Source: Dehalococcoides mccartyi 195 (GTDB lineage Bacteria; Chloroflexota; Dehalococcoidia; Dehalococcoidales; Dehalococcoidaceae). From it: a stretch of 64,000 nt of DNA. Under the pieces are notes generated by a model. That model saw only the letters and a program-made list of their open reading frames with translations, was not told where the DNA came from and made no database searches. Shown piece by piece: positions 1 to 64,000 of the stretch (the first letter of the stretch is position 1; every line of letters starts with the position of its first letter). Location of the stretch: NCBI RefSeq assembly GCF_000011905.1, contig NC_002936.3, positions 124,001-188,000 of the forward strand, in the 5' to 3' direction. Both the position numbers and the translations under genes were made by a program.

Positions 1-1
1 G

Positions 2-1009
2 CCTGACCTCCAGCAGGGTGCCTTTATGGCCGCCCTAACCGCCAAGGGTGAAACAGCACCGGAGATAGCCGGTGTCTGGGAAGCTATATATGAGCAGGAT
101 ACGGTAAGGGTTAAGCCTTTGGTAAATAAACCTTTGGTGGATAACTGCGGTACGGGCATGGACAGCCTGAAGACCTTTAACATCAGCACGGCTGCTTCCA
201 TTGTGGCGGCGGCGGGCGGGGTGGTACTGGCAAAACACGGTGCCAGAGCCCTTTCCGGCAGCTTAGGGACTATTGATATGCTGGAATCACTGGGTGTTGA
301 CGTGGAAACAGACGTGGAGACCGTCAGGCGGAGTATTGAAACGGCGGGTATAGGCATTTTTAACGGCATGAGCGCCAAAGTTCACCCCCAGGCTCTTTTC
401 CGTATCCTTTCCCAGATACGTTTCGGGACTACCCTTAATATTGCCGGTTCGCTGGCAAACCCGGCTTTGCCCCGTTATGCGGTCAGGGGGGTATATTCAG
501 CCGAACTATTGCAGCCGGTGGCCGAGGTGATGCGTGAGATAGGTTATAAAAAAGCCCTGGTTATCTACGGCTCTGCCCCCGGCGGCCGGGGAATGGATGA
601 ACTTTCCGTTTTGGGCGAAAGCCGCATTGCCGAGCTTGGCGAAGACGGGCAGATTATTAACTACAGCTTGTCTCCGGCAGATTTTGGTTTAAAACCCGGC
701 CGGACGGAGGATATTCTTACTTCGGGTGATAAACAACGCGAAACCCTGCGGCTTCTCCGTATTCTTTCTGGCGGTGAAAACGGGGCTGCTTTTAACGCGG
801 TTTGTCTGAATGCCGCTCCTGTTTTTTATATAGCCGGTGAGGCTGACAGCCTTCAGCAGGGTTATGCTAAAGCGGCGGAGATAATCCGTTCCGGTGCGGC
901 TATTGCCAAGCTCCGGCAGTGGGTGCAGACCCAGAATTCCAACCCCCAAGCCGGTCTTGCCCGGCTGGACAGCCTGCTGGCTGAACTGGACGGAACAAAG
1001 GTCAGCTAA
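2..1009 (+). CDS. TrpD-family anthranilate phosphoribosyltransferase-like protein (5' truncated by window)
   Basis: TrpD joins anthranilate to PRPP in tryptophan synthesis. The reading frame is open to the left edge of the window, and the visible N-terminal part (AALTAKGETAPEIAGV) matches the middle of the TrpD helical domain, so the true start lies outside. The glycine loop reads CGTGMDSLKTFNIST, and AKHGARALSGSLGTIDMLE follows, the usual TrpD order. The usual GTGGD has become GTGMD, so this is a divergent family member. No other trp gene is visible downstream, where an unrelated kinase is convergent. It could be a paralogue with another phosphoribosyl acceptor. The family is certain; the substrate is not. 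Confidence 0.75.
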   Translation, partial: PDLQQGAFMAALTAKGETAPEIAGVWEAIYEQDTVRVKPLVNKPLVDNCGTGMDSLKTFNISTAASIVAAAGGVVLAKHGARALSGSLGTIDMLESLGVDVETDVETVRRSIETAGIGIFNGMSAKVHPQALFRILSQIRFGTTLNIAGSLANPALPRYAVRGVYSAELLQPVAEVMREIGYKKALVIYGSAPGGRGMDELSVLGESRIAELGEDGQIINYSLSPADFGLKPGRTEDILTSGDKQRETLRLLRILSGGENGAAFNAVCLNAAPVFYIAGEADSLQQGYAKAAEIIRSGAAIAKLRQWVQTQNSNPQAGLARLDSLLAELDGTKVS

Positions 1010-1139
1010 GGGTATTTATTTGGGGAAATTTAAAAGCTGGCTTAGAGTGAATCGGTGCTGTTTTTGCAAGCCCACTTGGCTTGCGGGAGAGGTTTAACCC
1101 GGGATGACTTAATATACGTGTTTAATACGTATTAGAAGA

Positions 1140-4100
1140 TTAACCGGTGCTTGGGCTGATGCTGTCAGCGGTTGAGGCCGGTTTAATATCCGCAAACGGC
1201 AGTTCTATACGGAAAGTAGCCCCGTTGCCGGGGGTGCTTTCCGCTGATATTCTGCCATGGTGTTCCTCAATAATGCCATGGCAGATGGAAAGCCCCAGTC
1301 CGGTACCCTTACCGACCTCTTTGGTGGTAAAGAAAGGGTCAAAAATACGTTTGATGTTTTCAGGGCTGATGCCGGGGCCGTTATCTGAAATACTGATTAC
1401 TGCATAACCTTTGCGGCGGCTGGTTTTTATGGTTATCTGGGGGTGTTCCTTAAGGCGCAGGAAGAACTCTGCGTTGATAATAATATTTATTAAAACCTGC
1501 TGTATCTGGAAGACGTCCAGCATTACCCGCGGCAGGTCGGGGTCCAGTTCGGTTATGCAGCGGATATTATTTATCCGGTGGTCATGTTTGCGCAGTTCAA
1601 GCACCTTCTGAATGCTCAGGTTTATATCACCGGCTTCGCGGGTAGGGGTTTGCTGACGGGCAAAAGTGAGCAGATTGCGGACTACTTCAGCCGCCCGCAG
1701 GGCTTCGCGGTGAATAGTCTGGACATCTTCTTTGATTGATTCTTCCAGTTCATTCATCAGCAAAAGTTCGCTGAAGCCGACAATGCCGGTAAGGGGGTTG
1801 TTTATCTCGTGGGCCAGACCGGAAGCCAGCTCGCCTACTGAGGCCATGCGGTCAGTCATGATAAGCTGCTGTTCCAGTTTCTTGTGTTCGGTAATATCCG
1901 CACTGAGTATTATTATGCCCTGGATTTCACCTGAGTAATCACGCAGTACCGCTCCGCTTATCTGGCAGAAATATTCCGTTCCGTCCGGGCGTACACACAG
2001 AAGTTCCAGATTGCGTACTTCATTCAGGCTGTCTGCCTGGGCCAGATAGGCTCTGGCTTCTTCACGGTCTTTGGGGGCAATAAATTCCAGCCCGTGTCTG
2101 CCTATCATCTGGTCTTTGCTGGTGTAGTTATTCATTTTCAGTATAGTCTGGTTGACCTCGGTAATATAGCCTTGGGTATCCATGACAATTATGCCTTCGT
2201 TAACCCCGTTGAACATTCCCCGGATTTTTTCTTCCGAGGCTATCAAGGCATTATGGGTCTGTTTCTGTTCGGTAATATCAGAGATAATGCAGATAGCATT
2301 CGTTACGCTGCCGTTTTCATCAAGCAGGGTAGAGCAGTTTACCATTACATCCCGGTACTTGCCGTCCTTGTGGAGCATACGGCAATCCTTGTTATAAATA
2401 ATTTCCCCGCGGTTTAGGCTGGCAATATGCCTGCGGACTTCATGGCGGAAGGGTTCTTCCACAATTTCCAGAAAGCTCATCCCCACCAGTTCGGCCGGAG
2501 TATAGCCCAGTATTTCCTGAACACGCATATTGCAGTCATTTATAATACCGTTCTGGTCAAACGAAATAATAATGCTGGCGGCTGTTTCAAATATAGAGCG
2601 GTAGCGGTTTTCACTGCGGGTAAGGGCATCACGGGCATTTTTCAGACGGCTTATATCTGTGAAGGTGGTATAAACCATGTACGAGTTTTCCTGGTTGAGG
2701 CGGAACAGCGGCAGGGCAAACAGGTTGACCCAGCGGACCTCACCGGAAAGGTTATTCTTTATGCCCATAAAAACATTCCGCACCGCTTTGCCGGTCTTCA
2801 GGGCAGTTATTACCGGGTTTTCCTCCGGCGGCATTATTGAGCCGTTTTCCTGCACATAAGTCCAGACCGGGTCGGCAATATTTGTTCCCAGCAGTTCGCT
2901 TTCATGCCTGCCGAAAATAGTATTGGCGGCCGGGTTGGTTTCAATTATGATGCCCTTATCATCAATATAAATAGCCCCCTGGGCCATAGTTTCAAACAGG
3001 GTGTGGTACTTTTCCTCGGACATACGCAAAGCTTCTTCAATATGTTTAAGCTCGGTGACGTCTTCACCCGAATAGAGTATTGAATTAAGTTTTCCGTCCT
3101 GGCTGCGGATAGCCGTGGAATGCCACAAAATCACCTTTTCCTGGCCGTCTTTAGTCAGGACTACATCCATATAGCGTTCCGGCAGGTCGGCTTTGCCTGA
3201 GATAATTTGTTTGTACATGGAGTGTTTGATAAGACGGCGGTAACCGGGCACAAAACTCTCAAACCAGTTGCGCCCCACAATTTCCTGATATTCATAACCC
3301 AGTATTTCGCAGCCCCGCTTGTTAATCTGTAAAACAATCTCGTTTTCGCTTAAGACAACTATAATTACCCCGGCAATATCCAAATACAACTGGGCTTTGT
3401 CTCGTTCTTCTTTCAGCCGGATTTCAGTTCTGGCCAGTTCTTGCCGGTGGCGTATTTTTTCCACCCCCAGCGATATATCCTGGGAGACCTCCCGCAGCAG
3501 GGAAATTTCTTCTCTGCCGAATACGTCCGGGTTATTTGAATAAACGCATAATACCCCCAGCAGTTCATCCCCGAAATCAATAGGCGAACAAAGCAGGCTG
3601 CAGCAATGCTGACAGCAGATATCATCACCGGGGCAGGTCTGGATGTCTGGAACTACTATCAGGCTGCGGCTTTTTATAGCCTGCTGGATAGGTTCTCCGG
3701 GCAGGTAGAGGCAATGCGGTGCCGGGCACTCCCCGGCGGGAAGCTGGGACGGCTGTCCGCTGGCAGCGTGATAGCGGGGTTCAACTGTCTGCTGGTCAGG
3801 GGTTGCATAACCTATCCAGGCTACCTGATACCGCCCGGCATAGACCAGTCTTTCGCACACCCTTTCCATCAGCTCTTCTTCGTTGTCTATATGGGTGATA
3901 TGGTGGTTTATATCCCGTATCATGGAGAGTATCTGGTTGAGTTCTTCTTCGTGGCTTATTACCCGCCGGTGGTTGTTGATTATCAGCCCTACCAGACTGC
4001 CGGCACCCAAAGTTAGCAGCATAACGAAGAAAATAACCGGCTCAAACAAGTCCATTCCAACCATCAGCAGCATACCCGGTATGAGGATGCTGCTGACCCA

Positions 4101-4325
4101 GATTATGGAAACTTTTAATCCCCAGCGCCAGGTGGCAATGGCGATAATAATAATGGTAGTAGATGCCTCCACCATAGTGGCAAAAAGCTTCCAGTTGGCA
4201 TTTTGAACGAAGTCCTGCGGGGATAAGACTGAGTATAATCCTAAGATGATTACCAGTACGGATAAGCCGGTGACGTATGTAAAATATTTATCTTTGAAAA
4301 GAGGGGGGGATTGCTGGTTTTTCAT
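1140..4325 (-). CDS. Membrane-bound sensor histidine kinase with GAF and four PAS domains
   Basis: A 1061-residue sensor kinase. Four hydrophobic segments lie in residues about 14-116, followed by a helical linker, a GAF domain (about 150-300) with many Cys/His residues (for example DDICCQHCCSLLCSP), four PAS units (about 310-430, 440-560, 565-690, 695-815), a HisKA dimerisation helix with the phospho-acceptor motif ASGLAHEINNPLTG, and an HATPase domain with NIIINAEFF, DNGPGIS and GTGLGLS boxes. No receiver domain is fused. Two receiver-only genes further along on the same strand (6246-6617, 6704-7096) are possible partners, but cobB and yjbQ separate them. The Cys-rich GAF segment could bind a metal or sense redox state (inference). 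The signal is unknown. Confidence 0.9.
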   Translation of the reverse strand: MKNQQSPPLFKDKYFTYVTGLSVLVIILGLYSVLSPQDFVQNANWKLFATMVEASTTIIIIAIATWRWGLKVSIIWVSSILIPGMLLMVGMDLFEPVIFFVMLLTLGAGSLVGLIINNHRRVISHEEELNQILSMIRDINHHITHIDNEEELMERVCERLVYAGRYQVAWIGYATPDQQTVEPRYHAASGQPSQLPAGECPAPHCLYLPGEPIQQAIKSRSLIVVPDIQTCPGDDICCQHCCSLLCSPIDFGDELLGVLCVYSNNPDVFGREEISLLREVSQDISLGVEKIRHRQELARTEIRLKEERDKAQLYLDIAGVIIVVLSENEIVLQINKRGCEILGYEYQEIVGRNWFESFVPGYRRLIKHSMYKQIISGKADLPERYMDVVLTKDGQEKVILWHSTAIRSQDGKLNSILYSGEDVTELKHIEEALRMSEEKYHTLFETMAQGAIYIDDKGIIIETNPAANTIFGRHESELLGTNIADPVWTYVQENGSIMPPEENPVITALKTGKAVRNVFMGIKNNLSGEVRWVNLFALPLFRLNQENSYMVYTTFTDISRLKNARDALTRSENRYRSIFETAASIIISFDQNGIINDCNMRVQEILGYTPAELVGMSFLEIVEEPFRHEVRRHIASLNRGEIIYNKDCRMLHKDGKYRDVMVNCSTLLDENGSVTNAICIISDITEQKQTHNALIASEEKIRGMFNGVNEGIIVMDTQGYITEVNQTILKMNNYTSKDQMIGRHGLEFIAPKDREEARAYLAQADSLNEVRNLELLCVRPDGTEYFCQISGAVLRDYSGEIQGIIILSADITEHKKLEQQLIMTDRMASVGELASGLAHEINNPLTGIVGFSELLLMNELEESIKEDVQTIHREALRAAEVVRNLLTFARQQTPTREAGDINLSIQKVLELRKHDHRINNIRCITELDPDLPRVMLDVFQIQQVLINIIINAEFFLRLKEHPQITIKTSRRKGYAVISISDNGPGISPENIKRIFDPFFTTKEVGKGTGLGLSICHGIIEEHHGRISAESTPGNGATFRIELPFADIKPASTADSISPSTG

Positions 4326-4405
4326 TGTCCTGTTTTCCCCCTCCTGTTTACCAGATTATATTAAAACAAAACTTTTTGGATTATTCAAAACAAATCAGGT
4401 GTGCG

Positions 4406-5797
4406 TCAAATAGCATAAAAACCTTTGGAAACACGAATAAAATTCTTAGCCAGGTCCGGGTTTGTGCCGAAATGGAGATGCAGGTAACTGGCCAGTACAT
4501 TAGTACTATTTCCTATAATAAAACCCTCATTCTGTCCGGCATACTCAGCCGGCTCCAGCAGGGTATAGGCTGGTTTGGTTTTGGGGGAGGGCAGTTTTGA
4601 CCAGTGGAAAATGTGCCCCCTTAGTTCAGTCCCCTTGCCGGAAAGGATATTATCGTTCTGGACGGCGGCTCTGGTATAGCCCAGACGGTGCAGTTTTTTC
4701 TGCATGACAGATACGCCCGGCAGAAGCCCCAGCATCAAGTATTTGTTATTATCAAAGTCTTCTATCGCTTCGGATAAATACATCAGCCCGCCGCATTCGG
4801 CATAAATGGGCATACCGTCTTCGGCCGCTTTGGTCAGGGCGGTTTTCATGGCCTGGTTGGCGCTAAGCTCTGCTGCCATTATTTCCGGAAAGCCGCCGCC
4901 TATGTATATGCCGCCGATATTCTCAGGCAGACAGGTATCATGCACCGGGCTGAAATAACAGAGTTCAGCCCCCCAGTCTGAAAGCATATCCAGATTAGCC
5001 TGATAATAAAAACTAAAGGCTTCGTCCCTGGCTATGGCTATACGGGTAACCGGCCGGGCAGGGGTTTCGGGGAATAGATATGGGCATGGTCTTTCGGGCA
5101 GGGGCGGTGCATTCCGGGCAATATTCAGAATACGGTCAATATCTATGGTACTTTCAATATGGGCAGCTAAGTTTTGGATAAAGCTTGCCAGTTCGCCGCC
5201 TTCAGAGGTGGTTTTCAGCCCCAGGTGGCGTTCCGGTATAGCCAGCTCTTTATTGCGCAGCAGATAGCCTACTACCGGGGTAGAGGTATATTTTTCAATT
5301 GCCTTGCGGCAGATTTCATAATGGCGCAGACTGCCGGCCTGATTAAGTATAACCCCGGCAATATTTATCCTGGGGTCCAGGTTTTTATAGCCCAGCACTA
5401 TGGCGGCGGCGCTTTCAGCCATGTGGGAGATATTAAGCAGCAGTATAACCGGGGCTGAGAGTAATCTGGCAATTTCGGCGGTAGAGCCCCCGGGGCGTTC
5501 GCCGCTGTATCCGTCATAAAGCCCCATCACGCCTTCCACCAGGGCAATCTCCCTGTTTTTCAGCCCGTGGAAAAACACCTCGGTCATGGCATCTTTGCCC
5601 AGCATCCAGGAGTCAAGGTTGTGGCAGGGGTTATCGGCGGCCAAAGTCAGGTATCCGGGGTCTATATAGTCAGGGCCGCACTTGTAGGCGGCTACTTTAT
5701 GTCCGCGCTTTGTAAGGGCAGCGGTAATGCCGCTGCTTATGGTAGTCTTGCCGCTGCTTGAAGAAATACCGGCTATGACAATACGTGGAAAATTCAT
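4406..5797 (-). CDS. cbiA/cobB: Cobyrinic acid a,c-diamide synthase
   Basis: ATP-dependent amidase that uses glutamine to amidate the a and c side chains of (hydrogeno)cobyrinate in corrinoid synthesis. The 463-residue length is normal. An N-terminal P-loop (SSSSGKTTISSG) is followed by AYKCGPDYIDPGY, typical of the dethiobiotin-synthetase-like domain. The C-terminal glutamine amidotransferase domain carries YIGGGFPE and the nucleophile motif YAECGGLMYL. Reductive dehalogenases need a corrinoid cofactor, so the gene fits this organism's respiration; most Dehalococcoides cannot make the ring de novo and use late steps such as this for salvage and remodelling (established knowledge). Confidence 0.92.
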   Translation of the reverse strand: MNFPRIVIAGISSSSGKTTISSGITAALTKRGHKVAAYKCGPDYIDPGYLTLAADNPCHNLDSWMLGKDAMTEVFFHGLKNREIALVEGVMGLYDGYSGERPGGSTAEIARLLSAPVILLLNISHMAESAAAIVLGYKNLDPRINIAGVILNQAGSLRHYEICRKAIEKYTSTPVVGYLLRNKELAIPERHLGLKTTSEGGELASFIQNLAAHIESTIDIDRILNIARNAPPLPERPCPYLFPETPARPVTRIAIARDEAFSFYYQANLDMLSDWGAELCYFSPVHDTCLPENIGGIYIGGGFPEIMAAELSANQAMKTALTKAAEDGMPIYAECGGLMYLSEAIEDFDNNKYLMLGLLPGVSVMQKKLHRLGYTRAAVQNDNILSGKGTELRGHIFHWSKLPSPKTKPAYTLLEPAEYAGQNEGFIIGNSTNVLASYLHLHFGTNPDLAKNFIRVSKGFYAI

Positions 5798-5836
5798 ACA
5801 GCAGAGTATATCACTCAGGATTGATTTGCGTAAAGA

Positions 5837-6268
5837 TTAGTTTTCTTTGAGAACTTTTATGTATACAGTCCGTCTGCGCGGGCCGTCAAATTCTGCAAGG
5901 TAAATACCCTGCCAAGTCCCCAGCAGAAGTCTGCCTTCTTCTATAATCAGGTTCAGGCTGCTGCCCATAAGGCTGGTTTTTACATGGGCGGCCGAGTTGC
6001 CTTCCGAATGGAGGAAGGGAGTAACAGCCGGGACTATCCGTTCCAGCTGGGCTTTGATATCGGTTATAACATCAGGGTCGGCATTTTCATTTATGGTCAG
6101 CCCGGCGGTTGTGTGGGGGACAAATACCTGGCACAGGCCGGAGGTAACACCGCTTTGGGTTATAAGCGAACTAATCCGGCTGGTAATATCTATAAATTCG
6201 GTCTGGCTGCGGCTGGGTATTTCAAGGCGGTACAGGGGCAGGGAGTCAGGCACGCTTGATAAACTCAT
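5837..6268 (-). CDS. YjbQ/UPF0047 family protein
   Basis: A 143-residue protein of the YjbQ (UPF0047) family. The family signature is seen in HTTAGLTINENADPDV and in the C-terminal GTWQGIYLAEFDGPRRRTVYIKV. Members have been described as having weak thiamine-phosphate synthase activity, but the physiological role is unclear. The ATG at 6268 overlaps the end of the preceding receiver-domain gene by about 23 bp, which suggests translational coupling. An internal start is possible because the first residues are poorly conserved in the family. Confidence 0.85.
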   Translation of the reverse strand: MSLSSVPDSLPLYRLEIPSRSQTEFIDITSRISSLITQSGVTSGLCQVFVPHTTAGLTINENADPDVITDIKAQLERIVPAVTPFLHSEGNSAAHVKTSLMGSSLNLIIEEGRLLLGTWQGIYLAEFDGPRRRTVYIKVLKEN

Positions 6269-6617
6269 TTATCTTGGTTCGCAGTTCCCGCGGGCTGAAG
6301 GGTTTGGTAATATAGCCGTCAGCACCCAGCTGCTGGCTGAGTTTCTTGTTCAGTTCATAGCCCACTCCGGTCAGCATGACAATAGGAATGGCACTGGTCT
6401 GTTTATCACCTTTGAGCATACAGCAGGCGGCCAGCCCGTCCAGTTTGGGCATCATGATATCCATCAGTATCAGGTCAAAGTCCTGCTCTCGGGATTCTTT
6501 TACCGCCTCTTCGCCGTTTTTGGCTTGAACTATCTGATAGTCTTTGTCCAGTATGCCGCAAACAAGCTGCCGCACATGCTCTTCATCATCAGCTATCAGT
6601 ATTTTCATTTTGGGCAT
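6246..6617 (-). CDS. Single-domain response regulator (CheY-like receiver)
   Basis: A stand-alone receiver domain of 123 residues. The acidic pair is in LIADDEEH, the phospho-acceptor Asp in LILMDIMMPKLDG, the Thr in VMLTGVG and the Lys in YITKPFSPREL. It has no output domain, so it would act by protein contact or in a phosphorelay. It overlaps the start of yjbQ and lies downstream of another receiver-only gene on the same strand. A likely donor is one of the orphan PAS kinases such as that at 1140-4325 (inference). Confidence 0.88.
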   Translation of the reverse strand: MPKMKILIADDEEHVRQLVCGILDKDYQIVQAKNGEEAVKESREQDFDLILMDIMMPKLDGLAACCMLKGDKQTSAIPIVMLTGVGYELNKKLSQQLGADGYITKPFSPRELRTKINEFIKRA

Positions 6618-6703
6618 GGCTGCCTCCCTAGGATACCATAGGTAATAATAAATAATAGTATAACATTCAATGGTAGGTGAAAACAGGTAAAGTTTTAAAA
6701 ACC

Positions 6704-7096
6704 TTAGTTTTGGGCCTTAAGTTTTTCTAAAGTTTCGCTGACTATCTTCTTAAGGTCACTTGGGGTGAAGGGTTTGGGTAAAAACGGCTGGCCGGTGGCA
6801 TCCAGAAAACCCTGGGTGCTTTCGTCCATGAGGTCACCGGTAGTGAATACCATCCGTTTGGCGGTTTCCGGGTAATAGTTCAGCGCATAGGTGTACAGGT
6901 TTTTGCCGTTTATAATAGGGGTGCGGATATCTACCAGGCAGAGGTCAAACTTTTCCTGCTGGATAAGTGACTGACCTATCTGCCCGTTTATGGCAATAGT
7001 AACATCAAGCCCCATACTCTCCAAAGTGCGAAGGCATACCTGACATATGGATGGTTTGTCTTCAACTACCAGTACCCGGTATTTTTTATCAGTCAT
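6704..7096 (-). CDS. Response regulator receiver-domain protein
   Basis: A 130-residue stand-alone receiver. Acidic residues in VVEDKPS, phospho-acceptor Asp in LCLVDIRTPIING, Thr pair in MVFTTGD and Lys in FLPKPFTPSDL are all present. The usual DxxMP is replaced by DIRTP. A short C-terminal helix (SETLEKLKAQN) follows, and no output domain is seen. It is about 86 bp upstream of the next receiver gene (6246-6617) on the same strand, so the two may be co-transcribed. Confidence 0.86.
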   Translation of the reverse strand: MTDKKYRVLVVEDKPSICQVCLRTLESMGLDVTIAINGQIGQSLIQQEKFDLCLVDIRTPIINGKNLYTYALNYYPETAKRMVFTTGDLMDESTQGFLDATGQPFLPKPFTPSDLKKIVSETLEKLKAQN

Positions 7097-7240
7097 AGAG
7101 TCCTGCTTATCGGGAGGTGAGTTTGGATTGCTATAATGGGTAATTTATTTATACTAATGGTATATTGTATCACAGTGTTGACAGCTGTCAATAGCGGGGT
7201 ACAGAAAAGTGTTAATGAGGCAAAAATGAGGTCAAAATGA

Positions 7241-7813
7241 TTAGAATCTAAACTTGCCGCGCTGGATAAGGTAACCGCAGGCAAGCCCCACCAGTAACCC
7301 TCCCAAATGACCCTGCCAGGCAACTGAAGGCAGGAAGGACAGGATAGCAAAACTGCCCAAAACTGCAATCCAGAGGGGGATAGGTATGGGCAGGGGGAAA
7401 ACCATAACCTTGGAGTTCGGGCGGAGTACGGCCAGAGCGCCGCCAAGTGCAAAAACCGCCCCGGAAGCACCTATGACATACCCGTAAGAGCCGGCGTTGA
7501 GGAGTATGAACAGCAAACTGCCCGCCAGACCGCCCCCGAAAAATATGATTAGCCAGCTGCGCTGACTTACCATCTGGAGCAGGGCATTGCCGAAGAAATA
7601 CAGGGTAAGCATGTTGGCGAAAAGATGCCACAGGTTTGCATGGACAAACAGGCTGGTTAAAATAGTCCAGGGGTGGCTTAGGGCGGTTGCCGGCTGAAGT
7701 GCCAGGTACGGCCCGATTTGGGGAGCAAAATTAACCCCGAAGAATACCACCACACAGGTTATTATTATCAGGAGTATGATATCCGGCTGGTTGCGGTAGT
7801 TGGAATATCTCAT
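7241..7813 (-). CDS. Rhomboid-family intramembrane serine protease
   Basis: A 190-residue polytopic membrane protein with about six hydrophobic segments. Rhomboid signatures are present: the N-terminal HANLWHLFANMLTLYFFG motif, the catalytic Ser in GASGAVFAL, and the catalytic His in WQGHLGGLLVGLACG. The protease cleaves substrates inside or next to the membrane. It is monocistronic; about 230 bp without a gene separates it from the next gene (7814-8043), where I see nothing distinctive. The substrate cannot be inferred. Confidence 0.92.
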   Translation of the reverse strand: MRYSNYRNQPDIILLIIITCVVVFFGVNFAPQIGPYLALQPATALSHPWTILTSLFVHANLWHLFANMLTLYFFGNALLQMVSQRSWLIIFFGGGLAGSLLFILLNAGSYGYVIGASGAVFALGGALAVLRPNSKVMVFPLPIPIPLWIAVLGSFAILSFLPSVAWQGHLGGLLVGLACGYLIQRGKFRF

Positions 7814-8043
7814 ATGGAGTCATTCTGACAGTTTTATCCAAGGCGTGTCAAATTTTTGGCAACAGACGGGGAGAGCTGAAACGAAAGTTTGGCCGGAAGG
7901 TATTTATCAGCTGAAATTACGCTAAGGCCTCTTGGGTGAGCCGGATGCCGCTGTTAAGCAAATATGGCACTAGCTAAAATGCCCTTATCAGCGGGCAGAC
8001 AAAACTAATACTTTCCAGAGCCCTGAGGCAGCAGGTCCGGGCT

Positions 8044-8256
8044 TCAGGAAGTGGTTTTTTTAGAGGGTGTCTGTTTGGGGGCTTTTAAGTTTACTTCTTC
8101 GGCGGAGAAAGGTGAATAACCCTGTATTATTTCACCTTCGGTAATTATTTCCAGTTTGCCGCCGCACTGGGCACAGGTTTGATGGCGGGCATTTAAAAGT
8201 GCCCAGCCGTGATAATGCCCCCCGCACCTGGTACATCTTGCCTCTGGTATCTGCAT
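8044..8256 (-). CDS. Small zinc-ribbon protein of unknown function
   Basis: A 70-residue protein with two CxxC knuckles (CTRCGG and CAQCGG, 19 residues apart), which predicts one zinc-ribbon. The C-terminal half (EEVNLKAPKQTPSKKTTS) is polar and probably disordered. Such small ribbons often bind nucleic acid or protein partners. I do not recognise a specific family. It is transcribed in the same direction as its neighbours but is separated from them. Confidence 0.6.
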   Translation of the reverse strand: MQIPEARCTRCGGHYHGWALLNARHQTCAQCGGKLEIITEGEIIQGYSPFSAEEVNLKAPKQTPSKKTTS

Positions 8257-8329
8257 ACTATTATATTACCATTAAGGTAGGTATAAGCTGTCAACTATTT
8301 TGTAGATACTCTTTTGAAAGAAGGCGGTT

Positions 8330-8779
8330 TTACTGCCAGGCACCATTTACAAAGGTAAGGTTTGCCCAGTCACTGCCTTCAGGCATCAGGGCGCTTACTA
8401 TCAGGCCTTTTTCATTCAGGGTATAAATACCTATTACTTCACCCATAACAAAATTATGAACTGCCAAGCTTACCGAAGGTGAGCCGTAGCTGACATTTGA
8501 GGTATGGCCGGAGCCGACTGTCCCGCCGTCATTCAGGGTGTTTATTTCCGCATCCACCATAGCTGACAGGACGGCCAGACGGACATTTGCCAGTTCGGTA
8601 TTGGCAGATTCTACCTTACCCTCGTGCATAAATTTTACTACATTGGGTATTACCACTCCGGCCAGCACCCCCAGTATAGCCACAACTACCAGTATTTCAA
8701 TCAGGGTAAATCCGTGTTCACGTTTAAAAATATTCCCGGGTATTTTCATAAATTCCCCCTTATGACGGCAACTGTGCAC
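8330..8779 (-). CDS. Type IV pilin-like / type II secretion pseudopilin
   Basis: The N-terminus carries a prepilin peptidase site, EHGFTLIEILVVVAILGVL: cleavage after Gly, Phe at +1 and Glu at +5, followed by a hydrophobic assembly helix. The mature part is short (about 120 residues). The ATG at 8750 (MKIPGNIFKREHGFTLIE) is the better start than 8779 because it leaves the usual short basic leader. The product would be inserted in the membrane and assembled into a pilus or pseudopilus. No assembly genes are near, so it is an orphan locus. Confidence 0.83.
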   Translation of the reverse strand: MHSCRHKGEFMKIPGNIFKREHGFTLIEILVVVAILGVLAGVVIPNVVKFMHEGKVESANTELANVRLAVLSAMVDAEINTLNDGGTVGSGHTSNVSYGSPSVSLAVHNFVMGEVIGIYTLNEKGLIVSALMPEGSDWANLTFVNGAWQ

Positions 8780-8881
8780 ATTTATATAGCCAATAGTACT
8801 AAAACCGGGTAAACATTTTCAATACCTGTCTGATGAAATGCCTGTCTTGCTGAAAATAGTCTCTGGCTTTATACTTTAGCC

Positions 8882-9574
8882 ATGCCTGAGCATAAAATAC
8901 TGGTAGTTGAAGATGACGCCACCTTGCGTGAGCTTTTGTGTTACAACCTTGCCAAGGAGGGATACCAGCTGGAATGTGCTGAAGACGGGCTTAAGGCGCT
9001 TGGTATGTACCGCCGGTTTAAGCCGTCTTTGGTTATACTGGACGTAATGCTGCCGGGCATGGACGGCTTTGAACTTTGCCGCCTTATCCGCGCTGAGAGC
9101 AGCGTGCCCATACTTATGCTGACCGCCCGTTCAAGCGAAACAGATAAAGTAAACGGGCTGGAAGTGGGGGCGGATGATTATCTGTCCAAACCCTTTGGCA
9201 TGAAGGAACTGCTGGCCAGAATGAGGGCACTCCTCCGCCGCAGTCAGATGCAGAACTCCCAGCCAGAGCCTGTGAGCGGCCTGAAAATAGATAATCTGGA
9301 AATATTTTTTGAACGTCATCTGGTCATGCGGGACGGGGAGGCTTTAGACTTTTCCCCGAAGGAGTTTGACCTGCTGAGTTTTATGGTTCAGAACCGGTGC
9401 CGGGTTTTCAGCCGCGAACAGCTGCTGGAAAAGGTTTGGGGTTATGATTATCCGGGCGGTACCCGCACGGTTGATGTACATATCAGCTGGCTGCGCCAGA
9501 AAATAGAGACTGACCCGTCCCGTCCCCGCCACCTGATAACAGTGCGGGGAACCGGCTATAAGTTTGAGGAGTAA
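8882..9574 (+). CDS. phoB: OmpR/PhoB-family response regulator
   Basis: Receiver plus winged-helix DNA-binding protein, 230 residues. The receiver has VVEDDAT, phospho-acceptor Asp in VILDVMLPGMDG, LTARSSE and YLSKPFGMKEL. The C-terminal domain shows FSPKEFDLLSFMVQNRCRVFSREQLLEKVWG and RTVDVHISWLRQKIE, the classic OmpR/PhoB fold. The kinase gene starts 2 bp after its stop, and the pst operon follows. By position and family it should control phosphate uptake through the 11-bp repeats at 11409-11441. The symbol rests on context as well as homology. Confidence 0.87.
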   Translation: MPEHKILVVEDDATLRELLCYNLAKEGYQLECAEDGLKALGMYRRFKPSLVILDVMLPGMDGFELCRLIRAESSVPILMLTARSSETDKVNGLEVGADDYLSKPFGMKELLARMRALLRRSQMQNSQPEPVSGLKIDNLEIFFERHLVMRDGEALDFSPKEFDLLSFMVQNRCRVFSREQLLEKVWGYDYPGGTRTVDVHISWLRQKIETDPSRPRHLITVRGTGYKFEE

Positions 9575-9576
9575 AT

Positions 9577-11322
9577 ATGGCCAGAAGCCTTAAATGGCGT
9601 TTAATAAGCCTGTTTTGCCTGCTTATTGCCGCTAGCGTGGGTCTGCTCAGCATTTTCCTGTCCAATCATCTGGAGAACTCTTATCTGGACAATTTGCAGT
9701 CCCGCCTTGTTCAGGAAGCCACGCTGCTTTCAGAGATAGTGCCGGAGCATATTTCTGAAGACCCGGACAGTTTTGATGCTTATATTAAGGAACTGGGAGC
9801 CTCGCTGGATATACGGCTGACTGTTATAGACCCCGGCGGTCAGGTGCTGGCAGATTCACTCCAGTCACCCTCGGACATGGAGAATCACTCTACCAGAGTT
9901 GAGTTTATTGATGCTTTAAAAAACGGCCTTGGCACCAGTGTTCATCAGTCTGCCAGTCTGGGATATGAAATGCTGTACGTGGCTATCCCGGTTAAAAGCG
10001 GGACAGAGGTACTGGCGGTAGTGCGGGTGGCCTTGCCGGTAGAAGAAGTATACGCGGCGGTGGGGGATGTAGACCGGACTATTTTGCTGAGTGCCTTAAT
10101 AAGCATACTGGCGGCCGGGCTTTTAGCAGTTTGGGTAGCGGCCAGCCTGACCCGCCCGATTAAGGAACTCACCGCTATTGCCCGGCGTATTGCCCGGGGG
10201 CAGATGGATGCCGTTCAGATAGAGGTAAGCGGCAAAGGTGAAATGGAAGAACTGGCCCATGCCTTCCGCCTGATGACGGAACGCCTGCGTGACAGCATAA
10301 ATGCAGTCAGCTCCGAGCGTGACCGCCTGTCAGCGGTACTGGAACGCATGGGTGACGGCATTTTCCTGCTGGACTGCGAAGGCACTATAAGCCTTTTAAA
10401 CCCGGCTGCCGAGCGGATATTTAAACTGGAAGCCGAACATGTAATAGGCCACAGCTTTGTGGAAGCAATACGTGACCATGAAATCCACTCTATTTTTGAG
10501 CATTCCAAATCCTCCGGCAAGCAGGAGATGGGTTTTGTAGAGCTTGCCTCCGGCAGGCGTTTTCTGGGTATTATTGCTACCCCGCTGGTCAGCCAGTCCG
10601 GTTATCTGGTGCTGGTGCAGGACCTTTCAGAGCTTCGGCGGCTGGAGAAGGTAAGGCGGGATTTTGTAGCCAATATTTCCCACGAATTACGCACCCCTAT
10701 CAGTTCCCTGAAACTGCTGACTGAAACCTTGCAGGAGGGGGCGGCATCTGATGCTGCGGTTGCGGCCGGGTTTATTGAAAAAATCCACCTTGAGGTAGAT
10801 AAACTGGCCCAGCTGGTTACCGAACTGAGTGACCTTTCCGCTATAGAAAGCGGCCAGGCGGTTTTAAACCTCCAGCCGGGAGATATTTCCACAGCTATAA
10901 AACTGGCAGCCGCCAGGCTTAGCCCCCAGGCGGAACGGGCAGGTATAAGCCTTGGGGTAGAACTGCCCGAAACCCTGCCGCAGGTAAAGCTGGACGAAAA
11001 CCGGATTGAACAAGTGCTGGTAAATCTGGTGCATAATGCCATCAAGTTTACCCCCAAGGGCGGCCGGATAAAGATTGGTGCCCGCACCCAGGGGCAGATA
11101 CTGGTAGTATATGTATCTGACAGCGGCATAGGTATACCCGAAGATGATTTGACCAGAGTATTTGAGCGTTTTTACAAAGTGGATAAAGCCCGTTCCGGCG
11201 GCGGTACAGGTTTGGGACTGGCTATTTCCAAGCATATAGTGCAGGCACACGGCGGGAACATCTGGGCAGAAAGCCGCTACGGCAAGGGGGCAACCTTCAG
11301 TTTCAGCCTGCCGCTTGGCTGA
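9577..11322 (+). CDS. phoR: PhoR-type phosphate sensor histidine kinase
   Basis: A 581-residue kinase. It has an N-terminal membrane helix (residues 7-29), an extracytoplasmic domain to about 165, a second helix (IILLSALISILAAGLLAVWVA), a HAMP linker, a PAS domain (about 250-350), HisKA with the phospho-acceptor in FVANISHELRTPISSL, and HATPase with NLVHNAIKF, DSGIGIPE and GTGLGLAISKHIV. It is paired with the regulator immediately upstream, and a terminator follows at 11350-11378. It presumably senses phosphate via Pst/PhoU as PhoR does elsewhere. Confidence 0.87.
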   Translation: MARSLKWRLISLFCLLIAASVGLLSIFLSNHLENSYLDNLQSRLVQEATLLSEIVPEHISEDPDSFDAYIKELGASLDIRLTVIDPGGQVLADSLQSPSDMENHSTRVEFIDALKNGLGTSVHQSASLGYEMLYVAIPVKSGTEVLAVVRVALPVEEVYAAVGDVDRTILLSALISILAAGLLAVWVAASLTRPIKELTAIARRIARGQMDAVQIEVSGKGEMEELAHAFRLMTERLRDSINAVSSERDRLSAVLERMGDGIFLLDCEGTISLLNPAAERIFKLEAEHVIGHSFVEAIRDHEIHSIFEHSKSSGKQEMGFVELASGRRFLGIIATPLVSQSGYLVLVQDLSELRRLEKVRRDFVANISHELRTPISSLKLLTETLQEGAASDAAVAAGFIEKIHLEVDKLAQLVTELSDLSAIESGQAVLNLQPGDISTAIKLAAARLSPQAERAGISLGVELPETLPQVKLDENRIEQVLVNLVHNAIKFTPKGGRIKIGARTQGQILVVYVSDSGIGIPEDDLTRVFERFYKVDKARSGGGTGLGLAISKHIVQAHGGNIWAESRYGKGATFSFSLPLG

Positions 11323-11349
11323 GTATTTTCTTACACCCGTTAGTTTATA

Positions 11350-11378
11350 AACCAGCTCTATCAGGGCTGGTTTTTTTA
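11350..11378 (+). terminator. Rho-independent terminator after phoBR
   Basis: Stem AACCAGC / GCTGGTT with a 9-nt loop, followed by a run of seven Ts. It separates the phoBR unit from the mgsA-pst operon. Confidence 0.9.
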
Positions 11379-11397
11379 TTATTCCGGTATTTCAAGA

Positions 11398-11459
11398 TTT
11401 TTACATAACCTTAACAAATCCTTTATATAGCCTTAATCTTGGAGATTTAAACTGATAAT
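11398..11459 (+). promoter_or_regulatory. Pho-box-like tandem repeats and promoter before mgsA-pst
   Basis: Three 11-bp units begin at 11409, 11420 and 11431 (CCTTAACAAAT, CCTTTATATAG, CCTTAATCTTG), with a weaker possible unit from 11398. PhoB/PhoP proteins bind 11-bp-spaced direct repeats. A -10-like GATAAT lies at 11454-11459, 17 bp after the CCTTAA at 11431-11436, so the last repeat would occupy the -35 region, as at class II Pho promoters. The repeats are seen directly; binding by the neighbouring regulator is inferred. Confidence 0.65.
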
Positions 11460-11504
11460 GTGAATAAGGAAAGAGGAAAAGAAACAAGAAAGGAGGTGAA
11501 TATA

Positions 11505-11939
11505 ATGGAAAGAATAACTTTGGCTCTGGTAGCCCATGATAACAAGAAGCAGGAAATAGTAGACCTGGTAAAGAAGCACGAAACCGACTTGGCAGGTCTT
11601 AATCTGGTAGCCACCCGCACCACCGGTAAGCTCATTCAGGCCAGCACTGATCTGAATGTAAATTTACTCCAAAGCGGCCCTCTGGGAGGTGACCAGCAGA
11701 TTGGTGCCATGGTAGCCAGCGGGGTAGTAACGGCTATCATATTCCTTCGTGACCCCCTGACCGCCCAGCCCCATGAACCTGACATTTCCGCCCTGATGCG
11801 CGTGTGTGACGTACATAACGTACCCTTAGCTACCAACGTATCTACCGCTGAAGCTGTTTTGCACCTTATATTCGAGCATCCGGAGGAACTTAAGGAGCAC
11901 AGGCTGAAGAGCCAGCTTTTAAATAGTTTAAACAGCTGA
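11505..11939 (+). CDS. mgsA: Methylglyoxal synthase
   Basis: Converts dihydroxyacetone phosphate to methylglyoxal plus inorganic phosphate. The family motifs [39 protein letters not shown] and the [12 protein letters not shown] segment are all present in a 144-residue protein. I chose the ATG at 11505 because a strong ribosome-binding site (AAGGAGGTGA) lies just upstream; the frame is open further upstream, but without such a site. It is the first gene after the Pho-box-like repeats and precedes pstS by 40 bp. That suggests phosphate-starvation control of an enzyme that releases phosphate. Confidence 0.88.
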
Positions 11940-11979
11940 TACAGGTTTACAGAATAAATAACCATAGAAGGAAGGAAAA

Positions 11980-12846
11980 TTGAACAAGTTAGTAACCAAG
12001 AAAAAGATTATGCTGCCTGTTACCGCCGTAATGCTGCTGGCACTGGGCGTGGCAGGATGCAGCAACGATGACGAAGCCGACAACAACGATGATAATAATG
12101 ACAACACCCCCACTCTCTCAGGAACTATCAACGAAGCCGGTTCCACCACCGTTCAGCCTCTGGCTGAAAAACTGGCAGCCGCTTTCAAAGTTCTTTACCC
12201 GAATGTTAACGTGGTAATAGGCGGCGGCGGTTCTTCAGTAGGTGTTAAATCAGCAACTGACGGCACGGTAGAAATTGGTGCTGTCTCACGCGAACTAAAA
12301 GACACCGAGACCGGCCTGACCAAATACCTCCTGGCCAAAGACGGCATTGCCATCGTAGTTCACCCTGACAATACTGCGGTGGCTAATCTGACCGTAGACC
12401 AGGTACGGGATATCTTCTCCGGTGTTATAACCAACTGGAGCCAGGTAGGCGGCCCTGACAAAGCAATCCATGTAATGGCCCGTGAAGAAGGCTCCGGCAC
12501 CCGGACTGCCTTTGAGGAACTGGTAATGGGTGAGGATGTACGGATTGTAGCCAATGCAGTCCTTCAGAACTCCAACGGCGCTCTTAAGACCGCTCTAGCC
12601 GGTGACAAAGATGCCATAGGCTTTATCTCCTTCGGCTATATAGATTCAAGCGTAAAAGCCTTGAGCATAAACGGTATAGCTGCTACCTCCGAGAATGGTA
12701 AAAACGGTACTTACCCCATTATCCGCCCGCTCTACTTCCTGACCAAAGGCACTCCCAGCGAACTGGTACAGGCCTTCCTGGACTACTGTATGAGCGATGC
12801 AGTCCAGCAGATAATAACTGAAGAAGGTTACTTATCTGTAAACTAA
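11980..12846 (+). CDS. pstS: Phosphate ABC transporter substrate-binding lipoprotein
   Basis: Captures phosphate outside the membrane for PstCAB. It starts with TTG at 11980, preceded by AGGAAGG. The 288-residue protein has a basic N-terminus, a hydrophobic helix and a lipobox (LGVAGC), then an Asp/Asn-rich linker and the PstS fold with GSTTVQPL, GGGSSVGVKS and REEGSGTRTAF phosphate-binding segments. A perfect hairpin without a T-run follows at 12878-12902, before pstC. Confidence 0.93.
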   Translation: MNKLVTKKKIMLPVTAVMLLALGVAGCSNDDEADNNDDNNDNTPTLSGTINEAGSTTVQPLAEKLAAAFKVLYPNVNVVIGGGGSSVGVKSATDGTVEIGAVSRELKDTETGLTKYLLAKDGIAIVVHPDNTAVANLTVDQVRDIFSGVITNWSQVGGPDKAIHVMAREEGSGTRTAFEELVMGEDVRIVANAVLQNSNGALKTALAGDKDAIGFISFGYIDSSVKALSINGIAATSENGKNGTYPIIRPLYFLTKGTPSELVQAFLDYCMSDAVQQIITEEGYLSVN

Positions 12847-12877
12847 GCCCGGGTCGGGTAAATTAGGTAATCACAAT

Positions 12878-12902
12878 GGGCAGAGACCAAAAATCTCTGC
12901 CC
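12878..12902 (+). other. Intercistronic hairpin between pstS and pstC
   Basis: Perfect 9-bp stem GGGCAGAGA / TCTCTGCCC with a 7-nt loop and no T-tract. A hairpin between a binding-protein gene and its permease genes commonly protects the upstream message and lowers downstream expression, giving more PstS than PstC. The structure is seen; the effect is inferred. Confidence 0.6.
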
Positions 12903-12920
12903 GGACTGGTTTAAAGGGAA

Positions 12921-13781
12921 ATGTTGCCGAGATATTTTACTGATAAATTAGCCAAATACGGGGTTCTTATTACCGCCCTTGTCTCCATACTGGTACTGCT
13001 GGCTATTGCGGTATTTATCATTCAGGGGGGGCTGCCCTTATTCAGCGCAGTAAACCCCTTTGATTTCCTGTTCGGACAGAGCTGGAGCCCCACCTATGAC
13101 GAATACGGCATATTATCCATGATAGTGGGTTCTCTGCTGGTTACTCTGGGGTCAATGGTGATTGCAGTGCCGCTGGGTATTGCCTGTGCTATTTTGCTGG
13201 CAGAGGTTGCCCCCCAAAGGGTGCGTAATTTGCTTCGTCCGGCAGTTGAGCTGCTGGTGGGTATTCCCTCTGTGGTTTATGGTCTGGTAGGTATAATGGT
13301 AATTGTACCGGCCATTAGAAATCTGGGGGGTACGGGCTATTCCGTACTGGCGGCAGTGCTGGTGCTTTCAATCATGGTCTTACCCACTATTATCAGCATC
13401 TCCGAAGACAGCCTCCGGGCTGTGCCCCGCACTTACCGGGATGGGTCTTTGGCACTGGGTGCCAGCCAATGGCAGACTATCTGGCACATGCTGCTGCCGG
13501 CTGCCCGCTCAGGGGTAGGGGCAAGCATAGTGCTGGGTATGGGCAGAGCCATCGGCGAAACTATGGCTATGATTATGGTCATAGGAAATGCGGTTATTAT
13601 TCCTACTTCTCCCCTTGATCCGGCCAGAACGCTGACCGGCAATATTGCGGTAGAGATAAATTATGCGGCAGGCCTGCATGAAAATGCCCTTTTTGCCACC
13701 GGTTTGGTGCTCCTTATCTTGATACTTATACTAAATAGTTTGGCCACTCTGGCGCTGAAGCGGGGTGAACAACATGCTTAA
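12921..13781 (+). CDS. pstC: Phosphate ABC transporter permease PstC
   Basis: Integral membrane permease of 286 residues with about six membrane segments. The cytoplasmic EAA-loop motif that contacts the ATPase is seen in REDGSLALGASQWQTIWHMLLPAA with D in place of A in its second position, and the GIPSVVYGLVG segment is typical of PstC. The start at 12921 has its purine-rich site (AAAGGGAA) unusually close, so a TTG one codon later is possible. The end overlaps pstA, which implies coupled translation. Confidence 0.92.
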   Translation: MLPRYFTDKLAKYGVLITALVSILVLLAIAVFIIQGGLPLFSAVNPFDFLFGQSWSPTYDEYGILSMIVGSLLVTLGSMVIAVPLGIACAILLAEVAPQRVRNLLRPAVELLVGIPSVVYGLVGIMVIVPAIRNLGGTGYSVLAAVLVLSIMVLPTIISISEDSLRAVPRTYRDGSLALGASQWQTIWHMLLPAARSGVGASIVLGMGRAIGETMAMIMVIGNAVIIPTSPLDPARTLTGNIAVEINYAAGLHENALFATGLVLLILILILNSLATLALKRGEQHA

Positions 13782-14625
13782 ATTTTCCTCCCGCAGTACC
13801 CAGAAAGTGGCATTTACAATATTATGGGCGGCAGGCATTATTACTTTGCTAGTTCTGCTGCTTATCATAGGTTATATTATTGTACGTGGGCTGCCCGGTT
13901 TCTCCTGGGATTTCCTGATTACCCCGCCGGCTGGCGGTCTGGCAGGAGAGGGGGGTATTTCCTCTACAATTGTGACTACTCTTTATCTGGTCGGGCTGAC
14001 CCTGCTGATACTGGTACCGGTGGGTATCGGGGCGGCTATATACCTGGTGGAATATGCACCGGACAACCGCCTGACCCGGTTTATACGTTATGGAGTTCAA
14101 ACTCTGGCGGGTGTGCCTTCTATCCTGTTTGGTTTGTTCGGGTTTGCTCTGTTTGTGACCGCCCTTCATTTCCGCTTTTCCATACTTTCGGGCGCTCTTA
14201 CCCTGGCCTGTCTGCTGCTGCCGGTGCTTATTACCGCTACCGAAGAAGCCTTAAAGGCTGTCCCCCGCTCTTACCGGGCAGGGGCTATGGCTCTGGGGGC
14301 TACCAAGTGGCAGGCGGTGACCCATGTAATACTGCCGGCGGCTTTGCCTGGTATTGCAACCGGGGTAATTCTGTGTGCCGGACGGGCATTGGGTGAGACC
14401 GCCTGTCTGTACGTGACTATGGGCGGGAGTGCCGCTATGCCGGAGTCACTTCTTTCAGGCGGGCGCTCACTGGCACTGCATGTCTTTTATCTGGCTACCG
14501 AAACCAACGCTATGGATAAAGCTATGGCGACAGCCGCAGTTTTAATAGTGATTATTGTAGGCTTAAACGGACTGACCAATTTTATTTCCCGGCGTTTCCA
14601 GAAACGCATCTGCGGAGGAGTTTAA
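13774..14625 (+). CDS. pstA: Phosphate ABC transporter permease PstA
   Basis: Partner permease to PstC, 283 residues from the ATG at 13774. A GTG at 13765 is also in frame, but the GGGGTG ribosome-binding sequence is better spaced for 13774, which overlaps the end of pstC by 8 bp. It has six hydrophobic segments, GVPSILFGLFG near the middle and the EAA-type loop YRAGAMALGATKWQAVTHVILPAALPG. The ATPase gene begins at the next base after its stop. Confidence 0.92.
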   Translation: MLKFSSRSTQKVAFTILWAAGIITLLVLLLIIGYIIVRGLPGFSWDFLITPPAGGLAGEGGISSTIVTTLYLVGLTLLILVPVGIGAAIYLVEYAPDNRLTRFIRYGVQTLAGVPSILFGLFGFALFVTALHFRFSILSGALTLACLLLPVLITATEEALKAVPRSYRAGAMALGATKWQAVTHVILPAALPGIATGVILCAGRALGETACLYVTMGGSAAMPESLLSGGRSLALHVFYLATETNAMDKAMATAAVLIVIIVGLNGLTNFISRRFQKRICGGV

Positions 14626-15381
14626 ATGGAACCTAAAATCAAAATCCGCGGTGTCAATTTTTTCTATCACCGCCACCAGGTACTTAAAAATATAAATATG
14701 GATTTCCCTGACCGCCAGATAACCGCCATTATCGGCCCTTCGGGATGCGGCAAAAGTACCCTTTTACGCGCCCTTAACCGGATGAATGACCTGGTCAGCG
14801 GGGCCAGGCTGGAGGGTGAGGTACTGCTGGATAATGAAAATGTTTATTCCCCCAACCTGGACGTGGTCAATCTCCGCAAGCGGGTAGGTATGGTCTTTCA
14901 GCAGCCAAATCCCTTTCCCAAAAGCATTTTTGACAATGTGGCTTTCGGTCCGCGGATGCTGGGTATTACTGCCCAGTCCCGTTTGAATGAGATAGTGGAA
15001 AAAAGCCTGCATCAGGCGGCACTCTGGGATGAGGTTAAGGATAACCTGCATAAATCAGGCATGGCCCTTTCCGGCGGCCAGCAGCAAAGGCTGTGTATTG
15101 CCAGAGTGCTGGCGGTAGAGCCGGAAGTTATCCTGATGGATGAGCCCTGTTCCGCCCTTGACCCTGTAAGCACTATGCGGATTGAAGAATTGATGCAGGA
15201 ACTGAAACAGAACTATACTATAGCTATAGTCACCCACAATATGCAGCAAGCCGCCCGTGCTTCAGACTGGACAGGCTTTCTGCTGACGGGTGACCTGATT
15301 GAATACGGGCGTACCGGTGAGATTTTTTCCCGTCCCAAGGACAAACGCACCGAAGACTATATTACCGGCCGGTTCGGTTAG
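14626..15381 (+). CDS. pstB: Phosphate ABC transporter ATPase PstB
   Basis: ATP-hydrolysing subunit of the Pst importer, 251 residues. Walker A is GPSGCGKST, the Q-loop is VFQQPNPFP, the signature is LSGGQQQRL, Walker B is [13 protein letters not shown] and the switch His is in VTHNMQQA. The RALNRMNDL segment after Walker A is characteristic of PstB. It directly abuts pstA and is 12 bp before phoU. Confidence 0.95.
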
Positions 15382-15393
15382 AGGAGAGTTATT

Positions 15394-16059
15394 ATGCCGC
15401 GAATGGGATTTGACCGCCACCTTAGGGAACTTGAGGATGATATGCTCCTTTTGGGTAGCATGGTAGGCAAGGCTGTTGACCGCTCTATGCAGTCTATGAA
15501 AGAGCGGGATTTGGAGCTGGCCAAACAGGTTATAGAAGAAGACAAACTTATTAACCAAAAACGCTTTGAGATAGAAGAAAAAAGCGTAGAGCTTATGGCT
15601 ACCCAGCAGCCGATGGCCCGCGACTTAAGGATAATAGTAGCTGTACTTAACATAATAGTTGACCTTGAAAGAATTGGCGACCATGCCGAAGGTAATGCTA
15701 AAATAGCCCTGATGCTGGGTGAAGAGCCGCCTTTAAAGCCGCTCATTGACCTGCCCCGCATGGCCTCCAAAACAGAGGAAATGCTAAACCGGGCGCTGGG
15801 GGCTTTTGTCCGGCGTGATTCCGCCGAAGCTTTGCGGGTAATAGACGAAGATGACGAAGTAGACGGCCTGTATAACCAGATTTTCCGGGAACTGCTGGTT
15901 TTTATGGCCGAAGACCCCCATACTATCTCCCGGGCAACCCGCCTTATCTGGGCAGCCCATAATCTGGAAAGGAGTGCGGACCGGGTTACCAATATTTGCG
16001 AAAGGGTACTCTTTGTGATTACTGGTAAATCTGAAGAGTTTGGTTCATCAAAGTACTAA
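15394..16059 (+). CDS. phoU: Phosphate uptake regulator PhoU
   Basis: A 221-residue helical protein made of two three-helix PhoU repeats. Metal-binding E/DxxxD-type motifs are seen in DLERIGDHAEGNAK in the first half and NLERSADRVTNICER in the second. PhoU links the Pst transporter to the PhoR kinase and represses the regulon when phosphate is plentiful. It is preceded by GAGGAGAG and ends 1 bp before the next gene. Confidence 0.93.
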   Translation: MPRMGFDRHLRELEDDMLLLGSMVGKAVDRSMQSMKERDLELAKQVIEEDKLINQKRFEIEEKSVELMATQQPMARDLRIIVAVLNIIVDLERIGDHAEGNAKIALMLGEEPPLKPLIDLPRMASKTEEMLNRALGAFVRRDSAEALRVIDEDDEVDGLYNQIFRELLVFMAEDPHTISRATRLIWAAHNLERSADRVTNICERVLFVITGKSEEFGSSKY

Positions 16060-16060
16060 T

Positions 16061-16480
16061 ATGGAAAATAAAAAACAGATATTGTTCGTGTGTTTGCATA
16101 ATGCCGGCCGTTCTCAGGCCGCCGAAGTTATCTTTAATCATCTGGCCGGGGGTAAGGCTCTGGCGGTTTCGGCTGGTACCGAACCTTCGGCCGCTCTCAA
16201 CCCGGAAGTGGTGACGGTGCTTAAGGAAGACTACGGTATAAATGCAGGTGGTCTCAAACCCAAAATGCTAAGTCAGGATATGCTGGATAGTGCCAGCCGG
16301 GTCATCAGTATGGGGTGTGATGTTACTCTGTCCTGCCCGGGGCATCTGTACGGCAAGGAAGATTGGGGCATAACCGACCCGCGGGGTAAAAATCTGGCAG
16401 AAGTCCGCCTGATAGTGGGAAGTATCCGCCAAAAGGTGGAAAAACTGCTGGATGAGCTTGGTATAAAATACCAAGTTTAG
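16061..16480 (+). CDS. ArsC-type arsenate reductase / low-molecular-weight phosphatase-like protein
   Basis: A 139-residue protein of the LMW protein-tyrosine-phosphatase / thioredoxin-coupled arsenate reductase superfamily. The catalytic CX5R loop is CLHNAGRSQ near the N-terminus and the general-acid DP motif is ITDPRGKN near the C-terminus. The ATG at 16061 is chosen over an upstream TTG because it begins directly before the conserved first strand and just after the phoU stop. Position in the pst operon suggests either arsenate protection, since arsenate enters through phosphate transporters, or phosphatase signalling. The downstream Cys pair of classic ArsC is not clear. Confidence 0.75.
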   Translation: MENKKQILFVCLHNAGRSQAAEVIFNHLAGGKALAVSAGTEPSAALNPEVVTVLKEDYGINAGGLKPKMLSQDMLDSASRVISMGCDVTLSCPGHLYGKEDWGITDPRGKNLAEVRLIVGSIRQKVEKLLDELGIKYQV

Positions 16481-16533
16481 CAGTCCGGGGTATTGGCGGC
16501 GGCAGTTGCCGTATCTTCCGGATATTAAGTGGT

Positions 16534-17088
16534 TTATCTAAATAGCAGATAATCATTGCGCAGCAGCCCGCAGTATTCCACGTCTTCAAAAACACCGTTT
16601 TTCAGCAGGTGCTTGGGAAAGCTGCCTTCATGTTTAAACCCCGCTTTGGCCATTACCCGGCCTGAAGCGGGGTTTCTTGTGAGATAATAAGCCTGCAGCC
16701 GGTGCAGGTTCAAATCTAAAAAGGCATATCTTACCAGGGCTTGCAGTGCTTCGGTGGCATAGCCCTGGTTCCAGTAGGGTCTGCCAATCCAGTAGCCCAG
16801 TTCGGCCCGCTGGTGGGAAAAGCAGAACACCAGCCCGCAGGCACCCAGCAGATATCCGCTGTCTTTTTCAGTTACGGCAAAGTGCTGTTCGGTATTGGCA
16901 GCCAGTTTTTTGGGCTGGCTGTTTATCCATTTTACGGCCATTTCCGGCAGGTAGGGGTGGGGAATATTCAGGGTAGTGTCAGCTATCAGGGCATCGCCTG
17001 CCAGTTCGGCAACCATATCCGCATCTGCCCGGCTAAAAGGCCTCAGTACCAGGCGGGGTGTGCGGAGTGTAGTTTTGTAAAGAACCAT
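16534..17088 (-). CDS. GNAT-family N-acetyltransferase (RimJ/RimL type)
   Basis: A 184-residue acetyltransferase of the RimJ/RimL group. It begins with TPRLVLRPFSRADADMVAEL and contains GYWIGRPYWNQGYATEALQALVRYAF, the acetyl-CoA-binding region, and then NLHRLQAYYLTRNPASGRVMAKAGF, typical of this family. Such enzymes acetylate protein N-termini, amino acids or antibiotics; the substrate is unknown. It is convergent with the pst operon. Confidence 0.88.
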   Translation of the reverse strand: MVLYKTTLRTPRLVLRPFSRADADMVAELAGDALIADTTLNIPHPYLPEMAVKWINSQPKKLAANTEQHFAVTEKDSGYLLGACGLVFCFSHQRAELGYWIGRPYWNQGYATEALQALVRYAFLDLNLHRLQAYYLTRNPASGRVMAKAGFKHEGSFPKHLLKNGVFEDVEYCGLLRNDYLLFR

Positions 17089-17400
17089 GTCATTATTCCG
17101 AAATATTTTTTTGTATTATATCAGGGGTATTGTTATTTGGGGATAGCCAAGCCCTAAATTTTATGGTATTATATAAAAAGTATTAGTACCTTTCTTTACT
17201 CTATACGGCAATAACCTGTACATTTGGTAACTTGCTTACGAAGGGAAAACGGTGCTTATTGGCAAGCCCTTGCCTATTGTTTTGTCAGTTTGTAGCTGGA
17301 ATTATTATTCTGATTTGCTAATTTGATATCTTTTGCCGTTATATGCTAGTATTTAAAGGTCTTTTACGCCCCCTATTAAAATAACCGGAGTTACTTCAAT
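17089..17400 (+). promoter_or_regulatory. Upstream region of the hym operon with a candidate promoter
   Basis: About 310 bp without a gene between two divergent units. A possible sigma-70 promoter is TTGATA at 17323-17328 with TAGTAT at 17347-17352 (18-bp spacing). Nothing else distinctive is seen. The promoter call is weak and based only on sequence resemblance. Confidence 0.35.
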
Positions 17401-17868
17401 ATGGAAAGTATCTGGAAAGAAAAAGTAGACGGCGTCATTACCCAGAGCGGAAGCTCTCGGCTCTCTCTCCTTCCATGTTTGGAAGCGGTTCAGGAAGAAT
17501 GTGGCTATATACCCCATGAAGCTGTAAATTATTTGAGGGAATGCTTAAGCATTCCCTCTATTGATATTTACGGCATGATTACCTTTTATAGCCTGCTCTC
17601 CACCAACCAAAAGGGAAAGTACGTAATTCGCCTGTGTAATTCGCTGCCCTGTTACCTGAACGGTACAGAAAACATCCTGGATACCCTGGTGGATAATCTG
17701 GGTATCGAACCCGGTCAAACCACTCTGGACCAACGTTTTACCCTGGAGCTGGTCCCCTGTTTGGGATTATGTGACCAGTCACCGGCTATGGTAATAAACG
17801 GGGTGGTTTACGGAAAGCTGACTGCTCAGCTGGTAACCGAAGTCCTGGACGAATTGAGGACTTACTAA
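17401..17868 (+). CDS. hymA: NuoE/HymA-type [2Fe-2S] hydrogenase subunit
   Basis: A 155-residue thioredoxin-like [2Fe-2S] protein of the NuoE/HndA family. Four cluster ligands are visible: the pair in CNSLPCYLNG and the pair in CLGLCDQSP. It carries electrons within the soluble part of the Hym complex, next to the NuoF-like flavoprotein encoded one base after its stop. First gene of a four-gene operon. Confidence 0.9.
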   Translation: MESIWKEKVDGVITQSGSSRLSLLPCLEAVQEECGYIPHEAVNYLRECLSIPSIDIYGMITFYSLLSTNQKGKYVIRLCNSLPCYLNGTENILDTLVDNLGIEPGQTTLDQRFTLELVPCLGLCDQSPAMVINGVVYGKLTAQLVTEVLDELRTY

Positions 17869-17869
17869 A

Positions 17870-19123
17870 ATGCAAGACATTAAGATTATTACCCGTCATC
17901 TGAATACCGCCAGCTCAGCTGATATTGATGTATATATGGCTGACGGCGGCTACCAGGCCCTTAAAAAAGCCCTGTCCATGACTCCGGACGAAGTAATTGC
18001 CGAAGTCAAACGCTCAAAGCTGGTGGGTCGGGGTGGAGCGGCCTTTCCTACCGGGCTCAAGTGGGAGCTTACCCGCAAGGAAAAGGCTAATCCGAAATAT
18101 ATCGTCTGTAATGCCAGCGAGGGTGAACCGGGCACTTTTAAAGACCGGCTGATACTTAAAAACGACCCCCACATGGTGCTGGAAGGTTTTATTATTGCCG
18201 CTTATGCGGTGGGTACTTCCCAGGGCTTTATCCATGCCCGTGAGGTTTATACCGAAGAAATAGAGCTGTTCCAGAAAGCCATAGACCAGGCAACCGAACG
18301 CGGTTTTCTGGGGCAGAATATCATGGGGAGCAATTTCTCGCTGGATATCCAGTTTTACAAGAGCGCCGGTGCTTATATCTGCGGTGAGGAAACCGCCCTT
18401 TTTGAATCCCTTGAAGGGCACAGAGGTATTCCCGCCGCCCGCCCGCCGTATCCGGTGCAGGTGGGGCTTATGGATAAACCCACCACTGTTAATAACGTAG
18501 AAACTCTCTGCAATGTGCCTGCCATTATAAATAACGGGGCAGACTGGTTTGCTGCAATCGGCCATCCGGACTATCCCGGCACCAAGCTCTTCTGCCTTTC
18601 GGGTAACGTGAAAGAGCCGGGTGTTTTTGAAATGCCGCTGGGAACCAACCTTAAGGACTTGCTTGAGGCCGGGGGAGGCGTAGACGGCAAGTTCAAGGCG
18701 GTTTTGCCGGGGGGCATATCTTCCAGCCTGCTTACCGAAATGGACGTCAATCTGGACTTTAAGACGCTGGCCAAGGCTGGTACTATGCTGGGGTCAGGTG
18801 CAGTTATTGTGATAAACTCCGATACCAGCATGGTAAATGTAGCTTCCAACGTAGCCCACTTCTTTGACGAAGAGGGTTGCGGCAAGTGCTCTATCTGCCG
18901 TGAAGGCACCCGCCGGGCGGCTGAAATCCTTAGCCGCTTTTCCCGCGGGCAGGGCAACCGCAACGAACTGGAGTGGCTGCTGGAACTGCACGAAGTAATG
19001 AAAGATACCGCTTCCTGCGGTCTGGGACAGGTAGCCTTAAATGTGGCTGCCAGTGCCATTCGCAACTTCAAGGGTGAATTCTTGGCGCAGGTGCGTAAGG
19101 AGGAAGGCGTATGGTTACGCTAA
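17870..19123 (+). CDS. hymB: NuoF/HymB-type NADH-binding flavoprotein subunit
   Basis: A 417-residue homologue of the complex I 51-kDa subunit. The nucleotide/FMN glycine motif is GRGGAAFPTGLKWE, further FMN/NADH contacts are in ICGEETALFESLEGHRG, and the [4Fe-4S] ligands are in CGKCSICREGT with the distal Cys in TASCGLGQ. It should exchange electrons with a nicotinamide or other soluble carrier and pass them to the [FeFe]-hydrogenase subunit. It lacks the long ferredoxin-type N- and C-terminal extensions of HndC proteins. It overlaps hymC by 13 bp. Confidence 0.92.
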   Translation: MQDIKIITRHLNTASSADIDVYMADGGYQALKKALSMTPDEVIAEVKRSKLVGRGGAAFPTGLKWELTRKEKANPKYIVCNASEGEPGTFKDRLILKNDPHMVLEGFIIAAYAVGTSQGFIHAREVYTEEIELFQKAIDQATERGFLGQNIMGSNFSLDIQFYKSAGAYICGEETALFESLEGHRGIPAARPPYPVQVGLMDKPTTVNNVETLCNVPAIINNGADWFAAIGHPDYPGTKLFCLSGNVKEPGVFEMPLGTNLKDLLEAGGGVDGKFKAVLPGGISSSLLTEMDVNLDFKTLAKAGTMLGSGAVIVINSDTSMVNVASNVAHFFDEEGCGKCSICREGTRRAAEILSRFSRGQGNRNELEWLLELHEVMKDTASCGLGQVALNVAASAIRNFKGEFLAQVRKEEGVWLR

Positions 19124-20832
19124 ATATTGACAACAAGCAGATAAGCGTACCTGAAGGTACGACTATTATGCAGGCCGCCAAGCAGGCCAATATCAATATC
19201 CCCCACCTGTGTTATTTTGAAGGCCTGAAAAGTTACAGCGGCTGCCGGGTATGTGTGGTGGAAATAGAGGGTGAACCCCGTCTGGCTACGTCCTGCTCAC
19301 GCAAGGTAGCCGAAGGCATGAAGGTTAATACCCATTCCGCCAGAGTACGCCGCGCCCGCCGCACCATACTTGAAATCCTGCTGGCCAATCACCCGCAGGA
19401 CTGTTTTAACTGTGAGCGCAACCAGAACTGTGATTTGCTGCGTCTGGCGTTTGAATGCGGAGTTAAAAAGCTGCGCTTTGAAGAAAGCGAAAAGCGGGTG
19501 CTGCCTATAGACAGTACCAGCCCCAGTATTATCCGTGACCCCAATAAATGTATTGCCTGCGGCCGGTGTGTCCGCGTCTGCCACGATATACAAACAGTCA
19601 ATGCCATCGGTTTTATAAATAAAGGCCCGGATACCATGGTGGCAACCTCCATGGACAGGGGTATGGGCAATGTTGCCTGTGCCAACTGCGGCCAGTGCAT
19701 ACTGGTCTGCCCGGTGGGTGCTATCAAGGAACGCTCGGCGGTGGATGCTGTCTGGGCGGCTATAGCAGACCCCACTAAACACGTGGTTGTTCAGGAAGCT
19801 CCTTCGGTCAGGGTTTCTCTGGGCGAAGAGCTGGGCTTGCCGGCAGGTACGCTGGTTGCCAAAAAGATGTATGCCGCTTTAAGGCGTCTGGGTTTTGACG
19901 CCGTATTTGATACCAACTTTACCGCTGACCTGACCATTATGGAAGAGGGTTCGGAACTGGTGGAACGGGTTAAGGACGGCGGGGTGCTTCCCCAGATAAC
20001 CTCCTGCTGCCCCGGCTGGGTCAAGTTTATGGAGCATTATTATCCTGAACTTGCGCCCAACGTTTCCTCCGCCAAGTCCCCCCAGCAAATGTTCGGGGCG
20101 GTCTGCAAGACCTATTATGCCGAAAAATCCGGCATAGACCCCAAGGATATTATCAATGTTTCGGTCATGCCCTGTACGGCCAAGAAATTTGAGTGCCAGC
20201 GTCCCGAAATGAATGACAGCGGCTTTAAAGACGTGGATTATGTCTTGACTACCCGTGAGCTGGCCCGGATGATAAAAGAAGCCGGACTGGATTTTGCTTC
20301 ACTGGACGAAGAGCCTGCCGAAGACTTGCTGGGTCTTTATACCGGTGCCGCCACTATCTTCGGGGCTACCGGCGGTGTTATGGAAGCGGCTATCCGCAGT
20401 GCCTACACCCTGATAACCGGGCGCGAACTGGAAAACCTGGATATAGAACCGGTGCGCGGTCTGGAAGGCATTAAGACCGCCAGCGTTAATATTGACGGGT
20501 TAGAGGTTAAAGTAGCGGTGGCTCACGGGCTGGGAAATGCCCGTCACCTGCTGGATGAGATAAAAGAGGGTGTTTCGCCCTACCACTTTATAGAAATCAT
20601 GGCCTGTCCCGGCGGTTGTGTCGGCGGCGGCGGCCAGCCAATACGCTTTGATTCCACTCTCAAGAAAAAGCGCGGCGAAGCCCTTTACGAAGAAGACAGA
20701 AACATGGCCAAGAGGTGTTCCCACCACAACCCGTCAGTAGAGAAGATATATAAAGACTATCTGGAGAAGCCGCTGGGCAAGCGTTCTCACAAACTGCTGC
20801 ATACCGAATATACCAGTCGCCCGGTAGTTTAA
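19111..20832 (+). CDS. hymC: [FeFe]-hydrogenase catalytic subunit
   Basis: A 573-residue [FeFe]-hydrogenase. The N-terminus has a [2Fe-2S] ferredoxin domain (CYFEGLKSYSGCRVC), a His-ligated [4Fe-4S] site (HPQDCFNCERNQNC) and two [4Fe-4S] motifs (CIACGRCVRVCHD, CANCGQCILVCPVG). The H-cluster domain has the three diagnostic loops TSCCPGWVKFME, MPCTAKKFECQRPE and EIMACPGGCVGGGGQP, so all catalytic cysteines are intact. The ATG at 19111 has a good AAGGAGGA site inside the end of hymB. No signal peptide is seen, so the enzyme is cytoplasmic. Confidence 0.95.
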   Translation: MVTLNIDNKQISVPEGTTIMQAAKQANINIPHLCYFEGLKSYSGCRVCVVEIEGEPRLATSCSRKVAEGMKVNTHSARVRRARRTILEILLANHPQDCFNCERNQNCDLLRLAFECGVKKLRFEESEKRVLPIDSTSPSIIRDPNKCIACGRCVRVCHDIQTVNAIGFINKGPDTMVATSMDRGMGNVACANCGQCILVCPVGAIKERSAVDAVWAAIADPTKHVVVQEAPSVRVSLGEELGLPAGTLVAKKMYAALRRLGFDAVFDTNFTADLTIMEEGSELVERVKDGGVLPQITSCCPGWVKFMEHYYPELAPNVSSAKSPQQMFGAVCKTYYAEKSGIDPKDIINVSVMPCTAKKFECQRPEMNDSGFKDVDYVLTTRELARMIKEAGLDFASLDEEPAEDLLGLYTGAATIFGATGGVMEAAIRSAYTLITGRELENLDIEPVRGLEGIKTASVNIDGLEVKVAVAHGLGNARHLLDEIKEGVSPYHFIEIMACPGGCVGGGGQPIRFDSTLKKKRGEALYEEDRNMAKRCSHHNPSVEKIYKDYLEKPLGKRSHKLLHTEYTSRPVV

Positions 20833-20872
20833 GGGCAAGTAATAAAAACAATACGCGGGAGGAACAAAATAG

Positions 20873-21376
20873 ATGTTCAATATCCAGAGTATCAGCCTTA
20901 GGAAAGAGCTTGTTATTGCTTTTTTAGTTATGCTGGGGCTGGCCACCGCCGCTCCCCTGATAGGTAATCAGTACCTGACCGGTTCGCTGGTAAATGCGGT
21001 TCTGTTTATCAGCGCCGTAATACTGGGCTGGAAAAATGCAGTGGCTATCGGCCTTATTTCCAGCAGCATTGCTTTGGCTACCGGTCTTTTGCCCATAGTC
21101 ATGGCTCCCATGGTACCCTTTATCATAGCCGGTAACGCTTTGCTGGTGGTCAGCTTTCACGCACTCCGCAGCAAGGGCTTCTGGCTGGGTGCAGGTGTGG
21201 CTGCCTTTTTGAAGTTTGCTTTCCTCTGGGCTACTTTCAATCTTGTTCTCAATCTCTTTATTGAGCAGAATGTGGCAGACAAGATTGCCGGAATGATGGG
21301 TTTGACCCAGCTCTTTACCGCCCTGATGGGTGCGGTTATTGCTTACGGCGCGCTGCGTCTGGGCAAGAAGATATAG
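20873..21376 (+). CDS. hymD: HymD-like integral membrane protein
   Basis: A 167-residue protein with five or six hydrophobic segments and few charged residues, encoded 40 bp after hymC and preceded by GGGAGGA. It may anchor the Hym hydrogenase to the membrane or be a small transporter (it resembles the ECF-type S-component size class). The symbol follows the operon position in Dehalococcoides; the molecular role is unknown. A strong terminator follows. Confidence 0.75.
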   Translation: MFNIQSISLRKELVIAFLVMLGLATAAPLIGNQYLTGSLVNAVLFISAVILGWKNAVAIGLISSSIALATGLLPIVMAPMVPFIIAGNALLVVSFHALRSKGFWLGAGVAAFLKFAFLWATFNLVLNLFIEQNVADKIAGMMGLTQLFTALMGAVIAYGALRLGKKI

Positions 21377-21404
21377 CTTTCAGGAAATATTTGGTGCAAA
21401 AACT

Positions 21405-21430
21405 AAAGGGGGCTTTTTAGCCCCCTTTTT
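21405..21430 (+). terminator. Rho-independent terminator after hymABCD
   Basis: Perfect 10-bp stem AAAGGGGGCT / AGCCCCCTTT with a four-T loop, running into a T-tract. Confidence 0.93.
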
Positions 21431-21481
21431 GTATTTATAATAGTTAACTGGTGCCGGCTTGGCGTTTGGCTCAGCCAGAGC

Positions 21482-22315
21482 TTAGAGATGGTTTTCAAGC
21501 CAGAAAAACAGGTCATTCCAAACCTGAGGGCAGTCAGGCTCGTTAAATACCTCGTGGTACATGCCGGGGTAGGTTATCAGGGTCTTATCTTTGGAGCTTA
21601 TTTTCTGGACCAGCTCACGGCTGCCGCTTATGCTTACCAGGTGGTCTTCCTCACCGTGGATAATCAAACTGGGCAGGCTGATATTCTTCAGAAAATCAGG
21701 CAAATCCTGGCAGATACGCAGAAATTCGGCGGCCATTTGGGCGCTCATCCGCTGGTGAAGCACCAGCGGGTCTTCATCATAAGCCTTAACTATTTCTTTA
21801 TTATGGCTGATAGTAGCGGCGTCAATTTTACGTATTCCCAGCATGGGGGCTATTTTGGAAATGGGTTTAACCAGCTGATTTAAAATGCCCGGCATACCGG
21901 TATACGGCTTGAGGGCTATGCTGGAAAAGATAAGGCCGCTGGCGTCATACTGGTGCTTGCTGGCATAGGCTGCGGTAACCAGGCCGCCCATGCTGTGGCC
22001 GAAGATGAATATTTTGGAAGTGGGATGTTTGGCCTGCACCATGCTAAAAGCGCTGATAAGGTCATAAATATATACATCGTAACTGGATACATAACCGGCT
22101 TTGCCGTCTGTTTTGCCGTGACCGAAATGGTCATAAGCATAAACGGCATAACTGCGGTCTGCCAGATAATGGGCCAGCTCACTGTAACGGCCGGAATGCT
22201 CTCCCAGGCCGTGTACCACCAGTACAATGGCCTTGGGGCTGCCGTTTGGCAGTAAGGCCTGATAGTAGCAATTGTAGTCCTGACAGCCTTTAAAATGCCC
22301 TTCTGTAAACCTCAT
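21482..22315 (-). CDS. Alpha/beta hydrolase, monoacylglycerol lipase type
   Basis: A 277-residue alpha/beta-hydrolase. The oxyanion segment is LVVHGLGEHSGRY, the nucleophile elbow is FGHSMGG, the Asp is in IIHGEEDHLVS and the catalytic His in YPGMYHEVFNE. This arrangement matches monoacylglycerol lipases and lysophospholipases (Hydrolase_4 family). No signal peptide is visible, so it is likely cytoplasmic. The next gene on the strand ends 7 bp downstream of this start. Confidence 0.88.
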   Translation of the reverse strand: MRFTEGHFKGCQDYNCYYQALLPNGSPKAIVLVVHGLGEHSGRYSELAHYLADRSYAVYAYDHFGHGKTDGKAGYVSSYDVYIYDLISAFSMVQAKHPTSKIFIFGHSMGGLVTAAYASKHQYDASGLIFSSIALKPYTGMPGILNQLVKPISKIAPMLGIRKIDAATISHNKEIVKAYDEDPLVLHQRMSAQMAAEFLRICQDLPDFLKNISLPSLIIHGEEDHLVSISGSRELVQKISSKDKTLITYPGMYHEVFNEPDCPQVWNDLFFWLENHL

Positions 22316-22321
22316 CTTGCT

Positions 22322-22582
22322 TTAGTCTTCCACTCCTGCTTCAGCTTCCATTTTGGACAGACGGGTATAATAATCTTCTATTTCATTCAGGTGAGCCAGG
22401 GCTATTTTACCGGTCATTACCGGGTCATCATTGGTGACATTGGTCTTGGGGTCTCTGGTGCCGTGTTCCAGCTCTACGTCCATGCCCATGCGGAACTGTT
22501 CTATATCAAACTTCTCAAAGGTGATGCCCAGTATTTCGGCCACTGCTTCGGCTTCATCGCTTGAAAAACTTTTTTTAGACAT
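22322..22582 (-). CDS. Small conserved protein (DUF5661-like)
   Basis: An 86-residue acidic protein starting MSKKSFSSDEAEAVAE. The frame is open further upstream, but the ATG at 22582 has a clear GGGGAGGAAA site and a sensible N-terminus. The sequence contains GITFEKFDIEQFRMGMDVELEHG and ALAHLNEIEDYYTRL, which I recognise as resembling the DUF5661 family seen in many bacteria. No enzymatic motif is visible. It probably forms a unit with the downstream lipase gene. Confidence 0.7.
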   Translation of the reverse strand: MSKKSFSSDEAEAVAEILGITFEKFDIEQFRMGMDVELEHGTRDPKTNVTNDDPVMTGKIALAHLNEIEDYYTRLSKMEAEAGVED

Positions 22583-22721
22583 TTTCCAGTTTCCTCCCCT
22601 GCATAATCTTAAAGCTATTCTGAAGGTAAACTGAAAATATGTCAACCTGTTTTACCACCTAAAATGGCAAAGGCTCAGCGGGGCAGAAATAATCTTTACC
22701 GGGTGGGTGGCTGGGGGTATT

Positions 22722-23444
22722 TTATTCGTAGGTTTTCAGCTGTTTGCGCAGGGTTTTCCAGTTGGGACAGTACTTTTCCACTACTGCCCAGAATCTATCC
22801 GTATGGTTCATTTCCAGCCGGTGGGCAAGTTCGTGAATTATGACATAGTCCATAAGGGATGGCGGCATGGTTACCAGCTTCCAGTTAAAACTAAGGTCAC
22901 CCCGTGAGGTGCAGCTGCCCCAGCGGGTTTTTTGGGCGCGTATGGACAGCTTGCCAAAACTTAACCCCATTTGAGCGGCATTTTTTTCAAGGCTGGCTTT
23001 AACTGCCTCGGCAGCCTGGTGGCGATACCACTTCTCCATCACTTCAGCCGCACCTTTGCCGCCGCTAAGCAGGTGAAGATTGCTTCTCTCCAAACTTACG
23101 TGGCCTCTTTCCCCGCCTTCCCTTATCCGCAGGGTATAGAGCTTGCCCAGATAGGGGACTTGCTGTCCGTCATGCAATCCATCCTCAAGTATAAAGCGGT
23201 TGGCGTTCATTTTGGTCTGATGTTTCAAAATCCAACTTGAGCGTTTCAGCAGGATATCATCCAGACCGCTCATGTTATAGTGATGGGGGACGGTAACTAC
23301 CAGTCCGGTGGTGGAACGTATTGCCAGGCGGATAAGGTCTGAAAAACGGCTTTTCCGCAGGGTATAGTGGACCTCTTTACCTTCCAGGACTATGCTTTTT
23401 TTACCGATAACCTCAGGGCGGGAATAAATATTGCGTGGACTCAA
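22722..23444 (-). CDS. YgjP-like zinc metallopeptidase (M48/DUF45 family)
   Basis: A 240-residue protein with the zinc site HELAHRLEMNHTDRFW, preceded by RWGSCTSRGDLSFNWKL, both standard for the YgjP/WLM group. These proteins are predicted metallopeptidases, and some are linked to restriction-modification or repair loci. The start appears to be TTG, overlapping the stop of the upstream transporter gene by 4 bp (TTGA), which supports translational coupling. Confidence 0.85.
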   Translation of the reverse strand: MSPRNIYSRPEVIGKKSIVLEGKEVHYTLRKSRFSDLIRLAIRSTTGLVVTVPHHYNMSGLDDILLKRSSWILKHQTKMNANRFILEDGLHDGQQVPYLGKLYTLRIREGGERGHVSLERSNLHLLSGGKGAAEVMEKWYRHQAAEAVKASLEKNAAQMGLSFGKLSIRAQKTRWGSCTSRGDLSFNWKLVTMPPSLMDYVIIHELAHRLEMNHTDRFWAVVEKYCPNWKTLRKQLKTYE

Positions 23445-24334
23445 CGCGGTGTCTCAGCCTCCATTTTTTTGGTGCGGGGCTGATTTAACATAACAATAAA
23501 TATGCCGGCCAGTACCAGCATGCCCCCCAGAAATTCATTAAGAGTAAGGCCTTCACCCAGGAAAATATATCCCAGTATAATAGCGCCTACCGGCTCACCC
23601 AGTATGGCTACCGAAACTACCAGTGCGGATACCAGCCTGAGTGCCATATTCAGGCAAGAATGGCCTACCAGCTGGGAAACTACTGCCAGCAGGAAAATCA
23701 TCAGGTAGGTAGTGCTGGTATATCCGCTGAAACTTTCCCCACTTAGAAATGCCCCCGCCAGCAGGGTAATTGCGGCACTGCCGTAAAGCAGGGTTATATA
23801 GGGCAGGAAATCTATATGGCTGCGCATTTGGCGGCCTATAATCAGATAACCGGTGGTGGGTATGGTGGCTGCCAGAGCCAGCATATTGCCCAAAAATGCC
23901 TGTTCACCCACCTGGCTAGTAGCCAGATTTATAAGGGCCATGCCGCCGAAGGCTGACAGTACCCCCCCGATAGCCTTCGGGCTGAGTTTCTCTCTCCACA
24001 TCACATAGGACATAATGGCTACCAGCACCGGGTGGGCGGTCACCAGAATAACCGAGCTGGCAATAGAGGTGTATTCCAGCGAACTCACCCAGAACAGCTG
24101 GTCAATGCCCACCAGAAAACCGGCCAGGATTATAAGAAGCAGGTTTCGCCGGGAAAGGCGTTTTATAGCCAGATATACCGGCTTTGCGGCAAACGGCAGG
24201 AGCAGACAAGTGGCCGCAAGCATACGCAAGCTGGTGATTATAATAGGCGGAGCGTCTGCCAAACGGGTGAAGACCGAAGCTGCAGCAATGCCAAATACCC
24301 CAAGAAGCAACAGGAGATACGTTTTCGCTTTCAT
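23441..24334 (-). CDS. EamA/DMT-family transporter
   Basis: A 297-residue membrane protein with ten predicted helices arranged as two EamA repeats of about 140 residues. The second repeat ends with EPVGAIILGYIFLGEGLTLNEFLGG, a typical EamA signature. It would export or import a small metabolite. The substrate cannot be inferred. It is in an operon with the metallopeptidase gene. Confidence 0.88.
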   Translation of the reverse strand: MKAKTYLLLLLGVFGIAAASVFTRLADAPPIIITSLRMLAATCLLLPFAAKPVYLAIKRLSRRNLLLIILAGFLVGIDQLFWVSSLEYTSIASSVILVTAHPVLVAIMSYVMWREKLSPKAIGGVLSAFGGMALINLATSQVGEQAFLGNMLALAATIPTTGYLIIGRQMRSHIDFLPYITLLYGSAAITLLAGAFLSGESFSGYTSTTYLMIFLLAVVSQLVGHSCLNMALRLVSALVVSVAILGEPVGAIILGYIFLGEGLTLNEFLGGMLVLAGIFIVMLNQPRTKKMEAETPR

Positions 24335-24408
24335 GTGAAGGACTTAGCATACCCTAATTCTTTGAAAAATACCAGTTTAGGCCGCCTCTGGTGTGCGGCG
24401 ATTTATGA

Positions 24409-24987
24409 GTGAAACGCCTCTTGAGAGGCAACCTGATGGCGGTAGCTGGTTTTATTTGTGAAAAAACAGCTGTTAAGTTAAAATTAGCTGATATGAAGAA
24501 GTTCCCCAAACGTACATATTCAAATCCCGCCCAGTTTCTCTCTGACATAGGTTTTATCCTGAAAAACCGCCGTAAATTAAAGGAATCCCGCTTAAGCGGA
24601 TTTCCCAGTCCGGCTTTTCGGGAACGGCTGATGCTGGCCGTAACCGGGGTTAATGAATGCCGCTTTTGCACTTATGCCCATACCAAAATGGCTTTGGAGA
24701 GCGGCATTTCCCAGCCGGAAGTAAAAGCCCTGCTTGACGGTGATTTCGGCAACTGCCCTTCGGGTGAACTAAATGCAGTCCTGTATGCCCAGCACTGGGC
24801 GGATACTGCCGCCAAACCCTCCGCAGAAATGCAAAGCAAACTTGAGGCAGATTACGGGGCTGAAAAAGCAGGTTTTATCCACCTGTATCTGCGTATGATA
24901 CGCATAGGTAATTTAAGCGGCAATACGGCTGATAAATTTCTGTACTATCTCACCTTTGGCAAAATAGGGCTTAACCGCCAGCCGTAA
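24409..24987 (+). CDS. Carboxymuconolactone decarboxylase / AhpD-like protein
   Basis: A protein of up to 192 residues with the AhpD core: ERLMLAVTGVNECRFCTYAHTKMAL, including the redox CxxC (CRFC) and the following His. AhpD-like proteins act as thiol-disulphide peroxidase partners. The start is uncertain: GTG 24409, ATG 24436 (GAGAGG upstream) and ATG 24493 are all in frame. It lies just upstream of tRNA-Val. Confidence 0.78.
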   Translation: MKRLLRGNLMAVAGFICEKTAVKLKLADMKKFPKRTYSNPAQFLSDIGFILKNRRKLKESRLSGFPSPAFRERLMLAVTGVNECRFCTYAHTKMALESGISQPEVKALLDGDFGNCPSGELNAVLYAQHWADTAAKPSAEMQSKLEADYGAEKAGFIHLYLRMIRIGNLSGNTADKFLYYLTFGKIGLNRQP

Positions 24988-25036
24988 GTACGTTGAATTT
25001 AGATTTTCTATAAGATATAATCGGCCTGAGTTCTTT

Positions 25037-25112
25037 GGGTGGTTAGCTCAGTGGTTAGAGCACCTGCTTCACACGCAGGGGGTCAGTGGTTCAAATCCAC
25101 TACCGCCCACCA
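25037..25112 (+). tRNA. tRNA-Val (anticodon CAC)
   Basis: Complete cloverleaf: acceptor stem GGGTGGT paired with ACCGCCC, D-arm AGCTCAGTGGTTAGAGC, anticodon stem CCTGC/GCAGG around the loop TTCACAC (anticodon CAC at 25070-25072), T-arm with GGTTCAAATCC, discriminator A and encoded CCA at 25110-25112. The 3' end is the left attachment site of the integrated element, and the tRNA sequence remains intact after integration. Confidence 0.97.
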
Positions 25113-26632
25113 TGACCTTCAATAGACAGAACCGATTCCCCTGTTCCATCCGGTAACGGCGGTGTGTATTCGACGGTGACCTCATCACCCTTGACTCGGA
25201 TTCCTTTTACGAAGCCTTTGATAAAAGCCTTCCGCTCACATACTTCACCCTCATCTAAGAGAGCCTTCAAATCCTCCACATATACAGCCATCTGCGCCGG
25301 ATCCATGATTTCATAACGATGCTCGGAATATTGCGCTTCGATTTCACTTTTTCGAGCTATAAGCTTTTCTTGACGCATTCGGAGTTCCTTGATCCTTAGC
25401 GCCAGATCGGATAGTTCGATTTTCCCCGATTCTATTGCGTCGTAGATGTTTGACAGCCGAAACTGAGTGTCCTTGATACTATCATCAATGGAATCGATCT
25501 CCTGCCTGAAACCAGTAAGGGACTCGTTCCACTCTTCAGTGACAGCCTTGGCTAGGTCCAGAAGATTTTCTTTGGTCAGGACGGATTTCTTGATTTCATC
25601 GATGATCGCCTTTTCAAACTTGGGTGCGTTAAGGTACTTGAAATCACATGATCCAGCTCCTTTTTTGGTCAGGCTGCCGCAGACGTAATAGGCAAATTTG
25701 CCACTCTTGGCATCCTGACCGGTGAGTGAGCGTCCGCAATAGCCGCACCTGGCAAGCCCGCTTAGGAGAAACCGGCTGGAAACGACTCTGGGGTGAATGA
25801 GTTTCGGAGCCCGTGAGGCCATCATCTGTTGAACAGCGTCAAAGGTCTCGATATCGACGATAGCGGGGCAAGCGCCGGTTACCTTAATTGGTTCCAGGCC
25901 GCGCTTTGAGTTTCTACCCCATACCACGGTACCGGTGTAGAGTTCATTGTTGAGCATCGAATAGATAGTGCCCTTTGTCCAGCTCTTCCCTTTGGCACTC
26001 GCAATACCTTTGGAATTCAATTCCCTCGCCACCTCGACGACACCTTTACCCGAAATCACCGACTTGAAGATAGAGTGTGTGATTGGTGCCCGGACCGGAT
26101 CAAGTTCAAGTTTCGTCCTGATCTTGCCGCCATCGGCCACTTTGACTTTGGAGTAGCCGTAGGGTGCCCTGTAGGAAAGGTAGAAACCTCGGGAAGCGCT
26201 TTCCCTCATACCGCGGGTTACCTCTTCCCCAAGATTATCAGAGTAGAATTCATCGAGTCCCTCGATCATGCCCTCCATAAGTCTGCCGACCGGGGTATTT
26301 TCAGTGGGTTCATTAATCGAGATTACTTGGACGCCATTTTTACGAAGCATCGTCTTGTAGACGATCGAATCCTCCCGGCTTCGGGCAAAGCGCGAGTATT
26401 TCCAGACGAGGATAGCTTCAAATGGCTTACCAGGCCGTCGAGCAGCGACGATCATTTCCCTGAAGGCCGGACGGGCAGTCGTCCGGCCAGTCTCGGCCTC
26501 GTCAATATATTCGCGCAACACCTGATACTCTCGACCTTGAGCAAACAATCTCATCGCTTTCAACTGAGCTGACAACGACAGATCGACGTCCTGTTTTTCC
26601 GAGCTTACCCTGGCGTAAAGAACAACTTTCAT
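25100..26632 (-). CDS. Large serine recombinase (site-specific integrase)
   Basis: A 510-residue large serine recombinase. The N-terminal resolvase domain (1-150) has the catalytic Ser in YARVSSEKQ and the conserved KYSRFARSREDS. A recombinase domain follows (YGYSKVK..., KSWTKGTIYSMLNNELYTG), then a zinc ribbon (CGYCGRSLTG ... YYVCGSLTKKGAGSC) and a coiled coil (about 385-450). It very likely integrates and excises this element. Its stop codon (25100-25102) lies inside the tRNA-Val gene, so the last codons come from the attachment site. Confidence 0.93.
   Translation of the reverse strand: MKVVLYARVSSEKQDVDLSLSAQLKAMRLFAQGREYQVLREYIDEAETGRTTARPAFREMIVAARRPGKPFEAILVWKYSRFARSREDSIVYKTMLRKNGVQVISINEPTENTPVGRLMEGMIEGLDEFYSDNLGEEVTRGMRESASRGFYLSYRAPYGYSKVKVADGGKIRTKLELDPVRAPITHSIFKSVISGKGVVEVARELNSKGIASAKGKSWTKGTIYSMLNNELYTGTVVWGRNSKRGLEPIKVTGACPAIVDIETFDAVQQMMASRAPKLIHPRVVSSRFLLSGLARCGYCGRSLTGQDAKSGKFAYYVCGSLTKKGAGSCDFKYLNAPKFEKAIIDEIKKSVLTKENLLDLAKAVTEEWNESLTGFRQEIDSIDDSIKDTQFRLSNIYDAIESGKIELSDLALRIKELRMRQEKLIARKSEIEAQYSEHRYEIMDPAQMAVYVEDLKALLDEGEVCERKAFIKGFVKGIRVKGDEVTVEYTPPLPDGTGESVLSIEGHGGR
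25104..25132. repeat. Left attachment site (attL) with inverted-repeat arm
   Basis: The 10-bp core CGCCCACCAT covers the last acceptor-stem bases, discriminator and CCA of tRNA-Val. Six bases further in is TCAATAGACAGAAC (25119-25132), the reverse complement of the right-end arm with one mismatch. Confidence 0.7.
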
Positions 26633-26829
26633 CTTAGACCTCCCAGTTCATTGTGTTCACTGCCGGTTTCGTGCCATTTTTCGCCGGTACACTGAGTTCA
26701 CTTGCTAGTTCCGTGTTGCTACCACGTTCACTGACAAAAATCTCGCTTCACGGAAGAAGCAGAAGACTTAAGTAGTGGTATTTGTTTTTTATCCGTCATG
26801 CTCCGTTGTTTTGGATTCAAGTGCCGGAA
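26633..26829. promoter_or_regulatory. Recombinase upstream region with repeated GTTCAC
   Basis: GTTCAC occurs at 26655, 26696 and 26726 within the 200-bp region upstream of the recombinase gene, with partly similar neighbouring bases. They could be binding sites for a regulator of excision. This is only a pattern observation. Confidence 0.3.
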
Positions 26830-27645
26830 CTAGAAAGGGCAGTACCAGCAGTGCCCGCTGATAACCCGTTTCAAGATGAACACGGTCAGTAGATCATGGA
26901 TTGCTTCTTTTAGCTTTAACTGGCGCTCTGCAAGCGTTTTAAGAGACTGGAACTGACTAAAGCCCGGAAGCTGGTTTTCTAAGTCAGTGAGTCGCAATAC
27001 CAGGTCGGACAGGTTATCTGGTTGGAAATTACCTAGATTGAAGCCGCCGTACTGCGCGATCACTAGATCCGGGTCACCGATTGGTACAGGTGTCAGAGAA
27101 TTCACCGCCCTTATGCCCGGATAGCCTCCAAGAAGTGAATCAGCCACCCGGATCATCGCCTGACCGATGTTTTCGGTATCCATGGCTCCACCAATAAACG
27201 ACGTCTGCAACAACGGATTATTTGCGGCGTCGTTTTTTATGGCAACTTTGAAATTATCCCGCAGTGAGTCGACCTCTGTAAGAAGGGTGTTCCACTCCGA
27301 AATATGCACCCACAGTTTGGAATTGGGCTGGTGCTCTTTAAGAGCTGAATAAAGCGGGTCTTTGGTTTCTCCGGCGATACTCTTACTAGATGAAACCGCC
27401 TGATCTAGTTTTTTCGCCATGGATACCAAATCTTTGTAATGTCTTTCGAGGGCGTCTTTATAGACCATGGTCCTCGCTTGGGTTGTTTCCTGGCGCTCCC
27501 TGGCTTGATCCACGTACTTCTTCACCGTGCGTTCGACGAAGTTATCGTCTTTACCGATCTCTTTAATGGATTCCCCGTTATCGACTCGCCTGAGCCACTC
27601 ATTTGCCTGTTCGATGCTTACTTCCGGCTTGCGTCCGCGGGCCAT
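26830..27645 (-). CDS. Element protein with N-terminal HTH, unknown function
   Basis: A 271-residue protein. The first 60 residues (SIEQANEWLRRVDNGESIKEIGKDDNFVERTVKKYVDQA) look like a resolvase-type helix-turn-helix, and the following region to about 110 is helical and charged. The C-terminus ends in HCWYCPF, an unusual Cys pair near the end. I do not recognise a family. It is divergent from the tyrosine recombinase unit, and a 12-bp-spaced direct repeat lies between them, so autoregulation is plausible. The start is preceded by AAGGAGG. Confidence 0.65.
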   Translation of the reverse strand: MARGRKPEVSIEQANEWLRRVDNGESIKEIGKDDNFVERTVKKYVDQARERQETTQARTMVYKDALERHYKDLVSMAKKLDQAVSSSKSIAGETKDPLYSALKEHQPNSKLWVHISEWNTLLTEVDSLRDNFKVAIKNDAANNPLLQTSFIGGAMDTENIGQAMIRVADSLLGGYPGIRAVNSLTPVPIGDPDLVIAQYGGFNLGNFQPDNLSDLVLRLTDLENQLPGFSQFQSLKTLAERQLKLKEAIHDLLTVFILKRVISGHCWYCPF

Positions 27646-27689
27646 ATTTTGTACCTCCTTCAGGATTATATAATTCTATTAGCTAAGAT

Positions 27690-27710
27690 ATATACGTTCA
27701 TATATACGTT
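27690..27710. repeat. Direct repeat ATATACGTT in divergent promoter region
   Basis: ATATACGTT at 27690-27698 and 27702-27710, a 12-bp period, in the AT-rich gap between the HTH-protein gene and the rightward unit. It may be an operator for the HTH protein. Confidence 0.4.
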
Positions 27711-27767
27711 AATTAATGTCTTAATACCCCTATTATACGATTGCAATTGTGCTACCATCACCTCGTT

Positions 27768-27923
27768 GTGACACATTCTAGACCTTCAGATTCCGAACTG
27801 TCAAAAAACGAGCCGTCGGTTGAAGCGCGAACCGCGGCTCTCAAAATCCTAGCGCGACTGATCGTCGCCCGCCGCCTGAAAACCGCATCTTCCAATCAAT
27901 CGGAGGATAAATCTCATGAATAA
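27768..27923 (+). CDS. Small hypothetical protein upstream of tyrosine recombinase
   Basis: A short frame ending 8 bp inside the next gene. From GTG 27768 it encodes about 51 residues, including a basic amphipathic stretch (ARTAALKILARLIVARRLK) and a polar tail. An earlier start at 27741 is possible. The overlap with the recombinase gene suggests a coupled small protein, but it could be chance. Confidence 0.35.
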   Translation: MTHSRPSDSELSKNEPSVEARTAALKILARLIVARRLKTASSNQSEDKSHE

Positions 27924-28620
27924 GGTCTACCTCGACTATCAGGAGATTGAGCGCATGATCGAAGCTGCCGAAAACCTCCGCGACCGGCTTCTCTTACTAC
28001 TCCTCGCCCATCTCGGGTGCCGTATCAGCGAAGCCTTGTCGATAAGCGTCGATGATGTTGATTTGGCGAATGGCACGGTTACCATCAAGCATCTTAAAAG
28101 CCGTCTAAAGTTGAAATGCCCAAATTGCCAGGCGGGTCTCGGGTTAACTTCGGTTTACTGCCCGAAATGCGGTGAAAAAGTCGAATCGGCCCTTAAGGAG
28201 TTGAAGGATTTCCGAAGACAGCGGATTCTACCGGTAGATAAAGCTTTGCTAGTACACCTCCGGGACTATATCACCCGGGGTGGCCCGGTTATTCGAAACG
28301 GTAAACGCCTGCTGTTTGGCGTGAATCGCCACCGCGCCTGGCAGATCATTAAGACGTTGGGTGAAAAAGCCGGCTTGCCGCGGATAATAAACACTGAGAC
28401 CGGTAAGGTTCACAATATTTCGCCTCATAAACTCCGTGATGCTTTCGCCGTGCACGCGGTGAAACACGACGACACGGGAGACGGGCTCAGGATGCTGCAG
28501 GAGCATCTTGGCCATCAGTCCTTTAATACCACGGCCAAATACCGCAAGGTGGCCGGCGAAGAGCATCGGAAGTGGTACGACGATCTCTGGAAGAGCGATG
28601 GTAATTCAGCTAAGACCTAA
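27916..28620 (+). CDS. Compact tyrosine recombinase with zinc-ribbon insert
   Basis: A 234-residue phage-integrase-type catalytic domain. The first catalytic Arg is in GCRISEALSI, HxxR is in HKLRDAFAVHAV, the downstream His in EHLGHQSF and the nucleophile Tyr in TAKYRKV. Two CxxC pairs (CPNC and CPKC, about 17 residues apart) sit between strands of the catalytic domain and predict a zinc ribbon. The usual N-terminal core-binding domain is missing; the protein begins directly with the catalytic domain. GGAGG lies 10 bp before the ATG. It could resolve dimers of the circular element or help integration. Confidence 0.82.
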   Translation: MNKVYLDYQEIERMIEAAENLRDRLLLLLLAHLGCRISEALSISVDDVDLANGTVTIKHLKSRLKLKCPNCQAGLGLTSVYCPKCGEKVESALKELKDFRRQRILPVDKALLVHLRDYITRGGPVIRNGKRLLFGVNRHRAWQIIKTLGEKAGLPRIINTETGKVHNISPHKLRDAFAVHAVKHDDTGDGLRMLQEHLGHQSFNTTAKYRKVAGEEHRKWYDDLWKSDGNSAKT

Positions 28621-28675
28621 GAAGGGTGGTTTCCTCCGGCCTTTCGGCTGCGGCTGGTTTATCAGGGAATACCTA

Positions 28676-29104
28676 ATGGGCAATGCGCCTTTCGGATCTC
28701 CTGTCATTAATCCTACAATCGGAGCTCCCCAGGCCGATATCTTTCACTTTTACAAGATGGCTCTTATCGGGGAGTGGGCGATGGACCGGGCGGTGAGGTT
28801 AGCCGAGAAGCTGGCGAGGAAACAGGGCAAGCCCTTTTCGCCTGATCAGGCGGATGAATTATTCAAAAAGAACATATCGACCATCCCCTACAAGACCACA
28901 GCCTGCCGCTACCACTCTTTTGTCGTTTATTTTTCGATGTTGAGAAGGTTGCGATGGGTGGAGCCTTCAGGCTATAAAGAACCTTCGGCCTTCCAGGATA
29001 ATTTCGTCAAAGGTCCGCCGCGGATATACTACCGGCTGACGCGGGTAGGGCTCGGAGCCGGAGACAGCGCCTGGGCAAATCCCCAGAGAGCGGAACGGGG
29101 CTGA
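28676..29104 (+). CDS. Hypothetical element protein
   Basis: A 142-residue protein from ATG 28676 (AGGGA upstream). The frame runs further upstream inside the recombinase gene, but that part looks like a shadow. The sequence is helical (MALIGEWAMDRAVRLAEKLARKQG) with a C-terminal part (VVYFSMLRRLRWVEPSG ... PRIYYRLTRVG) that could be a winged-helix-like fold. I do not recognise the family. Confidence 0.6.
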   Translation: MGNAPFGSPVINPTIGAPQADIFHFYKMALIGEWAMDRAVRLAEKLARKQGKPFSPDQADELFKKNISTIPYKTTACRYHSFVVYFSMLRRLRWVEPSGYKEPSAFQDNFVKGPPRIYYRLTRVGLGAGDSAWANPQRAERG

Positions 29105-29583
29105 GCCATTCGTCGCCTGAAAGCGAACAGCATTCGGCATTATTGGGATGGCAGGTGCAATCTAAGTAAGCGCCGCCGAACACCCCAAGCAGCCGAACAT
29201 CAGGCCACTAAAGCCCGAAAGAGCCGTCAACAGCCGTTAAAAGGTATTTCGGTATTCCCAACGTTTGATTGCACAATTCAACTGGCCAATATCGGATTGT
29301 TATTGCGGCAATTGGCGGTGAAACGCACCAAGAGGCCAATTCAGGCGCCATCCGGTGAGGAAAGAGCCCGAATTGTGTGATTAAGCTTTCCCCAAAGCTA
29401 AACTGATTATCCTGTCCGCCATCGTGGATACGGGCTTGTCGTAAATATAGGTTCATTTTGTAGCTGAACATAAGCAAAGATTGTTGGATGATGGGTGCTG
29501 GATTTACCACCGGCACCTTAACAACTTAACAGCCATAAAACACTCACCTGAGCGCTTGCCCCTACTGAAAGGGGGTAAGCGCC
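29105..29583. other. Gene-free stretch with an imperfect inverted repeat
   Basis: About 480 bp without a gene I can support. GATTGCACAATTC near 29266 and GAATTGTGTGATT near 29370 are imperfect inverted copies about 100 bp apart. Possible origin, small-RNA or remnant mobile sequence; nothing decisive is seen. Confidence 0.3.
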
Positions 29584-30099
29584 TTGAGAACTACTCTAGG
29601 TTGCCACGACGATCAAAACAATCTGCCGCTGTCCTATAACCGGCTTACCGGTGACTGGCTTCTCTATTATGCCGTCGCCAAACGCTTTGAGTGGCGCGTA
29701 CCGCCACAGGACAGGCCGGATGTAAGGCATTCCATGATGATGGAGTTGGCAGACGCTCAAAACCGCAAGGGTGGCTTGCCACTGCCAGAAGCGGCGATGT
29801 ACCGCATTGCTTCTTTCGAGGTTGCCGACTACTGGCGGAAAAAGAAGCGCCAGCCCGACCTCATATCCCTTGATGATGAGACCGCCGACAATGACACCGG
29901 CCTGTCATCAGTTTTGCCCGATGATTCAGCCCTCGACCTCGATGCCTGGGTGGACGCCCGGACTTTCCTCTTAAGCTGTCCCAAGCGCCTGATCCAGATT
30001 GCCTTCAAACGTGTAAACGGCGTCACCTTGGACGGTGCAGAACGTAAATATCTCTGCCATTTCCGTAAACGTGAACAGAAACTAGTATTTTGCGGGTAA
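29584..30099 (+). CDS. Sigma-factor-like protein of the element
   Basis: A 171-residue protein, probably starting at TTG 29584 after GGGGG. The middle (PEAAMYRIASFEVADYWRKKKRQ then ISLDDE) resembles sigma-70 region 2, where RIAxN...DYxRKxxR precedes an acidic linker. The C-terminal part (CPKRLIQIAFKRVNGVTLDGAERKYL) is less typical and has no obvious region 4 helix-turn-helix. It may be a degenerate or element-specific sigma-like regulator. Confidence 0.5.
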   Translation: MRTTLGCHDDQNNLPLSYNRLTGDWLLYYAVAKRFEWRVPPQDRPDVRHSMMMELADAQNRKGGLPLPEAAMYRIASFEVADYWRKKKRQPDLISLDDETADNDTGLSSVLPDDSALDLDAWVDARTFLLSCPKRLIQIAFKRVNGVTLDGAERKYLCHFRKREQKLVFCG

Positions 30100-30244
30100 C
30101 GTTTTGACCCTCTCTAGCGGTTATATAAGTGGGAGCATTAACTAGGCCAGCGAACGGCGGCTAGTAAGTGTCTCACTATTATGCGAAGCCGGTGGAATTG
30201 CCCAATCGCCGGATAGCTAAAGGGGGGTATCAACTATCGAACAA

Positions 30245-31522
30245 TTGAATATCGAGGGCAAGCGTTCAGGTGAGGGTTTTATCGCACAGCGCGAAAGTGT
30301 TATCAGCGCCCTGAATAGAGCCTTGGCCGATAAGGTGAGCATCTCGGGTTTCACCCTTGGCCGCAAAGGCTTCTTATCCTACCTTAGAGCACTTGGCGGG
30401 AGTAACGTCATTAAGGTTGTCCCGTCAAACGGTGATGCCAGCGTATCGCGGGTCACCGGTAAATGCCTTAAGGTAGTCTGCGGCGCAAACCAAGCCTACC
30501 TTACCAACAACGAATGGACCGGCGACAAGACAAGCTCCGGCTACTGCGAGCTTAAGGTAAGTCCCCGCTACTCCGTTATCCCTAACCTCGGAGCACTCGA
30601 AATATCCGAGGCTTTGGAACAGGTGCTTACTTTCACTTCAAGCCAAAGCTCGCGGCCAGTCCTTCAAGGCGTCTGCTTTAAGGCGGCAAACGGCAAGCTC
30701 GACTTGGTATCCGCCGACGGCTACCGCCTCGCCATTGTCACACTCGACTATCAAGGCGAAGGGACGGCGGTCATCCATCGGGACGAGCTAAAGGGCGTTG
30801 CCCAAGCTCTTCGCCGTGCCAGGCGGGTACGCCTCGCCTTTGAAACGGACGAAGCCACCAAGCGGACATACCTGGTGCTCGAAACGGAGCTTATCCGTTA
30901 CCGGTGGTCTGGTATGAGCGGCGACTATCCTGACTATCACCCACTCATCCCGACGGGTTTCAAAACGGCGGTAAGCCTTGAAAGCACGGAAACGCTACGG
31001 GCGATTGCCTCGCTTAAAGTGCTGACCGATGTCAAAGGCTGTCCGGTTGACCTCGCCATCGGTGACGGCAAGGTCGTCATATCGGCAACTGACGATAAGG
31101 GCGTGACCGAGCTTTCCGCCGAGACTGCCGGCGAACCGGTACGGCTTAGGCTTGACGGCGGCTTTTTTACCGACGCCCTGAAAGCCTGCGGCGGCATAGT
31201 GGAACTAAACATCACCGAGCCAAGCCTGCCGACGCTATTCAAGGCTGACGGCTTTCAACTGGTGGTTATGCCGATGGCGATTGGCAAGCCGCAACCGAAG
31301 CCGGAAATCAAGGCCGAGGCTAAGGCACCGGAACCGGTGAAAGGCGAACCGCCGAAAGAAACGGCGGCAACCGAGCCGGTCAAGGTCGAAGCACCGAGGG
31401 TGGCAGAAGCCAAGCCCGACACGGATAAGGTCGAAGCGGTAGCCGAAGCCGAGGCTATCACCGAGAAGCCTAAGATGCCGAGGATAACCAAAAAGATAGC
31501 TAGAGAAGCTGTCGCGGTCTAA
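30245..31522 (+). CDS. DNA polymerase III beta-clamp-like protein
   Basis: A 425-residue protein. Residues about 115-360 resemble domains 2 and 3 of the DnaN sliding clamp: RPVLQGVCFKA, DLVSADGYRLAIVTL, and the terminal FQLVVMPM, equivalent to the MPM end of DnaN. The first 115 residues do not look like clamp domain 1. A Pro/Glu/Ala/Lys-rich tail of about 70 residues follows. The start is uncertain: no ATG or GTG is available after the stop at 30218, leaving TTG 30245 or a rare ATC at 30236, which is better spaced from AAAGGGGGG. It may support replication of the excised element. Confidence 0.68.
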   Translation: MNIEGKRSGEGFIAQRESVISALNRALADKVSISGFTLGRKGFLSYLRALGGSNVIKVVPSNGDASVSRVTGKCLKVVCGANQAYLTNNEWTGDKTSSGYCELKVSPRYSVIPNLGALEISEALEQVLTFTSSQSSRPVLQGVCFKAANGKLDLVSADGYRLAIVTLDYQGEGTAVIHRDELKGVAQALRRARRVRLAFETDEATKRTYLVLETELIRYRWSGMSGDYPDYHPLIPTGFKTAVSLESTETLRAIASLKVLTDVKGCPVDLAIGDGKVVISATDDKGVTELSAETAGEPVRLRLDGGFFTDALKACGGIVELNITEPSLPTLFKADGFQLVVMPMAIGKPQPKPEIKAEAKAPEPVKGEPPKETAATEPVKVEAPRVAEAKPDTDKVEAVAEAEAITEKPKMPRITKKIAREAVAV

Positions 31523-31560
31523 CCCATAAACTGAACGCTTGAACTCACAAAACAACCGCC

Positions 31561-31595
31561 AACGGCGGGGTAGAAATACCCCGCCGTTTGCTTTT
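31561..31595 (+). terminator. Terminator hairpin after clamp-like gene
   Basis: Perfect 12-bp stem AACGGCGGGGTA / TACCCCGCCGTT with a GAAA loop, followed by TGCTTTT. It is nearly the same hairpin as at 32035-32062. Confidence 0.85.
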
Positions 31596-31611
31596 AAGGG
31601 GGTAAATTACG

Positions 31612-32025
31612 ATGGAGCAGAAATCATGCCGGGAAAGGATTCACTTAGAGCTTAAGGATCGGTTAGGGGATATACGGACACTCTGGCGGCTGTATCAGAA
31701 AAACCCCGAGGCATCGCATCGGGAGTTGGGCAGGTTCGATGAATACGGTCTATGCTTCGACTATGTCGCCAAGAACACATTCCGAGACCAGAAGCGGAGC
31801 TATTTCCGCTGGCAGTTGTCCTGGGGCGGCCCGGCCGATGAGTTTCGTTTCTACTTGGATGAAAACGTCGATGCCGTTTTGATCGAGTACTGGTTTCTCG
31901 ATTGGAATGACGGTGCGAGTAAAAAACTGTCCGGCGATGCTTACAAGCTGCTGGATGAAATCTTCCAGCATTTCAAAGACCTCGGTATTGTGGAGTTGGA
32001 ACGCTCTAAGTCCTTAAGCAGTTAG
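31612..32025 (+). CDS. Hypothetical element protein flanked by twin hairpins
   Basis: A 137-residue protein from ATG 31612, with GGGGG upstream. It is rich in aromatic residues and acids (for example DEYGLCFDYVAKNTF, YLDENVDAVLIEYWFLDW). No catalytic motif or membrane segment is seen. I do not recognise the family. It forms its own small transcription unit between two nearly identical terminator hairpins. Confidence 0.6.
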   Translation: MEQKSCRERIHLELKDRLGDIRTLWRLYQKNPEASHRELGRFDEYGLCFDYVAKNTFRDQKRSYFRWQLSWGGPADEFRFYLDENVDAVLIEYWFLDWNDGASKKLSGDAYKLLDEIFQHFKDLGIVELERSKSLSS

Positions 32026-32034
32026 TCTATCAAT

Positions 32035-32065
32035 AACGGCGGGACATAACTGTCCCGCCGTTTGT
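32035..32065 (+). terminator. Terminator hairpin, twin of 31561
   Basis: Perfect 12-bp stem AACGGCGGGACA / TGTCCCGCCGTT with loop TAAC, followed by TGT. Shares the outer nine bases of each arm with the upstream hairpin. Confidence 0.75.
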
Positions 32066-32071
32066 CACATA

Positions 32072-32106
32072 AGGGGATTGCTCGAAATCGGGCAGTCCCC
32101 TTTTTG
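32072..32106 (+). terminator. Rho-independent terminator
   Basis: Stem AAGGGGATTGC / GCAGTCCCCTT with one G-T pair around a loop that can pair further (CGAAATCG), followed by TTTTT. It immediately follows the twin hairpin. Confidence 0.8.
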
Positions 32107-32340
32107 TTTACTCAGTATCGTGAAAATATACCTCGTGCGATACACGGGGGAAAAACACGAGATAATTGCACGGGACAACACAACGACTTCTGCGCGAAGG
32201 CAACACGACTTTAACCGATTTCCAGTGCACGGGAGCAACACGGTATTGCACCAAACGTTGAATGGGTTTTGGCATCCAATGGAATTTGATGTAATGCTGA
32301 AAGAACCTCGATTTTTTGGCTTGAATGTTATAATTAGATC

Positions 32341-32820
32341 ATGGTTAAAGCGTTGCTCCTCAAACGTGAAAAGGCTCTAATCGACGACTGGATCTCCAGA
32401 TTCATGGACTTCTCTGACATTATCGCCCTGGCTTCGGGTTCGGATGTGGCGCCAAGCGAACAGGATGAGATTAGATATTACCGGTTTCGCGAGTGGTTTA
32501 TGCGTCGTGAATCCGCGTTTCTGCCGCTTTGGTGGAAATACATCGAAGACCAGAACGCCGAATCTGGCGGCAGGACCGGCAATGACTTTGAGCCAGACGC
32601 TAAGGAATCAGCCGCTTTTGTCAATAATCCCTTCGGCAACTACTACCACCCTAAAAGCTTAGTGCAGACTTTCGTCCATCTTGGATTGCAGAAGGCCAAC
32701 ACAAATTGGGAGTCATGCGACGATCAAGCCGGGGACATGAGGACAGTACTCATCGGGGTTATCGGTGTTGCTGTCGAGTTTCATCAATGGGCTTTTGGAA
32801 CGACGCGATCCGTGGATTAG
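32341..32820 (+). CDS. Hypothetical element protein
   Basis: A 159-residue protein from ATG 32341. It is rich in aromatics and acids (RFREWFMRRESAFLPLWWKYIEDQ). No known motif is recognised. There is no clear ribosome-binding site, but TATAAT lies about 7 bases before ATCATG, so the message might be leaderless. The gene is isolated between a terminator and a gene-free stretch (32821-33134), which contains only a short inverted repeat (CCGAGAGCGTACAGCTCTCGG). Moderate confidence that it is a gene. Confidence 0.45.
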   Translation: MVKALLLKREKALIDDWISRFMDFSDIIALASGSDVAPSEQDEIRYYRFREWFMRRESAFLPLWWKYIEDQNAESGGRTGNDFEPDAKESAAFVNNPFGNYYHPKSLVQTFVHLGLQKANTNWESCDDQAGDMRTVLIGVIGVAVEFHQWAFGTTRSVD

Positions 32821-32979
32821 ACCGTCGTTCGTTTTGGAGCCGGCTGATAACGGAAAAATCGATCGCGATCGATCACACATTTGCAGAGACCGTTTGATCA
32901 AAGCTATTTGACAGGGAGACGGGTGAGAGTCGAACTATATCTGAAACACGAGACATCTTGGACTGGTTAAGAACCGGAC

Positions 32980-33001
32980 AAACCGAGAGCGTACAGCTCT
33001 C
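32980..33001. terminator. Hairpin that may act as terminator
   Basis: Inverted repeat CCGAGAGC / GCTCTCGG around GTACA, followed by TTTGTTATT. It lies in the gene-free stretch 32821-33134 and may terminate the preceding unit. Confidence 0.55.
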
Positions 33002-33134
33002 GGTTTGTTATTAATGCTTCGCCCTCCTCGGAGAGTCGGACGAGAGCGGAAACGTGACATGCTGGAGTGGATCTCGGTGAGAATGGGTGATTATATACAC
33101 TCCCAGGCATCACGGGGCTGTGGCCGATAGATAT

Positions 33135-33650
33135 TCATAAATCAATAAAATGCTGATTGACTATCTCTTCTGGAAGCTGTTTCTTAAAAGCATCATCGTC
33201 AAGGGTCAATTTGGCGTTTAATGATTCTCCAAATTTGGATTCCATTATTAAGAATTGTTGAAGCTCATCAAATGTGAAATCATCAAAAATCGTCTTTGCA
33301 ACAGTTATTCGTGTGTGGATATTCACTTTATTTTGTATCTCATGTAATGCTTCATAATATATTTTTCGATCATCAGGTTGTTTAATTCGTCTAACAAGAC
33401 CATTATTAGTCATACGCTGCAACATCTGAATTACTGTTGGCCGTGCCCTGTTGATCTGCCTAGAAATTTCATCGATGGAACGAATCCCGTAGATACTAAG
33501 GTACTCTAAAATAAATTGCTGCTGTGGGGTTACCCTGGCATTAACCACCCGCGCAAATCTTCCAAGTAATTTTTTCAATGTGTGGTAGTTCTGCGCATGG
33601 ATTGTAACTAACTCGTAGATTAGGGTTTCCGATCGATCAAGTTCATTCAT
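33135..33650 (-). CDS. MarR-family transcriptional regulator
   Basis: A 171-residue winged-helix regulator from ATG 33650; the frame extends upstream, but that part would cover the promoter. The MarR core is visible: TPQQQFILEYLSIYG, SIDEISRQINRARPTVIQMLQRMTNNGLVRR and the wing QPDDRKIYYE. It is divergent from the rdhA-rdhB operon. MarR-type regulators (for example Rdh2R) are known to repress rdh operons in this genus. A 12-bp palindrome at the rdhA promoter start site is a good operator candidate. Confidence 0.87.
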   Translation of the reverse strand: MNELDRSETLIYELVTIHAQNYHTLKKLLGRFARVVNARVTPQQQFILEYLSIYGIRSIDEISRQINRARPTVIQMLQRMTNNGLVRRIKQPDDRKIYYEALHEIQNKVNIHTRITVAKTIFDDFTFDELQQFLIMESKFGESLNAKLTLDDDAFKKQLPEEIVNQHFIDL

Positions 33651-33679
33651 AGTCACATCGTAGTCCAAAATGGAGCGTC

Positions 33680-33722
33680 TTGACAAGCTCTGAAAGTGTG
33701 CTATGATACTGTTGTATACAAC
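33680..33722 (+). promoter_or_regulatory. rdhA promoter with palindromic operator
   Basis: TTGACA at 33680-33685 and TATGAT at 33702-33707 (16-bp spacing) form a near-consensus sigma-70 promoter pointing to the rdhA pseudogene. The perfect palindrome GTTGTATACAAC at 33711-33722 covers the expected transcription start, where a repressor would block it. The divergent MarR gene is the likely regulator. Confidence 0.7.
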
Positions 33723-33816
33723 TAGTGCTAACAACAATAATTAGAAGGTACTGATTATGGTCTCATAAGTCTTCCCTATACGAACTCTCTAATAATACTT
33801 TGAAAAGGAGCACAAA

Positions 33817-35280
33817 GTGTCAAAATTCCACAAGACCCTAAGCAGAAGAGATTTCATGAAAATTTTAGGAGCAACCAGCACGGGAGTTGGTTGTGCGGCA
33901 GCCGTAACCCCGGTTTTACATGATCTGGATGAAGCAATGTCCATTTCATCCTCAGAGATCAAATCCTTTACGTCAATGATGATACGTCCCTGGTGAGTAA
34001 AAGAAGTCGAGAAACCAACGGTCGAGATTGATTTTGACAAACGGACATCATTTACAGGCGTTGATGCCGCTAAAGGTGTATTGGGTGGAGTTTATATTTC
34101 CAAAGAAGAACTCCAGGCTGTACAACAAAATATCGCTGAGAATCAGAAAAAAGGAATCGCTAATAATATTCCCGGCTGGACTCTTAGAGATCAGATCGGT
34201 GCCATAACAGCCCTGGATTGGGGGCACATGAGAGACGGGGTGATTGCGCCTCAGGAAGGCTATCGCTCCATTCCGACCTATAAACAGTTGGGTGCCTCTA
34301 AATGGCAGGGTACCCCCGAGGAAAACAACCTCATGATGCGGACTATTCTGAGAAGGTATGGATTTTCCTTTATAGGGTACACAAATCTGGATGACAAAAG
34401 TATTGGCAATCGCAGAAATCTAATATACAAGAACGTAAATGATTTTGATTCTATTGATGATTTTGAAGTAAGGGGAAAGGTAAAAGTCATACCTAATAAA
34501 TGTAACAATGCTATCGTTGTATACAGCACGATAGGTAATGCAGCAGGGACAAAAAGAGGTCGAGCTACACCCGAACTATTTGTCTTCATGGAGGAAGAGG
34601 CAGAGAGGATAACCCGGGTTCAGCAGTTCCTATGGGGTTTGGGTTATCAATCCTATTACTTTGAAGATACCATGGGGGGTATAAGCAGGCCACCATTCGG
34701 TATAATGTCTGGTTTAGGCGAATACAACCGTACGCATGGCCCAGCCGCAACTCCGGAGGGATTTGTTGGTGGGGCTTGTGCGATCATATTAACAGATCTA
34801 CCCCTAGCTCCAACGAAACCAATCGATTTCGGAGTTCTCAAGTTCTGCAGTACCTGCGGCGTTTGTGCCAATGCATGTCCATCAGGCGCCATCCCAACCA
34901 AAGAAGAGATGAAAGAACCGACATGGGAAAGATCGACAGGACCGTGGAGCTCATCTAACGATCACAAGGGCTACCCCAATGAATCAGTAAAATGCGCCAC
35001 TTGGTACATGGCAAATACTGTTTCTGGATTCAATCACCGCCCAATTGGAGCCTGTTACCGCTGCGCTGCGGCTTGTGTATTCAATAAGAGCAATGAGGCT
35101 TGGATTCATGAAATTGTTAAAGCTACAGTTTCGACAACTCCACTCTTGAATAGTTTCTTTGCTAACATGGACACACAAGCTGGCTATGGCGAAATGCCTT
35201 CAGATGAAGAACGTTCCACTCTTTGGACCGGGAATATGGCTGAATGGGGCATTCACCAGTATGGGAAAAACGAATGGTAA
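33817..35280 (+). pseudogene. rdhA: Reductive dehalogenase rdhA with in-frame TGA
   Basis: Encodes a 487-codon RdhA from GTG 33817 (AAAAGGAG upstream) with a Tat signal (SRRDFMK) and a single in-frame TGA at 33994-33996, codon 60. The related protein at 43859 reads RPWWVKE where this one reads RPW-stop-VKE, so the TGA replaces a conserved Trp codon (TGG). Downstream the frame is intact, with both ferredoxin-type motifs (FCSTCGVCANACP and GACYRCAAACVF) for two [4Fe-4S] clusters. The full enzyme would be a corrinoid dehalogenase outside the membrane. The rest of the gene shows no decay, so the mutation is recent, suppressed or an error. Confidence 0.88.
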
Positions 35281-35311
35281 ACTTCACTAATTAGGATTGG
35301 AGGAACGATTC

Positions 35312-35542
35312 ATGAAGATAAACCTAGATATTAAATGGTACCAGTGGATTTTTGGGATGTTATCCTCGGCACTTGCTGTTTTGTTTGTTCACGATGGATT
35401 TGCGACCTTCACTGAACAAGAACCACAAGCAATAGGAGTAATTGCCCTATTGGTAGGTGGAGCCCTTCTGACAACTCTCTGTCTAACTTTCGGATTAAGA
35501 TGGAGCATCAGAAAAATTGGCCGTAATACAAATCAAAAATAA
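35312..35542 (+). CDS. rdhB: RdhB-like membrane anchor
   Basis: A 76-residue membrane protein from ATG 35312 (GGAGGAA upstream). Two hydrophobic helices are seen (residues about 9-27 and 40-62) with the WYQW motif before the first, as in other RdhB proteins, and a basic tail. It lacks the extra N-terminal helix of the 90-95 residue RdhB proteins at 45666 and 50799. It should anchor the RdhA to the membrane. It follows the rdhA pseudogene by 31 bp. Confidence 0.8.
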   Translation: MKINLDIKWYQWIFGMLSSALAVLFVHDGFATFTEQEPQAIGVIALLVGGALLTTLCLTFGLRWSIRKIGRNTNQK

Positions 35543-35852
35543 CTGTTTAAAGATAATCGACAATCAGGTGAGAGAGCTAGTCTCGGCCATTGAACTCGGA
35601 CCGAAGTGGCTAGAAGAAGTGCTGTCTATTATCAGCATGAAAGACGATGTTGAGCGGATCCATAAGGAACGGGACGAGGTTAAAGCGAGACTACTTCGCC
35701 TCGGAAGGGCGTACGTCGATAACGTCATGCCGGAGGAGGAATACAAGCAGCAGAAGAGACTGCTTGATCTTAGCCTTGAATCATTGGTAGTGCCTGACTA
35801 CAACGCTGCTGAAGTTGACCCTCCCCCCGTAATTAGTATCGCCGAGATGTAG
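35517..35852 (+). pseudogene. C-terminal remnant of a serine recombinase
   Basis: About 110 codons with the coiled-coil C-terminal region of large serine recombinases: WLEEVLSIISMKDDVERIHKE, then LLRLGRAYVDNVMPEEEYKQQKRLLDL. The resolvase, recombinase and zinc-ribbon parts are missing upstream, where rdhB is located. It differs from the C-terminus of the intact recombinase at 25100, so it comes from another recombinase. It marks an older, eroded mobile-element border just before the IS. Confidence 0.7.
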
Positions 35853-35890
35853 AGTCCTCCGCTAAAATAAAACGTTCAAGGAGGGCTCAA

Positions 35891-36157
35891 TTGATCAGGA
35901 AAAAGTTCACCGAAGAGCAGATCATCACCGTGCTAAAGGAAGCCGAAGCCGGGGCAAAGATCAGCGAGCTGTGCCGCAAGCACGGAGTCAGCGACGCCAC
36001 TTACTACAAGTGGAAAGCCAAATATGCGGGTCTTTCCATTAGCGAGCTTAAACGGCTCAAAACTCTGGAAGATGAAAACCGCCGTCTGAAGCAGATTGTG
36101 GCCGACCAGGCGCTTGATAATTGGGCGCTTAAAGAGCTTCTCGCAAAAAACTTCTAG
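35891..36157 (+). CDS. IS3-family transposase OrfA
   Basis: An 88-residue HTH protein: [39 protein letters not shown] followed by a leucine-zipper-like helix ([21 protein letters not shown]). This is the DNA-binding subunit of IS3 transposases. The start is TTG or ATC near 35891, after AAGGAGG. It contains the slippery heptamer A AAA AAC at 36145-36151 just before its stop, which allows a -1 shift into OrfB. Confidence 0.9.
36145..36151 (+). promoter_or_regulatory. Programmed -1 frameshift heptamer
   Basis: A AAA AAC in the OrfA frame (codons GCA AAA AAC), two codons before the OrfA TAG. Slippage gives continuous translation into OrfB, as in other IS3 elements. Confidence 0.8.
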
Positions 36158-36180
36158 AGCCCAAGGTCAGGCGGGAGGCG

Positions 36181-37005
36181 GTGGAGTTTGCCAGGGGAAA
36201 TCTTGGGCTCAGTGAAAGAAGAGCTTGTCTGCTTGTCGGTATTTCGCCATCCGCCTACCGCTACAAGCCGAAACTAGACGATGATCTGGCCTTGCGCCAG
36301 CGGTTACGGGATCTGGCCGGGGAGCGGAAGCGCTTTGGCAGCCCGCGGCTCCACATTATGCTTAAACGGGAAGGACTGGTGATCAATCACAAGCGGACCG
36401 AGCGAATCTACAAAGAAGAGGGATTGGCGTTAAGAAGAAAACGCAAACGCAAAGGAACTGCCGTTAATCGAATCATATTGCCGGTGCCCGATAGGCCTAA
36501 CCAAAGATGGAGCATGGACTTCGTTTCTGATTCCACCGTCACCGGGAGACGCTTCAGGACACTGACCATCGTCGATGACTTCACCCGGGAATGCCCAGCG
36601 ATCGAAGTGGATACATCTCTCGGTGGCGCCAGGGTGGTGAGTGTCCTGGAAAGGTTGGCTGAGACTCGAGGCTTGCCCGAAGTCATCACTATCGACAATG
36701 GACCTGAGTTCGCCGGCCGGGCGCTTGATGAATGGGCTTATCGGCGGGGTGTAAAACTCAATTTCATACGGCCAGGCAAACCTATAGAAAATGCCTTCGC
36801 CGAGAGCTTTAACGGTAGATTCAGGGACGAATGCCTGAATGAAAACTGGTTCATGAGCTTGAAACAAGCCCGGGAAATCATCGAGGATTGGAGGATCGAC
36901 TATAACGAAGTCAGGCCACACACTTCATTGAAAGGTCAAACACCTCAGGAGTATGCTGAGGCAAATTCTGGACTCTACTCCGGAATGCTACTAAAGGTGG
37001 GGTAA
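36181..37005 (+). CDS. IS3-family transposase OrfB (DDE integrase)
   Basis: A 274-residue catalytic subunit with the DDE triad: first Asp in [10 protein letters not shown], second Asp in [11 protein letters not shown], and Glu in [18 protein letters not shown], followed by the [13 protein letters not shown] tail. The frame is open upstream of 36181 to join OrfA by a -1 frameshift ([17 protein letters not shown]), so the active form is likely an OrfAB fusion. The catalytic residues are intact. Confidence 0.92.
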
Positions 37006-37351
37006 GGTCAGCTTGACTAACGTTTAGTGGAAAACGCTCACTTCCATACGGTGCAACTCCAAGAATTCTTTTATTCAGCGATTGAGCAAAATTGATTTCA
37101 AATTGGATCCAATCACTATGAGTAGCGTACATTCCACCCAAGATTATCGCCACTTCAACAGGCCTGATTTGTTGCCTAAGTTCTTCGGCGAGCTCATTTG
37201 GTTTGCAATGAAGAGGGTCACATTCAGGTACACTGTAGTTCGAATATATGAAATTAGGCGCATTAGCCAATAGATTGCAAAACCGGTTGTATTCTTCTGA
37301 ATATCTCCACGCGTGACTCACAAACAACCTATATCTATGTAGCTCGGGCAT
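36911..37351 (-). CDS. TIR-like (ThsB/DUF1863-type) protein, 3' end replaced by IS
   Basis: A 146-residue open frame whose first 107 residues match the MTH538 TIR-like domain (DUF1863, family of Thoeris ThsB): [61 protein letters not shown]. The Glu at 85 in DWIQFE is placed like the TIR catalytic Glu. From about residue 107 (nt 37031) the codons are IS sequence, so the last 40 or so native residues are lost. TIR proteins of this type make a cyclic-ADP-ribose-like signal in anti-phage defence. The downstream-strand neighbour is a SLATT protein. Confidence 0.8.
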
Positions 37352-37374
37352 GGATGCCTCCTAAATGAACTTGT

Positions 37375-38187
37375 TTAATTGTAATCTCTTCGAGCTTGCC
37401 ATTGGGTATGCTCACGTGAAAAAGCATTCTCGGCATCGCCTACGAACTTGCAAAGCGTGACCTCATTAACAACGCTAGGCACGTCTGATTTAATAATTCC
37501 AATCTCATTGGCCGTTAGTCCATAGGAACTCGAGAGCTCTTGATAGCGTTTAGTTTGCATCCAACTTAATGATGAAGCTGCCATCGTGGTTAAAACACTC
37601 GTTGGAATTGAATTCCATTGTGGCTCACTGATCCTTACAAGAGCGCTGAGCACGGCCAAAAATTGCATCCCTATTATTGCGTAAAACCATTGGTCCGTTT
37701 TTGTTGCGTTATATCTTGCTTTTTTTATGTACCAACTGCTTTGATCTTTTACGCGTTTTTCAAGGTAAATGCTCAACCGCTCTTGGTATGTTCCGTTTCT
37801 TATTTCAATCATCTTTTGAGTTATTTGTTCGTTGTCATCGACGGTACAGCATCCGCTTCGGTTTTGTGAAAGTATTTTATTTAAATCTTTTAAGAAATTG
37901 GTGCGTGCAATTGGGTCGGATTGATTAAAAGGTTTTGCCTTCATTACATAACGCCAAGTAATGGTTTTTACAGATTCTGCTATAGCTCGGGTTAAATACC
38001 AAGTAATATCATACCTCTTCCGCGCGAGGATAAGGGAAATAAACACAACTAAAGATAGAATACATGCAGAAACTATGGCAAAGACTTCCGAAGATCCGGA
38101 AAATAATGAAGTAAGGGAACCGAGGATCAAAAACGCTAATGAAAAACGCATTAACCTGAGATAGTTGTTTTGGGCTTGGACCGACAA
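37375..38187 (-). CDS. SLATT-domain (DUF4231-type) membrane protein, predicted pore-forming effector
   Basis: A protein of 270 residues from TTG 38187, with four hydrophobic segments in two pairs (about 16-55 and 167-211) and long helices between, matching tandem SLATT domains. The second unit reads LEKRVKDQSSWYIKKARYNATKTDQWFYAIIG and ends with LSWMQTKRYQELSSSYGLTANEI, typical of the family. The frame is open to 38268 and encodes a family-like N-terminus (FPALYRSSDGLSVQAQ), but with no ATG/GTG, so the true start is unsettled or a frameshift is present. SLATT proteins are predicted cell-killing membrane effectors activated by nucleotide signals. The TIR-like gene lies 24 bp downstream. Confidence 0.75.
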   Translation of the reverse strand: MSVQAQNNYLRLMRFSLAFLILGSLTSLFSGSSEVFAIVSACILSLVVFISLILARKRYDITWYLTRAIAESVKTITWRYVMKAKPFNQSDPIARTNFLKDLNKILSQNRSGCCTVDDNEQITQKMIEIRNGTYQERLSIYLEKRVKDQSSWYIKKARYNATKTDQWFYAIIGMQFLAVLSALVRISEPQWNSIPTSVLTTMAASSLSWMQTKRYQELSSSYGLTANEIGIIKSDVPSVVNEVTLCKFVGDAENAFSREHTQWQARRDYN

Positions 38188-38526
38188 CCCATCTGAGGAT
38201 CGATATAAAGCAGGAAAATCTTCGGTATTGATATAAGTACTCTCCAGACGTAAGTATATCGTGGAGGTTCAAGGGACGCAAACATATTTTCAGGAGTTGA
38301 AATAAGATAATACAGAAAGAATGATTTACCTGAATCAGGCGGGCTCCAAACTGTTAAATCTAATTGCGAACCTATCTTCAACAATTTGTTAGAAAGTATT
38401 TACGGCACTTGGCGGAGGCACCCATTATCTATGTTAGGTAGTGCGGGACTTCTTTGTTTTTAAGCAACTTCAACGGTAACCTGTGTTACAACACGAACCT
38501 GATTTCGTGAGTTCTATTGCTTTAAT

Positions 38527-38718
38527 TTACCTGTGCCAAATTGGGGTAAACCCTGGGTCAATATTTGGCCTCTTTGTTAGAAACGGAGGAGTCTGATCAA
38601 GGGGGTTTCCTGTAGGATAGTCAATAGTTGGCTCACCCTTGGTATTAATAAGTAAGAGCACTAAAACGAAAACCCAAGAGATGGATATGATACCGATTGC
38701 TAATCGGATTATTTTCAT
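38527..38718 (-). CDS. Small membrane protein
   Basis: A 63-residue protein with one strong N-terminal helix (IIRLAIGIISISWVFVLVLLLI) and a Pro-rich polar tail. GAAGAGG lies just before the ATG. It follows the sigma/anti-sigma pair on the same strand and may be an additional member of that operon. The region 38269-38526 holds no gene I can support. Confidence 0.5.
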   Translation of the reverse strand: MKIIRLAIGIISISWVFVLVLLLINTKGEPTIDYPTGNPLDQTPPFLTKRPNIDPGFTPIWHR

Positions 38719-38818
38719 ATAACCTCTTCGAAGACTAATTTGATTTCGCTGTCGGTTAAATTATCTATTGGAAGTGGTTCAACTCGGTATGGATTTAACA
38801 TATTCCTTCTCCAAGTAT

Positions 38819-39640
38819 CTATGGATAAGGAATTCCTTTTGATCGACAAAACTCGTCAAATGATGCATAGGTTGTCCCTTCTGCGAAATCGATGAGGAAT
38901 ACGTGGCTTTGGTCAGAAGACTTGATAAGCACTTGTGCGAGTTTCTCATGTACAATTGCGGTCCAAGTTTTTGTTTTCATGTCAAAAACCGTGGTTGTTT
39001 TGGCATAAGCAATTGAAAGGCCGGATATAGTGGCGCCCTGTTCTAACAGCACCCTAATTGGATCCGAGTTTTTGGCAACTTCAATAAGTCTTACTTTTTC
39101 ATCTTCGTTCAACGCAACGGGACAACCTTGCTCAAAGAATGAACTATAATGGGGTGATGTAAATAGCGGAAAAAAAGTGTGACTTAACCTAGGCGTTCCT
39201 GGATTGATAGCTACGATGTTCCCCTTATTATCAATCAATACTTTGTAGGTTCGGCCGGTTGAAGTGGTTATTGTCGCCTCGGTTTCGTAGTCAAAAACCC
39301 CCGTAATAAGCACTTCTGTGATCGTATCCCCTTGGAGTGCGGCTTTAACATCCGCGCTTGCCATTACAGCGGCGACGGCCTTTTTCCCATCGAAATCCGC
39401 AGAGGAAAACGGCAAAAGCACACTGACTACAATTACTGTTACACACAATAAAAGCCCCACGCCAAGAACGCCAGTTAGCTTTGTATTATGCGCCCATCGG
39501 CCAACAAAATTCCCCACCCTCGTTCGTTCCTTATGGTGTTGTTCCATTAGCGCGGTCCTAAGGTGAGTTCGAAATTTACTAGACTCCACTTCAAGATATT
39601 TTCTTTTCGCTAGCACCCGGATTAGTTCTTCCGTAGTCAT
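38819..39640 (-). CDS. Probable anti-sigma factor (single-pass membrane protein)
   Basis: A 273-residue protein with a cytoplasmic N-terminal 55 residues, one membrane helix (LTGVLGVGLLLCVTVIVVSVLL, about 54-76) and a C-terminal outside part with two PepSY-like or cystatin-like stretches (KAALQGDTITEVLITGVFDYETEATITTSTG). It starts 15 bp after an ECF sigma gene. This topology and context fit an anti-sigma factor that binds the sigma protein at the membrane. The N-terminal segment lacks a clear zinc anti-sigma HxxxCxxC motif, so the call rests on context. Confidence 0.6.
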   Translation of the reverse strand: MTTEELIRVLAKRKYLEVESSKFRTHLRTALMEQHHKERTRVGNFVGRWAHNTKLTGVLGVGLLLCVTVIVVSVLLPFSSADFDGKKAVAAVMASADVKAALQGDTITEVLITGVFDYETEATITTSTGRTYKVLIDNKGNIVAINPGTPRLSHTFFPLFTSPHYSSFFEQGCPVALNEDEKVRLIEVAKNSDPIRVLLEQGATISGLSIAYAKTTTVFDMKTKTWTAIVHEKLAQVLIKSSDQSHVFLIDFAEGTTYASFDEFCRSKGIPYP

Positions 39641-39655
39641 ATATACCCCCGTTCC

Positions 39656-40207
39656 CTACATCGACTTCTCGTTGAGTTCCTTAAGGCAACTTATCCCCCG
39701 AAATATCAACGATTTCACAGTGTTTTCCGATTTACCAGTTATTGCCGCTATTTGGCTGATTTCCATATCTTCAAAATATCGAAGGGCTATGATTTCTTGA
39801 TATTTAGCTGGAAGTTTAAGAAAACTGCTCTGAAGGTCCAGGCTCTCCTCCACATCTCGCTCGTGTTGGAGTACGTTTTCTACAGGTGCTATCGACTCCA
39901 ATCCATTGAGACTTATTTCATATGAATAGCGAGAATTGTGACGGCAATTATTTACTATCTCATGGGAAGCTATTCGATATAACCAAGCTGAAAAAGGTGT
40001 GCCATTCCAATTGAATGACTTGAGGCCTTTCAACGCCTTAAAAAATACTTCAGATGTTACGTCCTGTGCTTGATAGAGATTGGCAGTCCTCCTGAGCACG
40101 TAACCGAAGATTCTGGCGTAATGCAACTCATAGAGCTCTCCAAACGCCGAAGAGTCTGTTTTTGCTTTTTCTACTAGGTTTTTTTCATTCAATCCGGACA
40201 CATCCAT
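39656..40207 (-). CDS. ECF-type RNA polymerase sigma factor
   Basis: A 183-residue ECF sigma factor from ATG 40207; an earlier in-frame ATG at 40246 exists, but the family N-terminus fits 40207. Region 2 is FGYVLRRTANLYQAQDVTSEVFFKALKGLKSF with RIASHEIVNNCRHNSR. Region 4 is LPAKYQEIIALRYFEDMEISQIAAITGKSENTVKSLIFRG. It would direct polymerase to a small set of promoters, probably within the element. The anti-sigma-like gene follows on the same strand. Confidence 0.88.
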   Translation of the reverse strand: MDVSGLNEKNLVEKAKTDSSAFGELYELHYARIFGYVLRRTANLYQAQDVTSEVFFKALKGLKSFNWNGTPFSAWLYRIASHEIVNNCRHNSRYSYEISLNGLESIAPVENVLQHERDVEESLDLQSSFLKLPAKYQEIIALRYFEDMEISQIAAITGKSENTVKSLIFRGISCLKELNEKSM

Positions 40208-40645
40208 CTTAATAGTATAACGGACATATGCCGCAAAAAGGTGCATCTGAGAATGAAATAATGTTAGAGTCTGTCACCTTAAATGAAAAGGTTGATCCTG
40301 ATCATAAAAGGCGATACTCGTTTTGTGAACAGATCACGTGCACTAACCGCCGATCCTGTCCTAAAAAGGCAACCCTTAAATGGTTGCCTTTGCCAGTGAA
40401 GGATTCTCTAGCGGTTTATTGCCAAGCACGACATCCAGAGCGCGGCCAAAGAAGCCTGGTAAGGATAATGCCGCCATATCGAAGGATGTGATCTGTGTAT
40501 TTGGCGTGTTAATAGCGCGTGAGAGTGTCCGATTTATGAGTACTTTGCATCCTGAATGGAAGTGTATCTACAGAACGACAACGATCCTTTGGCTATCTGG
40601 CAATAACCAACACCTTGTTGTATTGTTCTTTCTCCCCACTTGACT
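40208..40645. other. Gene-free stretch with a hairpin
   Basis: No gene is supported. A perfect 10-bp hairpin AAAGGCAACC / GGTTGCCTTT (40365-40374, 40382-40391) has T-tracts on both strands and could be a bidirectional terminator. Confidence 0.5.
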
Positions 40646-41137
40646 ATGAAGCCGTTAGAAACGATACTTGTGTCAATGGAGATTGATGTTAACAATCCAA
40701 TTGTTCGACTATGTTCTGACGCTATAAAGGCTGAATCTGAGGGAAGATCAACCGATGCTCTTGGACTGTGTATGAAGGCCTGGGAAGCAAGAACAGACGC
40801 CTATGACTCATGTATCGTGTCACATTACATGGCACGCTACCAAGACAATGTTGAAGGCACATTCCTTTGGAATCAACGGGCTTTAGATTTTGGGGAAGCA
40901 GTTAAAGACGAGAGGGTATCTGGGTTCTTTCCGTCGTTATATCTTAACCTTGGCAAGTCACATGAAGACATGGGCGATCTAACAAAGGCGAGTAACTATT
41001 ACAATCTCGCTTTGAATACACTTAACCTCGTTGCAGATGGACCTTACAAAGGAATACTCGCCAAGGGAATACTCACCGCAATTGAGCGTACCGAAAAGAC
41101 ACCGCATAGCCAATCTATTTCAGGAGGGCAAGGTTAA
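40646..41137 (+). CDS. TPR-like protein at the element's right end
   Basis: A 163-residue helical protein from ATG 40646. It contains tetratricopeptide-like stretches, clearest in LYLNLGKSHEDMGDLTKASNYYNLALNTL and weaker in DAIKAESEGRSTDALGLCMKAWEA. No enzymatic motif is seen. Probably a protein-protein interaction module. It ends 15 bp before the right-end inverted-repeat arm, the last gene of the element. Confidence 0.65.
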   Translation: MKPLETILVSMEIDVNNPIVRLCSDAIKAESEGRSTDALGLCMKAWEARTDAYDSCIVSHYMARYQDNVEGTFLWNQRALDFGEAVKDERVSGFFPSLYLNLGKSHEDMGDLTKASNYYNLALNTLNLVADGPYKGILAKGILTAIERTEKTPHSQSISGGQG

Positions 41138-41151
41138 ATACACAGGTCCGA

Positions 41152-41182
41152 GTTCTGTGTATTGACTGCCAGCGCCCACCAT
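41152..41182. repeat. Right attachment site (attR) with inverted-repeat arm
   Basis: GTTCTGTGTATTGA (41152-41165) is the inverted copy of the left arm (one mismatch), followed seven bases later by the core CGCCCACCAT (41173-41182) that repeats the tRNA-Val 3' end. Confidence 0.7.
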
Positions 41183-41257
41183 TCTGTTCCATGAGCAGAG
41201 CTTGTTTCCCCACCCCGTTTACTTATCACGGCTGATAGGCTAAAGGGCTGTATCCTA

Positions 41258-41956
41258 TTAGGAAGAAGATTCCGCTTTGGGCGAATCCTGGCAGATAAAC
41301 ATATACCCTTTGCCGGGTATATTTATAAGAAACTTGGGGTTGGAAGGGTTGTCTTCAATTTTTTCCCGCAAATGTCTTATATTTACCCTTATTCTCTCGT
41401 AAGCGTTTTCCCCCCAGATTTTTTGAGCTATCGTTTCATTATAAATATAACGTCCGTTGGAACGCATCAGGTAATACAGTATCTGCCCCTCTATATTTGT
41501 CAGGCGTATGGGTTTGTCATTTTTATAGAGTTTGGTTACTGACTGGCCGAAATGGAATGGGCCGCATTCAAATTCCAAATCAACTTCGGGTGAATGCAAA
41601 CGCCTGCTTATAGCTTTGATACGGGCGAGTAGCTCCATCTGGCGGAATGGTTTGACCAGGTAATCATCCGCTCCCAGGGAAAGTGCCTTCACAATGTCGC
41701 TCTCCTCATTCCGAATAGTCAGAATAATCACCGGTAACTCAGAAAAGAGCCGGATTTGCCTTAGCACTTCATAGCCGCTGATATCCGGCAAGCCGATATC
41801 AAGAATAATGGCATCAGGCTTGGCTGTTTCCACCATGGCCAGGCCGCTTTCACCGGAACTGGCTTCCAGCAAACGCACATCCGGCCAGCCGAGTTTAAAA
41901 GACAGCTTCACAATTTCGGTTGTTTGGGCATCATCCTCAATTATTAGTATCTTCAT
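41258..41956 (-). CDS. OmpR-family response regulator next to rdhA
   Basis: A 232-residue regulator from ATG 41956 (an earlier ATG at 41977 overlaps the kinase gene). Receiver: LIIEDDAQT, Asp in AIILDIGLPDISG, ILTIRNEE, YLVKPFRQMEL. DNA-binding domain: IRLTNIEGQILYYLMRSNGRYIYNETIAQKIWG and YERIRVNIRHLREKIE. It is encoded with the PAS kinase, divergent from the rdhA at 43859, and very likely controls that operon. Rdh-linked two-component systems are common in this genus. Confidence 0.9.
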   Translation of the reverse strand: MKILIIEDDAQTTEIVKLSFKLGWPDVRLLEASSGESGLAMVETAKPDAIILDIGLPDISGYEVLRQIRLFSELPVIILTIRNEESDIVKALSLGADDYLVKPFRQMELLARIKAISRRLHSPEVDLEFECGPFHFGQSVTKLYKNDKPIRLTNIEGQILYYLMRSNGRYIYNETIAQKIWGENAYERIRVNIRHLREKIEDNPSNPKFLINIPGKGYMFICQDSPKAESSS

Positions 41957-41963
41957 GCTCTTC

Positions 41964-43583
41964 TCAACTTCCGCCATTTTGTTTTATGGGTAAAATAATA
42001 TCACAGGTGGTACCGTGGCCTTCCTTGCTGTGTATAGTAATCTGCCCCTGGTGGAGGTCTACAAATGTTTTAGATAGAGCCAGCCCCAAACCAAGCCCCC
42101 CGGAACTTTCCCTGGAAATTAGCCGGTCGTCATATGAGGTCAGCAAGCGCCGCTGTTTTACTTTTGAAATTCCCCGGCCGTTATCTTTTATACAAATAAC
42201 CAGACAGCGGCCTTTTTGGAATACGCTCATTTTGATAAAGCCGCCCTGGGAAGTAAATTTCAGGGCGTTTCCCAAGATATTCATCACAATTTGTTTAAAC
42301 CTGACCGGGTCAACCTCAATTAACGGCAGGTTCGGTTGGAAACCGGCTTCAAGAGTTTGATTTTTAGCCTGTGCCTGGGGGCGTATGAATTCTATAATAT
42401 CCCCCAATAACCTGGTGCAGTCAATGCTTTCAGTATTCAGTGAAAGTATGCCCAGCTCCCCCCTGACCAGGTCAAACAGGTCGTTCATCCTGTTGTTAAG
42501 CTCTTCAGCCCCTTTATTTATCTGGCTGGCCAATTCATGCGAAATATCGGGCGGCAGCATTTTTATCAGCATATCACTGGCGGCTATTATGGGAGTAAGG
42601 GGAGTTTTTAATTCATGTACCAGAATGCGGGTGAATTCTGCCCGTTTCTGAGATTCGTTTTCCAGCCGGGTATTGAGCAACTTTTCCCGCTCGTACATAT
42701 TTTTCAGTTTTATTTCATATTCTTTGCGTAAAGATATATCACGGATAACAGATAATATTACCGGTTTGCCATTTAACTCAAAGCGCAGTCCGCTTACTTC
42801 GTTTTGCATAATCTTGCCGGACTTTGACTGATGCAGGAGTTCATAAGTCGCTCCATCTTCCTTGTTGACAGTGGCTTTGGTTCCGGCCAGAAACTTGGCT
42901 TTGCTCTCCTTGGAGTTGGGCTGGAAAAAATCAGCATATTTACCGAACATTTCCTGCCGGGTGTACTCAAACCGCTGGCAGGCCATGTCGTTTACTTCAA
43001 TTATCTTAAAGCCTTCTTTATGGGCATCCCATTCCCAGAGGATTATGGCATCACGGGCTTTATTAAATATGGTGCGGAATTTTTTCTCGCTCTCGTATAG
43101 AGCTTTTTCGGTAAGGGTTTGCCTTTCAATCAGGGTCTGTATAAGTTTATTAAAGGTAACCGCCTCATCTGTTTTTTGTCTGGCAATCTCTTTGAGATGG
43201 GGCTGGGGTGTTACGGTATTAACTTGAGTAATCTGCTCACTGTCTGCCTTGTTTAAAAAGGCACAGTCATAGTCTGTATCGGAATATCTTAAATATGAAT
43301 CATTTATGTTTACCGGGATTTTATGGCCTGATTTTGACAATAAAATGGCTGACCTGATATTAGCGCCTGACTTTTTCAGCCTGTTCCAGTAACTTTCCCA
43401 CTGGGGGCGGCTGAAATCCGAAGAAATCTGGCAGATATCCAACTGGGCCAGTTCTTTGGCACTGTAACCGGTCATTTTGGTGAAGGCTTTATTTGAATAC
43501 ACCACTTCCCCCCGGTTGTTTAACCAGTAAACGGCCACCGGAGCGCTATCCAGTGCTAACTTGCCTACAGAATTGAACATCAA
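41964..43583 (-). CDS. PAS-domain sensor histidine kinase linked to rdhA
   Basis: A 539-residue soluble kinase. The first PAS domain covers residues about 10-120 (APVAYWLNNRGEVVYSNKAF), a second about 165-290, then HisKA with the phospho-acceptor His in FTRILVHELKTPLTPIIAAS and HATPase with NILGNALKF, DNGRGIS and GLGLGLALSKTFV. There is no membrane segment, so the signal is cytoplasmic. It overlaps the response-regulator frame and is divergent from rdhA, so it probably senses a halogenated substrate or redox state. Confidence 0.9.
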   Translation of the reverse strand: MMFNSVGKLALDSAPVAVYWLNNRGEVVYSNKAFTKMTGYSAKELAQLDICQISSDFSRPQWESYWNRLKKSGANIRSAILLSKSGHKIPVNINDSYLRYSDTDYDCAFLNKADSEQITQVNTVTPQPHLKEIARQKTDEAVTFNKLIQTLIERQTLTEKALYESEKKFRTIFNKARDAIILWEWDAHKEGFKIIEVNDMACQRFEYTRQEMFGKYADFFQPNSKESKAKFLAGTKATVNKEDGATYELLHQSKSGKIMQNEVSGLRFELNGKPVILSVIRDISLRKEYEIKLKNMYEREKLLNTRLENESQKRAEFTRILVHELKTPLTPIIAASDMLIKMLPPDISHELASQINKGAEELNNRMNDLFDLVRGELGILSLNTESIDCTRLLGDIIEFIRPQAQAKNQTLEAGFQPNLPLIEVDPVRFKQIVMNILGNALKFTSQGGFIKMSVFQKGRCLVICIKDNGRGISKVKQRRLLTSYDDRLISRESSGGLGLGLALSKTFVDLHQGQITIHSKEGHGTTCDIILPIKQNGGS

Positions 43584-43858
43584 TAGTTAATTATCCTTAA
43601 TAACATATGTATCAAATCTCTGTACCAAATTATAGCTGTAAAAATCTAAAAATACACTACCAATTTCCTTTTGCCCTGCCCAGCCATTCGTGGCGGTGTT
43701 AATAATTTTAACACCAATTAACAGATAAATAATGAATATCAGCATTATTATTTTTAGTGGTGTTACTATCTGTTTTAGAGGAGGTGATGGCTTAAGAGAG
43801 ACTTCCGGAAGAGACCGGGTGACTTTGGGAAAGACCAAAACGAAAAGGAAGGAAATTA
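43584..43858 (+). promoter_or_regulatory. Divergent control region of the first core rdhA operon
   Basis: Contains an interrupted palindrome GGTGTTAA / TTAACACC (43695-43702 and 43708-43715, 5-bp gap), a further GGTGTTA at 43759-43765, and AATAATG / CATTATT arms (43729-43735 and 43744-43750). These are candidate operators for the flanking regulator. TTAACACCA also occurs upstream of the next rdhA at 49285-49293. Confidence 0.5.
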
Positions 43859-45391
43859 ATGAGTAAATTTCACAGTGCAGTAACTCGTCGTGATTTTATG
43901 AAAGGGCTTGGTTTAGCCGGAGCGGGTATTGGTACTGCGGCTGCCGTGTCCCCCTTGTATCGTGATCTAGATGAAATGATCGGTTCGAAAACCGCCCAGT
44001 GGAAACGTCCCTGGTGGGTAAAGGAACTCGAACTGGAAGAGCCTACCACTGAAATAGACTGGGATATGGTTGAGAGATTTGATGCCCGCTACTCAGCCCA
44101 CTCACCAGCTGAAGTATGCCGCTTTGTAGGATTGGATGAGTATAACAGGGTGAGAGCCTTATCTAACGCCAAGCAGGATATGCTTGATAATAAGCCCGGT
44201 TCAACCCTGCGGGATAATGCTTTAAATATCGGAGCCGGTACCGGTCAGTATATGAGCGGTTATAAAACTGATTACGTTTTCCCGGCCGCCGGGACTTGCT
44301 GCGGTTCTTTCTCCGTATATTGGACCGGACAGAAAGGTGTTGCTACCCCGGAAAGCATGGGTGTACCTAAGTGGTCCGGTACGCCTGAAGAAAATACCCA
44401 GATGGTACGGGCTGCCATGCGCTTCTTCGGTGCTACCGACGTATCCGTAGGTGAACTGAACGAACGGACCAAGAAATTTGTTTCCACCTATCCCCAGGGC
44501 GGTGACGTCAAATATCTGGATAACTGGCCGCCTCCGGATACCTACATCAAGAAGATTGTCTTTGAAGATGTTGACCAGGGTTATTCCACTGATACCAAAT
44601 ATGTCATTCCCAATAAACCCCTCTACTGCATAACCTATACTGTACCCATGTCAAAAGACCTCTTCAGGACTGGCCCCGGTTCCCAGCTGCGCTCAGCGGC
44701 CAATATCAGCCGCTACCGCCTGCGGGCAGCCATTGATACCTGTACCAAAGGTTTCCTGACTGCTTTGGGTTATCAGGGTCTGGAAGAGCCGTATCCTTGC
44801 TTCCCGTCACAGGCCGGTGCTGTACTGGACGGCCTGGCTAAAATGGGACGCAACTCAAACGTCTGCATCAGCCCCGAATACGGCAGTGTTCACGGCTATT
44901 TTGATATCATAACCGACTTGCCTATGGCACCCACTCACCCCATAGATGCCGGTATATTCCGTTTCTGCCATACCTGCCACAAATGCGCTGATGAATGCCC
45001 TGCCAAATGTATTGACCAGGGTTCAGAACCGACCTGGGATTTCCCGGCCAGCATGTACAAACCCGAAATGCCGGTAGATTACCATGCCCCCGGCAAGCGT
45101 TTGTTCTGGAATGACCCCATCGCCTGCCAGATGTATTCAAACTCGGTGGCTGGTGCTTGCGGTGTCTGTATGGCTACCTGTACCTTCAATACCAACGGCG
45201 CTTCCATGATACATGATGTAGTCAAGGCTACTTTGGCCAAGACATCTCTGCTCAACGGCTTCCTCTGGAATGCTGATAAAGCTTTCGGCTACGGTTTGGT
45301 TGAGGGTGACGAGAAAGAGAAGTTCTGGGAGATTGGTCTGCCTGCTTACGGCTTTGATACTACAGTCGGCTCAACGGTGGGCGGTTACTAA
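43859..45391 (+). CDS. rdhA: Reductive dehalogenase catalytic subunit RdhA
   Basis: A 510-residue corrinoid iron-sulphur reductive dehalogenase. The Tat signal TRRDFMKGLGLAGAGIG is followed by the conserved RPWWVKELELEEPTTEIDWD. Two ferredoxin-type sites are present: FCHTCHKCADECPAKCID and CQMYSN...GACGVCMATCTF. The mature enzyme removes halogens from an organohalide electron acceptor outside the membrane, bound via RdhB. The ATG at 43859 has AAGGAAGG upstream. A small lipoprotein gene separates it from rdhB. The substrate cannot be predicted from sequence. Confidence 0.95.
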   Translation: MSKFHSAVTRRDFMKGLGLAGAGIGTAAAVSPLYRDLDEMIGSKTAQWKRPWWVKELELEEPTTEIDWDMVERFDARYSAHSPAEVCRFVGLDEYNRVRALSNAKQDMLDNKPGSTLRDNALNIGAGTGQYMSGYKTDYVFPAAGTCCGSFSVYWTGQKGVATPESMGVPKWSGTPEENTQMVRAAMRFFGATDVSVGELNERTKKFVSTYPQGGDVKYLDNWPPPDTYIKKIVFEDVDQGYSTDTKYVIPNKPLYCITYTVPMSKDLFRTGPGSQLRSAANISRYRLRAAIDTCTKGFLTALGYQGLEEPYPCFPSQAGAVLDGLAKMGRNSNVCISPEYGSVHGYFDIITDLPMAPTHPIDAGIFRFCHTCHKCADECPAKCIDQGSEPTWDFPASMYKPEMPVDYHAPGKRLFWNDPIACQMYSNSVAGACGVCMATCTFNTNGASMIHDVVKATLAKTSLLNGFLWNADKAFGYGLVEGDEKEKFWEIGLPAYGFDTTVGSTVGGY

Positions 45392-45415
45392 AATTTAATT
45401 TTTCAGGAAAATTGT

Positions 45416-45616
45416 ATGAAAAGGTTAATGGTGCTGATAACAGGTCTGTTGATAGTAGGCTGCTTATCTTTATTGGCTTCCTGTGCAAGTAACGTTGAGG
45501 CAGAGGATACGCAGGGAGATATTCCTATGGAGCATGGATATCCGGCTAAAGACCCGAATGTTCCTTACCTGCCTGTTCAAGACCCATTGCCGACTGATTC
45601 ATGTGGTTGCGGGTGA
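45416..45616 (+). CDS. Small lipoprotein between rdhA and rdhB
   Basis: A 66-residue protein with a signal sequence and lipobox (SLLASCASN; cleavage before Cys), then an acidic mature part of about 44 residues, Pro-rich (NVPYLPVQDPLP), ending in DSCGCG. It would be lipid-anchored on the outside, where RdhA acts. It lies 24 bp after rdhA and 49 bp before rdhB. I do not recognise a family; the gene is small enough to be missed by annotation. Confidence 0.7.
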   Translation: MKRLMVLITGLLIVGCLSLLASCASNVEAEDTQGDIPMEHGYPAKDPNVPYLPVQDPLPTDSCGCG

Positions 45617-45665
45617 ATAAATGTTGAGACCAATCTCTGATGGTTGGTAGGAGGAAAATCAAAAT

Positions 45666-45938
45666 ATGTGGTTTATAATTGGCTTGATAGTTGGGGCTTT
45701 GATACTGGGAGTAGTCTGGATGTTAAAACGCAATAACGCCAGCCTTTCTTGGTATGAATGGGTAATCGGTTTAGCTGGCCTGGCATTGCTCCTTTTTACA
45801 ATCCAGAATTTCATTGGCAGCTTTGCCGAGCTGGAATCCAAGGCCGCTTCTATGTTCCTGCTGGTTACCGGTTTGCCTTCGCTGATACTGCTGGCTTTGG
45901 CCTGGCAGCTGGCGGCTAGAAGAACCAAAAAAGCTTAA
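45666..45938 (+). CDS. rdhB: Reductive dehalogenase anchor RdhB
   Basis: A 90-residue protein with three hydrophobic helices (about 2-19, 31-48, 58-80) and the conserved WYEW motif before the second. It anchors the associated RdhA to the membrane. The ATG at 45666 has TAGGAGGA upstream. It is the last gene of the operon; a long palindrome follows. Confidence 0.92.
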   Translation: MWFIIGLIVGALILGVVWMLKRNNASLSWYEWVIGLAGLALLLFTIQNFIGSFAELESKAASMFLLVTGLPSLILLALAWQLAARRTKKA

Positions 45939-45962
45939 CACTGGGGTTATCTATGTATCTGG

Positions 45963-45990
45963 AAGGGGAGGGGGTTAACCCCCTCCCCTT
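45963..45990 (+). terminator. Terminator-like 28-bp palindrome after rdhB
   Basis: Perfect inverted repeat with arms AAGGGGAGGGGGTT and AACCCCCTCCCCTT, followed by TTGG. Very GC-rich hairpin between convergent units, so it may stop transcription from both sides. Confidence 0.8.
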
Positions 45991-46108
45991 TGGTATTACC
46001 GGCCGTAAGCCGGCCTGTCTGTTTTGTCGGCGGTTTAGGGTACTTAGAGAACCGGCTAAGAAGCGGGTTTAAAGCTTGTATCCGGGGGTGGCTAAAACAG
46101 GCGGGGGT

Positions 46109-46789
46109 TTATTCGGCCAGGGACAGCCGGTATCCTATGCCGGCCTCGTTTTTGATTATGCACCCGGCCTTCAGGTTTTTTTCTATCTTCAGGCGCAACC
46201 GGGATATGTAAACCCGTATGCTTTCATCTGAACCGGGGTAGGCGTGCCCCCAGAGGGCATCAGATATATCCCGGTAGTCCACTATCTGCCCGTTCCTCTG
46301 CAGCAGCAGGCTCATAATCATGGTTTCTACTCTGGTCAGGAATACCCGGTCATTCCGGAACGAAAGTTCATGCTTGGCACAGTCAATGGTAATATCCCCG
46401 GATTTTATTATGGCCGTATTTTGGCTGATATTTTTAGATAAGGCTTTTTTAACTCTGGCCAGAAATTCAAGATGGCGGAATGGTTTAGTAATATATTCGT
46501 CTGCTCCTTGTTCCAGAGCTTTTAAAACATTTTCCTCGTCTTCACAGGCGGTGACCACAATAATAGGGGCACCGGTAATCGGGTGTATTTCGTCCAGAAC
46601 CTTCAGGCCGTTCATATCCGGCAGCCCCAGGTCCAGCAGAACCAAGTCAGCCTTGTCGGAGTTTACGCTTTCTACCGCCTCATAACCGGTACGGCAAACA
46701 GTAATTTTGGCGTCATGGTAAGATAGTCTTAAGATAGAGCTTATGGTTGAGGCAGCCGCGTCATTATCTTCAACTATTAGAATGTTCAT
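46109..46789 (-). CDS. OmpR-family response regulator
   Basis: A 226-residue regulator. Receiver: LIVEDNDAA, Asp in LVLLDLGLPDMNG, VVTACEDEE, YITKPFRHLEF. DNA-binding domain: FLTRVETMIMSLLLQRNGQIVDYRDISDALWG and SDESIRVYISRLRLKIEKN. It overlaps the upstream kinase gene by 20 bp, so the two form one unit with the B12-domain-like gene. The most likely target is the divergent rdhA at 49382. Confidence 0.9.
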   Translation of the reverse strand: MNILIVEDNDAAASTISSILRLSYHDAKITVCRTGYEAVESVNSDKADLVLLDLGLPDMNGLKVLDEIHPITGAPIIVVTACEDEENVLKALEQGADEYITKPFRHLEFLARVKKALSKNISQNTAIIKSGDITIDCAKHELSFRNDRVFLTRVETMIMSLLLQRNGQIVDYRDISDALWGHAYPGSDESIRVYISRLRLKIEKNLKAGCIIKNEAGIGYRLSLAE

Positions 46790-48560
46790 TTACTATCCTG
46801 AGGTCAGAAAGTTCGTTTTCGGATATGGTTTTAAGAGGTATGGTGAAAGCAAATTCGCTGCCTTTAGGTTCTGCCGGGTTATAAGTAATCTGGCCGCCAT
46901 GGGCTTCAACATAGAGTTTGGCAATAGGCAGCCCTAGTCCCAGACCGCTGAGGTTATTCCCGCCGCTGAGTTTGCCGTATTCGGTAAAAAGGTCGGGAAT
47001 CATGCAGGCGGATACGCCCGCACCGCTGTCAGTTACCCTGAAACGTAAAAATCCTTTTTCTACCCCGGCGGCAACTGATACGCTGTCCTCTGCCTTGGTA
47101 TACTTTAAGGCGTTGTCTATCAGGTTGGTCAGTATCTGCAGCAGGCGTTCCTTGTCACAATATATATAAGCCTTAGGTGTTTCATCACAAAAGGTAAGGT
47201 GTTTATGCTGTTTTTGAAAGATGGGCGTATAACGCATTTGCAGTTCGTCCAGGATATCCTCAACGGAATACTGGGCCATTTTCAGTTTCAGCATGCCTAT
47301 TTTGCCGCGTTCAAGTTCAATCAAATCGTGAATGCGGTTGTTTAAAGTCTCTGCCCCTTCGCGGATACTGCTGGCCAGATTATACAGTTCGGTGCCTTTT
47401 TCAGATACATTTACCAGAGCGTCGCTGGCGGCCAGCAGCGGGGTCAGGGGGGTTCTGATTTCATGCACCAGTGCCTTAAGGTGGGCTTGCCGTTTCTTGG
47501 TTTCGTCCTGTAAAGCCTGTCTGAGCAGGCATTCTTTGGTATAGCTTTCGGCTATAGATTTTTCGGAGGTCTTTACCTTGGTAATATCTTCCATCCGCCC
47601 GCAGATGCTGGATATAGAGCAGCTATCATCATAAGATACCCAGAGTATCTCTTTTATCCAGGTGGATTGGCCGTCCTGAATAATCTCGTACTCAGTGGTC
47701 AAAGAAGAGCGGTTGGCAAAGCGTTTGCATTTGTCCAGATACAGTCCCCGTTGTTTCAGCAGGCAGTCAAAGTCTATTACCTTAAAACTGCTGTCAGTCT
47801 GATGTCCCAGGATAAATTCCAGCAGCTTTTCGCATATCTGGTTGGGGGTGGTGGGGGCGACATACGGGCTGAATACCAGATTGTCATGTTTATCCAGAAT
47901 GTACAGGTATTCATCTGAATTGTGGAAAGAGAACGGGAAAATCAGCCGGCGGGTTGCGTCTTCTTCATAACTGGCAAGCTGTATCTTGGCATAAGCCTGG
48001 TCAAGTTTATCTTCTAAAAAGTGGGGCTGGGGGTTAAGTACCTCCACCGAGTAGTCAAGAGCGGTAACACTTTTAAGTTTGTTTACATAACTAGCGGCTT
48101 TTTCTTCTTCGCCATTTTCCAGAATAAAGGTTATGGGGGCAGGGTAGAGACCCGTTTCAACCGGTTGCATAACCTCCAGGGTGGGCATATTCTGCCAGCA
48201 GGTCATAGTGGTAGGATTGCGGAAGATATGCCCCTGTTCTATCCGTTCCTGGTAGATAGCTGTGCCTATGGCTGCTTCGTAACAATTGTCCAGCTCTACT
48301 ACGGATAACCTGCCGGCATAATGGTCTTTAAGCTGGCTGATAGATTCGTTGCACATACCATAGTTTAAAATGCAGTAGCCGTTTTCCAGAATTGCCCTTT
48401 CAATATAATAAGAGAGCATCTCTATTTTTACACTGTAAAAGCAGAAATTGGTTATGGGGTAAATACGTACGTCCAGATTCCTGTGCTGAGCCCAGTTTTT
48501 CACGAAGTTACTCATGCTCACGCAGGTGACTATTCCAACCTTGTTATTTTCAGTCTTCAT
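46770..48560 (-). CDS. Sensor histidine kinase with possible DUF1638-type sensory domain
   Basis: A 596-residue soluble kinase. Residues about 1-175 (YCILNYGMCNESISQL, VVELDNCYEAAIG, IFRNPTTMTCW) resemble the DUF1638 family, whose genes often sit beside corrinoid methyltransferases; this match is tentative. A PAS-like domain (about 215-335) follows, then HisKA with HLKALVHEIRTPLTPLL and HATPase with NLIDNALKY, DSGAGVS and GLGLGLPIAKLYV. It overlaps the genes on both sides (11 and 20 bp), so the three proteins probably work together. Confidence 0.85.
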   Translation of the reverse strand: MKTENNKVGIVTCVSMSNFVKNWAQHRNLDVRIYPITNFCFYSVKIEMLSYYIERAILENGYCILNYGMCNESISQLKDHYAGRLSVVELDNCYEAAIGTAIYQERIEQGHIFRNPTTMTCWQNMPTLEVMQPVETGLYPAPITFILENGEEEKAASYVNKLKSVTALDYSVEVLNPQPHFLEDKLDQAYAKIQLASYEEDATRRLIFPFSFHNSDEYLYILDKHDNLVFSPYVAPTTPNQICEKLLEFILGHQTDSSFKVIDFDCLLKQRGLYLDKCKRFANRSSLTTEYEIIQDGQSTWIKEILWVSYDDSCSISSICGRMEDITKVKTSEKSIAESYTKECLLRQALQDETKKRQAHLKALVHEIRTPLTPLLAASDALVNVSEKGTELYNLASSIREGAETLNNRIHDLIELERGKIGMLKLKMAQYSVEDILDELQMRYTPIFQKQHKHLTFCDETPKAYIYCDKERLLQILTNLIDNALKYTKAEDSVSVAAGVEKGFLRFRVTDSGAGVSACMIPDLFTEYGKLSGGNNLSGLGLGLPIAKLYVEAHGGQITYNPAEPKGSEFAFTIPLKTISENELSDLRIVNEHSNS

Positions 48561-49143
48561 TTGGTAAATCCTCGCTAAGTTTGCAGATAAGCTCCCGGAG
48601 TGATTCCGGGAAATAACAAAAAGAGAGCCTGTCTTTGTTCTGGTGCTGGTAGATAAAGGGTACGCCCCCCGCTATGACACCCAGCCCGGCGTCTTTGAAA
48701 CAAGATTGCAGTTTCGCCAGTTTATCAATATGGTGAAACAGGGTCAGGCTGACAACAGCCTTTGGATAAATCTGCCCGGCCATCTGCCGGATGTTGTGTT
48801 CGTCAAGCTCCAGTACCAGCGGCCTGAATCCGTTCAGTTTAAGATAGGCTTTCAGCAGGGTAATACCCGGCGGGATATAGGATACAGGGCTGAATATGGC
48901 TACAGGAGCGCAATCACGGTCTATTATCTGAGCTTCTTCGGCTTTATTTTGGATTATGCCGATAAGATTCCTGGCCTCGTTATGCTGAATCAAGCCCTGT
49001 TTGTAGTCGTCAAACATCTGTTCAGCCAGATCAATCAGCTTCGCAGTTTCCGAAGGGAGAACAGCGCGAATGGCTTTTTCAAGTTCAGCGGATTGGGTTC
49101 TGGTAATCATACTGCTTTCTGACAGTAAATTCTGATATGCCAT
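48550..49143 (-). CDS. B12-binding-domain-like protein coupled to the kinase
   Basis: A 197-residue protein. An N-terminal helical half (SAELEKAIRAVLPSETAKLIDLAEQMF) precedes an alpha/beta half whose order of strands resembles the cobalamin-binding fold (VAIFSPVSYIPPGITLLKAYLKLNGFRPLVLELDE, then AVVSLTLFHHIDKLAKL and GLGVIAGGVPF). The DxHxxG lower-ligand motif is absent. In corrinoid-sensing regulators a similar two-part domain binds B12. The overlap with the kinase gene suggests an input partner for it. The fold assignment is by eye. Confidence 0.55.
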   Translation of the reverse strand: MAYQNLLSESSMITRTQSAELEKAIRAVLPSETAKLIDLAEQMFDDYKQGLIQHNEARNLIGIIQNKAEEAQIIDRDCAPVAIFSPVSYIPPGITLLKAYLKLNGFRPLVLELDEHNIRQMAGQIYPKAVVSLTLFHHIDKLAKLQSCFKDAGLGVIAGGVPFIYQHQNKDRLSFCYFPESLRELICKLSEDLPNED

Positions 49144-49381
49144 ATTTCCATTTTATATCTATTAATCTGGTAATACAATGCACCCCCGCACGTTTAGGTA
49201 GGGTGTAACAGAACTGATACAGGGTATTACTGATTAGTATCCACTAGTTATTGAGTGTTAGATACGTGATGTAATACCATGCATTTAACACCACTTTAGG
49301 ACAAGGGCGACGCGCGCAATCTGCCTGGGGCCTATTTTGCAATTAAATCTTACATAGAAAGGTAAACAAAAGGGTCAGGAC
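49144..49381 (+). promoter_or_regulatory. Divergent control region of the second core rdhA operon
   Basis: Contains TTAACACCA (49285-49293) and GTGTTA (near 49255), motifs shared with the other rdhA control region at 43695-43765. No clear sigma-70 promoter is evident. Likely binding region for the flanking response regulator. Confidence 0.4.
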
Positions 49382-50749
49382 ATGGATGGAAAAATAAACC
49401 GCCGTGATTTTGTAAAAGGTGCGGGTATTGCATCTGCTGCCACCGTTGCCACTATCATGGCAACAGCTTCAACTGTATCCGCTGAGGAACTGGTTAATCC
49501 GAGTATCAAAGCTATGGATGAAATGGGAAGTGCCTCCCTTACCCGGGACCTGCCGGAAAGTTTTTACAAAAGAATTGAAAACAAGGACGGCTATATAGGT
49601 ACTACCAGAGTTATTGCCCCTACTCAAAGACTTGATGCCCGTGAACATGGTTTTTCCCAGATAGTCCGGCGCGGCTCAACCGGTGACTGGTCAGGTGAAC
49701 CCGGAGACTGGGGACCGGTGCTGTTTGCGGCTGTTCAGGAAAAAAAGAAACACGCAGCTGAAATTACCCCTTTGGAAGCGGCTGATTATACCTGGAGTAA
49801 TGCTTTCCAGATTGCTATGGACAGGTGGCATATTACCCTTGAGCCGGGTCGGTATCAGCAGGCACCTATAGCCGCCACTAAGGTTGAGCTTTCTCCCGAA
49901 GAAATGACAGCCCGCATAAAGAAAATCTGCCGCTGGTTTGGCTGTGAGCAGGTGGGTATCTGCGAAGTAACTGAAGATATGAAACCTTTCTTCTACAGCG
50001 TTGGCAGAACCAAGGGTACTTATACCACCGGACATGCGAATTATGTAGATGAGGGCCGTGAAATACCCTGGCCGTATCCCTACAAATACTGCATTGTCAT
50101 GGCTGACAAATGTGATACCGATACTCTAAGTGCCATGACCGGACCTCTGGTTGAGGCCAGTGCCAAAATAGCCTGTTCCCAATCGGACTTTGCTCCCCAT
50201 TATCTGGAATCCATAATCCGCTCACTGGGACATGATGCTAAGGCCAATATCTTTAGCGATACTGATATTATGGATACCCCCTTTGCAGTCAAAGCCGGTC
50301 TGGGTGAACTGGGCAGGAGCGGCCTGGTGATTTCACCCTGGGGCGCCCAGATGAGAATCATGGAAGTCTTTACCAACTTGCCGCTGGTTCCGGATAAGCC
50401 CATAGATTTTGGCCTTCAGGAATTCTGCAAGGTCTGCAAGAAGTGTGCTGATAATTGTCCTGCCAGTGCTATTTCCATGGATGACGAACCCAGCGAAGTG
50501 GATACGGTAGTCAAGTCTATCCGCTGGTTCCAGGATGGCAAAAAATGTTTGTCCCAAAGGTTGGCTTATGGCTGTTCCAAGTGCCAGAGCGTCTGCCCCT
50601 GGTCTAAACCTGATACCCTGATTCACGAAATAGGGCGTATGGTAGGCCAGAACCCGGCCTTTGCCCCGTTCCTGGTTAAGCTGGATGACTTCTTCTATAA
50701 CCGCTATCCTGAAGGGCATGCAACCGGTGAATGGGCTCCCTGGAGATAG
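49382..50749 (+). CDS. rdhA: Reductive dehalogenase catalytic subunit RdhA
   Basis: A 455-residue RdhA with the Tat signal NRRDFVKGAGIASAATVATIM. The two ferredoxin-type motifs are FCKVCKKCADNCPASAI and, after a Cys in KKCLSQ, YGCSKCQSVCPWSKP. This is clearly diverged from the other two RdhA proteins in the window (no RPWWVKE block, shorter). The likely role is reductive dehalogenation outside the membrane with a corrinoid cofactor. It is followed 49 bp later by rdhB. From memory it resembles the widely conserved cbdbA187/DET0180 type; unverified. Confidence 0.94.
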   Translation: MDGKINRRDFVKGAGIASAATVATIMATASTVSAEELVNPSIKAMDEMGSASLTRDLPESFYKRIENKDGYIGTTRVIAPTQRLDAREHGFSQIVRRGSTGDWSGEPGDWGPVLFAAVQEKKKHAAEITPLEAADYTWSNAFQIAMDRWHITLEPGRYQQAPIAATKVELSPEEMTARIKKICRWFGCEQVGICEVTEDMKPFFYSVGRTKGTYTTGHANYVDEGREIPWPYPYKYCIVMADKCDTDTLSAMTGPLVEASAKIACSQSDFAPHYLESIIRSLGHDAKANIFSDTDIMDTPFAVKAGLGELGRSGLVISPWGAQMRIMEVFTNLPLVPDKPIDFGLQEFCKVCKKCADNCPASAISMDDEPSEVDTVVKSIRWFQDGKKCLSQRLAYGCSKCQSVCPWSKPDTLIHEIGRMVGQNPAFAPFLVKLDDFFYNRYPEGHATGEWAPWR

Positions 50750-50798
50750 ACACGGGGTCTCTCTGAATATCAAGGTACTTTAAAAAGGAGTTGGAGAT

Positions 50799-51086
50799 AT
50801 GACAGCAATTATCTTTTTGTTCGGCTTGCTTGTCGGTATATTCGGCAGTTGGCTGTGGCATGCCGCCAAGGAACATAATATAAAACTTATCTGGGTAGAT
50901 TACCTGATGATGGCTTTGTTTGTTTTGCTGGTTGGCAGCGGTATCGTCTTTGTTAATACATTTAACGAAGAATCGGTGGCCAGTGCCGCCCGCAGTTCCG
51001 GTCTGATATTCGGTTTGCTGGCTTTGCTGGTGCTGGGTATAACCTGGCAGCTTATCTGGCGGCGTAACCGCAAATCAGGCATTTAA
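50799..51086 (+). CDS. rdhB: Reductive dehalogenase anchor RdhB
   Basis: A 95-residue membrane protein with three hydrophobic helices (about 3-20, 31-50, 66-87). It shows the WVDYL motif in place of WYEW before the second helix. AAAGGAG precedes the ATG by about 9 bases. It anchors the RdhA encoded upstream. A terminator follows at 51107-51146. Confidence 0.9.
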   Translation: MTAIIFLFGLLVGIFGSWLWHAAKEHNIKLIWVDYLMMALFVLLVGSGIVFVNTFNEESVASAARSSGLIFGLLALLVLGITWQLIWRRNRKSGI

Positions 51087-51106
51087 ACCACTTAGTTAGT
51101 ACTACG

Positions 51107-51146
51107 GAAAGGCAGGGGGCTGTATGGCCTTCTGCCTTTCTTTTTG
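51107..51146 (+). terminator. Rho-independent terminator after rdhAB
   Basis: Stem GAAAGGCAG / CTGCCTTTC with an inner GGC/GCC pairing and a T-tract (TTTTTG). Confidence 0.85.
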
Positions 51147-51197
51147 TATTTGGCAGGTAAAGGCTAATCCTATTTGAATGTTAGTTGGGGTAAATTT

Positions 51198-51536
51198 GAC
51201 ATAAAAACCAGATTGTTATATCCTTAGTTAACTGCATAAGCAGGGCAACACAGATAAGAAAATATAGTAATTCGGGTTTGGCCCCGGTTTCACATGGCCT
51301 GGCCCGGGCAGGGAAAAATCCCAGGGCTGGGTAGCTTTTCAACCGTCCTCATTGAAGGACCGGCTCATCTACCCCCAAGGTAATTACTTGCACTCCTATC
51401 TTCTGCATCCTTTTTAGAATAGGGCAGGATAATGATGGGATATAAGATTTCCTATCTGGACAACAGTTAGAAATTAGCGGTTGTCTGACTGCCGGCAGAA
51501 GAAAAATATGAGTGCCAAGCACTCAACAGGAGTTGT
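51198..51536 (+). promoter_or_regulatory. Promoter and long structured leader of the helicase gene
   Basis: A TTGACA near 51198 and TATATC 15 bp later suggest a promoter, giving a leader of about 300 nt. It contains a large bulged stem-loop (outer GGGTAG / CTACCC around 51330-51375, inner CCGTCCT / AGGACCGG) and a small hairpin GAGTGC / GCACTC just before the start codon. Long structured leaders are common on cold-induced DEAD-box helicase genes. It might instead be a separate small RNA; I recognise no Rfam family. Confidence 0.4.
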
Positions 51537-53219
51537 ATGTCTTTCGAATCTTTCAATTTTGCTCCGGCTGTTATGGCCGGGGTCAGGGCTTGCGGTTATC
51601 AAGAGCCCACCCCCATTCAGGCCCAGGCTATTCCCCCTATTTTAGAGGGGCATGATGTTATTGGTCTGGCCCAAACAGGTACTGGCAAAACCGCGGCTTA
51701 TGCTTTACCCGTTATCCAGAAAATGCTTTCTACCCCCAGGGGGCGGGTACGTACTTTGGTGCTGGCGCCTACCAGAGAGCTGGCCTGCCAGATTGCTGAG
51801 AGCTTCCGCTCGCTGGGTCAGCGCGCCCGCATCCGGGAGTGCTCTATCTACGGCGGGGTTAATATGGACCAGCAAATCCGCCGCTTACGGAGCGGGGTAG
51901 ATGTGGTAGTGGCTTGCCCCGGCAGGCTTTTAGACCATATCTGGCGGGGAACTATTGATATTTGCGGGGTGGAGACCCTGATTATAGACGAGGCTGACCG
52001 CATGTTTGATATGGGTTTCCAGCCGGATATCCAGAGTATTTTGAAATGTCTGGTTCAGCCGCATCAGACCCTTTTATTTTCAGCCACCATGCCGCCGGAA
52101 GTCCGCAAGCTGACCTTGGAAACCCAGACTAATCCGGTAACTATCCAGATTGGTACTCAGGCTCCGGCAAGCAGTGTCAGCCACAGTGTTTATCCGGTGA
52201 AAAACCATCAGAAAACCCCTTTGCTGATTGAAATTCTGAAAACAACGGAAACCAAGTCTGTTTTGATATTTGCCCGCACCAAGTACGGGGCGGAAAACCT
52301 GGCTGATGAAATATCCAGAGCCGGTTTTACTACTGCATCTTTGCAGGGCAATCTTTCCCAAAACCGCCGCCATGCCGTCATGGAAGGCTTCCGCCGGGGG
52401 AATTTTAAAATTCTGGTGGCTACCGATATTGCCGCCAGGGGTCTGGATATTGACCATATTTCCCACGTGATAAATTATGATATGCCGGATACCCCTGAAG
52501 ATTATACTCACCGTATCGGACGGACCGGGCGTTTTGACCGCACCGGGCAGGCCCTCAGCCTGGTGACCGGGCGTGATGGTGATATGGTAAGGGATATTCA
52601 AAAACTGATAAACAGCCCAATCCAGCGCCTCCGGGTTGATGGGTTTGATTATGCCACCACCCGTAATGACGGGCAGAACCATTCGCAGCGCCGGGGCTTT
52701 GCTCCCCGCCGGGGTTATTCGGCTGAGGGTTATAACCGCTCTGAAATGCCTGCAGCTGAAACTTCACCAAATAGTCTTACGGCTGAAATGCCCTCAGGCA
52801 ATGTCAGGCCGTTTAGTCAGGCTGTCCGTTCCGGACGCCCGGCTGATTCCGCCCCCCGTTTCCGCCGGGAAGGGTACTCTGCCCCCCGCTTTGGGGGACG
52901 CCCTTCGTTTGAGGATGCCCCTATGGCAGCTAAGCCTGTAGCCAGGTTTAATGCCCGTCCTGCTTTCAGGAAAGAGGATGATGCTCAAGCTGCGGCTAAA
53001 GCCTACCCTTCATTTGGCAGGGAAACCGGAGTGACTTCGGCTGAAAATACCCGGTCTGTTTCTGAAAACCCGGAGCAGTTTTCAAGCCGCCGTCCGGCCC
53101 GCTTTAACGGCAAAGCTTCTTTTGCAAACCGCCCGGCCCGGCCGGGGAATAAAGTGGGAAAACCGCCCTTCTTCAGGCGTTCAAAACCGCCTGTTTCAGA
53201 GAACAACCCAACTTATTAG
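51537..53219 (+). CDS. DEAD-box RNA helicase
   Basis: A 560-residue ATP-dependent RNA helicase. Motifs in order: Q motif (PTPIQAQAIPPIL), I (AQTGTGKTA), Ia (APTRELACQ), DEAD-variant II (IIDEADRMFD), III (FSATMP), IV-V (ILVATDIAARGLDID) and VI (YTHRIGRTGRF). About 200 residues of an Arg/Gly/Pro/Ser-rich disordered tail follow, with repeated RF, PAR and APR segments that probably bind RNA. ATG 51537 follows AACAGGAG and a short hairpin. Role: RNA unwinding in ribosome assembly or decay. Confidence 0.94.
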   Translation: MSFESFNFAPAVMAGVRACGYQEPTPIQAQAIPPILEGHDVIGLAQTGTGKTAAYALPVIQKMLSTPRGRVRTLVLAPTRELACQIAESFRSLGQRARIRECSIYGGVNMDQQIRRLRSGVDVVVACPGRLLDHIWRGTIDICGVETLIIDEADRMFDMGFQPDIQSILKCLVQPHQTLLFSATMPPEVRKLTLETQTNPVTIQIGTQAPASSVSHSVYPVKNHQKTPLLIEILKTTETKSVLIFARTKYGAENLADEISRAGFTTASLQGNLSQNRRHAVMEGFRRGNFKILVATDIAARGLDIDHISHVINYDMPDTPEDYTHRIGRTGRFDRTGQALSLVTGRDGDMVRDIQKLINSPIQRLRVDGFDYATTRNDGQNHSQRRGFAPRRGYSAEGYNRSEMPAAETSPNSLTAEMPSGNVRPFSQAVRSGRPADSAPRFRREGYSAPRFGGRPSFEDAPMAAKPVARFNARPAFRKEDDAQAAAKAYPSFGRETGVTSAENTRSVSENPEQFSSRRPARFNGKASFANRPARPGNKVGKPPFFRRSKPPVSENNPTY

Positions 53220-53225
53220 GAATAA

Positions 53226-53259
53226 AAGGGGAGTGCCAAAATCACTCCCCTTAATTTTC
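53226..53259 (+). terminator. Rho-independent terminator after helicase gene
   Basis: Perfect 10-bp stem AAGGGGAGTG / CACTCCCCTT with a 7-nt loop, then TAATTTT. Confidence 0.85.
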
Positions 53260-53387
53260 AAAAGGTTATTTGACGGACTCTATGGCGGGTGTTATATTAG
53301 CCTGATTAATACGGTGCATAAACAAAAGCTGTTTATTTTGGTATTTTGCTTTGGGATAAACTGTATCTGGTTTAAAGGAGCATAGCC

Positions 53388-54353
53388 TTGTCGCTGACTG
53401 TTTTGTGGATAATATTTGCCGTAATGGTGCTGTGTATGCTGGCACTGGACCTGGGCGTCTTTCACCGCCGTGCCCATGAAGTAAAAACTAAAGAAGCCCT
53501 TATCTGGAGCGGCGTCTGGATTTTGCTGGCCCTGATATTCGGCGGGCTTATATATTTCAGTATGGGCAGCGAATTCGGGCTTAATTACCTGAGCGGGTAT
53601 ATTATTGAGCTGTCCCTTTCGGTAGATAACCTGTTTGTGTTTATCATGATATTCTCGTACTTTTGTATTAAGCGGGAGTATCAGCACAAGGTTTTGTTCT
53701 GGGGTATTCTGGGGGCTATTATTATGCGGGCGGTTTTTATAGCGGCCGGCATTACCCTTATAGAAAACCTTAGCTGGGTACTGTATATATTCGGGGCTTT
53801 CCTTATCTATACCGGTATCCGCATGGTCAAAGACCAAAATCAGGAAATACACCCTGATAAGAACCCGCTGGTGAATTTTGTCTGCCGTATTTTGCCCATG
53901 ACCAACAAACTGCACGGAGACCATTTCTTTATAAAAGAAAACGGCAGAAAACTGGCTACCCCCCTGATTCTGGTACTGGTTACCATAGAGGCTATGGATT
54001 TGGTTTTTGCCATAGATTCCATACCGGCGGTTATGGCTATTACGTTAGACCCGTTTATTGTCTTTACGTCTAACATCTTTGCGGTGATGGGCCTTAGGGC
54101 TATGTATATGGCTCTTTCGGGGATTATCCAAAAGCTGCATTATCTGCATTATGGTTTGGCTGCTATCTTGTCTTTTCTGGGTATTAAGATGCTTATCAGT
54201 GAATTTGTCCACCTGCCGGTGGCGCTTTCCTTAAGTGTGGTGGCGGTTATACTGGCGGTATCGGTTGCGGCGTCACTTCTTAAGCCGCCTAAGGAAATAA
54301 AGCCGGTTGAAGTACCTCACCCGGAGTGTCCGGTAGATGAGGGTGATAAGTAA
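53388..54353 (+). CDS. TerC-family integral membrane protein
   Basis: A 321-residue membrane protein with about nine helices. TerC signatures are ELSLSVDNLFVFIMIFSYF and the second acidic motif AMDLVFAIDSIPAVMAI. Members have been implicated in metal efflux (manganese, calcium) and tellurite resistance. The start is TTG 53388 with AAAGGAG 8 bases upstream. Acidic residues inside helices suggest cation transport. Confidence 0.9.
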   Translation: MSLTVLWIIFAVMVLCMLALDLGVFHRRAHEVKTKEALIWSGVWILLALIFGGLIYFSMGSEFGLNYLSGYIIELSLSVDNLFVFIMIFSYFCIKREYQHKVLFWGILGAIIMRAVFIAAGITLIENLSWVLYIFGAFLIYTGIRMVKDQNQEIHPDKNPLVNFVCRILPMTNKLHGDHFFIKENGRKLATPLILVLVTIEAMDLVFAIDSIPAVMAITLDPFIVFTSNIFAVMGLRAMYMALSGIIQKLHYLHYGLAAILSFLGIKMLISEFVHLPVALSLSVVAVILAVSVAASLLKPPKEIKPVEVPHPECPVDEGDK

Positions 54354-54360
54354 ACAACAG

Positions 54361-54386
54361 GGGGGCGAAAGCCCCCTTCCTTTTTC
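54361..54386 (+). terminator. Rho-independent terminator after terC
   Basis: Stem GGGGGC / GCCCCC with GAAA loop, followed by TTCCTTTTT. Confidence 0.88.
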
Positions 54387-54513
54387 CCGGTATTATCTGG
54401 CTTGGTGTGCTTTCCCCGTGAATTTTGCCTGACTAAAATGGCATAGCTATGCGCTTTGGGGGATTCAGGTGAAATCATATGGGCAGGGCAGGAAACGGGG
54501 CTTAAAAGGGGTT

Positions 54514-55362
54514 CTAGCCGGGCTGGTAGCCCTCGTTCTGGGCGATGTTATCCAGATGAATGGAAACAGCGTCTTCCACTTCCGGCAGGCATTCACGTCC
54601 CAGCCGCCGTTCGTCAGTGGTCTTGATGTATGACTTACACTTTTCGCAGACATCTGCCCGCTGGTAGGGGAATACAGCAGAGTAAAAGTGGCGGAGTTTT
54701 TCAGTGTTAGCATTAGTGCAGTAGGCGCATTTTATCCGCCGGTAATTCCACTGGGTATGGCAGAGTGAGCAGAAAAGGCGGCGGGCACCGGTGTCTTTGT
54801 CCAGCCGTGAGTAGCGGGGGCTGGAGCCGCAAACGGGGCAGGTATTTTTATCCCAGCCCAGCAGGTCTACCTGCGGCTGGTAATATTTGGCCTGGGCAAC
54901 CAGGAATGGCGAAACCAGATTGGTCACAAAAAACAGCAGGGTTTCAGGATTGAAGCTGGTTTTTTGGGCAAACTCAGCCAGATAGTCCAGATTGTCTGCC
55001 AGCAGGGCGGAAATAAAGCCGGATAATCCTTCAGGATGGCTTTCTATCAGCTTAAGAAGGGCTGGAGCGGGGAATTTCTCTCCGGCGGTTTGGGTAAAGG
55101 TGCGTCCCAGTTTAAGGCCTGTCTGGTGAAAAAGTTCGGCAGGGGGGCTAAGCGGAATACCTTTCAGTATATATTCCCCGGATGCCAGTTTGGCTATGGC
55201 ATCTTCCTCTGAAATAAGGGGAGCCGGCTCCTCTTGCGAGGAAGCCGACTCCTGAATTGCAAAAACCTTCTGGTACAGGGCAAGTATGGTTTCCAGTTCC
55301 GGCTGAGCGGCCCTGTATCTTTCAATTTCCGAATTGATACGCTCCAGCCGATTAGTATTCAT
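54514..55362 (-). CDS. fdhE: FdhE-like formate dehydrogenase accessory protein
   Basis: A 282-residue protein with an N-terminal helical half and a C-terminal half carrying zinc/iron-binding knuckles: CPVCGSSPRYSRL, FCSLCHTQW, CAYCTN and CEKCKSYIKT, with GxxLxCxxC-type spacing typical of FdhE. FdhE helps mature Tat-exported formate dehydrogenases. It starts immediately after the stop of the NrfD-like gene, in an operon with the formate-dehydrogenase-like OmeA. It therefore probably matures OmeA rather than a true formate dehydrogenase. Confidence 0.87.
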   Translation of the reverse strand: MNTNRLERINSEIERYRAAQPELETILALYQKVFAIQESASSQEEPAPLISEEDAIAKLASGEYILKGIPLSPPAELFHQTGLKLGRTFTQTAGEKFPAPALLKLIESHPEGLSGFISALLADNLDYLAEFAQKTSFNPETLLFFVTNLVSPFLVAQAKYYQPQVDLLGWDKNTCPVCGSSPRYSRLDKDTGARRLFCSLCHTQWNYRRIKCAYCTNANTEKLRHFYSAVFPYQRADVCEKCKSYIKTTDERRLGRECLPEVEDAVSIHLDNIAQNEGYQPG

Positions 55363-56574
55363 TTAGCTTGCCGGTATAACCTCAGGTGCTTTCTTGACCT
55401 GTTCGGGGGTAAGCCCCTTCATGTGGTCAGAATAAAGCGGCAGGTATTTGGCACACAGACGGAATACATACATAGCCCCGGCAATAAGGCCGAAGGTGAA
55501 GACAAATTCCAGTATGTGCGGGAAGTAGCTGCCTTCGCGGTTGGGAGCCTGAGAGATAACCAGGGTGTTTATGCGGTTTAAGACCACACCCATAATTATC
55601 AAACCGGTTGACCAGAGAAGGCCGGTGCGCGAAGTGCGGACCTTCTTTATAAAGAGCAGTATCATGGGCAGTAACATGCCGATACCTACTTCAGCTACCC
55701 AGAGTACGGTATACCAGTCACCGTTAAGGCCGGCGGCCAGGTTTCCGGTGATAGCGTAGTCAACGCCGCGGGCTGCCAGATAAACCAGCAGAATCCAGGC
55801 GATAACCAGCCCCAGTTTGGAAAGTATATCCATACGCAGGGTCATCTTCCATGAGCGGGACAGGATGATGGAGAAGTAAGTGAGTACTGCCAGACCCAGA
55901 GCCATGGCGGATACCAGGAAGAGGTGACCCATCAGCGGGCCGTGCCAGAGGGGCTGCTGAGCCGGGTTAATCAGGAACAGGGCACCCAGTGAAGACTGGT
56001 GGAGGAAGGAGAGCATAATGCCGAAGATAACCAGCGGGATAATAAAGGAGTGCTGCAGGTTACCCAGCTTCTTCCAGCCAATACGTTCAAAAATATTGTT
56101 GGAGAATTCAAGGTAGAGTACGGTCAGGTACATCATAACGCACCAGCCTACTTCAAACATGATGGACTCATGGTTCCACATCCAGATAGGATGAACAATC
56201 CGTATGGAGCGGGCAAGGTCAATCATGATGCCGATAGCGCCGATGGTGTAACACAATGCACCAATGAGAATAGCCGGCCGTACCAGGGGGCGGAATTTCT
56301 CAAAACCGAATATGTATACAATGGCAGCCATGGTAAAACCACCGGCCGCCGAGGCGATATATGCGCCTACGTCAAAGGCAACCCAAAGACCCCAGGGCCA
56401 GTTATCTGAAAGGTTGGTAATGGGACCCAGACCGTAAGCCAGTTTTAATCCGGCTACGGTTAAGGCGCCCAGAGCAAGGATAATCTGGAGGAGTCCCCAT
56501 TTGCCGAATAAAGGCACGTTGGGGTTGCCGGTCTGTTCGAGCTTGTTTACCCAGCCCTTGATGGCACTGAACAT
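55363..56574 (-). CDS. omeB: NrfD/PsrC-type membrane subunit (OmeB)
   Basis: A 403-residue membrane protein with about ten helices, of the NrfD/PsrC/HybB family (LSDNWPWGLWVAFDVGAYIASAAGGF at the quinol-side region, MHN... HHQ-type region LSFLHQSSLGALFLI). It would link the OmeA catalytic subunit to the membrane. D. mccartyi lacks a typical quinone-dependent chain, and the family member is thought to be part of a protein-only respiratory complex with hydrogenase, OmeA and RdhA (established work). It sits between omeA and fdhE. Confidence 0.9.
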   Translation of the reverse strand: MFSAIKGWVNKLEQTGNPNVPLFGKWGLLQIILALGALTVAGLKLAYGLGPITNLSDNWPWGLWVAFDVGAYIASAAGGFTMAAIVYIFGFEKFRPLVRPAILIGALCYTIGAIGIMIDLARSIRIVHPIWMWNHESIMFEVGWCVMMYLTVLYLEFSNNIFERIGWKKLGNLQHSFIIPLVIFGIMLSFLHQSSLGALFLINPAQQPLWHGPLMGHLFLVSAMALGLAVLTYFSIILSRSWKMTLRMDILSKLGLVIAWILLVYLAARGVDYAITGNLAAGLNGDWYTVLWVAEVGIGMLLPMILLFIKKVRTSRTGLLWSTGLIIMGVVLNRINTLVISQAPNREGSYFPHILEFVFTFGLIAGAMYVFRLCAKYLPLYSDHMKGLTPEQVKKAPEVIPAS

Positions 56575-56661
56575 GCTCTAAAGCCCTCCCTTCCTGGAAG
56601 GAGAATTCCCTTCCGTATATGCGAGTTCGCCGTTTAATTTAGCATTTAGATACTTCATGGC

Positions 56662-59646
56662 TTAGTCCTCAAGTACCTTGTAGCGTCCGGTAATGGTCGG
56701 TACGGTACCGTCGGCTTCTTTTTCCACCTTGACCAGGAACGCCTTGAACTCAGGAGTGGAGGAGTTGGAGTCTGCGGTGTTCGGGGCAAGTGTGTTGGCA
56801 CTGTCACCCTGTGCAATTCCCATAAAGCCCCAGTGATAGGGTATAGCTACCTGATGAACAGTCTTGCCGCCAATACTGAATGGTTTAAGTCGCTTGGTAA
56901 CGGCCGCAGCCACTGACACGCTGCCTCTGGCCGAGGTCAGTTTTACAATATCACCGGCTTTGATACCCTTTTCGCTGGCCAGCTGTTCGGATATTTCCAC
57001 ATAAGCGGCCGGGGCAAGTTCTACCAGGAAAGGCATATTGCGGGTTAGTTCTCCGCCCAGACTATGCTCAACGGTGCGTACAGTAGTGCAGATAACCGGA
57101 TATTCACCGGCACTGCCCTTAGTGTCGCCCTCAAAGACCATAGCGGCCGGATTATTCTGGGTGCCGGACAGAGCATTGTCCACCGGGCTTTCCCAGGGTT
57201 CGTAATGTTCGGGCATGGGGCCGTCAGCCATAGCGGCAAAGAGTTGTCCTTGACTGCCGCTTGTGCCTTTGAAGGGCAGTCCGCCGCTCTGATTAACCGG
57301 GGGGTTATTGCCGTCAACAATGTCACCGCTCCAACCCATACCGTTCCAGCTGACAACGGGTTTAGCCGCATTGAAGGGCTGGCCGCTCAGGTCAACTGAA
57401 GCCCGGTTGTTCAGGATACGGATATTCACCGGCCAGCTCCAGGCCCAACCGGCATGGAAGACACCGGTCTGTTCGCGGCGCGCCATCTGGTTACCGGCAT
57501 CTGTAAAGCTGCCGACATAAAGATTGTTGCCGCAGGCAACCGTTCCGTCCGTCCTCAGCTCTTCAGGGCTTTCAAGCTGCTGCAGGGAAGATACTTTATA
57601 GCCGTTCATCTCTTTGGCTACGTCAGCCGCAGAGGGGTTGGTGCTGTAAGTCCAGCTGAGCTTGGTGATAGCTTCTGCATTAAGAGCGCTTTCGCCCTGA
57701 TAAAGGGACTGAATGCGGCTAAACAGGGAGCTGATAACCTCCAGCTCGGATTTGGCTTCACCCGGAGCATTTACGGCCTGGTTCCGCCACTGTACCCAGC
57801 GGTCGGCATTGGTTACGCTGCCTTCCTTTTCATAAGAACAGGCGGCGGGCAGCAGGAAGACTTCGGTTTGTGAACTGATGCCTTCTTTCTTCCAGAAAGC
57901 GGCAGTTTCAGATTCAAACATATCTGTCACTACCAGCCAGTCCAGTTTAGCCAGGGCTTGAGTGGCTTGAGCGGCAGCGGCACTTTCAACCACCGGGTTT
58001 GCACCCCAGGCGAAAGCACCTTTGATAGTGCCGGCAGCCATCTGCTTGATAGCATTTACATAAGAGTAATCGGTATTTGTATCTGTCTTGGGCAGGAAGC
58101 TGAAACCAAAGCCATTTGAGCTGGAGGCATTAGAGCCGTACCAGGCCTTCAAAAGGCTGGCTGCGTTCTGCTCGCTGGATTTAGCGGCAAAAGCAGCAAA
58201 ATTGGTGTCATCTTCAGTGGGGGCAGATAAATAACCGGGCAGTTTGTTCCAGGCAACACCATTGTCGGCTGCACCCTGTACGTTAGATTCGCCGCCCAGG
58301 GCGAATAAACCGCCGCCGGATACGCCGATATTGCCCAGCAGCATCTGAAGTATGGCATAAGCCCGGACTGTCTGAGCGCCGGAAGTGTGCTGGGTGGAGC
58401 TCATGGCGTAGATAATAGCGCCGGCCTTGTCAGCTTTGCCGGTTGAGGCAAAAGAGGCACAGACCTTTGCAAAATCAGCCTGAGAGCAGCCACAGGTTGC
58501 GGCTACCATTTCCGGGGTGTAACGGGCATATTGCTTCTTCAAAAGCTGGAAGACACAGTTGGGGTTGGTCAGGGTTTTGTCTATTATCGGGTCGCCGTTG
58601 CTGGCTTTGGCAAAACTCCAGTTTGACTGGTCGTAAGAATGGCTGGCGGAGTTGTAACCGGTAAACATACCGTCCAAATCAGCCGGGCCCTTGAAGTTGG
58701 AATTTACTACCATGCCGGCAGTGGTGTACTCGGTAATATAAGTCAGGTTGTAATTTGCGGGGTGGGCTTCAATATCAGCAATGACATACTTGATAAGACC
58801 GCCGGTAAAGGCAATCTCCGAACCGGAGCGGGCGGCAACGAATGTGCCGGCCTTGGCCGCAGTCCGGGTCAGGCGGCAGTCAACGCTGATAAGCTCTGTC
58901 CCTTTGCCCATGGCTTCACCCAAATGGGAGAAACAGGCGGGGTAGTTTTCAGCCGGGTTACCGCCCATGTCCAAAATGACATTGGCGTTGCTGATATCCG
59001 TCCAGCTGTTGTTCATGGCATGATGCCCGAATGAAGCCGCCAGGGCTTCCAGGCTGGAAGCGGTACTCAGTCTGGCCTGGCTGTCCAGGTAGACAATACC
59101 CAGGGCGCGAAGCATCTTGGACAGCAGATAACATTCTTCGTTGTCCAGTGTAGCCCCGCCCAGTGAGGCAATAGCCTCGGTGCGGTTGACAGTCTTGCCG
59201 GCAGCATTTGTAGCTACAAACCCGCTGTCACGGCTGGCTTTTACCTTGTTGGCAATTTCACCAAGGGCCCAATCCCAGCTTTTCTCTTCCCAATCACTTG
59301 CACCGGCGGCACGGTAAAGCACCTTTTCTAGACGGTGTTTGTTATTGTGAAGCTGAATCAGTGAAGCACCCTTGGAACAGGCACTCCCCCGATTTACTGG
59401 ATTATCAGGATCACCTTCCATATTGGTGAGGTTGCCGGCCGAATCGGTATAGCAGATAAATCCGCAACCGCTGGCGTCAAAGGGACAGATGGTGGTGGTT
59501 TCTTTTACCCACCGGGGGCGCGTGTCAACCATCGTGGGCTCAACACCCTTGATGGGTCCACGGAAAAGACCAGCTGTGGCAAAGAGACCCGCGGTCCCTC
59601 CGCTGATCTTGAGGAAATCTCGCCTACTAAACTGAGACCTCATCAC
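56662..59646 (-). CDS. omeA: Molybdopterin oxidoreductase, formate-dehydrogenase-like with Ser (OmeA)
   Basis: A 994-residue Tat-exported molybdopterin protein (SRRDFLKISGG). A [4Fe-4S] site is seen at Cys54, Cys61, Cys65 and Cys90. The block ARLSTASSLEALAASFG aligns with the active-site block of formate dehydrogenases, where Sec/Cys-His is found: here it is Ser194-Thr195. The following NNSWTDISNANVILDMGGNPAENYP and C-terminal dinucleotide-binding region are conserved. So formate oxidation is unlikely. The protein is known as a structural or electron-transfer part of the organohalide respiration complex. AAGGAGG precedes the ATG. Confidence 0.93.
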   Translation of the reverse strand: MMRSQFSRRDFLKISGGTAGLFATAGLFRGPIKGVEPTMVDTRPRWVKETTTICPFDASGCGFICYTDSAGNLTNMEGDPDNPVNRGSACSKGASLIQLHNNKHRLEKVLYRAAGASDWEEKSWDWALGEIANKVKASRDSGFVATNAAGKTVNRTEAIASLGGATLDNEECYLLSKMLRALGIVYLDSQARLSTASSLEALAASFGHHAMNNSWTDISNANVILDMGGNPAENYPACFSHLGEAMGKGTELISVDCRLTRTAAKAGTFVAARSGSEIAFTGGLIKYVIADIEAHPANYNLTYITEYTTAGMVVNSNFKGPADLDGMFTGYNSASHSYDQSNWSFAKASNGDPIIDKTLTNPNCVFQLLKKQYARYTPEMVAATCGCSQADFAKVCASFASTGKADKAGAIIYAMSSTQHTSGAQTVRAYAILQMLLGNIGVSGGGLFALGGESNVQGAADNGVAWNKLPGYLSAPTEDDTNFAAFAAKSSEQNAASLLKAWYGSNASSSNGFGFSFLPKTDTNTDYSYVNAIKQMAAGTIKGAFAWGANPVVESAAAAQATQALAKLDWLVVTDMFESETAAFWKKEGISSQTEVFLLPAACSYEKEGSVTNADRWVQWRNQAVNAPGEAKSELEVISSLFSRIQSLYQGESALNAEAITKLSWTYSTNPSAADVAKEMNGYKVSSLQQLESPEELRTDGTVACGNNLYVGSFTDAGNQMARREQTGVFHAGWAWSWPVNIRILNNRASVDLSGQPFNAAKPVVSWNGMGWSGDIVDGNNPPVNQSGGLPFKGTSGSQGQLFAAMADGPMPEHYEPWESPVDNALSGTQNNPAAMVFEGDTKGSAGEYPVICTTVRTVEHSLGGELTRNMPFLVELAPAAYVEISEQLASEKGIKAGDIVKLTSARGSVSVAAAVTKRLKPFSIGGKTVHQVAIPYHWGFMGIAQGDSANTLAPNTADSNSSTPEFKAFLVKVEKEADGTVPTITGRYKVLED

Positions 59647-60011
59647 TACCTCCTTACTAAAGGCTCTGGAGACACAATTTGTTAATATGATATACCAAGT
59701 AGTTGTTTAAACGCAAGTTAAAATCACGAATAAATTATATCCAAAGTACTAGTGCTGGGGTTTAATCAGGAATAAATCTTTTCAAAAATATTCTTTGGCT
59801 TGGAAAACCCGGTAAACCAGGCGGTCTTTAAACTGAAAATGCGGTAAAATATTCCAAAAAATCTTAGGCTCTTCCCTGACAACAGGCATAGTTCCCGCCC
59901 GCCTGGCTTTAAGATTCTGAACCGTATTTTTGCAGCCGGGTATTATGGTAAAACTGGTTTCGGCTATGTTTAAACTTGATTTGGAGTCTGCATTCCGCTA
60001 TTTTTTAAGGT
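59647..60011. other. Divergent intergenic region omeA-rsmD
   Basis: About 365 bp between divergent genes. It is AT-rich near omeA and must hold the omeA promoter; no strong -35/-10 or operator could be singled out. Confidence 0.4.
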
Positions 60012-60590
60012 ATGAGAATTATTGCCGGAGATGCCAAAGGCAAAAACATAATTGTACCCCAGCGTAAAGCTACCCGCCCGGCTACCGAACTGGTCAGGGG
60101 GGCTATGATGTCCATGCTGGAGGCAATAGCCGAAGACTGGAGCGAGGTGCTGGATATTTATTCCGGCAGCGGCTCTTTAGGTTTGGAAGCCCTTTCCCGC
60201 GGGGCCGGTCATGTAGATTTTGTTGAACATGAACGCGCTTGTTGTGATATAATAAAACAAAATTTGGAAACCATTGGCTGTGCAGGCCAGGCTCACGTTT
60301 ATTGTTTGGATGTACCCAAGGCTATGTCCTTGCTAGGCAAGCAATATGACGTAATACTGGCAGACCCTCCGTACCGCAACCAGCAGATTGGCGAGGTACT
60401 GGAAAAGCTGGGGAATTCCAGCCTTATAGGTGAAAACACAGTTATGGCGGTTACCCATTCCGCCCATCTGACCCTGGCGGAGCGTTACGGGCGGCTTACG
60501 ATGTTAAAAGAACATCGTCACGGTGATAGCCTGATTGCTATATATAGAAAGGACAGCCGTTTTGATAGCCATTTACCCGGGCCGGTTTGA
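60012..60590 (+). CDS. rsmD: 16S rRNA (guanine966-N2)-methyltransferase RsmD
   Basis: A 192-residue SAM-dependent methyltransferase that modifies G966 of 16S rRNA. It starts MRIIAGDAKGKNI, then ATRPATELVRGAMMSML, motif I LDIYSGSGSLGLEALSRGA and the catalytic DPPY motif in ILADPPYRNQ. It overlaps coaD by 29 bp, and coupled rsmD-coaD genes are widespread in bacteria. Confidence 0.93.
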   Translation: MRIIAGDAKGKNIIVPQRKATRPATELVRGAMMSMLEAIAEDWSEVLDIYSGSGSLGLEALSRGAGHVDFVEHERACCDIIKQNLETIGCAGQAHVYCLDVPKAMSLLGKQYDVILADPPYRNQQIGEVLEKLGNSSLIGENTVMAVTHSAHLTLAERYGRLTMLKEHRHGDSLIAIYRKDSRFDSHLPGPV

Positions 60591-61041
60591 CCCGGTAACC
60601 CTAGGCCATCTCAGCGTCGCCAGACGCGCTTCTGGCTTTTGTGACCGGCTGATTATTGCTGTCTTTGATAATCCTGCCAAACCGGGTCTTTTTACGGCTG
60701 CCGAAAGGGTAGACCTTATTAAGCAATCCGTCAAAGACCTTCCTAATGTAGAGGTGCATTCTTTCAGCGGGCTTATGGTTAATTTTGCCCGCAGGATGGG
60801 TGTTTCACTTATAATCCGCGGCCTCAGGGTAGGGGCTGATTTTGAGCGTGAAATGGAAATGTACGTCATGAACCGCCGTCTGGACGAGGGGATTGAGCTT
60901 TGCTGTCTTTTCTCAGAGCCTCAGTATCAGTATCTCAGTGCTTCGCTTATCAAAGAAGTGGTGATGCTGGGGGGGGATTCAAGCGGGTTAATCTCGGAAC
61001 ATGTGGCAGATGCTTTAAAAAACAAGTTGGCGTCTGCCTAG
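60562..61041 (+). CDS. coaD: Phosphopantetheine adenylyltransferase
   Basis: Transfers AMP to 4'-phosphopantetheine in CoA synthesis. A 159-residue protein with IAIYPGRFDPVTLGHLSVA (HxGH-type nucleotidyltransferase motif) and the C-terminal YLSASLIKEVVMLGG. The TTG at 60562, after AAAGGA, is chosen because it gives the standard short N-terminus before IAIYPG. The gene overlaps the end of rsmD. Confidence 0.93.
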   Translation: MIAIYPGRFDPVTLGHLSVARRASGFCDRLIIAVFDNPAKPGLFTAAERVDLIKQSVKDLPNVEVHSFSGLMVNFARRMGVSLIIRGLRVGADFEREMEMYVMNRRLDEGIELCCLFSEPQYQYLSASLIKEVVMLGGDSSGLISEHVADALKNKLASA

Positions 61042-61129
61042 TGTGGTATAATCAATTAATTATTTTACAGGAGGGTGTATCGCCAGAAGAAGTTTTGCTT
61101 AAGACAGATTTTGGAGGTAGAAGGAATTT

Positions 61130-61384
61130 ATGTCGTTCAAGATAACAGATGACTGTATCAGTTGCGGAGCTTGCGAACCGGAATGCCCCAATAAGGCTAT
61201 TTCGGAGGGCGAGACTATTTACATTATTGACCCTGAAAGGTGCTCTGAGTGTGTGGGTGCTTTTGAAACCCCTCAGTGTGTTGAAATCTGCCCGGTAGAC
61301 TCATGTGTGAAATGCTGCAATGAATCTCACGAAGAGTTGCTGGCCAAATGGCAGAAACTGCACCCCGGCGAAAGCCCCAAGTAA
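61130..61384 (+). CDS. 2[4Fe-4S] ferredoxin
   Basis: An 84-residue ferredoxin. First cluster motif CISCGACEPECPN, second motif CSECVGAFETPQCVEICPVDSC with the long insertion found in Allochromatium-type ferredoxins. GGAGGTAG precedes the ATG. It is a low-potential electron carrier, possibly serving the hydrogenase or the reductive acetyl-CoA-related enzymes. Confidence 0.93.
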   Translation: MSFKITDDCISCGACEPECPNKAISEGETIYIIDPERCSECVGAFETPQCVEICPVDSCVKCCNESHEELLAKWQKLHPGESPK

Positions 61385-61492
61385 CAAACCGGAAATTTTA
61401 AGGCGATCTGGATAGATTGTTTTAAATAAAACAGTAAATGCCTTAGGGCCATCTGGGTTACGGCGGTTTAGTGTGCTGGTTTTGTGTTGGCT

Positions 61493-61981
61493 TTAGTTGA
61501 AGAAGTCCCGGATAACACCGAATTCATCAGGTAAAAGCGACAAAATCAGCGGGAACTTGTCAAGAAGTATCTGGGCAATGGCAGAGTCAGTAATGACCGA
61601 AGCGGAGCCAAAGAACTTGACCCAGATGGCCAGCAGGGCGGCAGTAAAAATGCCGGAAACCAGCAAACCGAATATTGCGCCCCCCAGCCGATTTATCCAG
61701 TTAAGGAAAGTCGGCTTTATTATGGCATCAAGCAGCTTGGCAATGATAGTGGTGGCTGCCCAGATGACCATGAGTACCAGTAGGAAAGCCACTATATTGG
61801 CCCACTCCGGGCTGGATATAAAACTGAGCCATTCGGCTACTGTGGGGTAGAAACGCCCTGCCAGTATAATGCCGATAATCAGCCCCACCAGATGCAGAAA
61901 GTTGCGTATCAGGCCGGTAAAAAAGCCGCTTACGGTCTGAATACCCAGTACTATCAGTAAAACTATATCTAGCCAGTTCAT
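61493..61981 (-). CDS. CvpA-family membrane protein
   Basis: A 162-residue protein with four hydrophobic helices and the family start MNWLDIVLLIVLGIQTVSGFFTGLIRNFLHLVGL. Related to CvpA of enterobacteria, needed for colicin V production; a general role in membrane integrity is suspected. Convergent with the ferredoxin gene. Confidence 0.85.
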   Translation of the reverse strand: MNWLDIVLLIVLGIQTVSGFFTGLIRNFLHLVGLIIGIILAGRFYPTVAEWLSFISSPEWANIVAFLLVLMVIWAATTIIAKLLDAIIKPTFLNWINRLGGAIFGLLVSGIFTAALLAIWVKFFGSASVITDSAIAQILLDKFPLILSLLPDEFGVIRDFFN

Positions 61982-62077
61982 AGCTTTGATTAAAGCATAT
62001 CTGCATGGGTAAACGCAATAGCCGGATTGGTCTGGATTTGTCAGCCGTATTTAAGCAGGTCTTGGGCTAAAGGGAGA

Positions 62078-62881
62078 TTAGCCCTTTCCCAGCTCTACCG
62101 AACGGTCAAAAGCCGCTTTGGCAGCCTTAATCACGGTTGTTTCCAGTCCGGCTTGCTCAAATACCTTTATAGCTTCGGCGGTAGTGCCGCCGGGAGAGGT
62201 TACATTTTTGCGGAGCTGGGCAAGCGGCAGGCCGGATTTTTCCGCATAAACAGCCGAACCGGCGGCTGTCTGGGATACCAGTACCGTTGCTTCCTCAGGG
62301 GTAAAGCCCATTTCCTGAGCCGCTTTTTCCAGACTTTCCATAAACAGGAAGAAATAAGCCGGGCCTGAACCTGAGATGGCGGTAGCCGCATCCAGCATGG
62401 TTTCTTTGCCGGTATATATTTCTTTGCCCATGGCGGAAAGTATGCTTTTAGCTTGTTCTTTCTGGGCGGGGCTTACCGCCGGCAGGGCAGTCCAGACGCT
62501 CATGCCCATGCCTATCATAGCCGGGGTGTTGGGCATAACCCTTACTACGGCTTTGTGTTCAAGCCCGCCGGACAGTTTACTTAGAGTTGCCCCGGCAATA
62601 ATGGATATGACCAGCTGTGTCTCTGCCAGTTTGCCCTTAAGTCCGGCGCTCAGTTCAGCCAGGTTCTGGGGTTTTATAGCCAGCAGGACTACTTCGGCGT
62701 TTTTTATGGCCTCCGGGTTTGAAGGGGTGGTCTTTATGCCATAGGTATTTTCAAGGAAAGTGCGGCGTTCGGCTTTAATCTCACTTACGGTAATATCCTT
62801 AGGCGGGCAGATATTCTTTTGGATAAGGGCGCCCAAAATGGCCTCGCCCATATTTCCCCCGCCGATAAATGCTATTTTCAT
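62078..62881 (-). CDS. proC: Pyrroline-5-carboxylate reductase
   Basis: Last step of proline synthesis: reduces pyrroline-5-carboxylate with NAD(P)H. A 267-residue protein with the dinucleotide motif IAFIGGGNMGEAILGAL at the N-terminus, the VVLLAIKPQNL segment, RVMPNTPAMIGMG, and the C-terminal AAGSAVYAEKSGLPLAQLRKNVTSPGGTTAEAI signature. The leuS stop is 1 bp upstream. Confidence 0.95.
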   Translation of the reverse strand: MKIAFIGGGNMGEAILGALIQKNICPPKDITVSEIKAERRTFLENTYGIKTTPSNPEAIKNAEVVLLAIKPQNLAELSAGLKGKLAETQLVISIIAGATLSKLSGGLEHKAVVRVMPNTPAMIGMGMSVWTALPAVSPAQKEQAKSILSAMGKEIYTGKETMLDAATAISGSGPAYFFLFMESLEKAAQEMGFTPEEATVLVSQTAAGSAVYAEKSGLPLAQLRKNVTSPGGTTAEAIKVFEQAGLETTVIKAAKAAFDRSVELGKG

Positions 62882-62882
62882 A

Positions 62883-64000
62883 TTATTTCACCACAATATT
62901 TACTAATTTGCCGGGTACATATATGACAGACGCCGGGGTTTTGCCCTGCAGGTGGGGTTTGACTCTGGTGCTGTTTAAGGCAGTTTCCTTAGCTTCGTCC
63001 TCCGAGATACCGGCCGGCATTTCCAGCCTTTCGCGGAGTTTGCCGTTTACCTGGATAATCAGGGTAATCACTTCGTCTTTAGCCAGTTCTTCGTCCCACT
63101 TAGGCCAGCTCTGGTTGTGAATGGAATATTCCATGTCCAGATTTGCCCAGAGTTCCTCGGCAATATGGGGGGCAACCGGGGCAAGCATAAGGGCAAAAGT
63201 TTTAAGGCTGTTTTGCCAGCTTTCCGCCGAGACGGCGGCAGCCTCTTTAAACTTGGCCAGGCTGTTTGAAAGCTCCATCAGGGCGGCCACTACCGTATTG
63301 AAACGCAGCCGTTCAATATCCATAGTTATCTTTTTGATAGTCTGGTGGAGGGTGCGCTTAAGTTCGCGTTCCGCTTCAGCCGAGGCGGTTTGGGGGGTGT
63401 ATTCTTCTGTAAACAAGTTCCAGACCCGGTTCAGCCAGCGGCTCATACCCGAAAGGCCGGAATCATTCCATTCCCCGCCCTGATCCCACGGGCCCACAAA
63501 CATCAGATAAGCCCTGACGGCGTCTGTGCCTACCTCTGCCACCAGATTATCCGGGGTAACTACATTCCCCTTTGATTTGCTCATTTTCTGGTGGTTGCTG
63601 ACGATAATGCCCTGATTAAAAAGCTTTTTAAAGGGTTCGCCGAAGTCTATTATGCCCATATCCCGCAGGGCTTTGGTGAAGAAACGGGAATAAAAAAGGT
63701 GCATAACGGCGTGTTCGGCACCGCCGGTATAAAGGTCTACCGGCATCCAGTACCGCAGTTTTTCCGGGTCAAACGGCCCTTTGTCATAACCGGGGCTGGT
63801 ATAACGCAGGAAATACCACGAAGAACACATGAAGGTATCCATGGTATCTGTTTCACGTTTAGCCTTACCCCCGCAGACCGGGCAGGTGGTATTTACAAAG
63901 CCTTCATTATATTTCAGGGGGGATTCGCCCCCGCTGCGGAACTCTACATCTTCCGGCAGAAGCACCGGCAGGTCTTTTTCAGGTACGGGTACAATGCCGC
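62883..64000 (-). CDS. leuS: Leucyl-tRNA synthetase, C-terminal part (5' end outside window)
   Basis: Charges tRNA-Leu. The visible 370 or so residues run off the right edge of the window, and the frame remains open there. Class Ia features are seen: a CxxC zinc knuckle (CPVCGGKAKRETDTMDTFMCSSWYFLRYTSPG) and KMSKS in HQKMSKSKGNVV, then the anticodon-binding domain (LKRTLHQTIKKITMDIERLRFNTVVAALMEL) and the C-terminal domain. Ends 1 bp before proC. Confidence 0.95.
   Translation of the reverse strand, partial: GIVPVPEKDLPVLLPEDVEFRSGGESPLKYNEGFVNTTCPVCGGKAKRETDTMDTFMCSSWYFLRYTSPGYDKGPFDPEKLRYWMPVDLYTGGAEHAVMHLFYSRFFTKALRDMGIIDFGEPFKKLFNQGIIVSNHQKMSKSKGNVVTPDNLVAEVGTDAVRAYLMFVGPWDQGGEWNDSGLSGMSRWLNRVWNLFTEEYTPQTASAEAERELKRTLHQTIKKITMDIERLRFNTVVAALMELSNSLAKFKEAAAVSAESWQNSLKTFALMLAPVAPHIAEELWANLDMEYSIHNQSWPKWDEELAKDEVITLIIQVNGKLRERLEMPAGISEDEAKETALNSTRVKPHLQGKTPASVIYVPGKLVNIVVK

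Follow-up and report, generated by a model that had tools for sequence, protein, structure and literature searches.

The window, a 64,000-nucleotide stretch of Dehalococcoides mccartyi 195 DNA, contains three overlapping genes on the minus strand, and their open reading frames lie exactly at 46109-46789, 46770-48560 and 48550-49143. The first encodes an OmpR/PhoB-type response regulator (226 aa) with a receiver and a winged-helix DNA-binding domain; the second encodes a histidine kinase (596 aa) composed of DUF1638, PAS-like, HisKA and HATPase_c regions; and the third, ORF3, encodes a 197-aa protein with a degenerate helical cap and B12-binding domain from which the cobalt-ligating His is absent. 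The kinase gene overlaps the regulator gene by 20 bases and ORF3 overlaps the kinase gene by 11 bases. The predicted divergence of this trio from rdhA was found, across a gap of 238 bp: rdhA (49382-50749, plus strand) encodes the catalytic subunit of a reductive dehalogenase, with a Tat signal and Fe-S motifs (TIGR02486, E=3e-57, above cut-off). An rdhB-like membrane anchor at 50799-51086 (plus strand) was recognised from its ORF position and small hydrophobic translation, and its orthologues share 79-97% identity. The two rdhA genes of the window are presumably DET0173 and DET0180, and the one at 49382-50749 is probably DET0180. Just upstream, an ordinary PAS-HisKA kinase and an OmpR regulator are divergent from the second rdhA (41258-43583 and 43859-45391), and this system at 41258-43583 is the natural comparison for the DUF1638 system.

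The trio is a known kind of system, a two-component system, with an input of a new type. The regulator matches Response_reg (E=3e-25) and Trans_reg_C (E=9e-17), in agreement with the OmpR type assigned to it in the original prediction; the Asp and Lys columns of its receiver are invariant in the alignment, and between species it shows 90-91% identity and a dN/dS of about 0.05. The kinase possesses a HisKA dimerisation/phosphoacceptor domain (aa 357-419; 47304-47492, minus strand) with the H-box VHEIRTPLTP and His366, followed by a HATPase_c catalytic domain (aa 469-577; 46830-47156, minus strand). The pair has the composition of an OmpR-class system, namely a HisKA and HATPase_c kinase and a receiver and winged-helix regulator, with the catalytic residues retained.

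The N-terminal half of the kinase was assigned through its relatives. A DUF1638 input domain (aa 1-165; 48066-48560, minus strand) was identified from a profile match, the alignment and shared cysteines: the window kinase matches PF07796 over aa 60-126 with E=6e-5 and 23.4 bits, below the Pfam gathering score of 27 bits, and all 12 homologous kinases match the family (best 4e-11), most of them above the Pfam cut-off. The predicted resemblance of the N-terminus to DUF1638 is thus borne out by the family. A PAS-like region follows at about aa 210-335 (47556-47933, minus strand), where a profile search found no PAS match in the window kinase itself and PAS_3 was matched by nine of the 12 homologues. 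Given that 12/12 relatives match DUF1638 and nine match PAS_3, the architecture of the kinase is DUF1638-PAS-HisKA-HATPase. In the open-access literature DUF1638 is mentioned in three papers, none of which concerns a DUF1638 kinase, and no solved structure related to DUF1638 by sequence was found. In Phaeobacter, B12-dependent methionine synthesis requires DUF1638 plus a RamA-like protein (PMC5764234).

Cys13, Cys70 and Cys93 of DUF1638 are present in 12/12 trio-family kinases, in 12-14 of 14 other DUF1638 signalling proteins and in 24-27 of 27 free-standing DUF1638 proteins, and Cys40 is fixed in the trio-family kinases and specific to them. Between species, constraint is tighter on the DUF1638 region (dN/dS 0.04-0.07) than on the kinase core (0.11-0.12). 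Three cysteines across all DUF1638 groups, a fourth fixed in the trio kinases and strong purifying selection would suit a domain whose cysteines bind a metal or Fe-S centre as a gauge of redox state or of the rate of respiration, with ORF3 serving as no more than a structural adaptor. The expression of DET0180 is inverse to respiration rate and high under slow respiration or starvation (PMC4340931), which would also suit such a sensor if the adjoining rdhA is DET0180; this expression fits a status sensor, yet separates none of the models considered here. Redox or metal sensing is an improbable explanation overall, as it leaves unexplained the constant corrinoid-fold partner, which accompanies DUF1638 both in the trio and in the URO-D cassettes described below.

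As a single sequence, ORF3 of the window gave no profile matches, and PF02310 (B12-binding) was matched by three of 13 ORF3 homologues (best 3e-5). A family profile of 13 members, however, aligned with CarH/MerR-type cap and B12 proteins over 160 columns (probability 97.8, E=7e-13) and with the corrinoid proteins of methyltransferase cassettes (probability 95.9, E=6e-9); response-regulator controls in these profile-profile comparisons gave 0.2 and 0.05. When the ORF3 profile was run against 400 genomes of the phylum, all 11 examined matches outside the family were cap and B12 proteins. Homology of ORF3 to PF02310/PF02607 (cap and Rossmann domain) is accordingly seen at the family-profile level only. 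The profile comparison with DUF1638 and B12-binding domains proposed in the original prediction gave matches to both at family level, and it is through family profiles, not via the lone window sequence, that the corrinoid-linked assignments of DUF1638 and ORF3 are firm. A tree test of the nearest relatives of ORF3 favoured the CarH side but did not reject the cassette side (AU p=0.18). AlphaFold models built from single sequences had low confidence (pLDDT 45 and 35) and were uninformative about the folds, the N-terminal helices being the one part of ORF3 placed with moderate confidence, and a scan of IMG/VR with ORF3 gave no matches.

ORF3 had been described in the original prediction as a B12-domain-like protein without DxHxxG, and both parts of that description agree with the family profile. 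The cobalt-ligating His is absent in 13/13 aligned ORF3s, its position being occupied by Ile in the window protein, by Gln in several homologues and by other residues elsewhere. The Gly after the lost His is mostly retained and a later Gly-Gly pair is invariant in the family. The upper-face Glu-His of the CarH cap is also lost, with Trp present in most homologues and Tyr in the window protein. Between species ORF3 has a dN/dS of 0.18-0.21, indicative of purifying selection, which means that it is no chance ORF, yet it is the fastest-evolving part of the trio. Because both the cobalt-ligating His and the CarH upper-face Glu-His are lost, corrinoid binding by ORF3 is not guaranteed. Loss of the His is not decisive, since in RdhA and in radical-SAM B12 proteins corrinoid is bound with no His supplied by the protein.

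An alternative that stands close behind the corrinoid reading, because the cobalt ligand is lost in all ORF3s, is that the folds were co-opted and contact with corrinoid is gone, such that ORF3 and DUF1638 together would recognise an organohalide or other small molecule in the cytoplasm, with a ligand specific to each rdhA-linked copy. This explanation is tentative: the DUF1638 cysteines and the logic of the gene neighbourhood are shared with relatives that handle corrinoid, and the precedents for corrinoid binding without a protein His also count against it. It would, on the other hand, account for the fast divergence of ORF3 among paralogues, which share 14-21% identity with the window copy (its orthologue excepted), as expected of a ligand pocket, and for the adjacency of different copies to different rdhA types. 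It also agrees with the literature, in which the rdh kinases are described as cytoplasmic, with the signal left open and organohalide or redox sensing proposed (PMC13390414).

A survey of other rdhA loci for the trio, as suggested in the original prediction, revealed 17 trio loci across nine Dehalococcoides and Dehalogenimonas genomes (genus names inferred from kinship). Each of the 17 has an rdhA less than 3 kb away, at a distance of 100-2870 bp, where random positions would give at most 2.9/17; several of the loci are orthologues between species and the 17 are thus not fully independent. Ordinary PAS kinases in the genus are also rdhA-linked, so that linkage by itself is no pointer to corrinoid. 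The original prediction would have been refuted by a lack of cobalamin-related genes near homologues, and instead all 17 loci are close to a corrinoid-dependent rdhA; several also have a ribonucleotide reductase of the NrdJ type (adenosylcobalamin-dependent class) nearby (L037:1117-2910, L040:14696-16501, L047:6137-7930 and L050:11460-13241), and distant DUF1638 signalling proteins share operons with intact corrinoid proteins. At L047, L049 and L050, the trio is divergent from a ribonucleotide reductase that adjoins rdhA. Dehalogenimonas genomes have up to 11 NrdJ-type matches each, several of which adjoin rdhA genes.

The source genome contains a further trio, diverged in sequence (L005:4757-7863), which is divergent from another rdhA. 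All three genes are kept at the loci other than L042, L046 and L048 (L049 being outside the regulator count), and at L047 the regulator frame is present and overlaps the end of the kinase. At L042 the kinase is frameshifted, whereas at L046 and L048 ORF3 and DUF1638 remain and the kinase is truncated beside a transposase. This two-ORF transposase (L048:8455-9569 and L046:8582-9696; IS3-like by eye) ends at the DUF1638-kinase break and leaves ORF3 and DUF1638 as a two-gene unit by a disrupted rdhA. Such damage, along with the lack of a URO-D gene in three whole Dehalococcoides genomes, could be taken as a sign of decay, in which an ancestral methyltransferase-based sensor has lost its enzyme and cofactor site and a working kinase carries a vestigial input. 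Decay is highly improbable as an explanation of the trio, given that ORF3 is under purifying selection and DUF1638 under strong purifying selection, and that ORF3 is paired with DUF1638 at every locus, including those where the kinase is cut off.

DUF1638 is also found in corrinoid-handling contexts beyond these genera. Free-standing DUF1638 in Chloroflexota adjoins a RACo-type corrinoid reactivase at 3/3 scanned loci (L189, L191 and L193), and L189 additionally carries a corrinoid protein, a pterin-binding methyltransferase and URO-D. Long DUF1638 proteins are present in other Chloroflexota and in Geobacterales, where 14/14 inspected cassettes at 13 loci follow the order corrinoid protein, URO-D-type methyltransferase, DUF1638 signalling protein; among them are L186, L187 and L188 in Chloroflexota, and L201 and L209-L216 in Geobacterales, with two cassettes in L215. 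The outputs fused to DUF1638 are GAF-GGDEF, HisKA/HATPase, HATPase-receiver hybrids and HisKA_3. The cassette corrinoid proteins match the structures of MtmC and MttC (E about 1e-23), and those that were aligned retain the cobalt His. At the trio loci, neither a methyltransferase gene (URO-D type included) nor one for RACo was detected. No description of the corrinoid-protein/URO-D/DUF1638-output cassette was found in the open-access literature. The claim that no system of the trio's composition has been described stands in so far as none was found in that literature, but this organism is not alone in having such a trio. In L051 (6285-8987), from the order of the window's genome, shortened corrinoid and URO-D genes precede a DUF1638-HisKA_3 kinase, and this cassette may represent an intermediate or may be an artefact of assembly.

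Phylogenetic trees place the DUF1638 and ORF3 sequences of each family in tight clades. A common origin of trio DUF1638 and Geobacterales-cassette DUF1638 is neither established nor rejected (AU p=0.54), and the simple view that trio and Geobacterales cassette go back to one ancestor was set aside, as the trees do not decide it (AU p 0.54 and 0.18).

The 238-bp region that separates the trio from rdhA (49144-49381) contains a block at about 49205-49275 that is nearly identical in three Dehalococcoides genomes. Three copies of GTAATAC, a candidate site for the regulator, lie in this region, at 49170-49176 (plus strand; conserved in L043 and L044), at 49224-49230 in reverse (minus strand) and at 49271-49277 (plus strand), and their positions are conserved across the three genomes; the whole window contains 12 copies on both strands. 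Upstream of the paralogous rdhA, GTAACT-N5-GTAACT, a direct repeat with the 11-bp spacing typical of OmpR sites, is conserved in L042. The lag-11 repeat signal is weak (p 0.01-0.4, four stretches tested), and these repeats are therefore candidate operators only. No cobalamin riboswitch was found near the locus with Rfam, for which a tRNA was the sole match in the window.

The best reading of these homologies and neighbourhoods is that the trio would be a cytoplasmic two-component system whose input reads a corrinoid or corrinoid-bound state and either descends from a methyltransferase-based sensor or is constructed on similar lines. ORF3 may dock on DUF1638, and the signal may be a corrinoid, the redox state of that corrinoid or a ligand attached to it, a proposal given a probability of roughly 45%. 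Under the corrinoid reading, the overlapping trio would act as one two-component system controlling the divergent rdhA, with an input formed by the pair of corrinoid-fold ORF3 and kinase DUF1638 domain. ORF3 would most likely hold a corrinoid base-off, without a protein His, and dock on DUF1638, whose conserved cysteines would read the cobalt or ligand state of the corrinoid. DUF1638 would then alter kinase activity through the PAS linker, and the phosphorylated regulator would act through the GTAATAC repeats that lie between ORF3 and rdhA, thereby coupling production of the dehalogenase to the supply of corrinoid or to some species that is reactive towards it. A broader proposal, more speculative and rather unlikely as a whole, is that of a widespread undescribed signalling class in which a corrinoid-protein/methyltransferase module is the chemosensor and DUF1638 the transducer to a fused kinase or diguanylate cyclase; Dehalococcoides and Dehalogenimonas would have shed the enzyme and the cobalt His and rewired the module to rdhA and nrdJ, so that corrinoid would gate organohalide respiration.

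The trio resembles RdhS/RdhP of Dehalococcoides, Dehalogenimonas and Sulfurospirillum in possessing a kinase and regulator that adjoin rdhA and are proposed to control it, but differs in its DUF1638 and obligate B12-fold partner gene; the comparison kinase in the window (41964-43583) is PAS-type, and the text of a Dehalogenimonas survey makes no mention of DUF1638 or a B12-fold partner (PMC13390414). The alignment of ORF3 with the cobalamin sensors CarH/LitR (MerR-cap-B12) spans both cap and B12 domain, whereas ORF3 lacks the MerR DNA-binding domain, the His ligand and the upper-face Glu-His, and its output would pass via a separate kinase. DUF1638 is common to the trio and to MtmC/MttC-type methyltransferase systems with RACo/RamA; in the trio, however, it is fused to a kinase, methyltransferase and RACo are undetected at the loci and ORF3 has no cobalt ligand. 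The cassettes with DUF1638-HK or DUF1638-GAF-GGDEF likewise combine a B12-fold protein with a DUF1638 signalling protein, but retain the His and the URO-D-type methyltransferase, which the trio does not.

Published proposals for the signal sensed by many rdhA-linked kinases of obligate organohalide respirers are general (organohalides or redox), and the trio singles out a definable kinase subclass for which a particular input can be tested, namely a B12-fold protein together with DUF1638. Dehalococcoides must scavenge its corrinoid, and in bioremediation, for which it is employed, its activity can be limited by the corrinoid available; a corrinoid-gated dehalogenase switch, if true, would therefore matter in practice. 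DUF1638, a domain whose function is unknown but which has been linked to B12 reactivation, gains a signalling role, and the recurrent corrinoid-protein/URO-D/DUF1638-output operon in Geobacterales and Chloroflexota appears to be undescribed.

The rdhA at 49382-50749 is near-identical to a gene in another Dehalococcoides genome (L044:10551-11918; dS 0.12), whereas the kinase, ORF3 and regulator beside it have dS values of 0.67-0.92 against that genome, suggesting that the dehalogenase gene was exchanged by recombination apart from its regulators.
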